Positions 1 through 38,563 of a DNA stretch of 38,563 nt are shown here, piece by piece. The first letter of the stretch is position 1, and each line of letters opens with the position of its first letter. Made by a program: the position numbers and the translations under genes. The stretch spans positions 1-38,563 of the forward strand of contig JAEKKK010000116.1 in the NCBI GenBank assembly GCA_019510405.1, given 5' to 3'. The stretch comes from Gemmatimonadota bacterium. Its GTDB lineage: Bacteria > Gemmatimonadota > Gemmatimonadetes > Gemmatimonadales > Gemmatimonadaceae. Below the pieces are notes generated by a model. That model was not told the DNA's origin, did no database searches, and saw only the letters and a program-made list of their open reading frames with translations.

Positions 1-368
1 TTGCGCCGGACTTCCTCCGCGGTCACCGGAGTGAGCGCTGCGTTGTCCTGCTCACCGGTACGGATGCGGATCACCCGCTCGATGGGCTGGACGAAGATCT
101 TCCCGTCGCCGACCGCGCCGGTGCGAGCGCCCTTGACGATCGCATCGATCGTCGGCTGCACGTACGGCTCGGAGCAGACCATCTCGATCTTGACCTTGTC
201 CTGGAACTCGAGCACCACGGCACCGCCGCGATAGTGCTCGAGCCGGTCCTGCTCTCCGCCATGGCCGCTCGCGCGGCTCAGCGTGATGCCAGTGACTCCG
301 GCTCGGAACAGCGCCTCTTTCACGGCCGGCAGCCTGTCCGGGCGAATGATGCAGGTGATCAGCTTCAT
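1..368 (-). CDS. glnB: P-II family nitrogen regulator, 3' end beyond the window
   Basis: Small trimeric P-II signal protein that normally senses ATP/ADP and 2-oxoglutarate and controls ammonium transport or nitrogen metabolism. Reading leftward from the ATG at 368-366, 122 codons are open to the window edge with no stop; E. coli GlnB has 112 residues. The N-terminus MKLITCIIRPDRL, the YRGG at residues 46-49, KVKIEMV, the GDGKIFVQPIERVIRIRTGE stretch and the tail AALTPV are all P-II hallmarks. The T-loop is unusual: aligned without gaps to E. coli GlnB, residue 39 is Glu instead of the Mg/2-oxoglutarate ligand Gln, and residue 51 is Val instead of the uridylylated Tyr. The gene has its own promoter about 260 nt upstream, so it is separate from the cys operon, which ends with a terminator at 801-830. 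An amt gene may follow to the left, but it is out of view. Confidence 0.9.
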   Translation of the reverse strand, partial: MKLITCIIRPDRLPAVKEALFRAGVTGITLSRASGHGGEQDRLEHYRGGAVVLEFQDKVKIEMVCSEPYVQPTIDAIVKGARTGAVGDGKIFVQPIERVIRIRTGEQDNAALTPVTAEEVRR

Positions 369-633
369 CTCAGGTCATCTCTCGTTGGCGTGCGAAGCCC
401 CCGTGCTCGTCGGGCGATTCACGGGGGCGGGGCTCACACTGCGTACTGCCGTCCTGCTGCGCTCAGCCCGGTCCCGTCCGCTTCTGCCGCGGGTTGTTTC
501 CCTTGCTCCAGCGGTTTCGGCCATGCGCGCCCCCGAGGTCCGAGACCGACGGGCGGTCGCGGTCGGGCGCGCTGAACCGGCTCCCGGGCGGAGCCTCTGT
601 CGCGAAACGGGCTGACGTGTTGATCACGACGCC
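369..633 (-). promoter_or_regulatory. Long GC-rich 5' leader of glnB
   Basis: About 260 nt lie between the predicted promoter and the glnB ATG, with no convincing coding frame. A perfect 8-bp inverted repeat (CCCCCGTG / CACGGGGG, arms 398-405 and 420-427) sits about 30 nt upstream of the start codon and has no U-tract, so it is not a terminator. I compared the leader by eye with cobalamin, TPP, glycine, SAM and c-di-GMP riboswitch cores and saw no match. A regulatory role is inferred only from the length and the hairpin. Confidence 0.35.
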
Positions 634-662
634 ATACTAGGGCAACAAAATCAGCGTGTCAA
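634..662 (-). promoter_or_regulatory. Sigma-70 type promoter for glnB
   Basis: On the minus strand there is a perfect -35 TTGACA (662-657), a 17-nt spacer and a -10 TAGTAT (639-634, 4 of 6 matches). It lies at the downstream edge of an AT-rich island (about 640-780) that stands out from the GC-rich surroundings and could act as an UP element or operator. The predicted start of transcription is near 627. Confidence 0.65.
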
Positions 663-780
663 GCAAACTTTGTAAAAAATGCAAAATCTTTGTACTAAAC
701 AGGCATTTATAACAACAAAACTGCAAAATCGGCTCAGAATGTGGTGCAAAACAGCAATATTTCCTACTCGTGTTTGGGTC
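640..780. promoter_or_regulatory. AT-rich island with repeated GATTTTG / TTTTGCA words
   Basis: Read on the minus strand, GATTTTGYW occurs three times, starting near 730, 688 and 652 (spacing 42 and 36 nt). A further TTTTGCA starts near 751 and a TTTTGTTG near 720. The words sit upstream of and within the glnB promoter. The spacing is not a strict helical multiple, so cooperative binding by one regulator is only a possibility. No reading frame was seen here. Confidence 0.3.
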
Positions 781-800
781 GACCGACAAAAGGCAGGGAC

Positions 801-830
801 AAAAAAGGCGGGCCCGGAGTCCGGGCCCGC
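801..830 (-). terminator. Rho-independent terminator of the cys operon
   Basis: A 10-bp perfect stem (GCGGGCCCGG 808-817 / CCGGGCCCGC 821-830) has a 3-nt loop. Read on the minus strand it is followed by two C and then six T (806-801). It lies 77 nt beyond the cysK stop and upstream of the glnB promoter, so it separates the two transcripts. A second small hairpin (ACCGGC/GCCGGT, near 855-875) lies between cysK and the terminator. Confidence 0.85.
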
Positions 831-906
831 ACGTTGGTGGTCTTAGCGACCCGTACCGGCTAGTCAGCGCCGGTCGGAATTGCAGTCAGGATCGACGCAT
901 TCTCAC

Positions 907-1884
907 TCAGAGCACCCCGTGCGCCACGGGGTCCGGCGCGTCGTCCGCCGAGAAGAGCACCGTCGACAGATACCGCGCGCCGGTGTCCGGGGCGATCATC
1001 GCAACCCGCTTCCCAGGGCCCAGTGCCGTCGCCACCTGGAGCGCGGCAAAGGCGATCGCGCCGCTCGACATGCCGACGAACAGCCCCTCTTCCCGGGCTA
1101 GTCGACGCGCCACGGGGAAGGCATCCTCCTCCCACACCGGGATGACCCGGTCGAGGACGGACCGATCGAGGTTGTCCGGAATGAAGCCGGGGCCCATCCC
1201 CTGGAACTGGTGCTGCCCGCGCGTTCCACCCGATAGGACCGGCGAGCGCGCCGGCTCGACGGCGATCACGAGAATGTCCGATCGCTGCTCCTTCAGGAAC
1301 CGGCCGACGCCGGTGATCGTGCCGCCCGTACCGGAGCCGTACACGAACGCATCGATGCGCCCGTCCATCTGGGCCCACAGCTCGGGGCCGGTGGTCTCGT
1401 AGTGGATTCGCGGGTTGGCGGGGTTCGAGAACTGGTTCGGCAGCCAGGCGCCGGTCTCGTCGCGGATCCGCTCCGCGGCTTCGATCGCCGCCAGCATGCG
1501 ACGCTCGGGATCGGTGAGGACCAGCTCCGCGCCGTATGCCTCGAGCGTGCGCTTTCGTTCGTCGCTCGCCGAATCGGGAAGGCAGAGGATGAGCCGGTAG
1601 CCGCGCGCCGAGGCCACCTGCGCCAGCCCGATCCCGGTGTTGCCCGAGGTCGGCTCGACGATCGTGTCGCCCGGCTTCAGGACGCCGCGAGCTTCGGCGT
1701 CGAGAATCATTCCCAGCGCCGTCCGGTCCTTGATCGAGCCGCCGGGGTTCGCTCCCTCGAGCTTGATCCAGATCTCCGCCATCTCGGCGGTGGCGACTCG
1801 CTCGAGCCGCACGACCGGCGTGCGGCCGATCACCGCATCGACACGGTGGCCGCTGGGCACGATGGGCTGCGCGAAGGTCGTCAT
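907..1884 (-). CDS. cysK: Cysteine synthase A (O-acetylserine sulfhydrylase)
   Basis: PLP enzyme that condenses O-acetylserine with sulfide to form cysteine, the last step of the pathway in this operon. The 325-aa product has the PLP-lysine motif GGSIKDRTA (Lys52), the phosphate/substrate loop EPTSGNTGIGLAQ, GSGTGGTITGVGRFLKE in the C-terminal half and MSSGAIAFAAL near the end. Length and motif order fit CysK better than cystathionine beta-synthase because there are no C-terminal CBS domains. The ATG at 1884-1882 overlaps the stop of the sulfite reductase gene (ATGA), so translation is probably coupled. The same frame stays open far upstream through the reductase gene, but that part is antisense or out-of-frame noise. 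Confidence 0.95.
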   Translation of the reverse strand: MTTFAQPIVPSGHRVDAVIGRTPVVRLERVATAEMAEIWIKLEGANPGGSIKDRTALGMILDAEARGVLKPGDTIVEPTSGNTGIGLAQVASARGYRLILCLPDSASDERKRTLEAYGAELVLTDPERRMLAAIEAAERIRDETGAWLPNQFSNPANPRIHYETTGPELWAQMDGRIDAFVYGSGTGGTITGVGRFLKEQRSDILVIAVEPARSPVLSGGTRGQHQFQGMGPGFIPDNLDRSVLDRVIPVWEEDAFPVARRLAREEGLFVGMSSGAIAFAALQVATALGPGKRVAMIAPDTGARYLSTVLFSADDAPDPVAHGVL

Positions 1885-3541
1885 GCGACCGGACTCGCGG
1901 ATGCCCGCGCCCCCGACAGAATCGCCTTCACCCCCGCGTCGCCGACCCGGCCGGTCCAGGCGCGCACGCTCTCGCCCGCGAGCTTCTCGTTCGAGTAGGT
2001 CGAGAACAGTCGCTCCAGCGCCTCGGGCACCTCGTCCGCCGGCGTGCGGAATCCGACGCGATGTCCGAGCGTGCTGTTCTTTCCGAGCCCGCCGCCGACG
2101 AAGAAGTCGAACCCTTCCACCTGAACGCCACTCTGATTGAGCAGCACCCCCTGAAGACCGACATCGGCGATCGGATGCTGGCCGCACGAGTTCGGGCAGC
2201 CGGCGATGTGCAGCTTCACGGTGTCGGTGAAGCCGGGGAGGCGGTCCTCCAGCTCCTGCGCGAGGCGGATGCTGAACAGCTTCGTCTCCGTGATCGCGAG
2301 CTTGCAGTACTCGCTCCCGGTGCACGACGCAGTTCCGCGCTGGAAGGGCGATCCGTTCAGCGCGACGCCGAGCGCGCGGCTCCGCTCGACCAGCTCGGTG
2401 GTGCGTTCGTTCTTGATGTTCGTGATCAGGATGTTCTGCATCGCGCTCAGTCGGAGCGAGCCGTCGCCGAATTCGTCGGCGAGGGCGGCGAGCCCGCGGA
2501 GCTGGTCGGGCGAGATGCGCCCCGACACCACCGAGAAGCCGGCGTAGCTGAGACCCGCCTGCTTCTGCGGATGCACGCCGATGTGATCGCGGTAGTGCCC
2601 CTCGGGCGCGTTGTCCTCCGCCTGTGGGTCGAGCTTGTAGCCAAGGCGCCGCCCGACTTCGGCTAGAAAGGACGCCGCCGACCAGCCATGATTGATGAAG
2701 AGGAACTTGAATCGGGCCTTCGAGCGGTTCACACGGAGCTCGTCGGAGTCGCGGAAGATGGCCGTGATCGTCTCGACGACGTCGGGCACCTGCTCGGCGT
2801 GCACGAACGCCGGGAGCAGCACCGCCAGGTGCGGCTTGGTCGAGAGTCCGCCGCCCACACGGATGTGGAAGCCGACGACGCCATCGGCGCGCCGCACGGC
2901 CGTGACGCCGATGTCGTTGATCTCCGGATACGAGCACCAGTGCTGACAGCCGGTGATCGTGATCTTGAACTTGCGCGGGAGGTTGCCGTAGTCCGGGTTG
3001 CCGTTCAGCCGCGTATCGACGGCGACGGCGATCGGACTCGCGTCGATCAGCTCGTCGTGCTCGACGCCGGCGAGCGAGCAGCCGGTCACCGTGCGCGGGT
3101 TGTCGCCGCAGGCGCCCATGCTCGTCCAGCCGACTTCCGCGAGCGACTCCCAGATCGCCGGGATGTCCTCGATGCGCAGCCAGTGCAGCTGGAAGTTCTG
3201 CCGGTTCGTGATGTCGATGCTGCCGCGTGCGTACTCGTCCGAGATGTCGGAGATGCGCCGCACCCGTTCGGCGTGCGCACGCGCATCATGAAGAAGGGCA
3301 TCTCGTCGCCGCGGGTGCCGCGGCCGTCGCCCTGCGTGTACAGGCCCCACGCGCGGAAGCGCACGGTGAGGTCGTCGCTGTCGATCGCCGAGAACCCTTC
3401 GCGCGAGTAGCGACGGATGTCGTCCATGATCGACCACGGCGCCTTCTCGCGCTTGATGCGCTCGACGCGCTGGGCCGGCGTCTCCTTGACCGGCGTCAGC
3501 TCGGTGGACGTGTCGGCGGGGGTCGTGATGGGTCCGGTCAT
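1881..3541 (-). pseudogene. Siroheme sulfite/nitrite reductase, interrupted by a frameshift
   Basis: Hemoprotein of the sulfite/nitrite reductase family, expected to reduce sulfite to sulfide with six electrons. The N-terminal frame starts at the ATG at 3541 (MTGPITTP) and reads through SIMDDIRRYSREGFSAID, then FRAWGLYTQGD and MPFFMMRVRTPNG. After codons near 3266 the matching sequence (VRRISDISDEYARGSIDITNRQNFQLHW) continues in another frame to 1881. Relative to the usual spacing after PNG, about six residues are also missing, which would fit a deletion of about 19 nt or a lost base plus divergence. Downstream, the [4Fe-4S]/siroheme cysteines are intact: CTGSEYC and, about 40 residues later, CPNSC. 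Read literally, the N-terminal frame stops after 151 residues. A sequencing or assembly error is possible because all the neighbouring pathway genes are intact. Confidence 0.85.
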
Positions 3542-3546
3542 GTCAC

Positions 3547-4311
3547 TCAGGCTCGAGAAAGAAGGGTGAGGCCACTCAGCAAGACGAGGGTCGTCGCGCC
3601 CCAGCGCACGGCGCCGGGCTTCGACCGGCGCGCGAGCCAGCCGCCGGCGAGCACGCCGGGCGCGGATCCGATCAACAGCTGGCCGACGAGTGCGACGTCG
3701 ACGTTTCCAAGGCTCAGGTGCGCGGCGGCGCCCGTGCCGGTGATGAGCACGGCGTGCGCGATGCCGGTGCCGATGAGCAATCCGCCCGACAGCGGCGAGA
3801 ACAGCACGAGCGCCATGTCGACGAGGCTCCCGCTGCCCACCGACGTCGCGCCGACGGTGATGCCGATGACGAATCCGATCAGCACGATGGTCTTCGCACT
3901 CGGTTGGCGCAGGCGCTCGACCCACGCGGCATCGCGCCGGCGCGCGAACTCCATGATCAGCGCGAGGATCGGCGTCAGCACCAGCACGAAGCCGATCCAG
4001 GTCTTGATCGTCGCCGGCGCCCCGGCGAAGTGCGCGAGGATGCGCGTGCCGAGCAGCACACCGGGCACGCTCCCGATGGCCATCGTCCACACCCAGCGCG
4101 AGGAGATCGTCCGATGGCGGATGTGCGAGCCCACGCCGACGATCTTCGTCAACAGCCCGAAGAGCAGGTCACTGCCGACGACGGTCGCGGGCGGGATGCC
4201 GAGCAGCAGGAGCACGGGCGCCATCAGCGCGCCGCTGCCCACTCCGGTGAGGCCGATCATGAAACCCACGACCAGCCCCGCCAGGACGAGGTTCGCGAAC
4301 ATGGGGCTCAC
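3547..4311 (-). CDS. TauE/SafE family membrane permease (probable sulfite/sulfur anion exporter)
   Basis: Integral membrane protein of the TauE/SafE (DUF81) family with about eight hydrophobic segments in 254 aa. It has the duplicated glycine-rich signature of the family: GLTGVGSGALMAPVLLLLGI near the N-terminus and ITVGATSVGSGSLVDMALVLF in the second half. The GTG start at 4311 was chosen because it forms a GTGA overlap with the cysH stop and has a GGAGG ribosome site 7 nt upstream; the ATG at 4302 is the alternative. It lies between the APS reductase and sulfite reductase genes. A role in exporting excess sulfite, or in moving sulfate or another sulfur anion, is therefore plausible but inferred from context and family. 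Confidence 0.85.
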   Translation of the reverse strand: MSPMFANLVLAGLVVGFMIGLTGVGSGALMAPVLLLLGIPPATVVGSDLLFGLLTKIVGVGSHIRHRTISSRWVWTMAIGSVPGVLLGTRILAHFAGAPATIKTWIGFVLVLTPILALIMEFARRRDAAWVERLRQPSAKTIVLIGFVIGITVGATSVGSGSLVDMALVLFSPLSGGLLIGTGIAHAVLITGTGAAAHLSLGNVDVALVGQLLIGSAPGVLAGGWLARRSKPGAVRWGATTLVLLSGLTLLSRA

Positions 4312-5045
4312 GGCAATCCCTCCGGTGTCGACGAGATGGTGAAAGTGTGCAGCCCGCACTCGGTCTTGCCCGAGCCCGACCAGCGGCCGGCGCGTTCGTC
4401 TTCGCCGGCGCGGGTCGCGCGCGTGCATGGCCAGCAACCAAGGCTCGAATAGCCCTGGTCGAGCAGCGGGTTGTAGGGGATGCCCTTGTCGAGCAGGTAG
4501 CCCCAGATCTGTCCGCGGGTCCAGTACGCGAGGGGGTACACCTTGGCGAGCGGCCGCCCATTCACGAGATGGTGCTCGATGACCTCCGTCTTCGCGCGCG
4601 TCGGTCCCTGATCGCGGCGGACGCCACTGACCCAGGCGTCGAAGTCTCCGAGCGCACGCTGCATCGGCTCGACCTTGCGAATCGCGCAGCACCCGTCCGT
4701 ATCCGTCTCGTACAACGGCCCGGGGTCGGTGAGCGGCTTGTACTCGACGAGGTTGAGCGCATAGCGCTTCACGAGCTCGTCGCGAAGCGCGTACGTCTCG
4801 GGGAAGAGGAATCCGGTGTCGAGGAACACGATCGGCGTCGACGGCTCGATCTGCGCCGCCATGTAGGCCAGCGCGACGCCGGGCCCGCCGAAGCTGACCG
4901 TGACGGCGGTGCGGCGCGGGAAACGCTCGAGCGTCCACGCGAGGATCTCCTCGGGCGTGCGGTCGCGCAGCTGTGCCGCGGCCTCCTGCAGGCGGGTCGG
5001 CGAGAGCAGCTCGCTCGTGGTCGCGTCGCGCGTCGGGGTCGTCAT
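4308..5045 (-). CDS. cysH: Adenylyl-sulfate reductase (thioredoxin), APS-type CysH
   Basis: Reduces activated sulfate to sulfite with thioredoxin as electron donor. The 245-aa protein has the adenylyl-binding fold start TVSFGGPGVALAYMA, the FLDTGFLFPETY segment, [34 protein letters not shown] and the C-terminal KTECGLH, whose Cys is the catalytic one. The CC...CxxC pair ligates the [4Fe-4S] cluster of the APS-type enzymes; PAPS-only reductases lack it. The start at the ATG at 5045 overlaps the cysC stop as ATGA. Presence of both an APS-type reductase and an APS kinase means PAPS may be made for uses other than assimilation, or that the enzyme accepts both substrates. Confidence 0.92.
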   Translation of the reverse strand: MTTPTRDATTSELLSPTRLQEAAAQLRDRTPEEILAWTLERFPRRTAVTVSFGGPGVALAYMAAQIEPSTPIVFLDTGFLFPETYALRDELVKRYALNLVEYKPLTDPGPLYETDTDGCCAIRKVEPMQRALGDFDAWVSGVRRDQGPTRAKTEVIEHHLVNGRPLAKVYPLAYWTRGQIWGYLLDKGIPYNPLLDQGYSSLGCWPCTRATRAGEDERAGRWSGSGKTECGLHTFTISSTPEGLP

Positions 5046-5644
5046 CGTGCGGACGCCCCCTGCGCGGCCGGGAGGAAGCCCCGCTGCCGCAGCGTGTCGA
5101 GCACCTTCTCGACGCTCTCCTCGAGGGTCTCGCGCTCGGTGTTGACCTCGACCTCCGGATGCGTCGGCGGCTCGTACGGATCCGAGACGCCGGTGAAGGA
5201 CGTGATCGCGCCGGCGATGGCCTTGTTGTAGAGGCCCTTCACGTCGCGGCGGATGCACTCCTCGAGCGAGGCGTTGACGTACACCTCGATGAAGCCGTCG
5301 CCGATCTCGCGGCGCGCTTCCTCGCGTGTGGCGCGATACGGCGAGATGGCCGCCGTGATGACGGCGACGCCGTTCCGGCAGAGGAGCTTCGCCACATAGG
5401 CGATGCGGCGCACGTTGATGTCGCGGTCCTCGCGCGAGAAGCCGAGCCCCTTCGAGAGGTGCTCGCGCACCTCGTCGCCGTCGAGCACCTCGACCGCGGC
5501 GCCTTCGCTCCGCAACCGCGCCGCGACCGCGCCGGCGATCGTCGACTTCCCGGCGCCCGACAGCCCGGTGAGCCAGAGCGCGAAGCCCTTGCGCGCGCCG
5601 TCGGGGCGGTCAGTCACCGTCGTGTGGGATGTGGAATGCGACAT
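5042..5644 (-). CDS. cysC: Adenylyl-sulfate kinase, stand-alone and canonical
   Basis: Phosphorylates APS to PAPS with ATP. The 200-aa product has the Walker A motif GLSGAGKST, LDGDEVREHLSKGLGFSREDRDINVRRIAYVAKLL, the SPYRATREEAR segment, the KGLYNKA lid and the DPYEPPTHPEVEVNT substrate motif, all in the usual order and complete. The ATG at 5644 gives a normal length; upstream in-frame codons read like noise. A 52-nt gap separates it from cysD, the only non-overlapping junction between cysN and cysH. The CysN protein encoded upstream carries a second, degenerate kinase-like domain, so this gene probably supplies the real kinase activity. Confidence 0.95.
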   Translation of the reverse strand: MSHSTSHTTVTDRPDGARKGFALWLTGLSGAGKSTIAGAVAARLRSEGAAVEVLDGDEVREHLSKGLGFSREDRDINVRRIAYVAKLLCRNGVAVITAAISPYRATREEARREIGDGFIEVYVNASLEECIRRDVKGLYNKAIAGAITSFTGVSDPYEPPTHPEVEVNTERETLEESVEKVLDTLRQRGFLPAAQGASAR

Positions 5645-5696
5645 GATGGTTCGATGAGCGAGTGCGAAACGTGAGCGGCTGGCGATTGGGCGCCGA

Positions 5697-6623
5697 TCAC
5701 ATGTAACCGTCGCGGCGAAGCGACTCGAGTCCGCCGCCATCGTCCTTGTCCTGCGCGCGGCCCGAGCGCTCGGCGATGTTCGCGAAGCGGCCGCTCTTCA
5801 GCTCGACGATGATCTCCTGGACGTTCTTCGCGTCCGACGTCACCGCCTTCGTGCACGGCCAGCATCCGAGCGAGCGATAGCGCTCCCCCTTGCCCTGGTC
5901 GTAGTACAGGGCGACGGTGGGAATGCGCTCGCGCTCGATGTACTCCCAGATGTCGAGCTCCGTCCAATCCAGCAGCGGATGGATGCGCACGTGCGTGCCC
6001 GGCGCGAACTCGGTTGCGTACTGATTCCAGAACTCCGGCGGCTGATCGGCGATGTTCCAGTTGTTCTCCCCCGACCGTGGGGAGAAGTAACGCTCCTTCG
6101 ACCGGCTTCCTTCTTCGTCGGCGCGTGCGCCGACGATCACGCCGGTGTACGGCTCCCTGTTCGTGTCGACGACGTACTTGCCGAGCTTGTGGTCGAAGCG
6201 ATAGCGCTTTCCCTCGCCCGAGAGCGTGCGGCGCAGCGCTTCCGTCTTGAGGTTGCCGCAGCAGGTGAGGCGATCGACGTTCCCATCGGGGAAGGTCTGC
6301 TTGGCCGCGAGTGCTTCCTCGTTCTGCCCGTAGATCACCGTCAAGCGCCACTCTGCCGCGAGACGGTCGCGGTACTGGATCATCTCCGGGATCTTGTAGC
6401 TCGTGTCGATGTGCACGAGCGGCATCGGCACGTGACCGAAGAACGCTTTCCGCGCCAGCCAGAGCAGCACGGTGCTGTCCTTCCCGATCGACCAGAGCAT
6501 CGCGAGCTGCGGGAAGCTCGCGTAGGCCTCGCGCAGGAGATGGACGCTGCGATGCTCGAGCGCGTCGAGGTGATCGATGCGGCTGGCGCGCGACGGGGGC
6601 GCGGCGAGCGTGGTGGTACTCAT
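5697..6623 (-). CDS. cysD: Sulfate adenylyltransferase subunit 2
   Basis: PP-loop ATP pyrophosphatase subunit of ATP sulfurylase, which makes APS from sulfate and ATP together with the CysN GTPase. The 308-aa protein shows [13 protein letters not shown], the PP-loop [78 protein letters not shown] and SLGCWPCT near the end. The start at the ATG at 6623 gives an ATGA overlap with the cysN stop and has GGAG 10 nt upstream; an ATG five codons earlier (6638) is less likely. The order cysN-cysD is reversed compared with the usual cysDN. Confidence 0.95.
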
Positions 6624-8503
6624 GATTGGCTGCTCCATTCATCGAGCCAGGCGAGGACCTGGGCGCCGCTCTCCTCGAGCGTGAGACGTCCGGTGTCGAG
6701 CGCGAGCTCGGGCTGTACGGGGGCTTCGTAGGGCGGCGACTCGGCCGCGCCGATCCGCTGCGCCAGCACATCCGGCGACGCATGGAGGTGGATCTCGACG
6801 AAGTTGGCCGCCTGGTCGCGCGCGGCGCGCCGTACGTCGTCGTCCGGCGAGTCGACCGCAACGACCACGGCCGCGCCATGTGCCTCGAGGCGCGAGGCGA
6901 GCCACGCGATGCGCCGCACACGCAGTGCGACGTCCCCGCGCGCGCCGGACGCGGGGAAGAGCTCCCCGAGCGTGTCGTCGTCCAGCAGCTCCACCTTCGC
7001 TCCACTGGCGTCGGCGTGCGCCGCGATCCAGCGCGCCAGCGCGCTCTTGCCGGCGCCCTTCGGACCGGTGAGCCAGAGCACACCGGCACGGAGCGCCACG
7101 CGTGTAGCGCTTCCCGCCGCACGCGTGGGCGCAGTGGCGAGGGCTTCGCGCACCACGCCGCCGCCACTGATGTTGAAGTTGTCCACGAGCACGAACCGGC
7201 TCGTCGCCGCGATGTCGGTCGCGCGATCGAACGCGATCGGCTGACGGAGCTTCAGCACGCACTCGGCGACCTCGTTGCGCAGGACGGCCGTGCGATCGGT
7301 GACCGCATCGAGCGTCGACGCATCGAGCACGCGCTCGATGTGCTCGAGATGCACCGACACGCGCGCCGTGCCGAGCTTCAGAGTGTAGTTGCGCCCGACC
7401 TCGAGCGGCCTGGTGCCGAGCCAGAAGATGCTGGTGCGGATGCGCGTCGCGGTCACCGGCTGCGGCTCGTGGGCGAGCGTCGCGAGCTCACCGCGCTGCA
7501 CGTAGATCTGCTGCGCGAGCGTGAAGCCGGCCGACTCTCCCGCGCCGACGACGGACGGCGCGACGCGGTTGAACGCCTCGAGTGACTTGACCCGCGTGCG
7601 CTTGCCCGACGGATGGAACACCACCTCGTCGCCGACGCGCAGCCGGCCGCTGTCGATCGTGCCCGCGACGATGCGCCGATCGTCGCCGTCGTTCGTGAAC
7701 TTGAAGACGGCCTGCACCGGCATGCGGAAGGGCCCGTCGACGGCCTCCCCCTGGCTGCGGAAGGCGTCCAGCACCTCGAGCACGGTCGGTCCCGTGTACC
7801 AGGACATCGTCGCCGACCGCGTGGCGAGGTTGTCCCCTTCGCGGCCGATCACCGGGATGATCGCGGCGGGCTCGAGTCCGATGGAGCCGAGGAATCCCCC
7901 GAGATCGCGCGCAAAGGCGTCGAAATCCTCCTGCCGGCTGCCGACGAGATCCATCTTGTTGACGACGACGGCGATCTGCCGCACGCCGAGCATCGACAGC
8001 AGATACGCGTGTCGCCGCGTGTTCTCCTGAATCCCCTCACCGGCGTCGAGGACGAGCAACGCCGCCTCGGCGCGCGCTGCCCCAGTGACCATGTTCTTGA
8101 GGAACTCGACGTGGCCGGGCGCGTCGAGGATGAGGTACCGGCGTTTCGGCGTGCGGAAGAAGACGCGCGCCGCGTCGATCGTGATGCCCTGGGCGCGCTC
8201 GTCCTTCAGTGCGTCGAGGAGGAACGCGTACTCGAACGGCTTCGCCGTTCGCGCGCACAGATCCTTGATCTGCTCGAGCTTCCCCTCCGGCAACGAGCCG
8301 GTGTCGGCGAGCAGCCGTCCAATGATCGTGCTCTTGCCGTGATCGACGTGGCCGACGATCACGATCCCCATGCGGGCTTCGACCTCGGCGGCGTTCCCGC
8401 CCGCGGTTCCGCTCGAGGCGATGTCTTCGGGGAAGGGAAGCCCTTCCTCGTCGAGTCGGAGCGGGCGTACCGCGATGCCCGCCGAGCCGGTCAGGGCGCT
8501 CAT
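6620..8503 (-). CDS. cysN: Sulfate adenylyltransferase subunit 1 fused to a degenerate APS-kinase-like domain
   Basis: GTPase subunit of ATP sulfurylase. The GTPase part covers roughly residues 1-455 of 627: G1 GHVDHGKST, the [15 protein letters not shown] switch I region, G3 DAPGH, G4 NKMD, then two beta-barrel domains of the EF-Tu type. From about residue 465 to the end is an APS-kinase-like domain that keeps a P-loop (GPKGAGKSA) and a C-terminal [16 protein letters not shown] substrate-like motif. In it LDGD has become LDDD, and the LGFSxxDR and KGLY lid motifs are missing. Since a complete cysC lies two genes downstream, this domain is more likely structural or regulatory than catalytic. 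The ATG at 8503 overlaps the stop of the osmC-like gene (ATGA). Confidence 0.93.
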
Positions 8504-9009
8504 GACGCCTCTCCGCGCTGCGCCACCACTTCGCCGGCGACGCCATTCAACACCAGGCGCGACTCGATCACGAGATCGTGCGCGAGCGACGCCGACACCG
8601 AGCAATACGTCTGGAACGACAGCGCGATCGCCCGCTCGGCGTGCGCCGACTCGATCCCCGAGCCGTCGATCGCGAACTCGAGCCGCGCGCGCACCAGGCG
8701 CCGCGGTGCCGAGCCGCGCCGTTCAGCGTCCACACGCACGTCGACGCGATCGGCTGGTGTACGGCGTTTGGCGAGATAATCGACCACGTCGATCGCCGAG
8801 CAGGCAGCCAGCGCCCCCAGCATGGTGTCCACCGGGCCGAGCCCGGTCTCCCCGGCGGCGTCGATGGAAACGGCGGGCCCACCGGGCCGCCCGATCTCGT
8901 AACGCCGCGCGCCGCGCCATGACGCATGCACCGTGGTCGTCGTGGGGCGCGCCTCGCCCTCGCCCTGCGAAGAGGCGGGGGGCGCTCGATCCGGCTCGAC
9001 GACGGTCAT
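8500..9009 (-). CDS. OsmC/Ohr family protein
   Basis: OsmC/Ohr proteins are small dimeric, thiol-dependent peroxidases or related stress proteins. The 169-aa product has the family core [28 protein letters not shown] (first Cys), later a second Cys in the context [14 protein letters not shown], as in the usual two-Cys arrangement. About 28 N-terminal residues before [13 protein letters not shown] look poorly conserved, so the true start could be slightly later. It is the first cistron of the sulfur operon after the attenuator, and its stop overlaps the cysN start. The exact substrate cannot be read from the sequence; handling of organic hydroperoxides or sulfur-containing small molecules is inferred from the family and the operon. 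Confidence 0.85.
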
Positions 9010-9047
9010 CGGGCCGCGGAGCGAAGGGTGAGGTCGGTCGAGGGCAT
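9006..9047 (-). CDS. Possible 13-codon mini-ORF coupled to osmC-like start
   Basis: An ATG at 9047-9045 opens 13 codons ([13 protein letters not shown]) and stops in an ATGA that contains the ATG of the osmC-like gene. The osmC-like start has no clear ribosome site, so coupling from this short frame could help its translation. No ribosome site is evident for the mini-ORF itself, and a frame this short can arise by chance. Confidence 0.2.
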   Translation of the reverse strand: MPSTDLTLRSAAR

Positions 9048-9096
9048 GGTTTGGGTCACTGATTGCCGAGAGTCGATGAAATCGCTGGCAGATACG

Positions 9097-9124
9097 AAAA
9101 CCGGCCGCTCATTCGAGCGGCCGG
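9097..9124 (-). terminator. Attenuator terminator in the cys operon leader
   Basis: A 10-bp perfect stem (CCGGCCGCTC 9124-9115 / GAGCGGCCGG 9110-9101, read on the minus strand) has the tetraloop GAAT and is followed by TTTT (9100-9097). It lies after the cysteine-rich leader ORF and before the first structural gene, so by position it controls read-through into the operon. Its 5' arm overlaps by 8 nt the 3' strand of a 12-bp antiterminator. Confidence 0.8.
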
Positions 9125-9183
9125 GTTGTGCTTCCCCGTGTCGGTGGAGTGCGCGCTTGTTCAGCTGCTCTCAACCCGGCCGC
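9117..9183 (-). promoter_or_regulatory. Antiterminator pairing of the cys attenuator
   Basis: GCGGCCGGGTTG (9183-9172), which lies inside the last codons of the leader ORF, is perfectly complementary over 12 bp to CAACCCGGCCGC (9128-9117). The second strand shares positions 9124-9117 with the terminator 5' arm, so the two structures exclude each other. A competing upstream pairing is TCTGGCC (9209-9203, directly after the Cys codons) with GGCCGGG (9181-9175), 7 bp including two G-U pairs. This gives the 1:2, 2:3 and 3:4 logic of classical amino-acid attenuators. Confidence 0.75.
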
Positions 9184-9238
9184 GATCTGTGTGCTGGCGC
9201 TTGGCCAGACAACAGCAAATCGAAATCGACGGACACAT
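9161..9238 (-). CDS. Cysteine-rich leader peptide of the sulfate assimilation operon
   Basis: The ATG at 9238-9236 opens 25 codons ending in TGA at 9163-9161. The peptide begins MCPSISICCC, with Cys codons at positions 2 and 8-10 (UGC UGU UGU at 9217-9209). It ends RGRVESS, and the last codons form strand 2 of the antiterminator. A ribosome stalled on the Cys codons would cover strand 1 and free strand 2; one that reaches the stop would cover strand 2 and allow the terminator. The frame remains open upstream to 9409, but this ATG is the only plausible local start; a weak GGTGGGG lies upstream. A regulatory leader is proposed from position, Cys run and RNA pairing; the sequence cannot show translation. 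Confidence 0.75.
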   Translation of the reverse strand: MCPSISICCCLAKRQHTDRGRVESS

Positions 9239-9376
9239 ACACGCGCAGGCCCCACCAGCCGCGCGGTGAGCGCAGGCGATGTGACGAGCGGGAATGGCCA
9301 AAGCGAGGGAGCGGATCACGGGTGAAGCGATAGGGTCGAAGCGGTGGCGATGGCTAGAACAGAACTGCGTGTATAC
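9239..9376 (-). promoter_or_regulatory. Region that must hold the cys operon promoter
   Basis: About 140 nt lie between the terminator of the zinc-ribbon gene and the leader peptide ATG. No hexamer pair with good spacing to the sigma-70 consensus stands out here, and no other gene was seen. The promoter is placed here only because the leader ORF and attenuator must be downstream of it. Confidence 0.3.
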
Positions 9377-9407
9377 AAAAAAGCGCCCGAGCGAGTGGCC
9401 GCCGGGC
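9377..9407 (-). terminator. Probable Rho-independent terminator of the zinc-ribbon gene
   Basis: On the minus strand GCCCG (9407-9403) and CGGGC (9389-9385) form a short stem with a 13-nt loop that can fold further. It is followed by GC and six T (9382-9377). It lies 125 nt beyond the stop of the gene ending at 9532. The stem is modest but the U-tract is good. Confidence 0.55.
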
Positions 9408-9531
9408 ACGTTCGCGTTTTAGCTCGTTGTTTAACGTGGCGGCAATAGGCGGCAAATCACCACGGACTACGATTGGTTCCCGCAACCTAGGCCAGCCGCC
9501 CGATGGAGTCAAGCGCGCGGGCGGGACATCG

Positions 9532-9948
9532 TCACTTGGCTTCGGTACCGTCCGTACTGGCCCGCCCGGCCTCGGCGCGGACGCGCTCGCGCTCGATCAG
9601 CCGGAGCCGCGCCAGCTTCGACTGGCACTCGGCGAGCTCGCCGACGTACTCCTCGCCTGCCTCCTCGATCGCTCGGCACTGCTCCTCCTGATCGTCCGCC
9701 TGGTGCGTGTTCTGCGGCCGCGAGACGTGTGAGAGGAGGAATACGCCAGCCACTGCCGCGCTCAGGAGCAGCATGGTCACCATGCGGCGCGCCACCAGGC
9801 TGAACAGCCTTCTGCGCTTCGAGCCGAACACGGGAACGCCCCCGATCACCACGGTCCCTCCGCTCCCGGCGCGGTGGCCGCAGCGTGGGCACATCGAGGC
9901 GAAGGTTGCCACCGGCCCACCGCAATGGGCACAGACCGCGATCGACAC
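9532..9948 (-). CDS. Zinc-ribbon, single-pass membrane protein of unknown function
   Basis: The product of about 138 aa has a rubredoxin-like zinc ribbon at the N-terminus (CAHCGG, then CPRCGH), a basic stretch KRRRLFSLVARR, one transmembrane helix (MVTMLLLSAAVAGVFLLSHV) and a charged C-terminal region rich in E, Q and R that is likely helical or coiled (EEQCRAIEEAGEEYVGELAE...). The GTG at 9948 was chosen because it places the ribbon at the very N-terminus; no strong ribosome site is visible, so the start is uncertain. The frame is open much further upstream, but that is antisense to larE. I do not recognise a named family. It is monocistronic and divergent from larE. Confidence 0.6.
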   Translation of the reverse strand: MSIAVCAHCGGPVATFASMCPRCGHRAGSGGTVVIGGVPVFGSKRRRLFSLVARRMVTMLLLSAAVAGVFLLSHVSRPQNTHQADDQEEQCRAIEEAGEEYVGELAECQSKLARLRLIERERVRAEAGRASTDGTEAK

Positions 9949-10027
9949 GCGCAGCGGGACAGGGGATGGAACAGCTCCGCGACCGGAGCAATCGCAGAGG
10001 GGACGCCATAGGGACGCGGCGTCGATC

Positions 10028-10055
10028 AGTATAGCAACTCCCGGTCGGCCGTCGA
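10028..10055 (-). promoter_or_regulatory. Candidate promoter of the zinc-ribbon gene
   Basis: On the minus strand TCGACG (10055-10050, 4 of 6 to TTGACA), a 16-nt spacer and a good -10 TATACT (10033-10028). Transcription would begin near 10021, about 70 nt upstream of the proposed GTG. Confidence 0.45.
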
Positions 10056-10140
10056 GAGACGCGCGACGGGTACTGGATCGTGTCCAGCGCCGCGCGTCGG
10101 ACTGCCTCCGGCCGGGCACGGCCGATACCTTGCTCATGTC

Positions 10141-10995
10141 ATGGCCCTCGACCTGGACGCAGTATCCGAAGCCGACCTCGCGGCGAAGTGCAGTGCGCTG
10201 GTGGCGTGGCTCCGCGCCAACGGGCCCGTTGCCGTCGGGTACAGTGGGGGCGTGGATTCGGCATACCTTGCCGTGGCGGCACGTCAGGCGCTCGGCGCCG
10301 ATGGGGTACTGGCGATCATCGGGCGCAGTGCGTCGTACCCGGCGGAGCAGTGGGCGACCGCCCGCGAGGTCGCCGCGCGCTTCGATGTGAGGGTGCTGGA
10401 GCTGGACACCGCGGAGCTCGACGATCCGCGCTATGCCGCGAACCCCAGCAATCGGTGCTACTACTGCAAGACCGAGCTGTGGAGCAGGCTCGTCCCCGTG
10501 GCCCGGGCGCGCGGGTTTGCCACCGTGGTCGATGGCACCAACGCCGACGACCTGAGCGACTACCGCCCGGGCGCGCAGGCGGCGCGCGAACACCGCATCG
10601 CCAGCCCGTTGGCGGAGCTGGGCTTCACGAAGCTGCACATCAGGCACGCCTCTCGTGCGCTCGGCATACCGACCTGGCAGCAGCCCTCGTCGCCCTGCCT
10701 TTCTTCGCGCCTGCCGTACGGCACCGAGGTCACCCGCAGCCGGCTCCGGCAGATCGAGCTGGCCGAAGCGTCGCTGCGCCGCCTCGGCATCACGGGCGAC
10801 CTGCGCGTGCGCTTCCATGACGACCTGGCGCGCGTCGAGCTCGCACCCGCCGAGCTCTCGGCGTGGCTGGAACCGGAGCGGCTCGCGGCGCTGACGGACG
10901 CCGTGTCGGAAGCCGGGTTCGCGCGCGTTGCCCTCGACCTCCGCGGCTTCCGTTCGGGGTCGTTGAACGTCCTGCATGGCGTGAGCACCGCGTGA
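10141..10995 (+). CDS. larE: LarE family ATP-dependent sulfur transferase
   Basis: PP-loop enzyme that adenylates and then adds sulfur to the pyridinium dicarboxylate precursor of the nickel-pincer nucleotide cofactor of lactate racemase and related enzymes. The 284-aa protein has the PP-loop GYSGGVDSAYLAVAA (residues 33-47), NRCYYCKTELW (Cys106 and Cys109), DGTNADDLSDYRPG and QPSSPCLSSRLPYG (Cys186). LarE enzymes with only the last Cys sacrifice its sulfur; those with the CxxC plus this Cys, as in Thermotoga, use a [4Fe-4S] cluster. This one has all three. No larB, larC or larA is in the window. A 94-aa unknown overlaps its stop as GTGA. Confidence 0.9.
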   Translation: MALDLDAVSEADLAAKCSALVAWLRANGPVAVGYSGGVDSAYLAVAARQALGADGVLAIIGRSASYPAEQWATAREVAARFDVRVLELDTAELDDPRYAANPSNRCYYCKTELWSRLVPVARARGFATVVDGTNADDLSDYRPGAQAAREHRIASPLAELGFTKLHIRHASRALGIPTWQQPSSPCLSSRLPYGTEVTRSRLRQIELAEASLRRLGITGDLRVRFHDDLARVELAPAELSAWLEPERLAALTDAVSEAGFARVALDLRGFRSGSLNVLHGVSTA

Positions 10996-11276
10996 CGCGC
11001 AGCGAAGAGCGTGGCGATCGATCGGCGCGCAATGCCGTCGCGCTCGGGGCGGCGATCGCGAAGCTCGGCGTCGACTGCGCGCTCGAGGTGCGTGGAGGGC
11101 TCGCGTTGCTGCTGCCGTCGCCGACCGGTGCGGTGGCGCTGCAGGTCGTTGAAACGCGGCGGGCCGTGCTCGCGCTGGCGAAGGACCATGGATTCACGCA
11201 CGTGGCGATCGAGCTGCCGAACGAGCGCCGGAGATCCAGCACGCCGCCGACCGATGCGTCTCTTCTTCGCGATTGA
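10992..11276 (+). CDS. Small conserved-context hypothetical protein between larE and thpR
   Basis: The GTG at 10992 overlaps the larE stop (GTGA) and opens 94 codons, ending 23 nt inside thpR. The middle part is ordinary alpha/beta-like sequence (GAAIAKLGVDCALEVRGGLALLLPSPTGAVALQVVETRRAVLALAKDHGFTHVAIEL), while the first 15 and last 20 residues are charged and low in structure. I do not recognise a family. The coupled start and its place in a tight operon support it as a real gene; the overlap with thpR suggests the C-terminal tail is not under strong constraint. Confidence 0.6.
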   Translation: MTRSEERGDRSARNAVALGAAIAKLGVDCALEVRGGLALLLPSPTGAVALQVVETRRAVLALAKDHGFTHVAIELPNERRRSSTPPTDASLLRD

Positions 11277-11817
11277 GCTCGCCGATGACGTCCAGCATCT
11301 GCTCGACGAGGCGACGACGAGCCTCCGCGCCGAAGCGCCCGACCTGGCGTGGGTCGACCGGGAGAAGCGACATCTCACGCTGAAGTTCCTTGGCGACGTC
11401 ACCGAGGAGGCGCTGCCGCGTCTGGCGTCGGCGGCCGATCGCGCGGCCGCGGGGCATGGACCACTGGAGATGTCGGTCCGCGAGATCGGCGCGTTTCCGA
11501 ACTTTCGTCGGGCACGCGTCGTATGGATCGGGGTAGAGCAGGAACGCAGGTTGGAGCTGCTGCACCACGATCTCGAGCTCGCGTGCGAGAGTGAAGGCTT
11601 CGAGGTGGAAGGGCGGCCGTTCCGGCCGCACATCACGCTGGCTCGCGTTCGCAGCCTGTTGCCCGTCGATCGTATGAAGGCGTTCGCGCGGATGGCGCGG
11701 TCGGTGCGCGTGCGCGCATCCGTTCCCGTGGAGCGCATCACGTTGTTCGAGAGCATTCTGGCGCCGTCCGGCGCACGCTATCGTTGCGTACATTCGGCAA
11801 CACTCGGAGGACGCTGA
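11254..11817 (+). CDS. thpR: RNA 2',3'-cyclic phosphodiesterase (2'-5' RNA ligase family)
   Basis: Member of the 2H phosphoesterase family, which opens 2',3'-cyclic phosphates on RNA ends. The 187-aa protein has both HxTx motifs, HLTLKFLG (His40) and RPHITLARV (near residue 128), and the typical MRLFFAIEL start and VERITLFES strand. The length is normal. It starts 23 nt inside the preceding unknown gene, and the next gene begins 3 nt after its stop, so it is in the middle of an operon. Confidence 0.92.
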   Translation: MRLFFAIELADDVQHLLDEATTSLRAEAPDLAWVDREKRHLTLKFLGDVTEEALPRLASAADRAAAGHGPLEMSVREIGAFPNFRRARVVWIGVEQERRLELLHHDLELACESEGFEVEGRPFRPHITLARVRSLLPVDRMKAFARMARSVRVRASVPVERITLFESILAPSGARYRCVHSATLGGR

Positions 11818-11820
11818 CCA

Positions 11821-12473
11821 ATGGGTTGCATTGCCCGACTTGGCTGTCTGATCCTGCTGGTCTGCCTCGCCATCGGCGCCTGGTTCACGCGCGACCGCTG
11901 GTTGCACGTGATCACCGGCAAGCCGGCGGTCACCAGCACGGCATCAGGGTGGGAGGCGCTCACGCCGGAGGCGGGATCGGCCGGCAAGCGAAAGCTCGAC
12001 GATCTCGCCAAGCCGTCGGGTCCCGTCTTCACGAACCTTTCGGCGACCGAGGTCGCGTCGTACGTCTTCCAGACCGTCGCGCACACGATCCCGGCTACGG
12101 CCGACAGTGCAGAAGCGGCTGTGATCGGGGACGCGCTCTTCGTGCGCGCCGTCGTTCCCGTACGCGAGATTGCGGGCACCGGGGTGCTCGGCCCGTTGGC
12201 GGGGCTGTTGAACGACCGCGAGCGTCTCCAGCTCGGCGGCACCTTCCGCGTCCTGCGCCCGGGTATGAGCGAGTTCGAGGTGCGCGAGATCAAGCTGCGC
12301 GACTTCAAGGTGCCGGCGGGTGCGATCCCGCGCCTGGTGCGCCAGCTCTCGAAGGGCGAGCGCCCCGAAGGAATCTCGCCCAATGCGCTTCCGGTCACGA
12401 CACCGCGCACCCTGGGGGACGTCCGCATCGCGAACGGTCACGTGACGGTCTACAAGACCACAGGAGCCGCGCA

Positions 12474-12477
<4 letters not shown>
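11821..12477 (+). CDS. Membrane-anchored hypothetical protein
   Basis: The 218-aa protein has an N-terminal hydrophobic helix (CIARLGCLILLVCLAIGAWF) that anchors it or acts as a signal, then a soluble domain likely outside the cytoplasm. Recognisable segments are SATEVASYVFQTVAHTIPATADSAEAAVIGDALFVRAVVPV and FRVLRPGMSEFEVREIKLRDFKVPAGAIPRLVRQL, which look like an alpha/beta lipid-binding or scaffold fold, but I cannot name the family. A GGAGG ribosome site ends 10 nt before the ATG. The stop overlaps the GTG of the response regulator (GTGA), so the two are probably made together. Confidence 0.75.
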
Positions 12478-13885
<1,408 letters not shown>

Positions 13886-13889
<4 letters not shown>

Positions 13890-14419
13890 GCGACTGGGAC
13901 GCGGAGCTCAAGAAGATCGACAAGCAACTCGAGTCGATGTCCGACTCCGCACTCATTCCGGCGCCGCCGAAGAACGCGCCGCCGGCCGCGCGTGCAGAGG
14001 TCGCGGCGGAGCGGGGGACGACGCGGACCTGGGGTGCCTTCCTGCGCCTCGCCCTCGCGACCGCGCTTGGCGTCGGCATCCTGTTCTGGCCGTATCCGAC
14101 GCGCTGCGGCTTCGGGCTGACGGGATATCTGGTGGCCGTGGCGGCCGTCTTCGCGGGAGGCGTGTGGAGCAGCGTGTGGACCTGGCGACATCGCACGGCA
14201 CGCGCGCACGTGCTCTCGCTGCTGCTCATCCTGTGGGGGATGGTGCTCGGCGCCACCGAGCTCCTGCCGCGCCTCGGCTATGCGAAGCCGGACCCTGCGC
14301 GGCCGATCGGATGGACGTGCTCGGCGGCGAGCGTGCCGGCGCCAGCACCGACGCCGGCCACGAACCCAGCCACGAGTCCAGCCCCGACTCCTGCCACGAC
14401 TCCTGCCACACCGCGCTGA
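13886..14419 (+). CDS. Small membrane protein with Pro/Thr/Ala-rich tail
   Basis: The 177-aa product starts in an ATGA overlap with the response regulator. It has a charged N-terminal helix ([17 protein letters not shown]), three likely transmembrane segments ([55 protein letters not shown]) and a low-complexity C-terminal tail of PATxPA units. The PT-rich tail suggests a flexible linker in the periplasm or a region of DNA repeat slippage. No family is recognised. The coupling suggests a link to the regulator, but this is inference. Confidence 0.7.
14340..14412 (+). repeat. Imperfect 12-nt tandem repeats encoding the PT-rich tail
   Basis: Short units of the form CCAGCCACGA / CCTGCCACGACT recur through the last codons of the gene ending at 14419, including a near-perfect doubled 12-mer (CGACTCCTGCCA twice). 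They encode PAT-type tripeptides and are a likely place for copy-number variation. Confidence 0.5.
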
Positions 14420-14478
14420 ACCGTGGTGGGATGATGGATGCGAATCCCGTCGCGGCGCGCGGCCTTTAGCTTTCGACG

Positions 14479-15981
14479 ATGACCAAGACCTTTCAGAACT
14501 TCATCGCGGGTGCGTGGTCTGCGCCCGCGAGTGGCGAGTACTTCGAGAATCGGAATCCCGCCGACACCCGCGATCTCATCGGCCGTTTCCCACTCTCGAA
14601 CGCGGCCGACGTCGACCGCGCGGTGGCGTCGGCGCAGCGCGGATTCGAGCTCTGGAGCCGTACACCCGCACCGGCGCGCGGCGACGTGCTGCGGCGCGTC
14701 GGGGATCTGCTCGTGCGGCGCAAGGAAGACCTCGCGGATCTGATGACGCGTGAGATGGGCAAGCCGCTCACCGAGACGCGCGGAGACGTACAGGAAGGGA
14801 TCGACACGGCGTACTACGCGGCGACCATGGGACGCCAGCTCGCCGGCCGCACCGTGCCGAGCGAGATGCCGAGCAAGTGGGCAATGAGCTTCCGCCGGCC
14901 GATCGGCGTCGCCGGGATCATCACCCCGTTCAACTTTCCGCTCGCCATCCCGACGTGGAAGATGTTCCCGGCGCTGCTGTGCGGGAACGCGTGCGTCTTC
15001 AAGCCGGCCGAGGACGTGCCGCATACCGGCCACGTGCTGGTGGAGATCATGCTCGAGGCGGGGCTGCCCCCCGAGGTGATTCAGCTCGTGCACGGCCTGG
15101 GCGAGGACGTGGGCGCGCCGCTCGTGAGCCATCCCCGCGTACCGGTGGTGTCGTTCACCGGCTCGACTGACACGGGAAGCATCGTCGGCGAGACGTGCGG
15201 CCGGCTGCACAAGCGCCTCTCGCTCGAGATGGGTGGCAAGAATGCGATGATCGTGATGGATGACGCCGACCTCGATCTGGCGCTCGAGGGGGTGCTCTGG
15301 GGCGCCTTCGGCACCACGGGGCAGCGCTGCACCGCAACGAGCCGGCTCATCCTGCAGAGCGGGATTCACGACGAGTTCCTCAGCCGACTGATCGACCGGG
15401 CACGAGCCATGACGCTTGGGGATGGCCGGAAGAAGGGGACGGACGTCGGGCCGCTCGTCCACGAATCGTCTCGCGCCAAGGTGGAGCGCTACGTGGACAT
15501 CGGGCAGGCGGACGGCGCCGACCTCGTGTGCGGCGGTCGCCGCGCCGAGGGGAAGGGGCTGGAGCACGGCTTCTTCTTCGAGCCGACGATCTTCGCGCGC
15601 GTCGAGCAGGGGATGCGGATCGAGCAGGAAGAGATCTTCGGGCCCGTGCTGAGTGTGATCCGCGTCGCCGACGCGGATCAGGCGTTTCGGGTCAACAATG
15701 GTGTCAAATACGGGCTGTCGTCGTCCCTCTATACGAGGGACGTCAACCTTGCCTTCCGGGCGTTCAACGAGCTGGACAACGGCATCACGTACATCAACGC
15801 GCCCACGATCGGCGCGGAGGCGCACATGCCGTTTGGCGGTGTAAAACAGACCGGAAACGGGCACCGCGAGGGCGGCTGGGAGGTCTACGAGTTCTACTCG
15901 GAGACGAAGGTCGGCTACTGCGACTTCTCGGGCGCGCTGCAGCGGGCGCAGATCGACAACTACCTCGGCACTCCCGACTGA
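14479..15981 (+). CDS. NAD(P)-dependent aldehyde dehydrogenase
   Basis: Member of the ALDH superfamily, oxidising an aldehyde to the acid. The 500-aa protein has [14 protein letters not shown] (cofactor-binding loop), [13 protein letters not shown], the general-base Glu in LEMGGKNAM, the catalytic Cys in [12 protein letters not shown] and [10 protein letters not shown]. The C-terminus [29 protein letters not shown] resembles ALDH7/semialdehyde dehydrogenases more than ALDH1. The substrate cannot be fixed from sequence; a semialdehyde or aliphatic aldehyde is likely. A 59-nt gap separates it from the preceding operon, and lepB follows after 74 nt. Confidence 0.92.
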
Positions 15982-16055
15982 GCGACGTGAGGCGTGCCGT
16001 GGTCCGAGGCGTGCTTGCTGGGCCTCGGAGACGCGGGTTAATTGAGCAGGTGGCC

Positions 16056-16838
16056 ATGTCAGGATCCCCGGAGCCGATCCAGCCTCCGATTCAGCGACTC
16101 ATCACGCCCGAGCGAAAGCTCGAGGCGCTGCAGCACGTCAACCGTGCGCGCGGCAGCCTCGAGTTCCTCTGGGACTGGGCGAAGATCATCGTGATCTCCG
16201 TCGTGATGTTCGTCGGCATCAAGACCTTTCTCGTCGAGGCGTTCAAGATTCCGAGCGGCAGCATGGAGCGCACTCTGCTGGTCGGCGATTTTTTGCTCGT
16301 GAACAAGGTCGTGTACGGCGCCGAGCTGCCGGTGGTGAACAAGCGGCTCCCGGGGCTGCGGCGTCCGCGGCGCGGCGACGTGATCGTCTTCGAGTGGCCG
16401 AAGGACCGCACCAAGAACTTCGTCAAGCGGCTCGTCGGACTGCCGGGCGACACGCTGGCGATGCGCGACGGCATTCTCATCCGCAACGGGGTCGCGCTGG
16501 CCGAGCCATATGTGTCGCACAACGACCCGGAAGCGGATCCGGTGTGGGACGAATTCCGCTGGCAGGGCAACTTCCTCGTGAAGACGGCGGGGGCCACCGT
16601 GGCCTACCATCCGTCGCGAAACAACTGGGGTCCGTTGGTCGTCCCTGAAGCACAGTACTTCGTCCTTGGCGACAACCGGGACAACTCGCTCGACAGCCGG
16701 TATTGGGGGTTCGTTCCCGACTCGCTGCTGCGCGGCCGGCCGGAGGTGGTGTACTTCAGCTTCGCGCCCGATTCCACCAAGGATTTCGCATGGCTGACCC
16801 ATGTCCGCTGGACACGGCTCGGCGAACGCGTGCACTGA
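16056..16838 (+). CDS. lepB: Signal peptidase I
   Basis: Membrane serine protease that removes signal peptides from exported proteins. The 260-aa protein has a cytoplasmic N-terminus, one transmembrane helix (about 42-59, KIIVISVVMFVGIKTFLV), then the catalytic Ser69 in IPSGSMERTL and Lys124 in NFVKRLVGLPGD, and the GDNRDNSLDSRYWGFVP box. The start at the ATG at 16056 has AGCAGGTGG just upstream. The open frame extends further upstream over the end of the ALDH gene, but this is noise. The sigma factor gene begins 88 nt after its stop. Confidence 0.95.
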   Translation: MSGSPEPIQPPIQRLITPERKLEALQHVNRARGSLEFLWDWAKIIVISVVMFVGIKTFLVEAFKIPSGSMERTLLVGDFLLVNKVVYGAELPVVNKRLPGLRRPRRGDVIVFEWPKDRTKNFVKRLVGLPGDTLAMRDGILIRNGVALAEPYVSHNDPEADPVWDEFRWQGNFLVKTAGATVAYHPSRNNWGPLVVPEAQYFVLGDNRDNSLDSRYWGFVPDSLLRGRPEVVYFSFAPDSTKDFAWLTHVRWTRLGERVH

Positions 16839-16926
16839 ACCGTTAGCGCCAGCCCGTAACCGCTCGACCTTCGCCGCCGCGCGACGCCGCACGATCGCGG
16901 AGACGCTGCACCCCTCGGAACCCCGC

Positions 16927-17787
16927 ATGGCCACCACTCCGAACAGCAAGAAGTCGTCGTTCGAAGAGGGCTCGCTCGATCAGTACCTGCGCGACATCAG
17001 CATCTACCCGCTCATCACGCGGGAAGACGAGGTGGCGCTCGCCCAGCGCATTCGCCTGGGCGACCAGGAGGCGCTCGACAAGCTCGTGCGCTCCAACCTG
17101 CGCTTCGTCGTCAGCGTAGCGAAGAAATACCAGAATCAGGGCGTGTCGCTCTCGGACCTGATCAACGAGGGCAACCTCGGCCTGATCCGCGCGGCACACA
17201 AGTTCGACGAGACGAAGGGGATCAAGTTCATCTCGTACGCCGTGTGGTGGATCCGTCAGGCGATCCTGCAGGCGCTGGCAGAGCAGAGCCGCATCGTGCG
17301 CGTTCCGCTGAACCGCGCCGGCACGCTGCACCGCATCGGCAAGCGGGCGAGCATGCTCCTCCAGGAGCTCGGTCGCGAAGCGACGCACGCCGAGATCGCC
17401 GAGGGGATGGACATCACGGAGGAAGAGGTCGCGAAGACGATGTCGATCTCGCAGACCCACCTCTCGCTCGACGCGCCGCTCACGCCCGGTGAGGACAACA
17501 AGCTCCTCGACTATCTCCCCGACAACCTCAACCCGACGCCCGACGAGCAGACGTTCGAGAAGGCGCTGACGGAGAGCATCGAGGAGGCGCTGGCGCACCT
17601 GAAGGAGCGCGAGTCGAAGATCCTCCGCCTGTATTTCGGCCTCGACGGCGAGGAGCCGATGACGCTCGAGCAGATCGGCTCACTCCTCGGCATCACGCGC
17701 GAGCGCGTGCGGCAGATCAAGGAGAAGGCGTTGAGCCGGTTGAGGCACGTGTCACGCGCGCGCGCGCTGGAGAGCTATTTGGGGTAG
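16927..17787 (+). CDS. rpoD: Primary-type sigma-70 factor, short form without region 1.1
   Basis: RNA polymerase sigma factor with regions 1.2-4 in 286 aa. Region 1.2 is SLDQYLRDISIYPLITREDEVALAQRI. Region 2 includes LVRSNLRFVVSVAKKYQNQGVSLSDLINEGNLGLIRAAHKFDETKGIKFISYAVWWIRQAI. Region 3 follows, and region 4 ends with MTLEQIGSLLGITRERVRQIKEKALSRLRH. The absence of region 1.1 and the length match the short primary sigma factors of Gemmatimonadota, Chlorobi and Bacteroidota. The ATG at 16927 puts region 1.2 near the start as usual; no strong ribosome site is visible. After its stop lies the decayed four-helix-bundle cassette. Confidence 0.93.
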   Translation: MATTPNSKKSSFEEGSLDQYLRDISIYPLITREDEVALAQRIRLGDQEALDKLVRSNLRFVVSVAKKYQNQGVSLSDLINEGNLGLIRAAHKFDETKGIKFISYAVWWIRQAILQALAEQSRIVRVPLNRAGTLHRIGKRASMLLQELGREATHAEIAEGMDITEEEVAKTMSISQTHLSLDAPLTPGEDNKLLDYLPDNLNPTPDEQTFEKALTESIEEALAHLKERESKILRLYFGLDGEEPMTLEQIGSLLGITRERVRQIKEKALSRLRHVSRARALESYLG

Positions 17788-17792
17788 GGCGA

Positions 17793-17823
17793 CGGTGAAC
17801 AGTTTACGGTGAACGGTTTACGG
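17793..17823 (+). repeat. GTGAAC-type repeat, left boundary of the S23-like cassette
   Basis: Four short units on the plus strand (GGTGAAC, AGTTTAC, GGTGAAC, GGTTTAC). The same kind of units appear in inverted orientation at 18098-18125, so the pair brackets the decayed gene as imperfect terminal inverted repeats. The stop codon of the remnant lies inside this repeat. Confidence 0.7.
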
Positions 17824-18016
17824 CCGACGTCGGGAGGATTCCGGCGCCGGCCGAATTCTTAGGATGAGTCGGATCAGCATTCGTTCCACGATGCGCAGCG
17901 CTTCAGAGACGTCGCGATGCTCCTCCGCTATTTGGGAAGTTGCGCGTCAAGCGGTAAACCTCGACGGCTACCTCCTCGACGAGGGCGAACACGCGCAGGT
18001 TTGACGGGTCTTGCAT
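17818..18016 (-). pseudogene. Remnant of a four-helix-bundle (S23 / IVS-encoded type) protein
   Basis: The ATG at 18016 begins MQDPSNLRVFALVEEVAVEVYRLTRNFPNS, which matches the N-terminal helix of the four-helix-bundle proteins first known from 23S rRNA intervening sequences. The frame then stops after 37 residues. In another frame follows SEALRIVERMLIRLILRIRP and a TAA at 17820-17818, which resembles the last helix of the same family. The central 60 or so residues are missing and the frame is broken, so this is a decayed copy. It is flanked by inverted GTGAAC-type repeats and sits between rpoD and yajQ. Confidence 0.7.
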
Positions 18017-18097
18017 TCGCGGACTGTTGCCGCATCTCGGCGCCCCGCCATCACCATTGGCACGCCGCGCGAACCGAGTAGCTTCCCGAGGCAGGCA

Positions 18098-18125
18098 GTT
18101 CACCGTTCACTGTTCACCGTTCACC
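18098..18125 (-). repeat. GTGAAC-type repeat, right boundary of the S23-like cassette
   Basis: Read on the minus strand: GGTGAAC, GGTGAAC, AGTGAAC, GGTGAAC. It is inverted relative to 17793-17823. It ends only 8 nt before the yajQ ATG, so the insertion appears to have replaced the native yajQ leader and any ribosome site. Confidence 0.7.
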
Positions 18126-18133
18126 GCTTCGCC

Positions 18134-18634
18134 ATGCCCCAAACCGCATCCTTCGACGTCACCACCGGCGTCGATCTTCAGGAAGTCGACAACGCGATCA
18201 ATCAGGCGCAGAAGGAGATCGCGCAGCGGTACGACTTCAAGGGCTCGAAGGCATCCATCGACTTCAAGCGCGCCGAGGGGTTGCTCGTGCTCGTCGCCGA
18301 CAGCGACTTCCAGATGACCGCGCTGTTCGACGTCGTGCAGACGAAGCTGATCAAGCGCGGGGTGTCGGTGAAGAATCTCGACGTCGGTGAGCTGAAGCAG
18401 GCGGGTGGCGATACGGTGAAGCGCGACGTGAAGCTCAAGATGCAGCTCGATGCCGATACGGCGAAGAAGGTGGCCGCGGCGATCAAGGACGCGAAGCTGA
18501 AGAAGGTGCAAGCGGCAATTCAAGGGGAGCAGGTACGCGTGAGCGGCCCGTCGCGCGACGACCTTCAGGAGGCGATCACGCTCCTCCGCAGCAAGGATTT
18601 CGGCGTCGAGCTGAAGTTCGGGAACTACCGCTAG
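18134..18634 (+). CDS. yajQ: YajQ family cyclic-di-GMP / nucleotide-binding protein
   Basis: Small protein of the YajQ (UPF0234) family; members bind nucleotides and, in Xanthomonas, cyclic di-GMP. The 166-aa product has the family start SFDVTTGVDLQEVDNAINQAQKEIAQRYDFKGS, the middle KLIKRGVSVKNLDVGELKQAGGDTVKRDVKLK and the end VRVSGPSRDDLQEAITLLRSKDFGVELKFGNYR. No ribosome site is seen because the GTGAAC-type repeat lies immediately upstream. Its stop codon overlaps the stop of the convergent DUF4173-type gene in a CTAG tetranucleotide. An HD-GYP gene in the same window makes a c-di-GMP link possible but unproven. Confidence 0.92.
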   Translation: MPQTASFDVTTGVDLQEVDNAINQAQKEIAQRYDFKGSKASIDFKRAEGLLVLVADSDFQMTALFDVVQTKLIKRGVSVKNLDVGELKQAGGDTVKRDVKLKMQLDADTAKKVAAAIKDAKLKKVQAAIQGEQVRVSGPSRDDLQEAITLLRSKDFGVELKFGNYR

Positions 18635-20298
18635 CGCGTCTCAGCCGCTGCGCGCCGTGCCGCCCAGCGTGGCGCGCAGGATTCGTGACGCACGCGGCGG
18701 AGCGCCGACGCATTCGCGCCGACCTCGCGCAGCGCTTCCGACTCGCCGGCGTTCCACCACCGCCACGCGCCGTCCCGGTTCCGCTTCATCACGGTGCGCG
18801 AGGCGGGTCCCCAGTGCTCGAGCAGGGTGGACGACGCGTCGCAGCGCTGTTCGTTCCACTCGACGGCGTTGACTTGTGCGCGGGGCATCGGCGCAAGAAC
18901 CGCGTTGGTCGCGAGCCGCGCGGCTTCACCACTCAGGCTCGCCAGGTGACGCAGATCGAGCGCCGAGTCGGCCGCACGCGGCGAGTGCGCGGCGCGCTGG
19001 ATGTTCACCGTCGCCACGATGACGTCGGGGACGACGACGTGCAGCGCACCGAGCAGCCCGAGGGCCGACACCGCACTGCCCGCGACGAACAGGCGACCAC
19101 GACCGCGCAGCACGGTGGCGGTGAGCAGCACGAGCACGATCGCCAGCCAGCCCATGAAGACGAGCGTGTACAGGCGATCGGTCGTCAGGCCGTAGTAGTG
19201 CACGTACAGGCGCATGCGCAGCGCCGCGGACGCGATGATCGCGCCGAGCAGCCCGACGACGGGCAGGGAGAGCAGCGTGTGGCGGCGCGCGAGAGCGGGA
19301 TCCGGCCGCAGCAGGGCGCGCGTCGCGAGCAGGAGCGGTACGACGAGCGCGACGACCACCACCATCTGGAAGAAGCCGCGGCGTGCGTACTCGGCCGCGG
19401 TCAGCCCGGTCGTCTCGCGGAGGAACCGTTCGCCGCCGAAGAACCAGCCGAGCTGCGCGAGCACGTACACGCCGAACAGCACGGTCAGTGTGCCGAGGGC
19501 GGTTGTCAGATCCGCCGCTCCGAGCGCCAGGGGGAACCGCTCGGGGGCGCGCCCGCGCGCAGGGGATTCGACGAGAGCAGCGTACGCCCAGCCGCCGGCG
19601 GTCCAGGCGAAGAAGCCGGTGACGAAGACATGGGAGACGACGAGTCCGACGTCGAAATCCGGGAGCGCGACGAGCTGCTCGAAGATCGGGTCGGCGCTGC
19701 GTAGCAGCGATCCGAAGACGAGCAGCAGGGATCCGGAGATCAGGGCGAGTCGCGCGGCAGTGCGATATCGTCCTTGCCAACCCGGCTGCCGCTCGGCGGC
19801 GAACAGCTCGCGGACCGCGAGCGGCACGATGCCGCGAATCGCGCTCAGGACGACGGCCAGGCCGGCCCAGAGGGTATCGCGCAGGCGCGGTGCGAGCAGC
19901 GCGAGCTCGGGGTCGCGAAGCGACACGGCCGCGAAGCCGAGCGCGGCGATCGTCGCGAGCAGGTCGAGGAACTGGAGCGCGCCGCTGTCGCGCCACGCGG
20001 TGAGCGCGGCCAGTGCGACGGCGACGCAGAACCAGACGAACGCTTCCTTCGGGACCCGCCGGCCGGCGCTCCACGTCAGCGCGAGGGCGGCCAGGGCGAG
20101 CACGACGACCCAGATGGCGAGCGCGGGGCCGACGAGGGTATCGTGGAGCAGGGCGTCGGCGGAGAGGCCCAGGAGAGCCGCCTGCCAGAGCAGCGTCCTG
20201 GTCGCGGGCGCGTCCGGCCGAACCTTGATGGCGGCCCGGGTCGGGGCCAGGGCACCCGGTCCCGGGTGCTGAGCGAGGGCGTCGGTGCGTGTGGTCAT
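18631..20298 (-). CDS. Polytopic membrane protein with DUF4173-like domain
   Basis: The 555-aa protein has about 12 hydrophobic helices and a C-terminal soluble tail of about 100 residues. The segment HYYGLTTDRLYTLVFMGWLAIVLVLLTATVLRGR and the preceding FFQMVVVVALVVPLLL match the DUF4173/DUF4153 family as I know it; the function of the family is unknown. The start at the ATG at 20298 lies just below a candidate promoter. The frame is open further upstream but crosses the divergent promoter region. The tail near the stop (EWNEQRCDASSTLLEHWGPASRTVMKRNRDGAWRWWN) looks like a small extracytoplasmic domain. Confidence 0.75.
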   Translation of the reverse strand: MTTRTDALAQHPGPGALAPTRAAIKVRPDAPATRTLLWQAALLGLSADALLHDTLVGPALAIWVVVLALAALALTWSAGRRVPKEAFVWFCVAVALAALTAWRDSGALQFLDLLATIAALGFAAVSLRDPELALLAPRLRDTLWAGLAVVLSAIRGIVPLAVRELFAAERQPGWQGRYRTAARLALISGSLLLVFGSLLRSADPIFEQLVALPDFDVGLVVSHVFVTGFFAWTAGGWAYAALVESPARGRAPERFPLALGAADLTTALGTLTVLFGVYVLAQLGWFFGGERFLRETTGLTAAEYARRGFFQMVVVVALVVPLLLATRALLRPDPALARRHTLLSLPVVGLLGAIIASAALRMRLYVHYYGLTTDRLYTLVFMGWLAIVLVLLTATVLRGRGRLFVAGSAVSALGLLGALHVVVPDVIVATVNIQRAAHSPRAADSALDLRHLASLSGEAARLATNAVLAPMPRAQVNAVEWNEQRCDASSTLLEHWGPASRTVMKRNRDGAWRWWNAGESEALREVGANASALRRVRHESCAPRWAARRAAAETR

Positions 20299-20306
20299 GG
20301 CAAGGA

Positions 20307-20334
20307 CTTTATAATGCAAAGAACTTTCGCGCAA
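20307..20334 (-). promoter_or_regulatory. Candidate promoter and palindromic operator of the DUF4173-type gene
   Basis: On the minus strand TTGCGC (20334-20329) and TATAAA (20313-20308) have a short 15-nt spacer. The -10 region is embedded in an inverted repeat CTTT-N7-AAAG (20307-20321), with another AACTTT directly beside it. This could be an operator for a repressor. The spacer is suboptimal, so the promoter call is weak. Confidence 0.3.
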
Positions 20335-20459
20335 GAGTGGGCTTTCGGCACCCTCCCGGCCCCGTGGGTATAACGCCCCTGCTATCTTCACCGAGCCCGT
20401 CGAACGCCGTCCGCGTGCCCCGCCGTGGACCCCACGCTGCTTCCGTTGGTCCCCCTGCA

Positions 20460-21845
20460 ATGAAGGTTGGATTCGTCACCCTCGGCTGCGACAAGAACAC
20501 CGTCGACACCGAGCGATATCTCGCACAGCTCGCCGACCGCGGCGCCGAGTATACCGGCGACCTCGCCGAGGCCGAGGTGATCGTCGTCAACACGTGCGGC
20601 TTCATCGACGCGGCCAAGAAGGAATCGCTCGACGCCATCGTCGAAGCGGGACGGATGAAGGGCGAAGGCCGCTGCCAGGCCGTCGTCGCCGTCGGCTGCA
20701 TGGTTCAGCGCCACCGGGACGAGCTGGTCGAGGCGCTGCCGGAAGTCGACCTCTTCCTCGGCGCATCGGAGATGGACCGGCTGCTCCCCGAGCTCGAGGC
20801 GCGCGGACTCATCGACGACCAGCCGGTGATCCATCCCGGAGTGCGTCTCTTCACGGGCGACAATCCGCACATCCGATATCTGAAGGTCAGCGAAGGGTGC
20901 GATCACGGCTGCGCGTTCTGCGCCATCCCCCTGATGCGTGGCAAGCACCGCTCGTTCGCGCTGGAGGAGCTGGTGCGCGAGGCGCAGCTCCTCGAAGCAC
21001 AGGGCGCGCGCGAGATGAACCTCGTCGCGCAGGACCTCGCGCACTACGGGCGTGACCGCCGCGATGGCTTCGCCCTGCCGGAGCTGCTCGAGGCGCTCGT
21101 GCGCGAGACGAGCATTCCGTGGCTGCGCATGCTCTATCTGTACAGCTCGGGGATCACGGCGAAGCTGCTGGAGGTCGTGGCGCGCGAGCCGCGCATCCTC
21201 CCCTATCTCGACATGCCGATGCAGCACGCCTCGGACGCCGTGCTGGCGCGCATGCGCCGTCCGGAGCGGCAGCGCACGATCCGCGACCGGGTGCGTACGA
21301 TCCGCGAGGTGGTGCCCGACATCGCCATCCGGACGACGTGCATCGTGGGATTCCCGGGAGAGACCGACGAGGACTTCACGCAGCTGATGGAGTTCCTCGA
21401 GGAGATCCAGTTCGAGCGCGTGGGCGCGTTCACGTATTCGCCGCAGGAAGGCACGCGCGCCGCGCTCATGGACGACGACGTGCCGGAGTCGCTCAAGCGC
21501 GAGCGCCTGGAACGGTTGATGGATCTGCAGCGCCAGATCACGGCGGAGCGGTACGAACGGTTCGTCGGCCGCACCGCACCCGCGATGATCGATCGCGTCG
21601 TCGATGGCGAAGCCCAGGCACGAACGGTCTGGCAGGCGGATGACGTGGACGGCGTCACCTTCATCGACGGCGCGGAGTCGCTCGCACCCGGCACGATCGT
21701 CGACGCCGTGATCGAAGGAGTGGAGGACGACGTCGACTTCCGCGCCTCGCTGCTGCGCGTGGTGGATCGCGTGGGGGCAGCCGGCGCGCCGCGGCGACGT
21801 GTGCTCCCCGTCATGAGCACGACCATCGGGAGCTTCGGACGATGA
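20460..21845 (+). CDS. rimO: Ribosomal protein S12 methylthiotransferase
   Basis: Radical SAM enzyme that adds a methylthio group to an Asp of ribosomal protein S12. The 461-aa protein has the MTTase N-terminal domain (VGFVTLGCDKNTVDTE, VNTCGFIDAAKKES, VGCMVQRH), the radical SAM motif CDHGCAFC (Cys147, 151, 154), then MPMQHASDAVLARMRR, GFPGETDEDF and a C-terminal TRAM-like region. GCDKNxVD and MQHASD separate RimO from MiaB. The start at the ATG at 20460 is the family start; the earlier open frame is the intergenic region. The stop overlaps hemL as ATGA. Confidence 0.95.
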   Translation: MKVGFVTLGCDKNTVDTERYLAQLADRGAEYTGDLAEAEVIVVNTCGFIDAAKKESLDAIVEAGRMKGEGRCQAVVAVGCMVQRHRDELVEALPEVDLFLGASEMDRLLPELEARGLIDDQPVIHPGVRLFTGDNPHIRYLKVSEGCDHGCAFCAIPLMRGKHRSFALEELVREAQLLEAQGAREMNLVAQDLAHYGRDRRDGFALPELLEALVRETSIPWLRMLYLYSSGITAKLLEVVAREPRILPYLDMPMQHASDAVLARMRRPERQRTIRDRVRTIREVVPDIAIRTTCIVGFPGETDEDFTQLMEFLEEIQFERVGAFTYSPQEGTRAALMDDDVPESLKRERLERLMDLQRQITAERYERFVGRTAPAMIDRVVDGEAQARTVWQADDVDGVTFIDGAESLAPGTIVDAVIEGVEDDVDFRASLLRVVDRVGAAGAPRRRVLPVMSTTIGSFGR

Positions 21846-23149
21846 CGAGTGTGCAAGCAGCGCGCGAGACGACGCGATCGCGCGAGCTGATGGCGCGTGC
21901 CCGCGAGCTCTTCCCGGGCGGCGTCAGCTCGCCCGTGCGCGCGTTCGGCGGTGTGGGGGGAGAACCGTTCGTCGTCGAGCGAGGCGAAGGGGCGCGCATC
22001 TGGGACGTCGACGGCAACGAGTACCTGGATTACGTGCTGTCGTGGGGCCCGCTCGTGCTCGGTCACGCGCCCGCGGTGGTGCTCGATGCCCTTCGCGAAA
22101 CGATGGTGCGCGGGACGAGTTTCGGAATTCCGACGGGGCTCGAGGTGGAGCTCGCCGAGATCGTGCGCGCCCGGATGCCGCACGTCGAGATGCTGCGGTT
22201 CGTGTCGAGCGGCACGGAAGCGACGATGAGCGCGCTCCGAGTGGCGCGCGCCGCCACGGGGCGCGACCTGCTGCTCAAGTTCGACGGCTGCTATCACGGA
22301 CACGCCGACAGCTTCCTCGTCCGCGCGGGCTCCGGGGTCGCGACGCTCGGGCTGCCCAACTCGCCGGGCGTGCCGGCGGCTCTGGCGGCGCTGACGCTGA
22401 CGGCGCCGTTCAACGACGTGAACGCCGTCGAGGAGACCCTGAAGCGAAATGCGGGACGCGTCGCGGCGATCATCGTCGAGCCGGTGATCGGCAACGCGGG
22501 GTTCATCCCGCCCGATCCGGCCTTCCTCCCCGCGCTGCGGCGTCTCGCCGACGAGCACGGCGCACTGCTGATCTTCGACGAGGTGATGACGGGATTTCGC
22601 ATCGCGCCCGGCGGTGCCGCGGAGCGGTTCGGTGTCACGGCGGATCTCACGACGCTGGGCAAGGTGATCGGCGGCGGGTTGCCCGTGGCCGCGTACGGCG
22701 GGCGGCGCGATCTGCTCGAGCAGGTGGCGCCGAGCGGTCCGGTGTACCAGGCGGGGACGCTCTCGGGTAATCCGCTCGCGATGGCGGCGGGCATCGCGAC
22801 GCTCACCGCGCTCACGCCGGCGGCGCACGACGCACTGGCCCAGCGCACGCGCGCGCTCGTCGAAGGGCTGCGCGGCATCGCGGCGCGGCGCGGCGTTCCA
22901 TTCACCGCGGACTCGGCCGGCTCGATGTTCGGCTTCTTCTTCCGCGAGGAGCCGGTGCGATCGTTCGCCGAAGCGCGCACGTCGGACGTCGCGCTGTTCA
23001 AGCGCCTCTTCCACGCAGCGCTCGCGCGCGGTGTCTACCTGGCGCCGTCGCCGTTCGAGGCGGGCTTCACCTCCACGGCGCACGGTGACGCGGAGATCGC
23101 GCTCACACTCGAGCGGCTGGACGCTGCGCTCGCCGAGGCGCGTGCGTAG
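21842..23149 (+). CDS. hemL: Glutamate-1-semialdehyde 2,1-aminomutase
   Basis: PLP enzyme that makes 5-aminolevulinate in the C5 pathway of tetrapyrrole synthesis, which also feeds siroheme. The 435-aa protein has the start ELFPGGVSSPVRAF, DVDGNEYLDYV, RFVSSGTEATMSALRVAR, KFDGCYHGHADSFLV, IFDEVMTGFR and the PLP lysine Lys274 in TTLGKVIGGGLPVAAYGG. It is the second gene of the rimO operon and overlaps the SpoIID-type gene by 8 nt. Confidence 0.95.
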   Translation: MTSVQAARETTRSRELMARARELFPGGVSSPVRAFGGVGGEPFVVERGEGARIWDVDGNEYLDYVLSWGPLVLGHAPAVVLDALRETMVRGTSFGIPTGLEVELAEIVRARMPHVEMLRFVSSGTEATMSALRVARAATGRDLLLKFDGCYHGHADSFLVRAGSGVATLGLPNSPGVPAALAALTLTAPFNDVNAVEETLKRNAGRVAAIIVEPVIGNAGFIPPDPAFLPALRRLADEHGALLIFDEVMTGFRIAPGGAAERFGVTADLTTLGKVIGGGLPVAAYGGRRDLLEQVAPSGPVYQAGTLSGNPLAMAAGIATLTALTPAAHDALAQRTRALVEGLRGIAARRGVPFTADSAGSMFGFFFREEPVRSFAEARTSDVALFKRLFHAALARGVYLAPSPFEAGFTSTAHGDAEIALTLERLDAALAEARA

Positions 23150-24449
23150 GCTGCGGCATCACAGCGCCGCGTGGGTACTGGTCGCGCTGGCGGCGATCGG
23201 CGGCGCATGCTCTTCGACCGTGCGCCGGCGCGTACCGCCGGCCGTCGTGTCGTCGGGCGGCGACCTGGCGCGAGCACGACGCAACCCGCGCGACGCGTCG
23301 GAGCGAACCGTGAGGATCCTGCTCGGCTCGCGATTGCCGAGCGTACACCTCACCGCGGACGGTGGCTGGCGCATGTACGGTGCTGACGGCGCGACGCTCC
23401 TCGCGGTGCCGGAGCCGCGTGAGCGCTGGCTGCTGGAGCAGGACGGCCGGCGCGTGAGCGCGCGACGCGAGGACGCGAGCGCAGTGCCGCTTCGCGAGTC
23501 GCCGATCGTCGTACGTCCGCTGGATCCGAATGGGACCATCGCCTTCAACGGCCGCCACTGGCGCGGCGAGCTGCTCGTGAGCGCGACCGATGACGGGTTG
23601 CTGGTCGTCAACCGCGTGCGGATGGACGATTACCTGCGCGGTGTCGTGCCGCTGGAGATCGGAACGTCGGCGGGCGGTGATGCCGCGGCGGTGGAAGCGC
23701 AGGCCGTCACGGCGCGGAGCTACGCCGTGACGCGACTCGACGACAGCCGGCGGTCGTACGACATGGTGGCGACGACCCAGGATCAGGTGTACGGCGGCGC
23801 CGACGTGGAAACGGCGGTGGGGAACCGGTCCGTGGAGGCGACGCACGGGCTCGTGCTGCTCTACGACGGCAAGGTCGCCGATGCGCCCTACCACGCGAAC
23901 TGCGGCGGCTACACCGCAGCGCCGCAGGACTCGTGGCGAGCCGCCCAGGAGCCGTATCTGCAGCGTGTGAGCGACCAGATTCCCGGCACGTCGCGCTTCT
24001 ACTGCGACCAGGCGCCGCGATTCCGCTGGACGCGTGTCATCGCCGGCGACGAGCTCCGGGCACTGGTCGGGCGTTACGTGCAGAAGCTGCCCGGCGGCGC
24101 GGGCGGCGTGGGCAGCGTGACGAACGTGTCGGTGACGGCGGTCACGCCCGGTGGACGTGTCGGCACGCTGACCGTGGACACGGACCGGGGCCGCTGGACG
24201 ATGCGCGGCAACGAGATTCGCTCCGCGCTGCGCACACCTGGTGGCGAGTTGTTGTACAGCACCTATTTTTCCGTCGACGTCGCATCGGGGCGCCGCGGCG
24301 TGGAGACGCTCACGTTGCGCGGCGGCGGCAACGGGCACGGCGTCGGCATGTGCCAGAGCGGCGCCATCGGCCGCGCGCGTGCGGGGCAGGACTTCCGCAC
24401 GATCCTTCGCACCTATTATCCCGGCACCACCGTTGGCACGATCCAGTGA
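23142..24449 (+). CDS. SpoIID/LytB domain lipoprotein
   Basis: SpoIID-type proteins cleave peptidoglycan glycan strands, usually during sporulation; here the organism is apparently a Gram-negative non-sporulator. The GTG at 23142 overlaps hemL and gives 435 aa beginning with a signal of the lipoprotein type (WVLVALAAIGGACSS; the lipobox is imperfect). The SpoIID domain covers most of the rest: MDDYLRGVVPLEIG with the conserved Glu, QAVTARSYAV, YGGADVETAVGNRSVEATHGLVL, YHANCGGYT and GGGNGHGVGMCQSGAIGRARAGQDF..ILRTYYPGTT. A role in cell-wall remodelling or spore-unrelated septation is inference. Confidence 0.88.
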   Translation: MRRLRHHSAAWVLVALAAIGGACSSTVRRRVPPAVVSSGGDLARARRNPRDASERTVRILLGSRLPSVHLTADGGWRMYGADGATLLAVPEPRERWLLEQDGRRVSARREDASAVPLRESPIVVRPLDPNGTIAFNGRHWRGELLVSATDDGLLVVNRVRMDDYLRGVVPLEIGTSAGGDAAAVEAQAVTARSYAVTRLDDSRRSYDMVATTQDQVYGGADVETAVGNRSVEATHGLVLLYDGKVADAPYHANCGGYTAAPQDSWRAAQEPYLQRVSDQIPGTSRFYCDQAPRFRWTRVIAGDELRALVGRYVQKLPGGAGGVGSVTNVSVTAVTPGGRVGTLTVDTDRGRWTMRGNEIRSALRTPGGELLYSTYFSVDVASGRRGVETLTLRGGGNGHGVGMCQSGAIGRARAGQDFRTILRTYYPGTTVGTIQ

Positions 24450-25482
24450 TCCGCAGGTCGCTACCGAGCGACTCGAAGGGCGCGCGTCCCCACTCGGCAT
24501 TGGCGTCGTGGGTGCCGGTGCGATCGCGCAGGTGGCGCATCTGCCCGTGTTGGCGAAGATGCGCGGCGTCCGCCTGGTCGCGCTGTGCGACAACGATCGT
24601 CCGAAGGCGCGGGCGCTCGCCGACCGGTTCGAGGTGCCCGACACGTACACGGACATCGAAGATCTGCTCGAGGCCGATGGCCTCGACGCAGTCGTCATCG
24701 CGACGCCCAACCACCTGCACGAGCCGCACGTGCTCAGCGCGATCGCGGCGGGGGTGGACGTACTGTGCGAGCGCCCGATGGCGCTCACGGCGCGCGGCAT
24801 CGACCGCATCATCACTGCGGCCGAGCGTGCGGGCCGCAAGGTGCTCGTGGCGAACAACCATCGCTTCCGCAGCGACGTGCAGGCACTGTCGGGCTTCCTG
24901 CGCGGCAACGAGCTCGGAAAGCTGACGGGGATCCGCGCCGGCGCATACCATCACCGCCGCGATCAGGGATGGCGCCAGCGCCGCGCGGAGTCTGGGGGCG
25001 GCGCCTTCTTCGACTACGGTGTGCCGCTGCTCGACCTGGCACTCTGGCTGGCGGACAACCCGGAGCCGGAGCGCGTGAGCGCGCAGATGGAGCGCGGCGG
25101 GAGCAAGAACGCAGTCGAGGACTGGATGCTCGTGCACCTCCGGTGCGCGAACGGCGCCGTGTTCGCCTTCGACGTGCAGGGGAGCTACGTGGGCGAGGAA
25201 GAGCGCTGGTGGTTCGAGACGATCTCGACGCGCGGCAGCACGCGCCTCGCGCCGTTGCGCGTGGTGAAGGAGCTGCATGGCCGCCCGACCGACGTGTCGC
25301 CGCGCGGCGCGGCAGCGCGCGAGAGCGCATTCATCCAGTCGTATCGCGCCGAGCTCGCGCACTTCGCCGCGGTGATCGCCGGCGAGGCGGAGTACGAGGC
25401 GCCGGCCGACCAGGTTCTGCTGCACCGCATCGTGGAAGGGATCTACAAATCGGCCGAAGAGGGGAAGGAGATCCGGCTGTGA
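24433..25482 (+). CDS. Gfo/Idh/MocA family NAD(P)-dependent oxidoreductase
   Basis: Rossmann-fold dehydrogenase of the Gfo/Idh/MocA family, usually acting on sugars or cyclitols. The product of about 349 aa has the nucleotide-binding motif GVVGAGAIAQVAHLPVL, VIATPNHLHEPHVL, a CERP in place of the usual CEKP, then HHRRDQGWRQRRAESGGGAFFDYGVPLLDLALWL. The start is unclear. TTG at 24433 is the nearest in-frame candidate, overlapping the stop of the SpoIID-type gene; ATG at 24241 would overlap that gene by 200 nt and reads as noise. The Lys-to-Arg change in EKP may alter catalysis. The C-terminus ends in a GTGA overlap with the DUF4105 gene. Confidence 0.85.
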   Translation: MARSSDPQVATERLEGRASPLGIGVVGAGAIAQVAHLPVLAKMRGVRLVALCDNDRPKARALADRFEVPDTYTDIEDLLEADGLDAVVIATPNHLHEPHVLSAIAAGVDVLCERPMALTARGIDRIITAAERAGRKVLVANNHRFRSDVQALSGFLRGNELGKLTGIRAGAYHHRRDQGWRQRRAESGGGAFFDYGVPLLDLALWLADNPEPERVSAQMERGGSKNAVEDWMLVHLRCANGAVFAFDVQGSYVGEEERWWFETISTRGSTRLAPLRVVKELHGRPTDVSPRGAAARESAFIQSYRAELAHFAAVIAGEAEYEAPADQVLLHRIVEGIYKSAEEGKEIRL

Positions 25483-26780
25483 GCTGGTGGCGCCGTCTGC
25501 GCACCACGGTGTGCGCTGCGGTCGCACTCGTCCTTCCCATTGCGGCAGTCGGCGCACAGACGCCGAGCCCGCCCGCGCCGAGCACCGCCGCGACGGCGCC
25601 CGAGCCAGGGAGCGACATCGAAGTGACGCTGATGACCTTCGGGCTCGGCCAGGAAGTGTTCGAGCGGTTCGGCCACAATGCACTGTGGATCCACGATCCC
25701 TCGAGCGGCACCGACGTCGCCTACAACTGGGGGCTGTTCAGCTTCCGGCAGCCGCACTTCCTGCAGCGGTTCCTCACCGGCGACACGAAGTACTGGATGG
25801 GGGGCGAGGATGCGAACCTGATGATCGCGCAATATCAGGCGCTCGGTCGTCCGATCACCCTGCAGCGATTGAACCTGACGCCGGCACAGAAGCTCGCTCT
25901 GCGCGACTTCCTGCACTGGAACGAGCGGGAGGAGAACCGCTTCTACCGGTACGACTACTACCGCGACAACTGCTCCACCCGCCTGCGCGATGCGCTCGAC
26001 CACGCGCTCGGCGGCGCGCTGCGTGCGGCGACGGACACTATCGTCACGCCGTTCACCTACCGCCGCGAGAGCGTGCGGCTCACGGACGGCGATCGGCCGA
26101 TCCAGACGGGGATCGACATCGCGCTTGGCCGCCCCGCCGACGCGCCGCTCACGCTGTGGGAGTCGTTCTTCATCCCGATGCGCATGCGCGACGCGATCCG
26201 CGATCTCACGCTCCCGATCGGCCCGAATGGCGCACCGGTGCGGCTCGTCGCCGAGGAACGTCACATCGCGCCGTATCCGGGGACCACGCTCGTCCCCGAG
26301 CTCGTGACCGCACCTCGCCTCGTCTGGCGGCTGCTGCTCGTCGGGGTGGTGCTCGCCGCGGTGCTCGCGGGCATTCGCATCATGGCGGTGAGCCGCCGCG
26401 GAGCGGCATGGGGCTTCGCGCTCGTCGCCAGCGTGTGGTCGCTCCTCTGCGGCGTGATCGGCGTGGTCATCGTCCTCGCCTGGACGATGACGCGGCACGT
26501 CTTCTGGTCGTGGAACGAGAATCTGTTCCAGGTCTCGCCGCTCTCGCTGGCCCTCGTGGTGCTCGTGCCACTCGCGCTCCTGCGCGGCCGAGCGACGCGC
26601 GCCGCGCGCGTCATGGCGACGGCCGTCCTGCTGCTCTCGGCGTTCGGGGCGCTGCTCGCGATCATCCCCGGTGGACAGGAGAGCCGAGCGGTCGTCGCGC
26701 TGTTCCTGCCGGTGCACCTCGTGATGGCCTGGGCGATCGCCCAGCCGCAGGTGAAGCCGCCTGCTTCGCGCGCGGGCTGA
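25479..26780 (+). CDS. DUF4105 (Lnb N-terminal-like) membrane protein
   Basis: The 433-aa protein has a signal peptide (VCAAVALVLPIAAVGAQT), a periplasmic DUF4105/Lnb N-terminal-type domain, and four or five C-terminal transmembrane helices from about residue 285. The family core is seen as FGLGQEVFERFGHNALWIHD, AYNWGLFSF, YKYW-like KYWMGG and DYYRDNCSTRLRDALDHAL with a conserved Cys. DUF4105 is related to papain-like (NlpC/P60-type) folds, so a peptidase or acyltransferase role is possible. The GTG at 25479 has GGAG upstream and a GTGA overlap. Four nt separate its stop from the convergent HD-GYP gene. Confidence 0.85.
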   Translation: MSWWRRLRTTVCAAVALVLPIAAVGAQTPSPPAPSTAATAPEPGSDIEVTLMTFGLGQEVFERFGHNALWIHDPSSGTDVAYNWGLFSFRQPHFLQRFLTGDTKYWMGGEDANLMIAQYQALGRPITLQRLNLTPAQKLALRDFLHWNEREENRFYRYDYYRDNCSTRLRDALDHALGGALRAATDTIVTPFTYRRESVRLTDGDRPIQTGIDIALGRPADAPLTLWESFFIPMRMRDAIRDLTLPIGPNGAPVRLVAEERHIAPYPGTTLVPELVTAPRLVWRLLLVGVVLAAVLAGIRIMAVSRRGAAWGFALVASVWSLLCGVIGVVIVLAWTMTRHVFWSWNENLFQVSPLSLALVVLVPLALLRGRATRAARVMATAVLLLSAFGALLAIIPGGQESRAVVALFLPVHLVMAWAIAQPQVKPPASRAG

Positions 26781-26784
26781 CGCG

Positions 26785-28749
26785 TCAGCCGCCGGTCACC
26801 ACGGGCGCCGTCTCGAACACGCGCGCGCCGATGAACGTCTCGAGGAGCGCGGGGTCGATCGTGCCCTCACGGGCTTCCATGCTCAGGATGTCGAGCGCCC
26901 GCTCGCGGGGCACGGCCCGCTTGTACGGGCGGTCGGTGGCCGTGAGCGCGTCGTAGATGTCGGCGATCGTCATGATACGCGCCTGGACGGGGATCTCGAT
27001 GCCCGTCACACGATTGGGATAGCCGCGCCCATTCAGCTTCTCGTGATGCGCGTAGGCGATCCGCGGAATCGCCTGTAGCTCGCGGGTCCAGGGGATCTGC
27101 TCGAGGAACCGGTAAGTGTGCGTGACGTGCGACTCGATCTCACGCCGCTCCTGCTCATCGAGGTTGCCGCGGCGGATCATCAGGAACTGGAGCTCGTGAT
27201 CCTCGAGCAGGGGACGCATGCTGCCGTCGAAGTCCACGAAGGTGCGCCGACCGATCGCCTCGAGCGCCTCGAAGCTTCCCTCGGCGAGCACCGTCGGCTC
27301 GTTGGCCTGCACGATCGTGTCGAGGAATCGGGCGAGCTCCTCGCGCCGCTTGCGTCGCTCGCACTCGAGGCGATGAAGTCCGGCTTCGTATTCATCGCGC
27401 CCGTGCGCCAGCAGCAGATCGGCGCGGGCGCGCTCGAACTCCAGCTCCGTGCGCTGGTCGAGGTAAGCGAAGCGGTGCCGGATGAGGTCGAGATCCTGCG
27501 GATAAAGCTTCTTCTCCTTCACCAGCACCTGCTCGCGCACGCCGACCTTGCCGAAGTCGTGCAGCAGGCCCGCGTATCGAAGCTCGCGGAGCTGTTCGCG
27601 GGTGAAGGAGACCTCGCGGTAGGGACCCGTCGACAACCGGTCCACCGCTTCGGCCAGCGAGACCGTCATCGTCGCGACACGACCGGAGTGACCGGAGGTG
27701 GCCGGGTCACGCGACTCAATGGCGGTGACGGCGGCGGTGACGAAGCCCTCGAACAGTCGCTCGATGTCCTCGTACAGCCGGCCGTTCTCGATTGCGACCG
27801 CCGCCTGCGACGCGAGCGCGGTGGTCATCTCCACGCAATGCGAGTCGAAGGCAATCACCTCGCGCTCGACCGCCTCCGCACTCGACAGCACCGCGTCCGG
27901 ATCCTCCTTGCGATTGATGAGCTGCAGCACGCCGATCACCTCGGCGCGATGCGTCTTCATCGGGAGCACGAGCATCGACTTCGTGCGGTAGCCGAAGGTG
28001 TCGTCAAAGCTCCGGTTCTGCCGATACGCCGCGCCGTCGGGCAGCATGTACACGTCGCCGATGACGAGCGGACCACCCGTGGAGGCCGCGTAGCCGGCAA
28101 GACTCGAGTAGTCGATCGGAACCGTGTACGAGGAGAAGGGCAGGGACGGGAGGGAATGGTTCTGCGAGCTGGCGAAGCGCAGCTGCACCGGCGCCCCGTC
28201 CTCGTCACGCTCCACGAGATAGAGCGAGCCCGCGTCGGCACCAGTCACGCGGCGCGCGTGCGACAGGATCAGGCCGAGCAGCGCGCCGAGGTCGCGCTCC
28301 GTGGTGAGGGCCATGCCGATCGCACTGAGCTCCGCCAGCTCGCGGGTCCGATCGACCGCGGTCGAGCGTGCCCGCCGGATGGCAACGAGCGCGGCGGCGT
28401 GCCGGAACGCCCCACGAAAGGCGGCAGCGCGGGTCCCCGCCGTCGCGTCGCCGGGAATGAAGCTCGTGAGGACGTCACCGGGAAAATCGTCGCCAGGCTC
28501 CCGGTCGGACGCGTCGCCGATCCCTACGATGGCAATGAGGCCGGCGAGCGAGCGAAGCTGCGCCACCGCGCCGTCCCCCGCGCTCGCGATGAGTGCGCGG
28601 TCGAGCGCCAGCACCGTCGGCCGGTCGAGCTCCAGCGCGCCCGCCGTCGGCAGCGCGGGAATGCAGCGCACCTCGACATCGTCGACGCGGCGCCCGAACG
28701 GCGCGTCGACGAGCGGGTTCCCGAGCGCGGTGAGGAGAAGCGGCTTCAC
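26785..28749 (-). CDS. GAF and HD-GYP domain protein (probable c-di-GMP phosphodiesterase) with large insertion
   Basis: HD-GYP enzymes hydrolyse cyclic di-GMP. The order is an N-terminal domain of about 135 aa of receiver-like character without clear phospho-acceptor, a GAF domain (about 150-325, e.g. DAGSLYLVERDEDG, KSMLVLPMKTHRAEVIGVLQLINR), then HD-GYP: HSGRV, LLHDFGKVGV (near 395) and AHHEKLNGRGYPNRVTG (near 575). The HD and GYP motifs are about 180 residues apart instead of about 65; the extra 110-120 residues are charged and likely coiled. A GTG at 28749 starts MKPLLLTALGNPLVD-like sequence; the ATG at 28806 falls inside the hairpin at 28789-28820 and is the alternative start. Confidence 0.88.
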   Translation of the reverse strand: MKPLLLTALGNPLVDAPFGRRVDDVEVRCIPALPTAGALELDRPTVLALDRALIASAGDGAVAQLRSLAGLIAIVGIGDASDREPGDDFPGDVLTSFIPGDATAGTRAAAFRGAFRHAAALVAIRRARSTAVDRTRELAELSAIGMALTTERDLGALLGLILSHARRVTGADAGSLYLVERDEDGAPVQLRFASSQNHSLPSLPFSSYTVPIDYSSLAGYAASTGGPLVIGDVYMLPDGAAYRQNRSFDDTFGYRTKSMLVLPMKTHRAEVIGVLQLINRKEDPDAVLSSAEAVEREVIAFDSHCVEMTTALASQAAVAIENGRLYEDIERLFEGFVTAAVTAIESRDPATSGHSGRVATMTVSLAEAVDRLSTGPYREVSFTREQLRELRYAGLLHDFGKVGVREQVLVKEKKLYPQDLDLIRHRFAYLDQRTELEFERARADLLLAHGRDEYEAGLHRLECERRKRREELARFLDTIVQANEPTVLAEGSFEALEAIGRRTFVDFDGSMRPLLEDHELQFLMIRRGNLDEQERREIESHVTHTYRFLEQIPWTRELQAIPRIAYAHHEKLNGRGYPNRVTGIEIPVQARIMTIADIYDALTATDRPYKRAVPRERALDILSMEAREGTIDPALLETFIGARVFETAPVVTGG

Positions 28750-28780
28750 GAGGAGGGATGCTGCGAGGGGGGGCGAGCCG

Positions 28781-28820
28781 AAGAAGAACCCGCCGGCACT
28801 CTGCATGGAGCACCGGCGGG
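28781..28820 (-). terminator. Probable terminator after the CsgG-like gene
   Basis: An 8-bp perfect GC stem (CCCGCCGG 28820-28813 / CCGGCGGG 28796-28789 on the minus strand) has a 16-nt loop with extra inner pairs and is followed by TTCTTCTT. It lies 19 nt beyond the stop at 28839. The loop contains the ATG that would give the longest HD-GYP frame. Confidence 0.5.
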
Positions 28821-28838
28821 CTATAGAGTCTCGGACGA

Positions 28839-29546
28839 TCAGCCTCCTGGCTTCACCTTCGCGAGGCCAGTTTTGGCGGGAGCGTAGTCCGGGAATTCCC
28901 TGAGTACTGCGCCAAACAGCTCGACCGCCTTGGCCTTGTCGCCCCGATCGGCCATGTCGAGCGCCTTCCCGTAGAGGACCGCGACGCGCATCGGGAGCCT
29001 CGTACCAGGCGCCCCCGCGTCTCCGGTGCGGATGGATGCCCCCAGCTTGAGCCCCGAGTTGAGGTGGCTGGCCAACTGCCCGATGAGGGCCATGACGTTG
29101 TCGCCGTGATCCTGCACGCGGTCGGTGTACTCGATCGCGCCCGTCTCCACGTTCACGGCTCGGCAGTCGATCCGGAAGTTGCCCTTCGGGTCGGCCATGA
29201 AGCCGCCGAAGATCATGTGCTGTGCTCCGAGCAGCTTCCCGACTTTCACAGCCGTCTCGCGGTCCACCTGGCCGCCGCTGCTCAGCTTCTGCTCGTCGAT
29301 GAGCCTCTGCACCTGGTCGCGCTCGATGACCCTGATGTTCGGGTTGCTCGACATCTCGGAGATGAGGAAGTCGGGCACGCCCTTGGTGAGGCCGTCGTAG
29401 TCGCGCGCGTCCTTGGTGAAGACGTTGTTGTTGAAGTACATGATCGCGACCGTCGGCTTCGCTGCCTGGGCGGCGGCGGACTCGTGGTCGACTAGCAGGC
29501 CGACGCCCGCGAGGACCAGCAGGGAGATACGGGTCGGACTGGTCAT
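28839..29546 (-). CDS. CsgG/HfaB-like secreted protein with C-terminal helical repeat
   Basis: The 235-aa protein has a signal peptide (ISLLVLAGVGLLVDHESAAAQA), then a CsgG-type domain: VAIMYFNNN, DYDGLTKGVPDFLISEMSSNPNIRVIERDQVQRLIDEQ, ETAVKVGKLLGAQHMIFGGFM, IDCRAVNVETGAIEY. CsgG-family members build outer membrane secretion channels, but many related periplasmic proteins have other roles. The last 40 residues (AVLYGKALDMADRGDKAKAVELFGAVLREFPDYAPAKTGLAKV) are one or two TPR-like repeats. A strong GGAGGAG ribosome site precedes the ATG. No curli subunit gene is nearby. Confidence 0.82.
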   Translation of the reverse strand: MTSPTRISLLVLAGVGLLVDHESAAAQAAKPTVAIMYFNNNVFTKDARDYDGLTKGVPDFLISEMSSNPNIRVIERDQVQRLIDEQKLSSGGQVDRETAVKVGKLLGAQHMIFGGFMADPKGNFRIDCRAVNVETGAIEYTDRVQDHGDNVMALIGQLASHLNSGLKLGASIRTGDAGAPGTRLPMRVAVLYGKALDMADRGDKAKAVELFGAVLREFPDYAPAKTGLAKVKPGG

Positions 29547-29567
29547 GGTCTCCTCCGGTTCGGACGA

Positions 29568-30440
29568 TCAGACAGTCAGCGTCATTCCCTCCGCTGCCGC
29601 CAGAATCTCCAGCTGACGTCCGCGGCTCGCCACGAGCGCGCGGCAGTTCTCCACACAGCGGTCGACTTCATCGTCGGTCCGCTCCGGACGGTGGTGAAAG
29701 AGCACCAACCGCTCGACGTCCGCGTCGAGCGCGAGCTCGACGGCCTGCTCGTGGGTGGAATGTCCCCAACCCACGAACGACTGGTATTCGTCGGCCGTAT
29801 ACGTCGAGTCGTGCACCAGGACACTCGCGCCACGGACGAACGAGACGAGCTTCTCCCGCCACTCCGGCGAGTCGTCGTAGCGAGCCTCATCGCTCAACTC
29901 GTTGTCCGATACGTAGACGAGCGCGCGGCCGTCGGCGTTTCCAGTGGAGAAGCGATAGCCGAGGGCTCCCCCCGGATGTCGCACCCCGATGGCGGCCACT
30001 TCATAACCATTGCCCCTGCGCCGCTCCTCCGCCAGTTCCTGAAAGTCGATCCTCGCCTGGAGCTCCTCGAACGAGACGGGAAAGACGACGGGGGACATCT
30101 GGTCCCGGACGACGCGATCGATGCTCGTCTGGAGCGATTTCGAGCCCCAGATCGTGAACCGGTTCCCTTTCCGGAAGAGGGGCGCGAAGAAGGGAATGCC
30201 CTGGATGTGATCCCAGTGGGCGTGGGTCAGGAAGATGTCGCCGGCGATCGGGTCGCCGTCGTGCTGCTCGAGGAGCGCGCGGCCCAGCTCGCGGATCCCG
30301 GTGCCGGCGTCGAGGATGATCAGCCATCCGTCGTCAGTGCGGAGCTCGACGCAGGGGGTATTTCCGCCGTACCGAACCGTGCTGGGCCCGGGGCTCGGGA
30401 TGGAACCGCGAGTGCCCCAGAATGTGAGCGTCAGGCTCAT
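29568..30440 (-). CDS. MBL-fold metallohydrolase
   Basis: The 290-aa metallo-beta-lactamase-fold enzyme has the metal motif THAHWDHIQG (His73, His75, Asp77, His78), a later SDNEL, and HDSTY..GWGHSTHEQAVELA and LVLFHHRPERTD. The start MSLTLTFWGTRGSIPSPGPSTVRYGGNTPC is typical of a group related to cyclic-nucleotide phosphodiesterases and RNase Z-like enzymes. It starts 10 nt after the stop of a Crp-type gene, so the two form a unit. A cyclic-nucleotide substrate is suggested only by that partnership. Confidence 0.88.
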   Translation of the reverse strand: MSLTLTFWGTRGSIPSPGPSTVRYGGNTPCVELRTDDGWLIILDAGTGIRELGRALLEQHDGDPIAGDIFLTHAHWDHIQGIPFFAPLFRKGNRFTIWGSKSLQTSIDRVVRDQMSPVVFPVSFEELQARIDFQELAEERRRGNGYEVAAIGVRHPGGALGYRFSTGNADGRALVYVSDNELSDEARYDDSPEWREKLVSFVRGASVLVHDSTYTADEYQSFVGWGHSTHEQAVELALDADVERLVLFHHRPERTDDEVDRCVENCRALVASRGRQLEILAAAEGMTLTV

Positions 30441-30450
30441 CGGCCCACGG

Positions 30451-31131
30451 TCACATGCGAATCTGCGCGCGCTTCTCCAGCGCGTCGCGGTTGGCCACGG
30501 CAATGCGGCGGCGCTCGACGCGAATGAGCCCTTCCTCCTGGAATTCCTTCATCGCCCGCGACACGGTCTCGCGGCTGGCGCCGATCATCTGCGCAATCGT
30601 CTGGTGCGTGAGCGGCTTCTCGATCGTGGCCGTCCCGGACTCGGCCGAGAGGTCGAGGAGGAGGCGGGAGATGCGGCCGGGGACGTCGAGGAGCACGAGG
30701 CCGCCGATCTTCTGGTCCGCCCGGCGCAGCCGACGCGACAGCTCGATGAGCAGCGCCCACGCCACGCTGGGATTGGCTTCGACGCGGCGGCGGAAGTCCT
30801 CGCGCCGGAGGATGAGGAGCTGGGCGTCCTCCATCGCGATCACGTGCGCGGAGCGCGGCTGATCGTCGATGAGGGCCAGCTCGCCGAAGTGTGCGCCGGG
30901 CTCCAGCACGCCGAGGATGACCTCGCGGCCGTCCTCGCCGATGAGGACCACTTTGGCCCGTCCCTGACGGAGAACGTAGAGGGAGTCGCCGGGATCGCCC
31001 TGGAAGAGGATGACGCTCCCCTTGGGGTAGGTACGCTCGCGCGTCAGCTCGGCGAACTTGAGTAGCTCGTCACGCTGCAGCCCGCTGAACATGGGGACGC
31101 TGGCAAGGAAATCGGCGGTCTGGGCTGTCAT
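30451..31131 (-). CDS. Crp/Fnr family transcription regulator
   Basis: The 226-aa protein has an N-terminal cyclic-nucleotide-binding domain ([39 protein letters not shown]), a long helix and a winged HTH near the C-terminus ([30 protein letters not shown]). The phosphate-binding cassette keeps the Glu and the Arg-Ser pair seen in cAMP-binding members. It has no N-terminal Fnr-type Cys cluster. It is divergent from rpmE and upstream of an MBL-fold gene. Confidence 0.92.
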
Positions 31132-31221
31132 GGGCGTAATTTCCTAGGGAACCAGATCGAGGCAATCCGGCTAACGTACCGGGCGCGCCGGGGTGTGTCA
31201 AACGAGCAAGCCGTTGTCGCC

Positions 31222-31251
31222 TTGTCTTTTAGCTCGGAAACCGGGTATATT
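31222..31251 (+). promoter_or_regulatory. Promoter of the rpmE-prfA operon
   Basis: TTGTCT (31222-31227), an 18-nt spacer and TATATT (31246-31251, 5 of 6 matches). Transcription would start near 31258, giving a leader of about 40 nt before rpmE. Confidence 0.6.
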
Positions 31252-31296
31252 CGTAAGCTGTTTTCTATTCTGTACATACCGCCAGGCAGGGCCTCA

Positions 31297-31521
31297 ATGA
31301 AGACCGACATCCATCCCGAGTACGCCACGGCAGTCGTGAAGTGCGCGTGCGGCAACACGTTCGAGACGCGCTCCACGATCGCCGAGATCCACACCGACGT
31401 GTGCGCGGAGTGCCACCCGTTCTACACCGGCAAGCAGCGTCTGGTTGATACCGCGGGTCGCGTCGAGCGCTTCCGCCAGAAGTACCAGACGACCAAGCCG
31501 GCCGAGACGAAGGAGAGCTGA
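31297..31521 (+). CDS. rpmE: 50S ribosomal protein L31, zinc-binding form
   Basis: The 74-aa protein starts [27 protein letters not shown] and has the zinc ligands CxC and CxxC (KCACGN and [11 protein letters not shown]), then the [18 protein letters not shown] tail. It is the Cys-containing (C+) paralogue used when zinc is sufficient. It is the first gene of the operon and is followed by prfA with no canonical start codon. Confidence 0.96.
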
Positions 31522-31525
31522 GCCC

Positions 31526-32582
<1,057 letters not shown>

Positions 32583-32590
<8 letters not shown>

Positions 32591-33494
32591 CGTGGCGCGG
32601 GGCGCCGCACGGACGACGCAGAGCTGTACCATCGGTGCGCTCGTCACGGCGATGACCGCGGTGCTCTCCACGGTCCTCACGCCTGACGAGGCGCGACGCG
32701 AGGCGCGCGAGCTGCTCGCCGCGGTGCACGACATGCCACGCCACTGGCCCACGGTGGAGCAGGGCGCGGCAGTGAGCGCCGACGAATGGGGCCGCGCGCT
32801 GCACGCCGCCGAGCGGCGCGCGGCCGGTGCGCCGCTGCAGTACGCCGCCGGACGCGCGAGCTTCCGGCACCTCACACTGGACGTGGACGAGCGGGTGCTC
32901 ATCCCGCGCCCCGAGACGGAGGTGCTCATCGAGATCGTGCTCGACGCGCTGCGCGACGAGCCGGGTGGCATCGCCGTGGACGTGGGCACGGGTTCGGGCG
33001 CCATCGCGCTCGCACTGGCGAGCGAGGGCCGGTTCGAGCGGGTCATCGGCACCGACGTCTCGCTCGACGCGCTGACCGTGGCGCGCGCGAACGCCGCGCG
33101 CTGCGCCCGAGTCTTGCGCGCACCGGTCGACCTGCGCGCCGGCTCGCTGCTGGGGCCAGTCCGTGAGCGTCCGTTGCGCGCGGTCGTCTCCAATCCGCCG
33201 TACATTGCGTGGGACGAGCGCGACGCACTCCCCACGAGCGTGCGCGATTGGGAGCCCACCGTCGCGCTGTTCAGCGGCTCGGACGGAATGGGCGCGACGG
33301 CGCGGCTGGTGCGCGAAGCAGCGCGAGCGCTCGGCGCGCGCGGGCTGCTCGCGATCGAGGTGGACATGCGGCGTGCGTCGCTCGTCGCCGAGCTGGTGGC
33401 GACAGCAGGGGCGTACGAAGAGGTGCGGGTGCAGCTGGATCTCACCGGCCGCGAACGGTTCGTGGTCGCCAGACGACGGGAGGCGTTGGGATGA
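32583..33494 (+). CDS. prmC: Release factor glutamine methyltransferase
   Basis: Methylates the Gln of the GGQ motif of release factors, the product of the gene just upstream. The 303-aa protein has LQYAAGRASFRHLTLDVDERVLIPRPETEVL, the SAM motif VDVGTGSGAIALALA and the catalytic NPPY at residues 204-207. The GTG at 32583 has AGGAG 7 nt upstream and overlaps prfA by 8 nt; this gives about 23 extra N-terminal residues compared with an ATG at 32652. The ATGA overlap at its end couples it to the YlbF-family gene. Confidence 0.92.
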
Positions 33495-33844
33495 TCGAGA
33501 ACAAAGCCAAGGAGCTCGGGCGAATGATCGGGCAGAGCTCCGAGTACCAGGCGGTGAAGCGCGCGAACGATGCGCTCGGCCAGGACGACGCGGCAGTCGC
33601 GCTGCTGAAGCAGATGGAGCAGCTGCGCCTGAACGCACAGCAGATGATCCAGCGCGGCGAGCGTCCCACCGAGCAGATGGAGAAGGACCTCGATTCGCTG
33701 CTCGGACAGGTGCAGAGCCAGTCGGCATACCAGCGGCTCGTCGCGGCGCAGGAAAACTTCGACAAGCTGATGGCGCGCGTGAACGACTGGATCGTGGACG
33801 GGATCGAGAAGGGCGCGACGAGCTCGATCATCACGCTCGGCTGA
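33491..33844 (+). CDS. YlbF/YmcA family protein
   Basis: The 117-aa, almost all-helical protein has the pattern IENKAKELGRMIGQSSEYQAVKRANDALGQDDAAVALLKQMEQLRLNAQQM, typical of the YlbF/YmcA (Com_YlbF) family. In Bacillus such proteins assist RNase Y; outside Firmicutes the function is unknown. It is coupled to prmC by ATGA, and tmk follows after 4 nt. Confidence 0.8.
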   Translation: MIENKAKELGRMIGQSSEYQAVKRANDALGQDDAAVALLKQMEQLRLNAQQMIQRGERPTEQMEKDLDSLLGQVQSQSAYQRLVAAQENFDKLMARVNDWIVDGIEKGATSSIITLG

Positions 33845-33848
33845 CGCC

Positions 33849-34532
33849 GTGGCGAACGGCGGTCGGCTCATCGTCTTCGAGGGCGGCGAGGGCACGGGGA
33901 AGTCGACCCAGCTCCGCCGGCTCGCCGATCTCCTCACCGAGCGTGGCATCCGTCACCGCTCGCTGCGCGAACCGGGGGGCACACCGCTGGGGTCGGAGGT
34001 GCGGCGCATCCTCCTCCACGTCGAGGACGAGATCGAGCCGCGAGCCGAAGCGCTGCTGTTCATGGCCTCGCGCGCGCAACTGGTGGCTCGTGAGATCCGT
34101 CCCGCGCTCGAGCGCGGCGAGTGGGTGCTGCTCGACCGCTTCTTCCTGAGCACGTACGCGTATCAGATCGCTGGACGTGCGTTACCGGAACACGAGGTGA
34201 GGGAAGCGAATCGCTTCGCGACCGGCGGGCTGGTACCGGACCTGACACTGCTGCTCACGTTGCCGGTGCAGGAAGGACTCGCGCGCGCCGCGGGACGATC
34301 CGCGACATACGACCGGATCGAAGCGACGGGGGAGCCGTTCCACCGGCGGGTCGCCGACGCGTTCGACGGCTTCGCGCAGCCCGCATGGCAGGCCGGACAC
34401 CCGGAGTGCGGTCCGATCGTCTCCATCGATGGAGGGGGAAGCGAACAGGACGTTGCTTCGCGGGTGCAGCGCGTGCTGTTGGCCCAGTGGCCCGGAACTT
34501 TCCCGGACTTCACGGCATCTGATCATCGTTGA
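33849..34532 (+). CDS. tmk: Thymidylate kinase
   Basis: Phosphorylates dTMP to dTDP. The 227-aa protein has the P-loop FEGGEGTGKSTQ, the REPGGTPLGSEVR substrate segment, the DRFFLSTYAYQ motif (Phe where DRY/DRH is more common), GGLVPDLTLLLTLPV and the lid-like AAGRSATYDRIE region. The GTG at 33849 gives a normal N-terminus (MANGGRLIVFEG). It lies in the rpmE-prfA-prmC run. Confidence 0.93.
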   Translation: MANGGRLIVFEGGEGTGKSTQLRRLADLLTERGIRHRSLREPGGTPLGSEVRRILLHVEDEIEPRAEALLFMASRAQLVAREIRPALERGEWVLLDRFFLSTYAYQIAGRALPEHEVREANRFATGGLVPDLTLLLTLPVQEGLARAAGRSATYDRIEATGEPFHRRVADAFDGFAQPAWQAGHPECGPIVSIDGGGSEQDVASRVQRVLLAQWPGTFPDFTASDHR

Positions 34533-34575
34533 CGGCGCTACCCGGCGACGTCGCAGTATTCAGCGCAGGAGCAGG

Positions 34576-36159
34576 ATGCGATCACGAGCGATAATCGTCG
34601 CCGCGGTGTTGTCGAGCGCCCTCGTGTCTGGGGGCTGGCTGATGGAGAAGAAGGGCGTGCCGCGCGCGCCGCTGGGAGCGGCAGAGGGAGCGCAGTTGTT
34701 CGAGGAGGTACTCGGGCACGTGCGCCGCGACTACGTGGACACGCTCCCGGATTCGCTCCTCTACCGGAAGGCCGTGGCCGGTGTGCTCGACCAGCTGCAC
34801 GACCCGCACAGCGTCTACCTCGATTCTCGCCGCCTGAGCCGGCTCGACGAGAGCACGAGCGGACACTACGCCGGTGTCGGCATCCAGATGGACGTACGGG
34901 ACAGCGGCATCACGGTGGTCGCGACGCTGCGCGGCACGCCGGCCGAGCAGGTGGGGATCCTGCCGGGCGACCGCATCGTCGAGATCGACGGGAAGTCGAC
35001 GCTCGGGCTGACGTCCGACGAGGCGCTGAAGACGCTGCGCGGCCCGGCGGGGAGCAACGTGCGCGTCGTGGTCGATCGCTCACCGATGACGACCCCGCTC
35101 CAGTTCACGATCACGCGGCGCGACATCTCGGTCAATCCGGTGCAGCACGCGCTGCTCCTGCCGGATGGCGTGGGCTACGTCGATCTCACGGTGTTCAGCG
35201 CCGATGCCGCCACCGATCTCGGCGCCGCGATCGATTCGCTGCGCGCGAAGGGCGCGCGCTCGCTGGTGCTCGACCTGCGCGGAGATCCCGGCGGACTCCT
35301 CGACCAGGGGATCGGCGTGGCCGACCTGTTCCTCGACGCGGGACAGTCGATCGTCTCGACGCATGGGCGGGTGGCCGATGAGAATCGCACCTACGCGGAC
35401 CGGGCGCCGCAGCGGTGGGCGAAGATGCCGCTCGTCGTGCTCGCCGACAGCGGTTCGGCGTCGGCGAGCGAGATCGTCGCCGGGGCACTGCAGGATCACG
35501 ACCGTGCGCTCGTCGTGGGCACGGCGACGTACGGCAAGGGAAGCGCACAGCGCGTCTTCCGGCTCGAGGACGGCGCCGTGAAGCTGACGACGGCGCTCTG
35601 GTACACCCCGAGCGGACGGAGCATCAACCGGCCGAGACGCGACGACGGCGATGCCGGCGACGACGACGTGCCGGCGCAGACCGACAGTACCAAGCCGCGG
35701 CCGGCCTTCAAGACGGACGCTGGACGCACGGTGCTCGGCGGGGGCGGGATCGTGCCGGACGTCGAAGTGCCGAACCGTCCGGTGACGAGCGAGGACAAGG
35801 CGCTGCAGACGGCGCTCGGCAGCAAGGTGCCGAAGTTCCGCGACGCGATGGTGGACTACGCGCTGGCGCTGAAGGCATCGAAGAGCATCACCAGCCCGGA
35901 TTTCGTCGTCACGCCGGCGATGCGCGATGAGCTCTATCGGCGCATGAAGGGCCGCGGAGTCGTCGTCGACCGGGCGGTGTACGATGCCGCTTCGCCGCTC
36001 GTGTCCCGCGTGCTTGCGGCGCAGATCACGCGGTTCGTATTCGGCACGCAGGAAGAGTTCGCGCGGGGACTGCGCGAGGACTCGACGCTGGCACGAGCAC
36101 GACAACTGCTGCAGGGCGCGGACACTCAGGCCGATCTGTTGAAGCGCGCCAAGCGGTAG
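34576..36159 (+). CDS. S41 family C-terminal processing peptidase
   Basis: Tail-specific serine protease acting outside the cytoplasm. The 527-aa protein has an N-terminal signal or anchor (IIVAAVLSSALVSGGWLM), a PDZ domain (about 95-180, GVGIQMDVRDSGITVVATLRGTPAEQVGILPGDRIVEIDGKS), and the protease core with Ser294 in DSGSASASEIV and Lys321 in YGKGSAQ. LWYTPSGRSINRP and GGGGIVPDV follow, and a C-terminal helical domain covers about 400-527. The ATG at 34576 has AGGAG just upstream. A short insert (DDGDAGDDDVPAQTDSTKPRP) follows the core. Confidence 0.92.
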   Translation: MRSRAIIVAAVLSSALVSGGWLMEKKGVPRAPLGAAEGAQLFEEVLGHVRRDYVDTLPDSLLYRKAVAGVLDQLHDPHSVYLDSRRLSRLDESTSGHYAGVGIQMDVRDSGITVVATLRGTPAEQVGILPGDRIVEIDGKSTLGLTSDEALKTLRGPAGSNVRVVVDRSPMTTPLQFTITRRDISVNPVQHALLLPDGVGYVDLTVFSADAATDLGAAIDSLRAKGARSLVLDLRGDPGGLLDQGIGVADLFLDAGQSIVSTHGRVADENRTYADRAPQRWAKMPLVVLADSGSASASEIVAGALQDHDRALVVGTATYGKGSAQRVFRLEDGAVKLTTALWYTPSGRSINRPRRDDGDAGDDDVPAQTDSTKPRPAFKTDAGRTVLGGGGIVPDVEVPNRPVTSEDKALQTALGSKVPKFRDAMVDYALALKASKSITSPDFVVTPAMRDELYRRMKGRGVVVDRAVYDAASPLVSRVLAAQITRFVFGTQEEFARGLREDSTLARARQLLQGADTQADLLKRAKR

Positions 36160-36179
36160 CGCGAGGTGATCAAATCGAG

Positions 36180-36203
36180 AACGGCCCGCGGAAGCGGGCC
36201 GTT
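36180..36203. terminator. Shared terminator between convergent genes
   Basis: A 10-bp perfect stem (AACGGCCCGC 36180-36189 / GCGGGCCGTT 36194-36203) has a GGAA loop. It lies between the S41 protease stop (36159) and the stop of the convergent gene at 36212. TTTT follows 5 nt after the stem on the plus strand; on the minus strand only weak T content follows. Confidence 0.6.
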
Positions 36204-36211
36204 CGACGTTT

Positions 36212-37261
36212 TCAGGAGCGATCCGGACGAAGCTTGACGGTGATGACGTAGATGTAGTCCATCCCGAACTTCATCGCCGCCTCCTCGCGCTTCCAGTAGC
36301 GGACTTCCTCGACGTGGCTCGCGGTGATCTCGCGCAACGAAGTGAATCCCTCGACGCGCTGGTTGTTGACGAACACCGGATGCTCGCCGGCCAGGAAGGT
36401 GCCGCGTGCCATCGGCCCGAACAGCGTGGGACGGAGACGTGCCAGCGCGTCGACCAGATTTGCCTGCTCGATCCCCTGCTGCGAGAGCTCGTCTCCGCTG
36501 ACGATATAGAGCGTGCGTGGACCGGCCGCCGCCTTCGGCTCCGGCGCCTTCGCCTCGACCGGCGGCGGCGCCGACTGCGGTCGGATGACGACGTCACCGC
36601 GCTCCGGATCGCCGCGCATTCCGAAGTCGTACGTGTTCTGCACGACCTGCTGGATCGGCGAGCCGTCCTTCTGTGCGGGCACGAAGCGCGTCCGTTTCAG
36701 CGACTCACGGATCGCGTCGATGAACGGCTCGGCGGCGGCGTTGAGGGCGCGAAAGCTCTCGATGTTCGGCCGGCCGTCGGTGTCGACGATGAACATCGTG
36801 CTCACCAGTGCCCGCGTGCCCTGCGCCGCGAGCGCCGGCGGGTAGACCGGACGCGGACTGCCGGGCAGCGCGGAGGCGGGCGACGTGACGTCGCGCGCGA
36901 ACAGCGCCGACGCGAACGTCGACGGGACGTCCGGCACAGAGAACTGCTTCTCGACCGTCTTCCCGCTGTCGAGTTTGACGATGGGGCTGACGAACGACGC
37001 TCCGGCGACGAGCACCACGAGCCGGTACACGCCGGCGGATGGCGCGTCGAGATAGAACGCGCCGTCATTGCTCGCGGACGCCGACGCGACGACCTGTGCG
37101 CTGTCGTTGACCAGCGCGACGGCCGCGCCGCCAAGTGGCTTCTTCGAGTCGATCTGCACCACCTGGCCGCCCAGCGTCTGCGAGGCGAGCCGCGGTGCCG
37201 CTGCGCTCAGGAGGGCGAGCGTGCCAGCGAGCGTGGTGCGTGCGGAGGAGGAGAGACGCAT
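36212..37261 (-). CDS. Hybrid carboxypeptidase-regulatory / TonB-C / plug-like protein
   Basis: The 349-aa secreted protein has a signal peptide (TTLAGTLALLSAAAPRLASQ), a carboxypeptidase-regulatory (Ig-like) domain (GGQVVQIDSKKPLGGAAVALVNDS..GVYRLVVLVAG), a TonB C-terminal-like segment (PVYPPALAAQGTRALVSTMFIVDTDGRPNIESFRALNAAAEPFIDAIRESLKRTRFVPAQKDG), a Pro/Ala linker, and a last segment like the plug of TonB-dependent receptors (QQGIEQANLVDALARLRPTLFG..FVNNQRVEGFTSLREITASHVEEVRYWKREEAAMKFG). No beta-barrel follows. The ATG at 37261 was chosen because the signal peptide begins there. The function is unknown. Confidence 0.78.
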   Translation of the reverse strand: MRLSSSARTTLAGTLALLSAAAPRLASQTLGGQVVQIDSKKPLGGAAVALVNDSAQVVASASASNDGAFYLDAPSAGVYRLVVLVAGASFVSPIVKLDSGKTVEKQFSVPDVPSTFASALFARDVTSPASALPGSPRPVYPPALAAQGTRALVSTMFIVDTDGRPNIESFRALNAAAEPFIDAIRESLKRTRFVPAQKDGSPIQQVVQNTYDFGMRGDPERGDVVIRPQSAPPPVEAKAPEPKAAAGPRTLYIVSGDELSQQGIEQANLVDALARLRPTLFGPMARGTFLAGEHPVFVNNQRVEGFTSLREITASHVEEVRYWKREEAAMKFGMDYIYVITVKLRPDRS

Positions 37262-37356
37262 GGCGACGGAGACTGGGGCGCCGAGCAGGCGAACGGAGTG
37301 GTCCGCCCGCCCTGCGCACACGGCTTCTGGATACTACCTCGTGGCGCGCACGAAGG

Positions 37357-38563
37357 TCACCGGGGCACCGCGGCGCGGGAGACCCAGCTGGCGCGCGGAG
37401 CGACGTCGACGAGCGACTGATACACCAGCGTGTGGAACTTGGAGGCGATGTCGGTGCGCAGCGGAAGCTGGTTGATCATGAAGACGATGACGAGCCGGTC
37501 GGCGGGATCGACCTGGTAGTTGCTGCCGTATGCACCTCCCCAGCCGAACGAGCCCACCGGTGCGAGGCCGTCAGCGCCGGGCTTCTCGACGACCTCGAAG
37601 CCGAGGCCGAAACCACGTCCGGCGCTCCCGTACACGGTGATCTGGTTGGAGGTCATCACGTCGACCATCAACGGCGAGAGGATGCGCACGCCGTCGAGCT
37701 CTCCCCGGTTGAGGATCATCTGGAGAAAGCGCGCATAGTCGCGCGCCGTGGAGACGATGCCGGCTCCGCCGGAGAAGCTCTGACGTGGCCCCTCCACGTA
37801 GTGCCCCTGGCCACGCGCTCCCTCCGGGGCGCGCACGACGCGCCCCGTGCTGTCGTTGGCGTACAGCGTGACGAGACGCGTGCGCTTCGCGGTGGGCACG
37901 AAGAAATACGTGTCGTTCATGCCGAGCGGCCCGGTGATGCGCGTGCGGATGAACTCATCCAGAGGCACCCCCGAGGCGCGCTCGACGACGCAGCCGAGGA
38001 TGTCCGTGTTGTACCCATAGACGAACGCGTCACCCGGCTGCGAGACGAAGGGGAGCGACGCGAGCCGCTCCATCGTCGTGCACACCGGCTCCGACTTGTC
38101 GGCGGTGTACCAGCCGAACCCCGCGGCGGGACCCAACCCCTTCGCCTCGTACTGCCGGCTCACGAAGAAATCCGTCCCGTAGGAGATTCCCGCGGTGTGC
38201 GTGAGGAGGTCCTTGATCGTGATCTGCCGCTTCGCGGGGACGACGGTGCGCCCCGAGTCGGCGCGCGAGGCGACCGTCGTGTGCGCGAACGCGGGAATGA
38301 ACCGGCTGACCGTGTCGGTGAGCGCGATCTTTCCCTCCTCGACGAGCATGAGGATGGCGGTGCTCGTGATCGCCTTCGACTGCGACGCGATGCGGAACAT
38401 GGCGTCCTGCGTCATCGGTCGCTTCGATTCGCGGTCGAGCCAGCCGACCGACTTCTGGTAGATCGGTTGGCCGTCGCGCAACACGAGGGCGACCGCGCCG
38501 GCAACCCGCCCGGAGTCGACGTACTGCTGCAGGAAGCGATCGATGCGCGCGAGCCGATCGGGG
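37357..38563 (-). CDS. Serine hydrolase of the beta-lactamase (class C-like / esterase) family, 5' end beyond the window
   Basis: The visible 401 codons run to the right edge without a start; the frame continues upstream as DRLARIDRFLQQYVDSGRVAGAVALVLRDG, which is the usual N-terminal region. The catalytic Ser-Lys is in IASQSKAITS (SxxK), and the Tyr is in FVYGYNTDILGCVVE, aligned with YSVSTDVLG of family VIII esterases. HTAGISYG and GGAYGSNYQVDP are also seen. These proteins are esterases, D-amino acid peptidases or beta-lactamase relatives. Activity against antibiotics is not implied by the sequence. Confidence 0.88.
   Translation of the reverse strand, partial: PDRLARIDRFLQQYVDSGRVAGAVALVLRDGQPIYQKSVGWLDRESKRPMTQDAMFRIASQSKAITSTAILMLVEEGKIALTDTVSRFIPAFAHTTVASRADSGRTVVPAKRQITIKDLLTHTAGISYGTDFFVSRQYEAKGLGPAAGFGWYTADKSEPVCTTMERLASLPFVSQPGDAFVYGYNTDILGCVVERASGVPLDEFIRTRITGPLGMNDTYFFVPTAKRTRLVTLYANDSTGRVVRAPEGARGQGHYVEGPRQSFSGGAGIVSTARDYARFLQMILNRGELDGVRILSPLMVDVMTSNQITVYGSAGRGFGLGFEVVEKPGADGLAPVGSFGWGGAYGSNYQVDPADRLVIVFMINQLPLRTDIASKFHTLVYQSLVDVAPRASWVSRAAVPR

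Follow-up and report, generated by a model that had tools for sequence, protein, structure and literature searches.

The window analysed here, a stretch of 38,563 nucleotides from a soil bacterium of the Gemmatimonadota (family Gemmatimonadaceae; contig JAEKKK010000116.1), carries on its minus strand eight genes for sulfate assimilation, which profile searches place in the order osmC-cysN-cysD-cysC-cysH-tauE-sir-cysK. The first gene of the operon encodes an OsmC-family protein (8500-9009; PF02566, E 1.5e-14). It is followed by a cysN-like gene for the large subunit of sulfate adenylyltransferase (ORF bounds 6620-8605, the true start lying further in; PF01583, and TIGR02034 slightly under its cut-off), cysD (5697-6638; NF003587, over cut-off), the APS kinase gene cysC (5042-5740; TIGR00455, over cut-off), the APS/PAPS reductase gene cysH (ORF bounds 4308-5258; NF002537, over cut-off), a member of the TauE/SafE sulfite exporter family with the domain in the C-terminal part of its ORF (3547-4938; PF01925, E 4e-36), a NirA-like nitrite/sulfite reductase (1881-3437; PF01077 and PF03460) and the cysteine synthase gene cysK, which occupies the C-terminal part of its ORF (907-2937; TIGR01139, over cut-off). 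These family searches bear out the eight-gene, cysteine-making operon that the original prediction had placed 3' of a leader. The CysN protein of the window (8605-6620) has a C-terminal APS-kinase domain with a weak score, and a separate, well-scoring cysC is present in the same operon.

On the same strand, 5' of this sulfur operon, we identified a predicted SAM-II riboswitch. The aptamer (Rfam RF00521, SAM_alpha; 9402-9473) scored 41.9 bits in cmscan (E 5e-8), over the gathering score of 36, and runs into an intrinsic terminator (9377-9409) of the form GTGCCCG..CGGGCGC then TTTTTT. A GGCGGC in this terminator (9403-9398) is complementary to the aptamer sequence GCCGCC (9453-9448 and 9443-9438, minus strand), and the two motifs tend to co-occur across relatives, which suggests, from the sequence, an expression platform of the terminator type. 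A candidate promoter for the leader is formed by the -35-like hexamer TTGACT (9507-9512) and the -10-like hexamer TAGGTT (9484-9489), from which transcription would start near 9477. Both hexamers and their 17-nt spacing are kept, within a diverged spacer, in G005, a genome of the same genus (CysD 95% identical), though a stricter consensus scan missed them. SAM-II is found at the equivalent position in G005 and, more widely, in 92 of the 99 relatives searched; many of the sites outside the window's family stand directly before genes such as metH and have no second attenuator. The original prediction had missed the riboswitch and its T-run terminator, as well as the upstream in-frame Cys codons described below.

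A Cys-rich short ORF lies downstream of the riboswitch. The original prediction described it as 25 codons long (9161-9238; ATG 9238-9236, TGA 9163-9161; MCPSISICCCLAKRQHTDRGRVESS up to the stop) with three consecutive Cys codons, TGC TGT TGT, at 9217-9209. The sequence and these coordinates are correct on the minus strand, but the extent is probably an N-terminally truncated view. The three-codon run is present in the window and G005 only; it is absent from G004 and G006, where it falls in a 26-nt gap of the alignment, and by this alignment it is a lineage-specific feature. Further Cys codons lie in frame 5' of the ATG, at 9274-9272, 9247-9245 and 9241-9239. The block TGC GCG TGT ATG TGT (9233-9247), which encodes Cys-Ala-Cys-Met-Cys and has two of its Cys codons before ATG 9238, is kept in all four osmC-type leaders aligned (window, G005, G004 and G006), with TGYGCNTGTATGTG invariant and ACAC-MC conserved. 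Of the three frames, that of the Cys codons is best conserved between the window and G005, both over the full length (149 versus 85 and 116 for the other frames) and 5' of the ATG alone (58 versus 21 and 39), and the region 5' of the ATG is similar to that of the G006 leader (similarity 59; shuffled mean 34, SD 6). Because the block is conserved in four species with two Cys codons before the ATG, and because the Cys frame 5' of the ATG is conserved in G005 and similar in G006, the start of leader translation is probably 5' of ATG 9238, with GTG 9319 as the simplest candidate. The candidate full ORF (9161-9319), with this GTG as its putative start codon, would have 52 codons, seven of them for Cys (MIRSLALAIPARHIACAHRAAGGACACMCPSISICCCLAKRQHTDRGRVESS up to the stop). 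No clear Shine-Dalgarno sequence precedes either ATG 9238 or GTG 9319, and codon-position substitutions between the window and G005 showed no informative pattern in the 25-codon part. In the window's best frame, seven Cys codons fall within 30 codons (shuffle p = 0.009).

With seven Cys codons in 52 before a cysteine operon, the ORF has the character of the leader peptide of an amino-acid-type attenuator, and the intrinsic terminator before the first gene and the antiterminator that excludes it are also present. Arm 2 (GCGGCCGGGTTG, 9172-9183) and arm 3 (CAACCCGGCCGC, 9117-9128) form a perfect 12-bp antiterminator (9183-9172 with 9128-9117). The intrinsic terminator (9097-9124), 88 nt upstream of osmC, is a 10-bp hairpin (9124-9101, -21.9 kcal/mol) with the arms CCGGCCGCTC (9124-9115) and GAGCGGCCGG (9110-9101) around a GAAT loop, followed by the U-tract TTTT (9100-9097), which is short in the window and longer in most relatives. 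The two helices have 8 nt in common and are mutually exclusive, and on the helices, their positions and their overlap the original prediction was confirmed from the sequence. Arms 2, 3 and 4 have the palindromic core CGGCCG in common, so that any two of them could in principle pair. With no ribosome on it, the attenuator region is predicted to fold into the antiterminator (2:3 helix), and the Cys codons then lie in a hairpin of their own beside arm 2. To gauge chance, a switch was defined as an 8-bp or longer hairpin followed by TTT and overlapped by an alternative helix of 9 bp or more. Shuffling 9240-9097 5000 times with dinucleotides preserved produced no such switch, and the same definition applied to both strands of the 38.5-kb window picked out one place only, the 9240-9097 leader.

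Related genomes had been named by the original prediction as the place to look for Cys ORFs followed by terminators, and the comparison was in its favour. In G005 the leader is complete and in the same order: promoter hexamers, SAM-II, T-run, leader peptide (MCPAIIACCCVAKRPYTRRGRERSS), arms and terminator. We also searched with a codon-blind pattern made of the RNA arms only, in which most arm letters were fixed. Applied to the 179 family genomes with no demand for a T-run, this pattern matched at 13 sites and its reversed controls at 8; with the T-run included it gave nine sites in 395 Gemmatimonadota genomes and no control hits. All nine sites are in the window's family, and each of them precedes sulfur genes (osmC-cysN, osmC-sulfite reductase, sulfite reductase or a rhodanese-type sulfurtransferase); G006, with eight T, belongs to the family search and lies outside the phylum sample. 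At most sites, the frame that enters arm 2 and ends 9-27 nt beyond its first base has many Cys codons, or many Met and Cys codons. Examples are the peptides ..LCGAARCRACCCVCGCACRFERCACCC.. and ..CRACCCVCGCACRFERCACCC.. in G022, ..ECCTPVCCCMTMC.. in G110, ..CAHQYCACACACMCACM.. and ..CAHQYCACACACMCACMQ.. in G004, ..CGSMCRMEACACMC.. in G006, ..FACRAMCC.. in G049 and MHVRGTCCR.. in G191. Cys is enriched across the seven loci outside the discovery set (combined Fisher p = 7e-4); against dinucleotide shuffles, p for most single loci ranged from 0.001 to 0.06, and the enrichment was not significant at three of the seven (G122, G049 and G191). This test is conservative, since the shuffles preserve TG and GC dinucleotides.

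At all 12 loci compared, the antiterminator has 8-12 bp, the terminator has 8-13 bp and the two overlap by 6-9 nt, and the T-run of the terminator is kept in most relatives. Identity of the arm letters is not evidence here, because the search fixed most of them. Among the letters left free, G-C at one antiterminator pair (seven loci) is replaced by A-U in G049 and G022, and at one terminator pair C-G (nine loci) gives way to U-A in G005. Covariation of the alternative helices, which had been put forward as a check, can thus be seen in two pairs, but with a palindromic core in the arms and most letters fixed by the pattern it is weak and limited to these two, with probably one event each. SAM-II is absent within about 1.5 kb of the Cys attenuators in G004, G006, G122, G110, G049 and G022; the modules are therefore separable, and the Cys gate does not depend on the tandem. 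Two of these attenuators (L173, G004:C10; L176, G006:C539) lie 3' of an apparent branched-chain aminotransferase gene, and at L198, a related osmC locus preceded by this gene too, there is no leader. Other routes to related loci added little: a search with the window OsmC alone found none, a four-sequence OsmC alignment found, besides three Gemmatimonadetes loci that appear to come from species already compared, further OsmC-like loci in Gemmatimonadetes that have no leader, scans for Cys runs around other cysD loci gave no further convincing leaders, and BLAST of the leader DNA against the 179 family genomes gave good coverage in G005 only, together with a weak match in G110 that is a real Cys attenuator. 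The parts of the leader are present and conserved, its helices exclude one another, and it is tied to sulfur genes.

The leader resembles attenuators of the trp/his type in its regulatory codons, its alternative antiterminator and terminator helices and an amino acid that matches the operon, and the original prediction had assigned it to that architecture. Under this reading, translation would start at ATG 9238 and, with the ribosome absent or past, strand 1 (9209-9203) would pair with strand 2 (9181-9175) to give a 1:2 / 3:4 off state. The weak 7-bp pairing on which it depends, with two G-U pairs, does exist in the window, and the geometry is like that of trp attenuators. The pairing is not conserved, however: in G005 it is disrupted (TGTGGCG against GGCCGGG), and in G004 and G006 the alignment lacks the segment that holds strand 1. 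In addition, the predicted fold contains the 2:3 helix, with the Cys codons in their own hairpin adjacent to arm 2, and the conserved Cys block begins before ATG 9238. The leader thus differs from the trp/his four-strand subtype in lacking a conserved 1:2 protector and in having arm 2 just before the stop codon, and we regard this assignment, which did not hold for the protector, as unlikely. It is more likely that arm 2 is freed or masked by the position of the ribosome rather than by a classical 1:2 helix.

We favor, with good confidence, a proposal in which the leader is a transcription attenuator with two checkpoints, a SAM-II gate and then a Cys-codon attenuator. RNA polymerase would start near 9477, provided that the candidate promoter is used, and would meet the riboswitch first. 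With SAM bound, the terminator would form and transcription would end near 9377; when SAM is absent, the GCCGCC of the aptamer would pair with the GGCGGC of the terminator and the polymerase would pass. It would next transcribe the Cys-rich ORF, which we take to be translated. With charged tRNA-Cys in ample supply, the ribosome would reach the stop codon (9163-9161) and cover part of arm 2 (9183-9172), so that arm 3 would pair with arm 4 and transcription would terminate at about 9097. Counted from the start of arm 2, the stop lies about 20 nt further on in the window and 9-27 nt further on across the loci, and a ribosome at the stop would therefore cover much of arm 2. With charged tRNA-Cys scarce, the ribosome would stall on the Cys codons (9247-9209) and leave arm 2 free to pair with arm 3, no terminator would form and the osmC-cysK operon would be transcribed. 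Because the fold with no ribosome is the antiterminator, an untranslated leader is expected to favor readthrough, unlike that of trp. Given a SAM-II riboswitch with its own terminator directly upstream of the Cys leader, the Cys attenuator of the window is probably the second of two gates and the leader a two-input device, whose output would require low SAM together with low charged tRNA-Cys. From the arrangement of these parts we infer promoter use, translation of the ORF, the ribosome positions, and termination with its response to Cys and SAM.

Leaders in which SAM-II is followed by a second attenuator also occur before methionine genes. SAM-II leaders before homoserine dehydrogenase (L083 in G003, L084 in G004, L086 in G006) and metX-like genes (L098 in G022, L141 in G049), genes named here from their translations and not from a family search, contain between SAM-II and a second terminator a Met-rich short ORF, exemplified by MRTIMSMTMRMMRMMRMTMRMTMRMTMRMTT.. 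in G022, and are candidate Met attenuators in tandem. Met enrichment in these leaders is strong (combined Fisher p = 9e-10). The window genome has a second SAM-II site (L082, G000:C317, 7318-6930, minus strand), where a T-run, a mixed Met/Cys leader (..CMRMPIGMRMCIGRPEGCRPGMALRPGCEERR up to the stop) and the same arms stand before a rhodanese-type sulfurtransferase gene; its counterpart in G005 (L085, G005:C62) has the same arrangement before the sulfurtransferase. In G024, SAM-II before cysH (L064, 2882-3210) is followed by a TG-rich block that reads CACACECGCEC or, in another frame, MRMRVRMRVRMR, with a stop near the arms in the Met frame only. We think it somewhat probable that the window's family uses modular leaders, in which a SAM-II terminator is combined with a ribosome-reading attenuator whose peptide is rich in Cys at cysteine genes and in Met at methionine genes; a swap of codons would re-tune the leader to another aminoacyl-tRNA, and the gates would compute 'low SAM and low charged tRNA'.

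Other ways of reading the Cys leader of the window fare less well. It might act on translation, mRNA decay or Rho termination, where stalling at Cys would expose or mask a Rho site or the osmC start, in the way proposed for the Cys uORFs of mycobacteria, which are without intrinsic terminators (PMC1262725) and have been called translational attenuators (PMC13236596); given a hairpin and T-run 88 nt 5' of osmC that is kept in 12 loci, mostly with the T-run and each time with an overlapping alternative helix, we think this quite improbable. It is very unlikely that another amino acid is sensed, the TG-rich block (TGCGCATGTATGTG) reading Cys or, one frame over, Met or Leu. Such a stretch does give Met repeats in another frame in some relatives, as in G024, and at hom and metX the peptide after SAM-II is rich in Met. 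Met is not enriched in the window (p = 0.97), however; no frame is better conserved than the Cys frame and the operon makes cysteine, while a Leu-rich alternative frame (MYVSVDFDLLLSGQAPAHRSRPG up to the stop) ends differently in the window and G005 and was set aside in favor of the better conserved Cys frame. A chance meeting of a GC-rich palindromic hairpin with a TG-rich stretch, in an operon controlled by the SAM-II riboswitch alone, has in its favor that CGGCCG palindromes are common in GC-rich genomes and that the reversed pattern gave 8 hits when no T-run was demanded, but is hardly credible beside 0 of 5000 shuffles and, with the T-run, no control hits and nine of nine sites before sulfur genes. 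We conclude that the leader very likely contains a real cysteine attenuator that acts as the second gate of a SAM-II/Cys tandem.

Several known systems share features with this leader. The uORFC-8-2 motif upstream of cysS in Rhodobacterales is a predicted ribosome-mediated Cys attenuator (PMC8632094) and, like the leader of the window, combines a short uORF containing tandem Cys codons with an intrinsic terminator downstream of it; this kind of attenuator is therefore known beyond mycobacteria. It differs in preceding the gene for cysteinyl-tRNA synthetase in alphaproteobacteria, in having two Cys codons and in that no tandem riboswitch is described, and the leader of the window, on a sulfate operon in Gemmatimonadota, falls outside that group. 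In mycobacteria, Cys-rich leader peptides likewise precede cysteine biosynthesis genes: polycysteine uORFs of cys operons are leaderless and cysteine-responsive (Canestrari et al. 2020, cited in PMC13236596 and PMC9094748; PMC1262725; PMC4633059) and are described as translational attenuation with neither a conserved intrinsic terminator nor a SAM riboswitch (PMC1262725, PMC4633059, PMC13236596). The leader of the window does not belong with them, having a terminator and, 5' of the ORF, SAM-II and a promoter-like sequence. SAM-II riboswitches of Alphaproteobacteria, such as those of S. meliloti metA and metZ, belong to the same aptamer family, and that of metZ is likewise predicted to act via transcription termination, but these control methionine genes and no second codon-reading attenuator is described for them (PMC9373788, PMC1273637). 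The tandem of SAM-I and a Met T-box reaches the same logic by another route (PMC9481103): a single 5' UTR holds a SAM gate and, after it, an amino-acid/tRNA gate, which together give NOT-SAM AND amino-acid-shortage logic; there the tRNA is sensed by the T-box RNA instead of by a translating ribosome, and the riboswitch is SAM-I instead of SAM-II. A pair of SAM-II and leader peptide was not found in the consulted part of that tandem-riboswitch literature. Neither the combination of a SAM-II riboswitch with a codon-reading attenuator nor any attenuator in Gemmatimonadota was found described in the one literature collection searched, where absence is not proof. It appears that the SAM-II/attenuator tandem is undescribed and that Cys attenuators themselves are known elsewhere.

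If the proposal is true, the leader would add a codon-reading attenuator to a phylum for which none was found in the literature searched, and it would be a case of Cys attenuation, through a clear intrinsic terminator, that acts on sulfate assimilation itself. It would also place a riboswitch and a ribosome-mediated attenuator in series, so that one operon is gated by two products of the same pathway. Since related species have both Met- and Cys-type versions, it would become directly testable how the specificity of such attenuators evolves.
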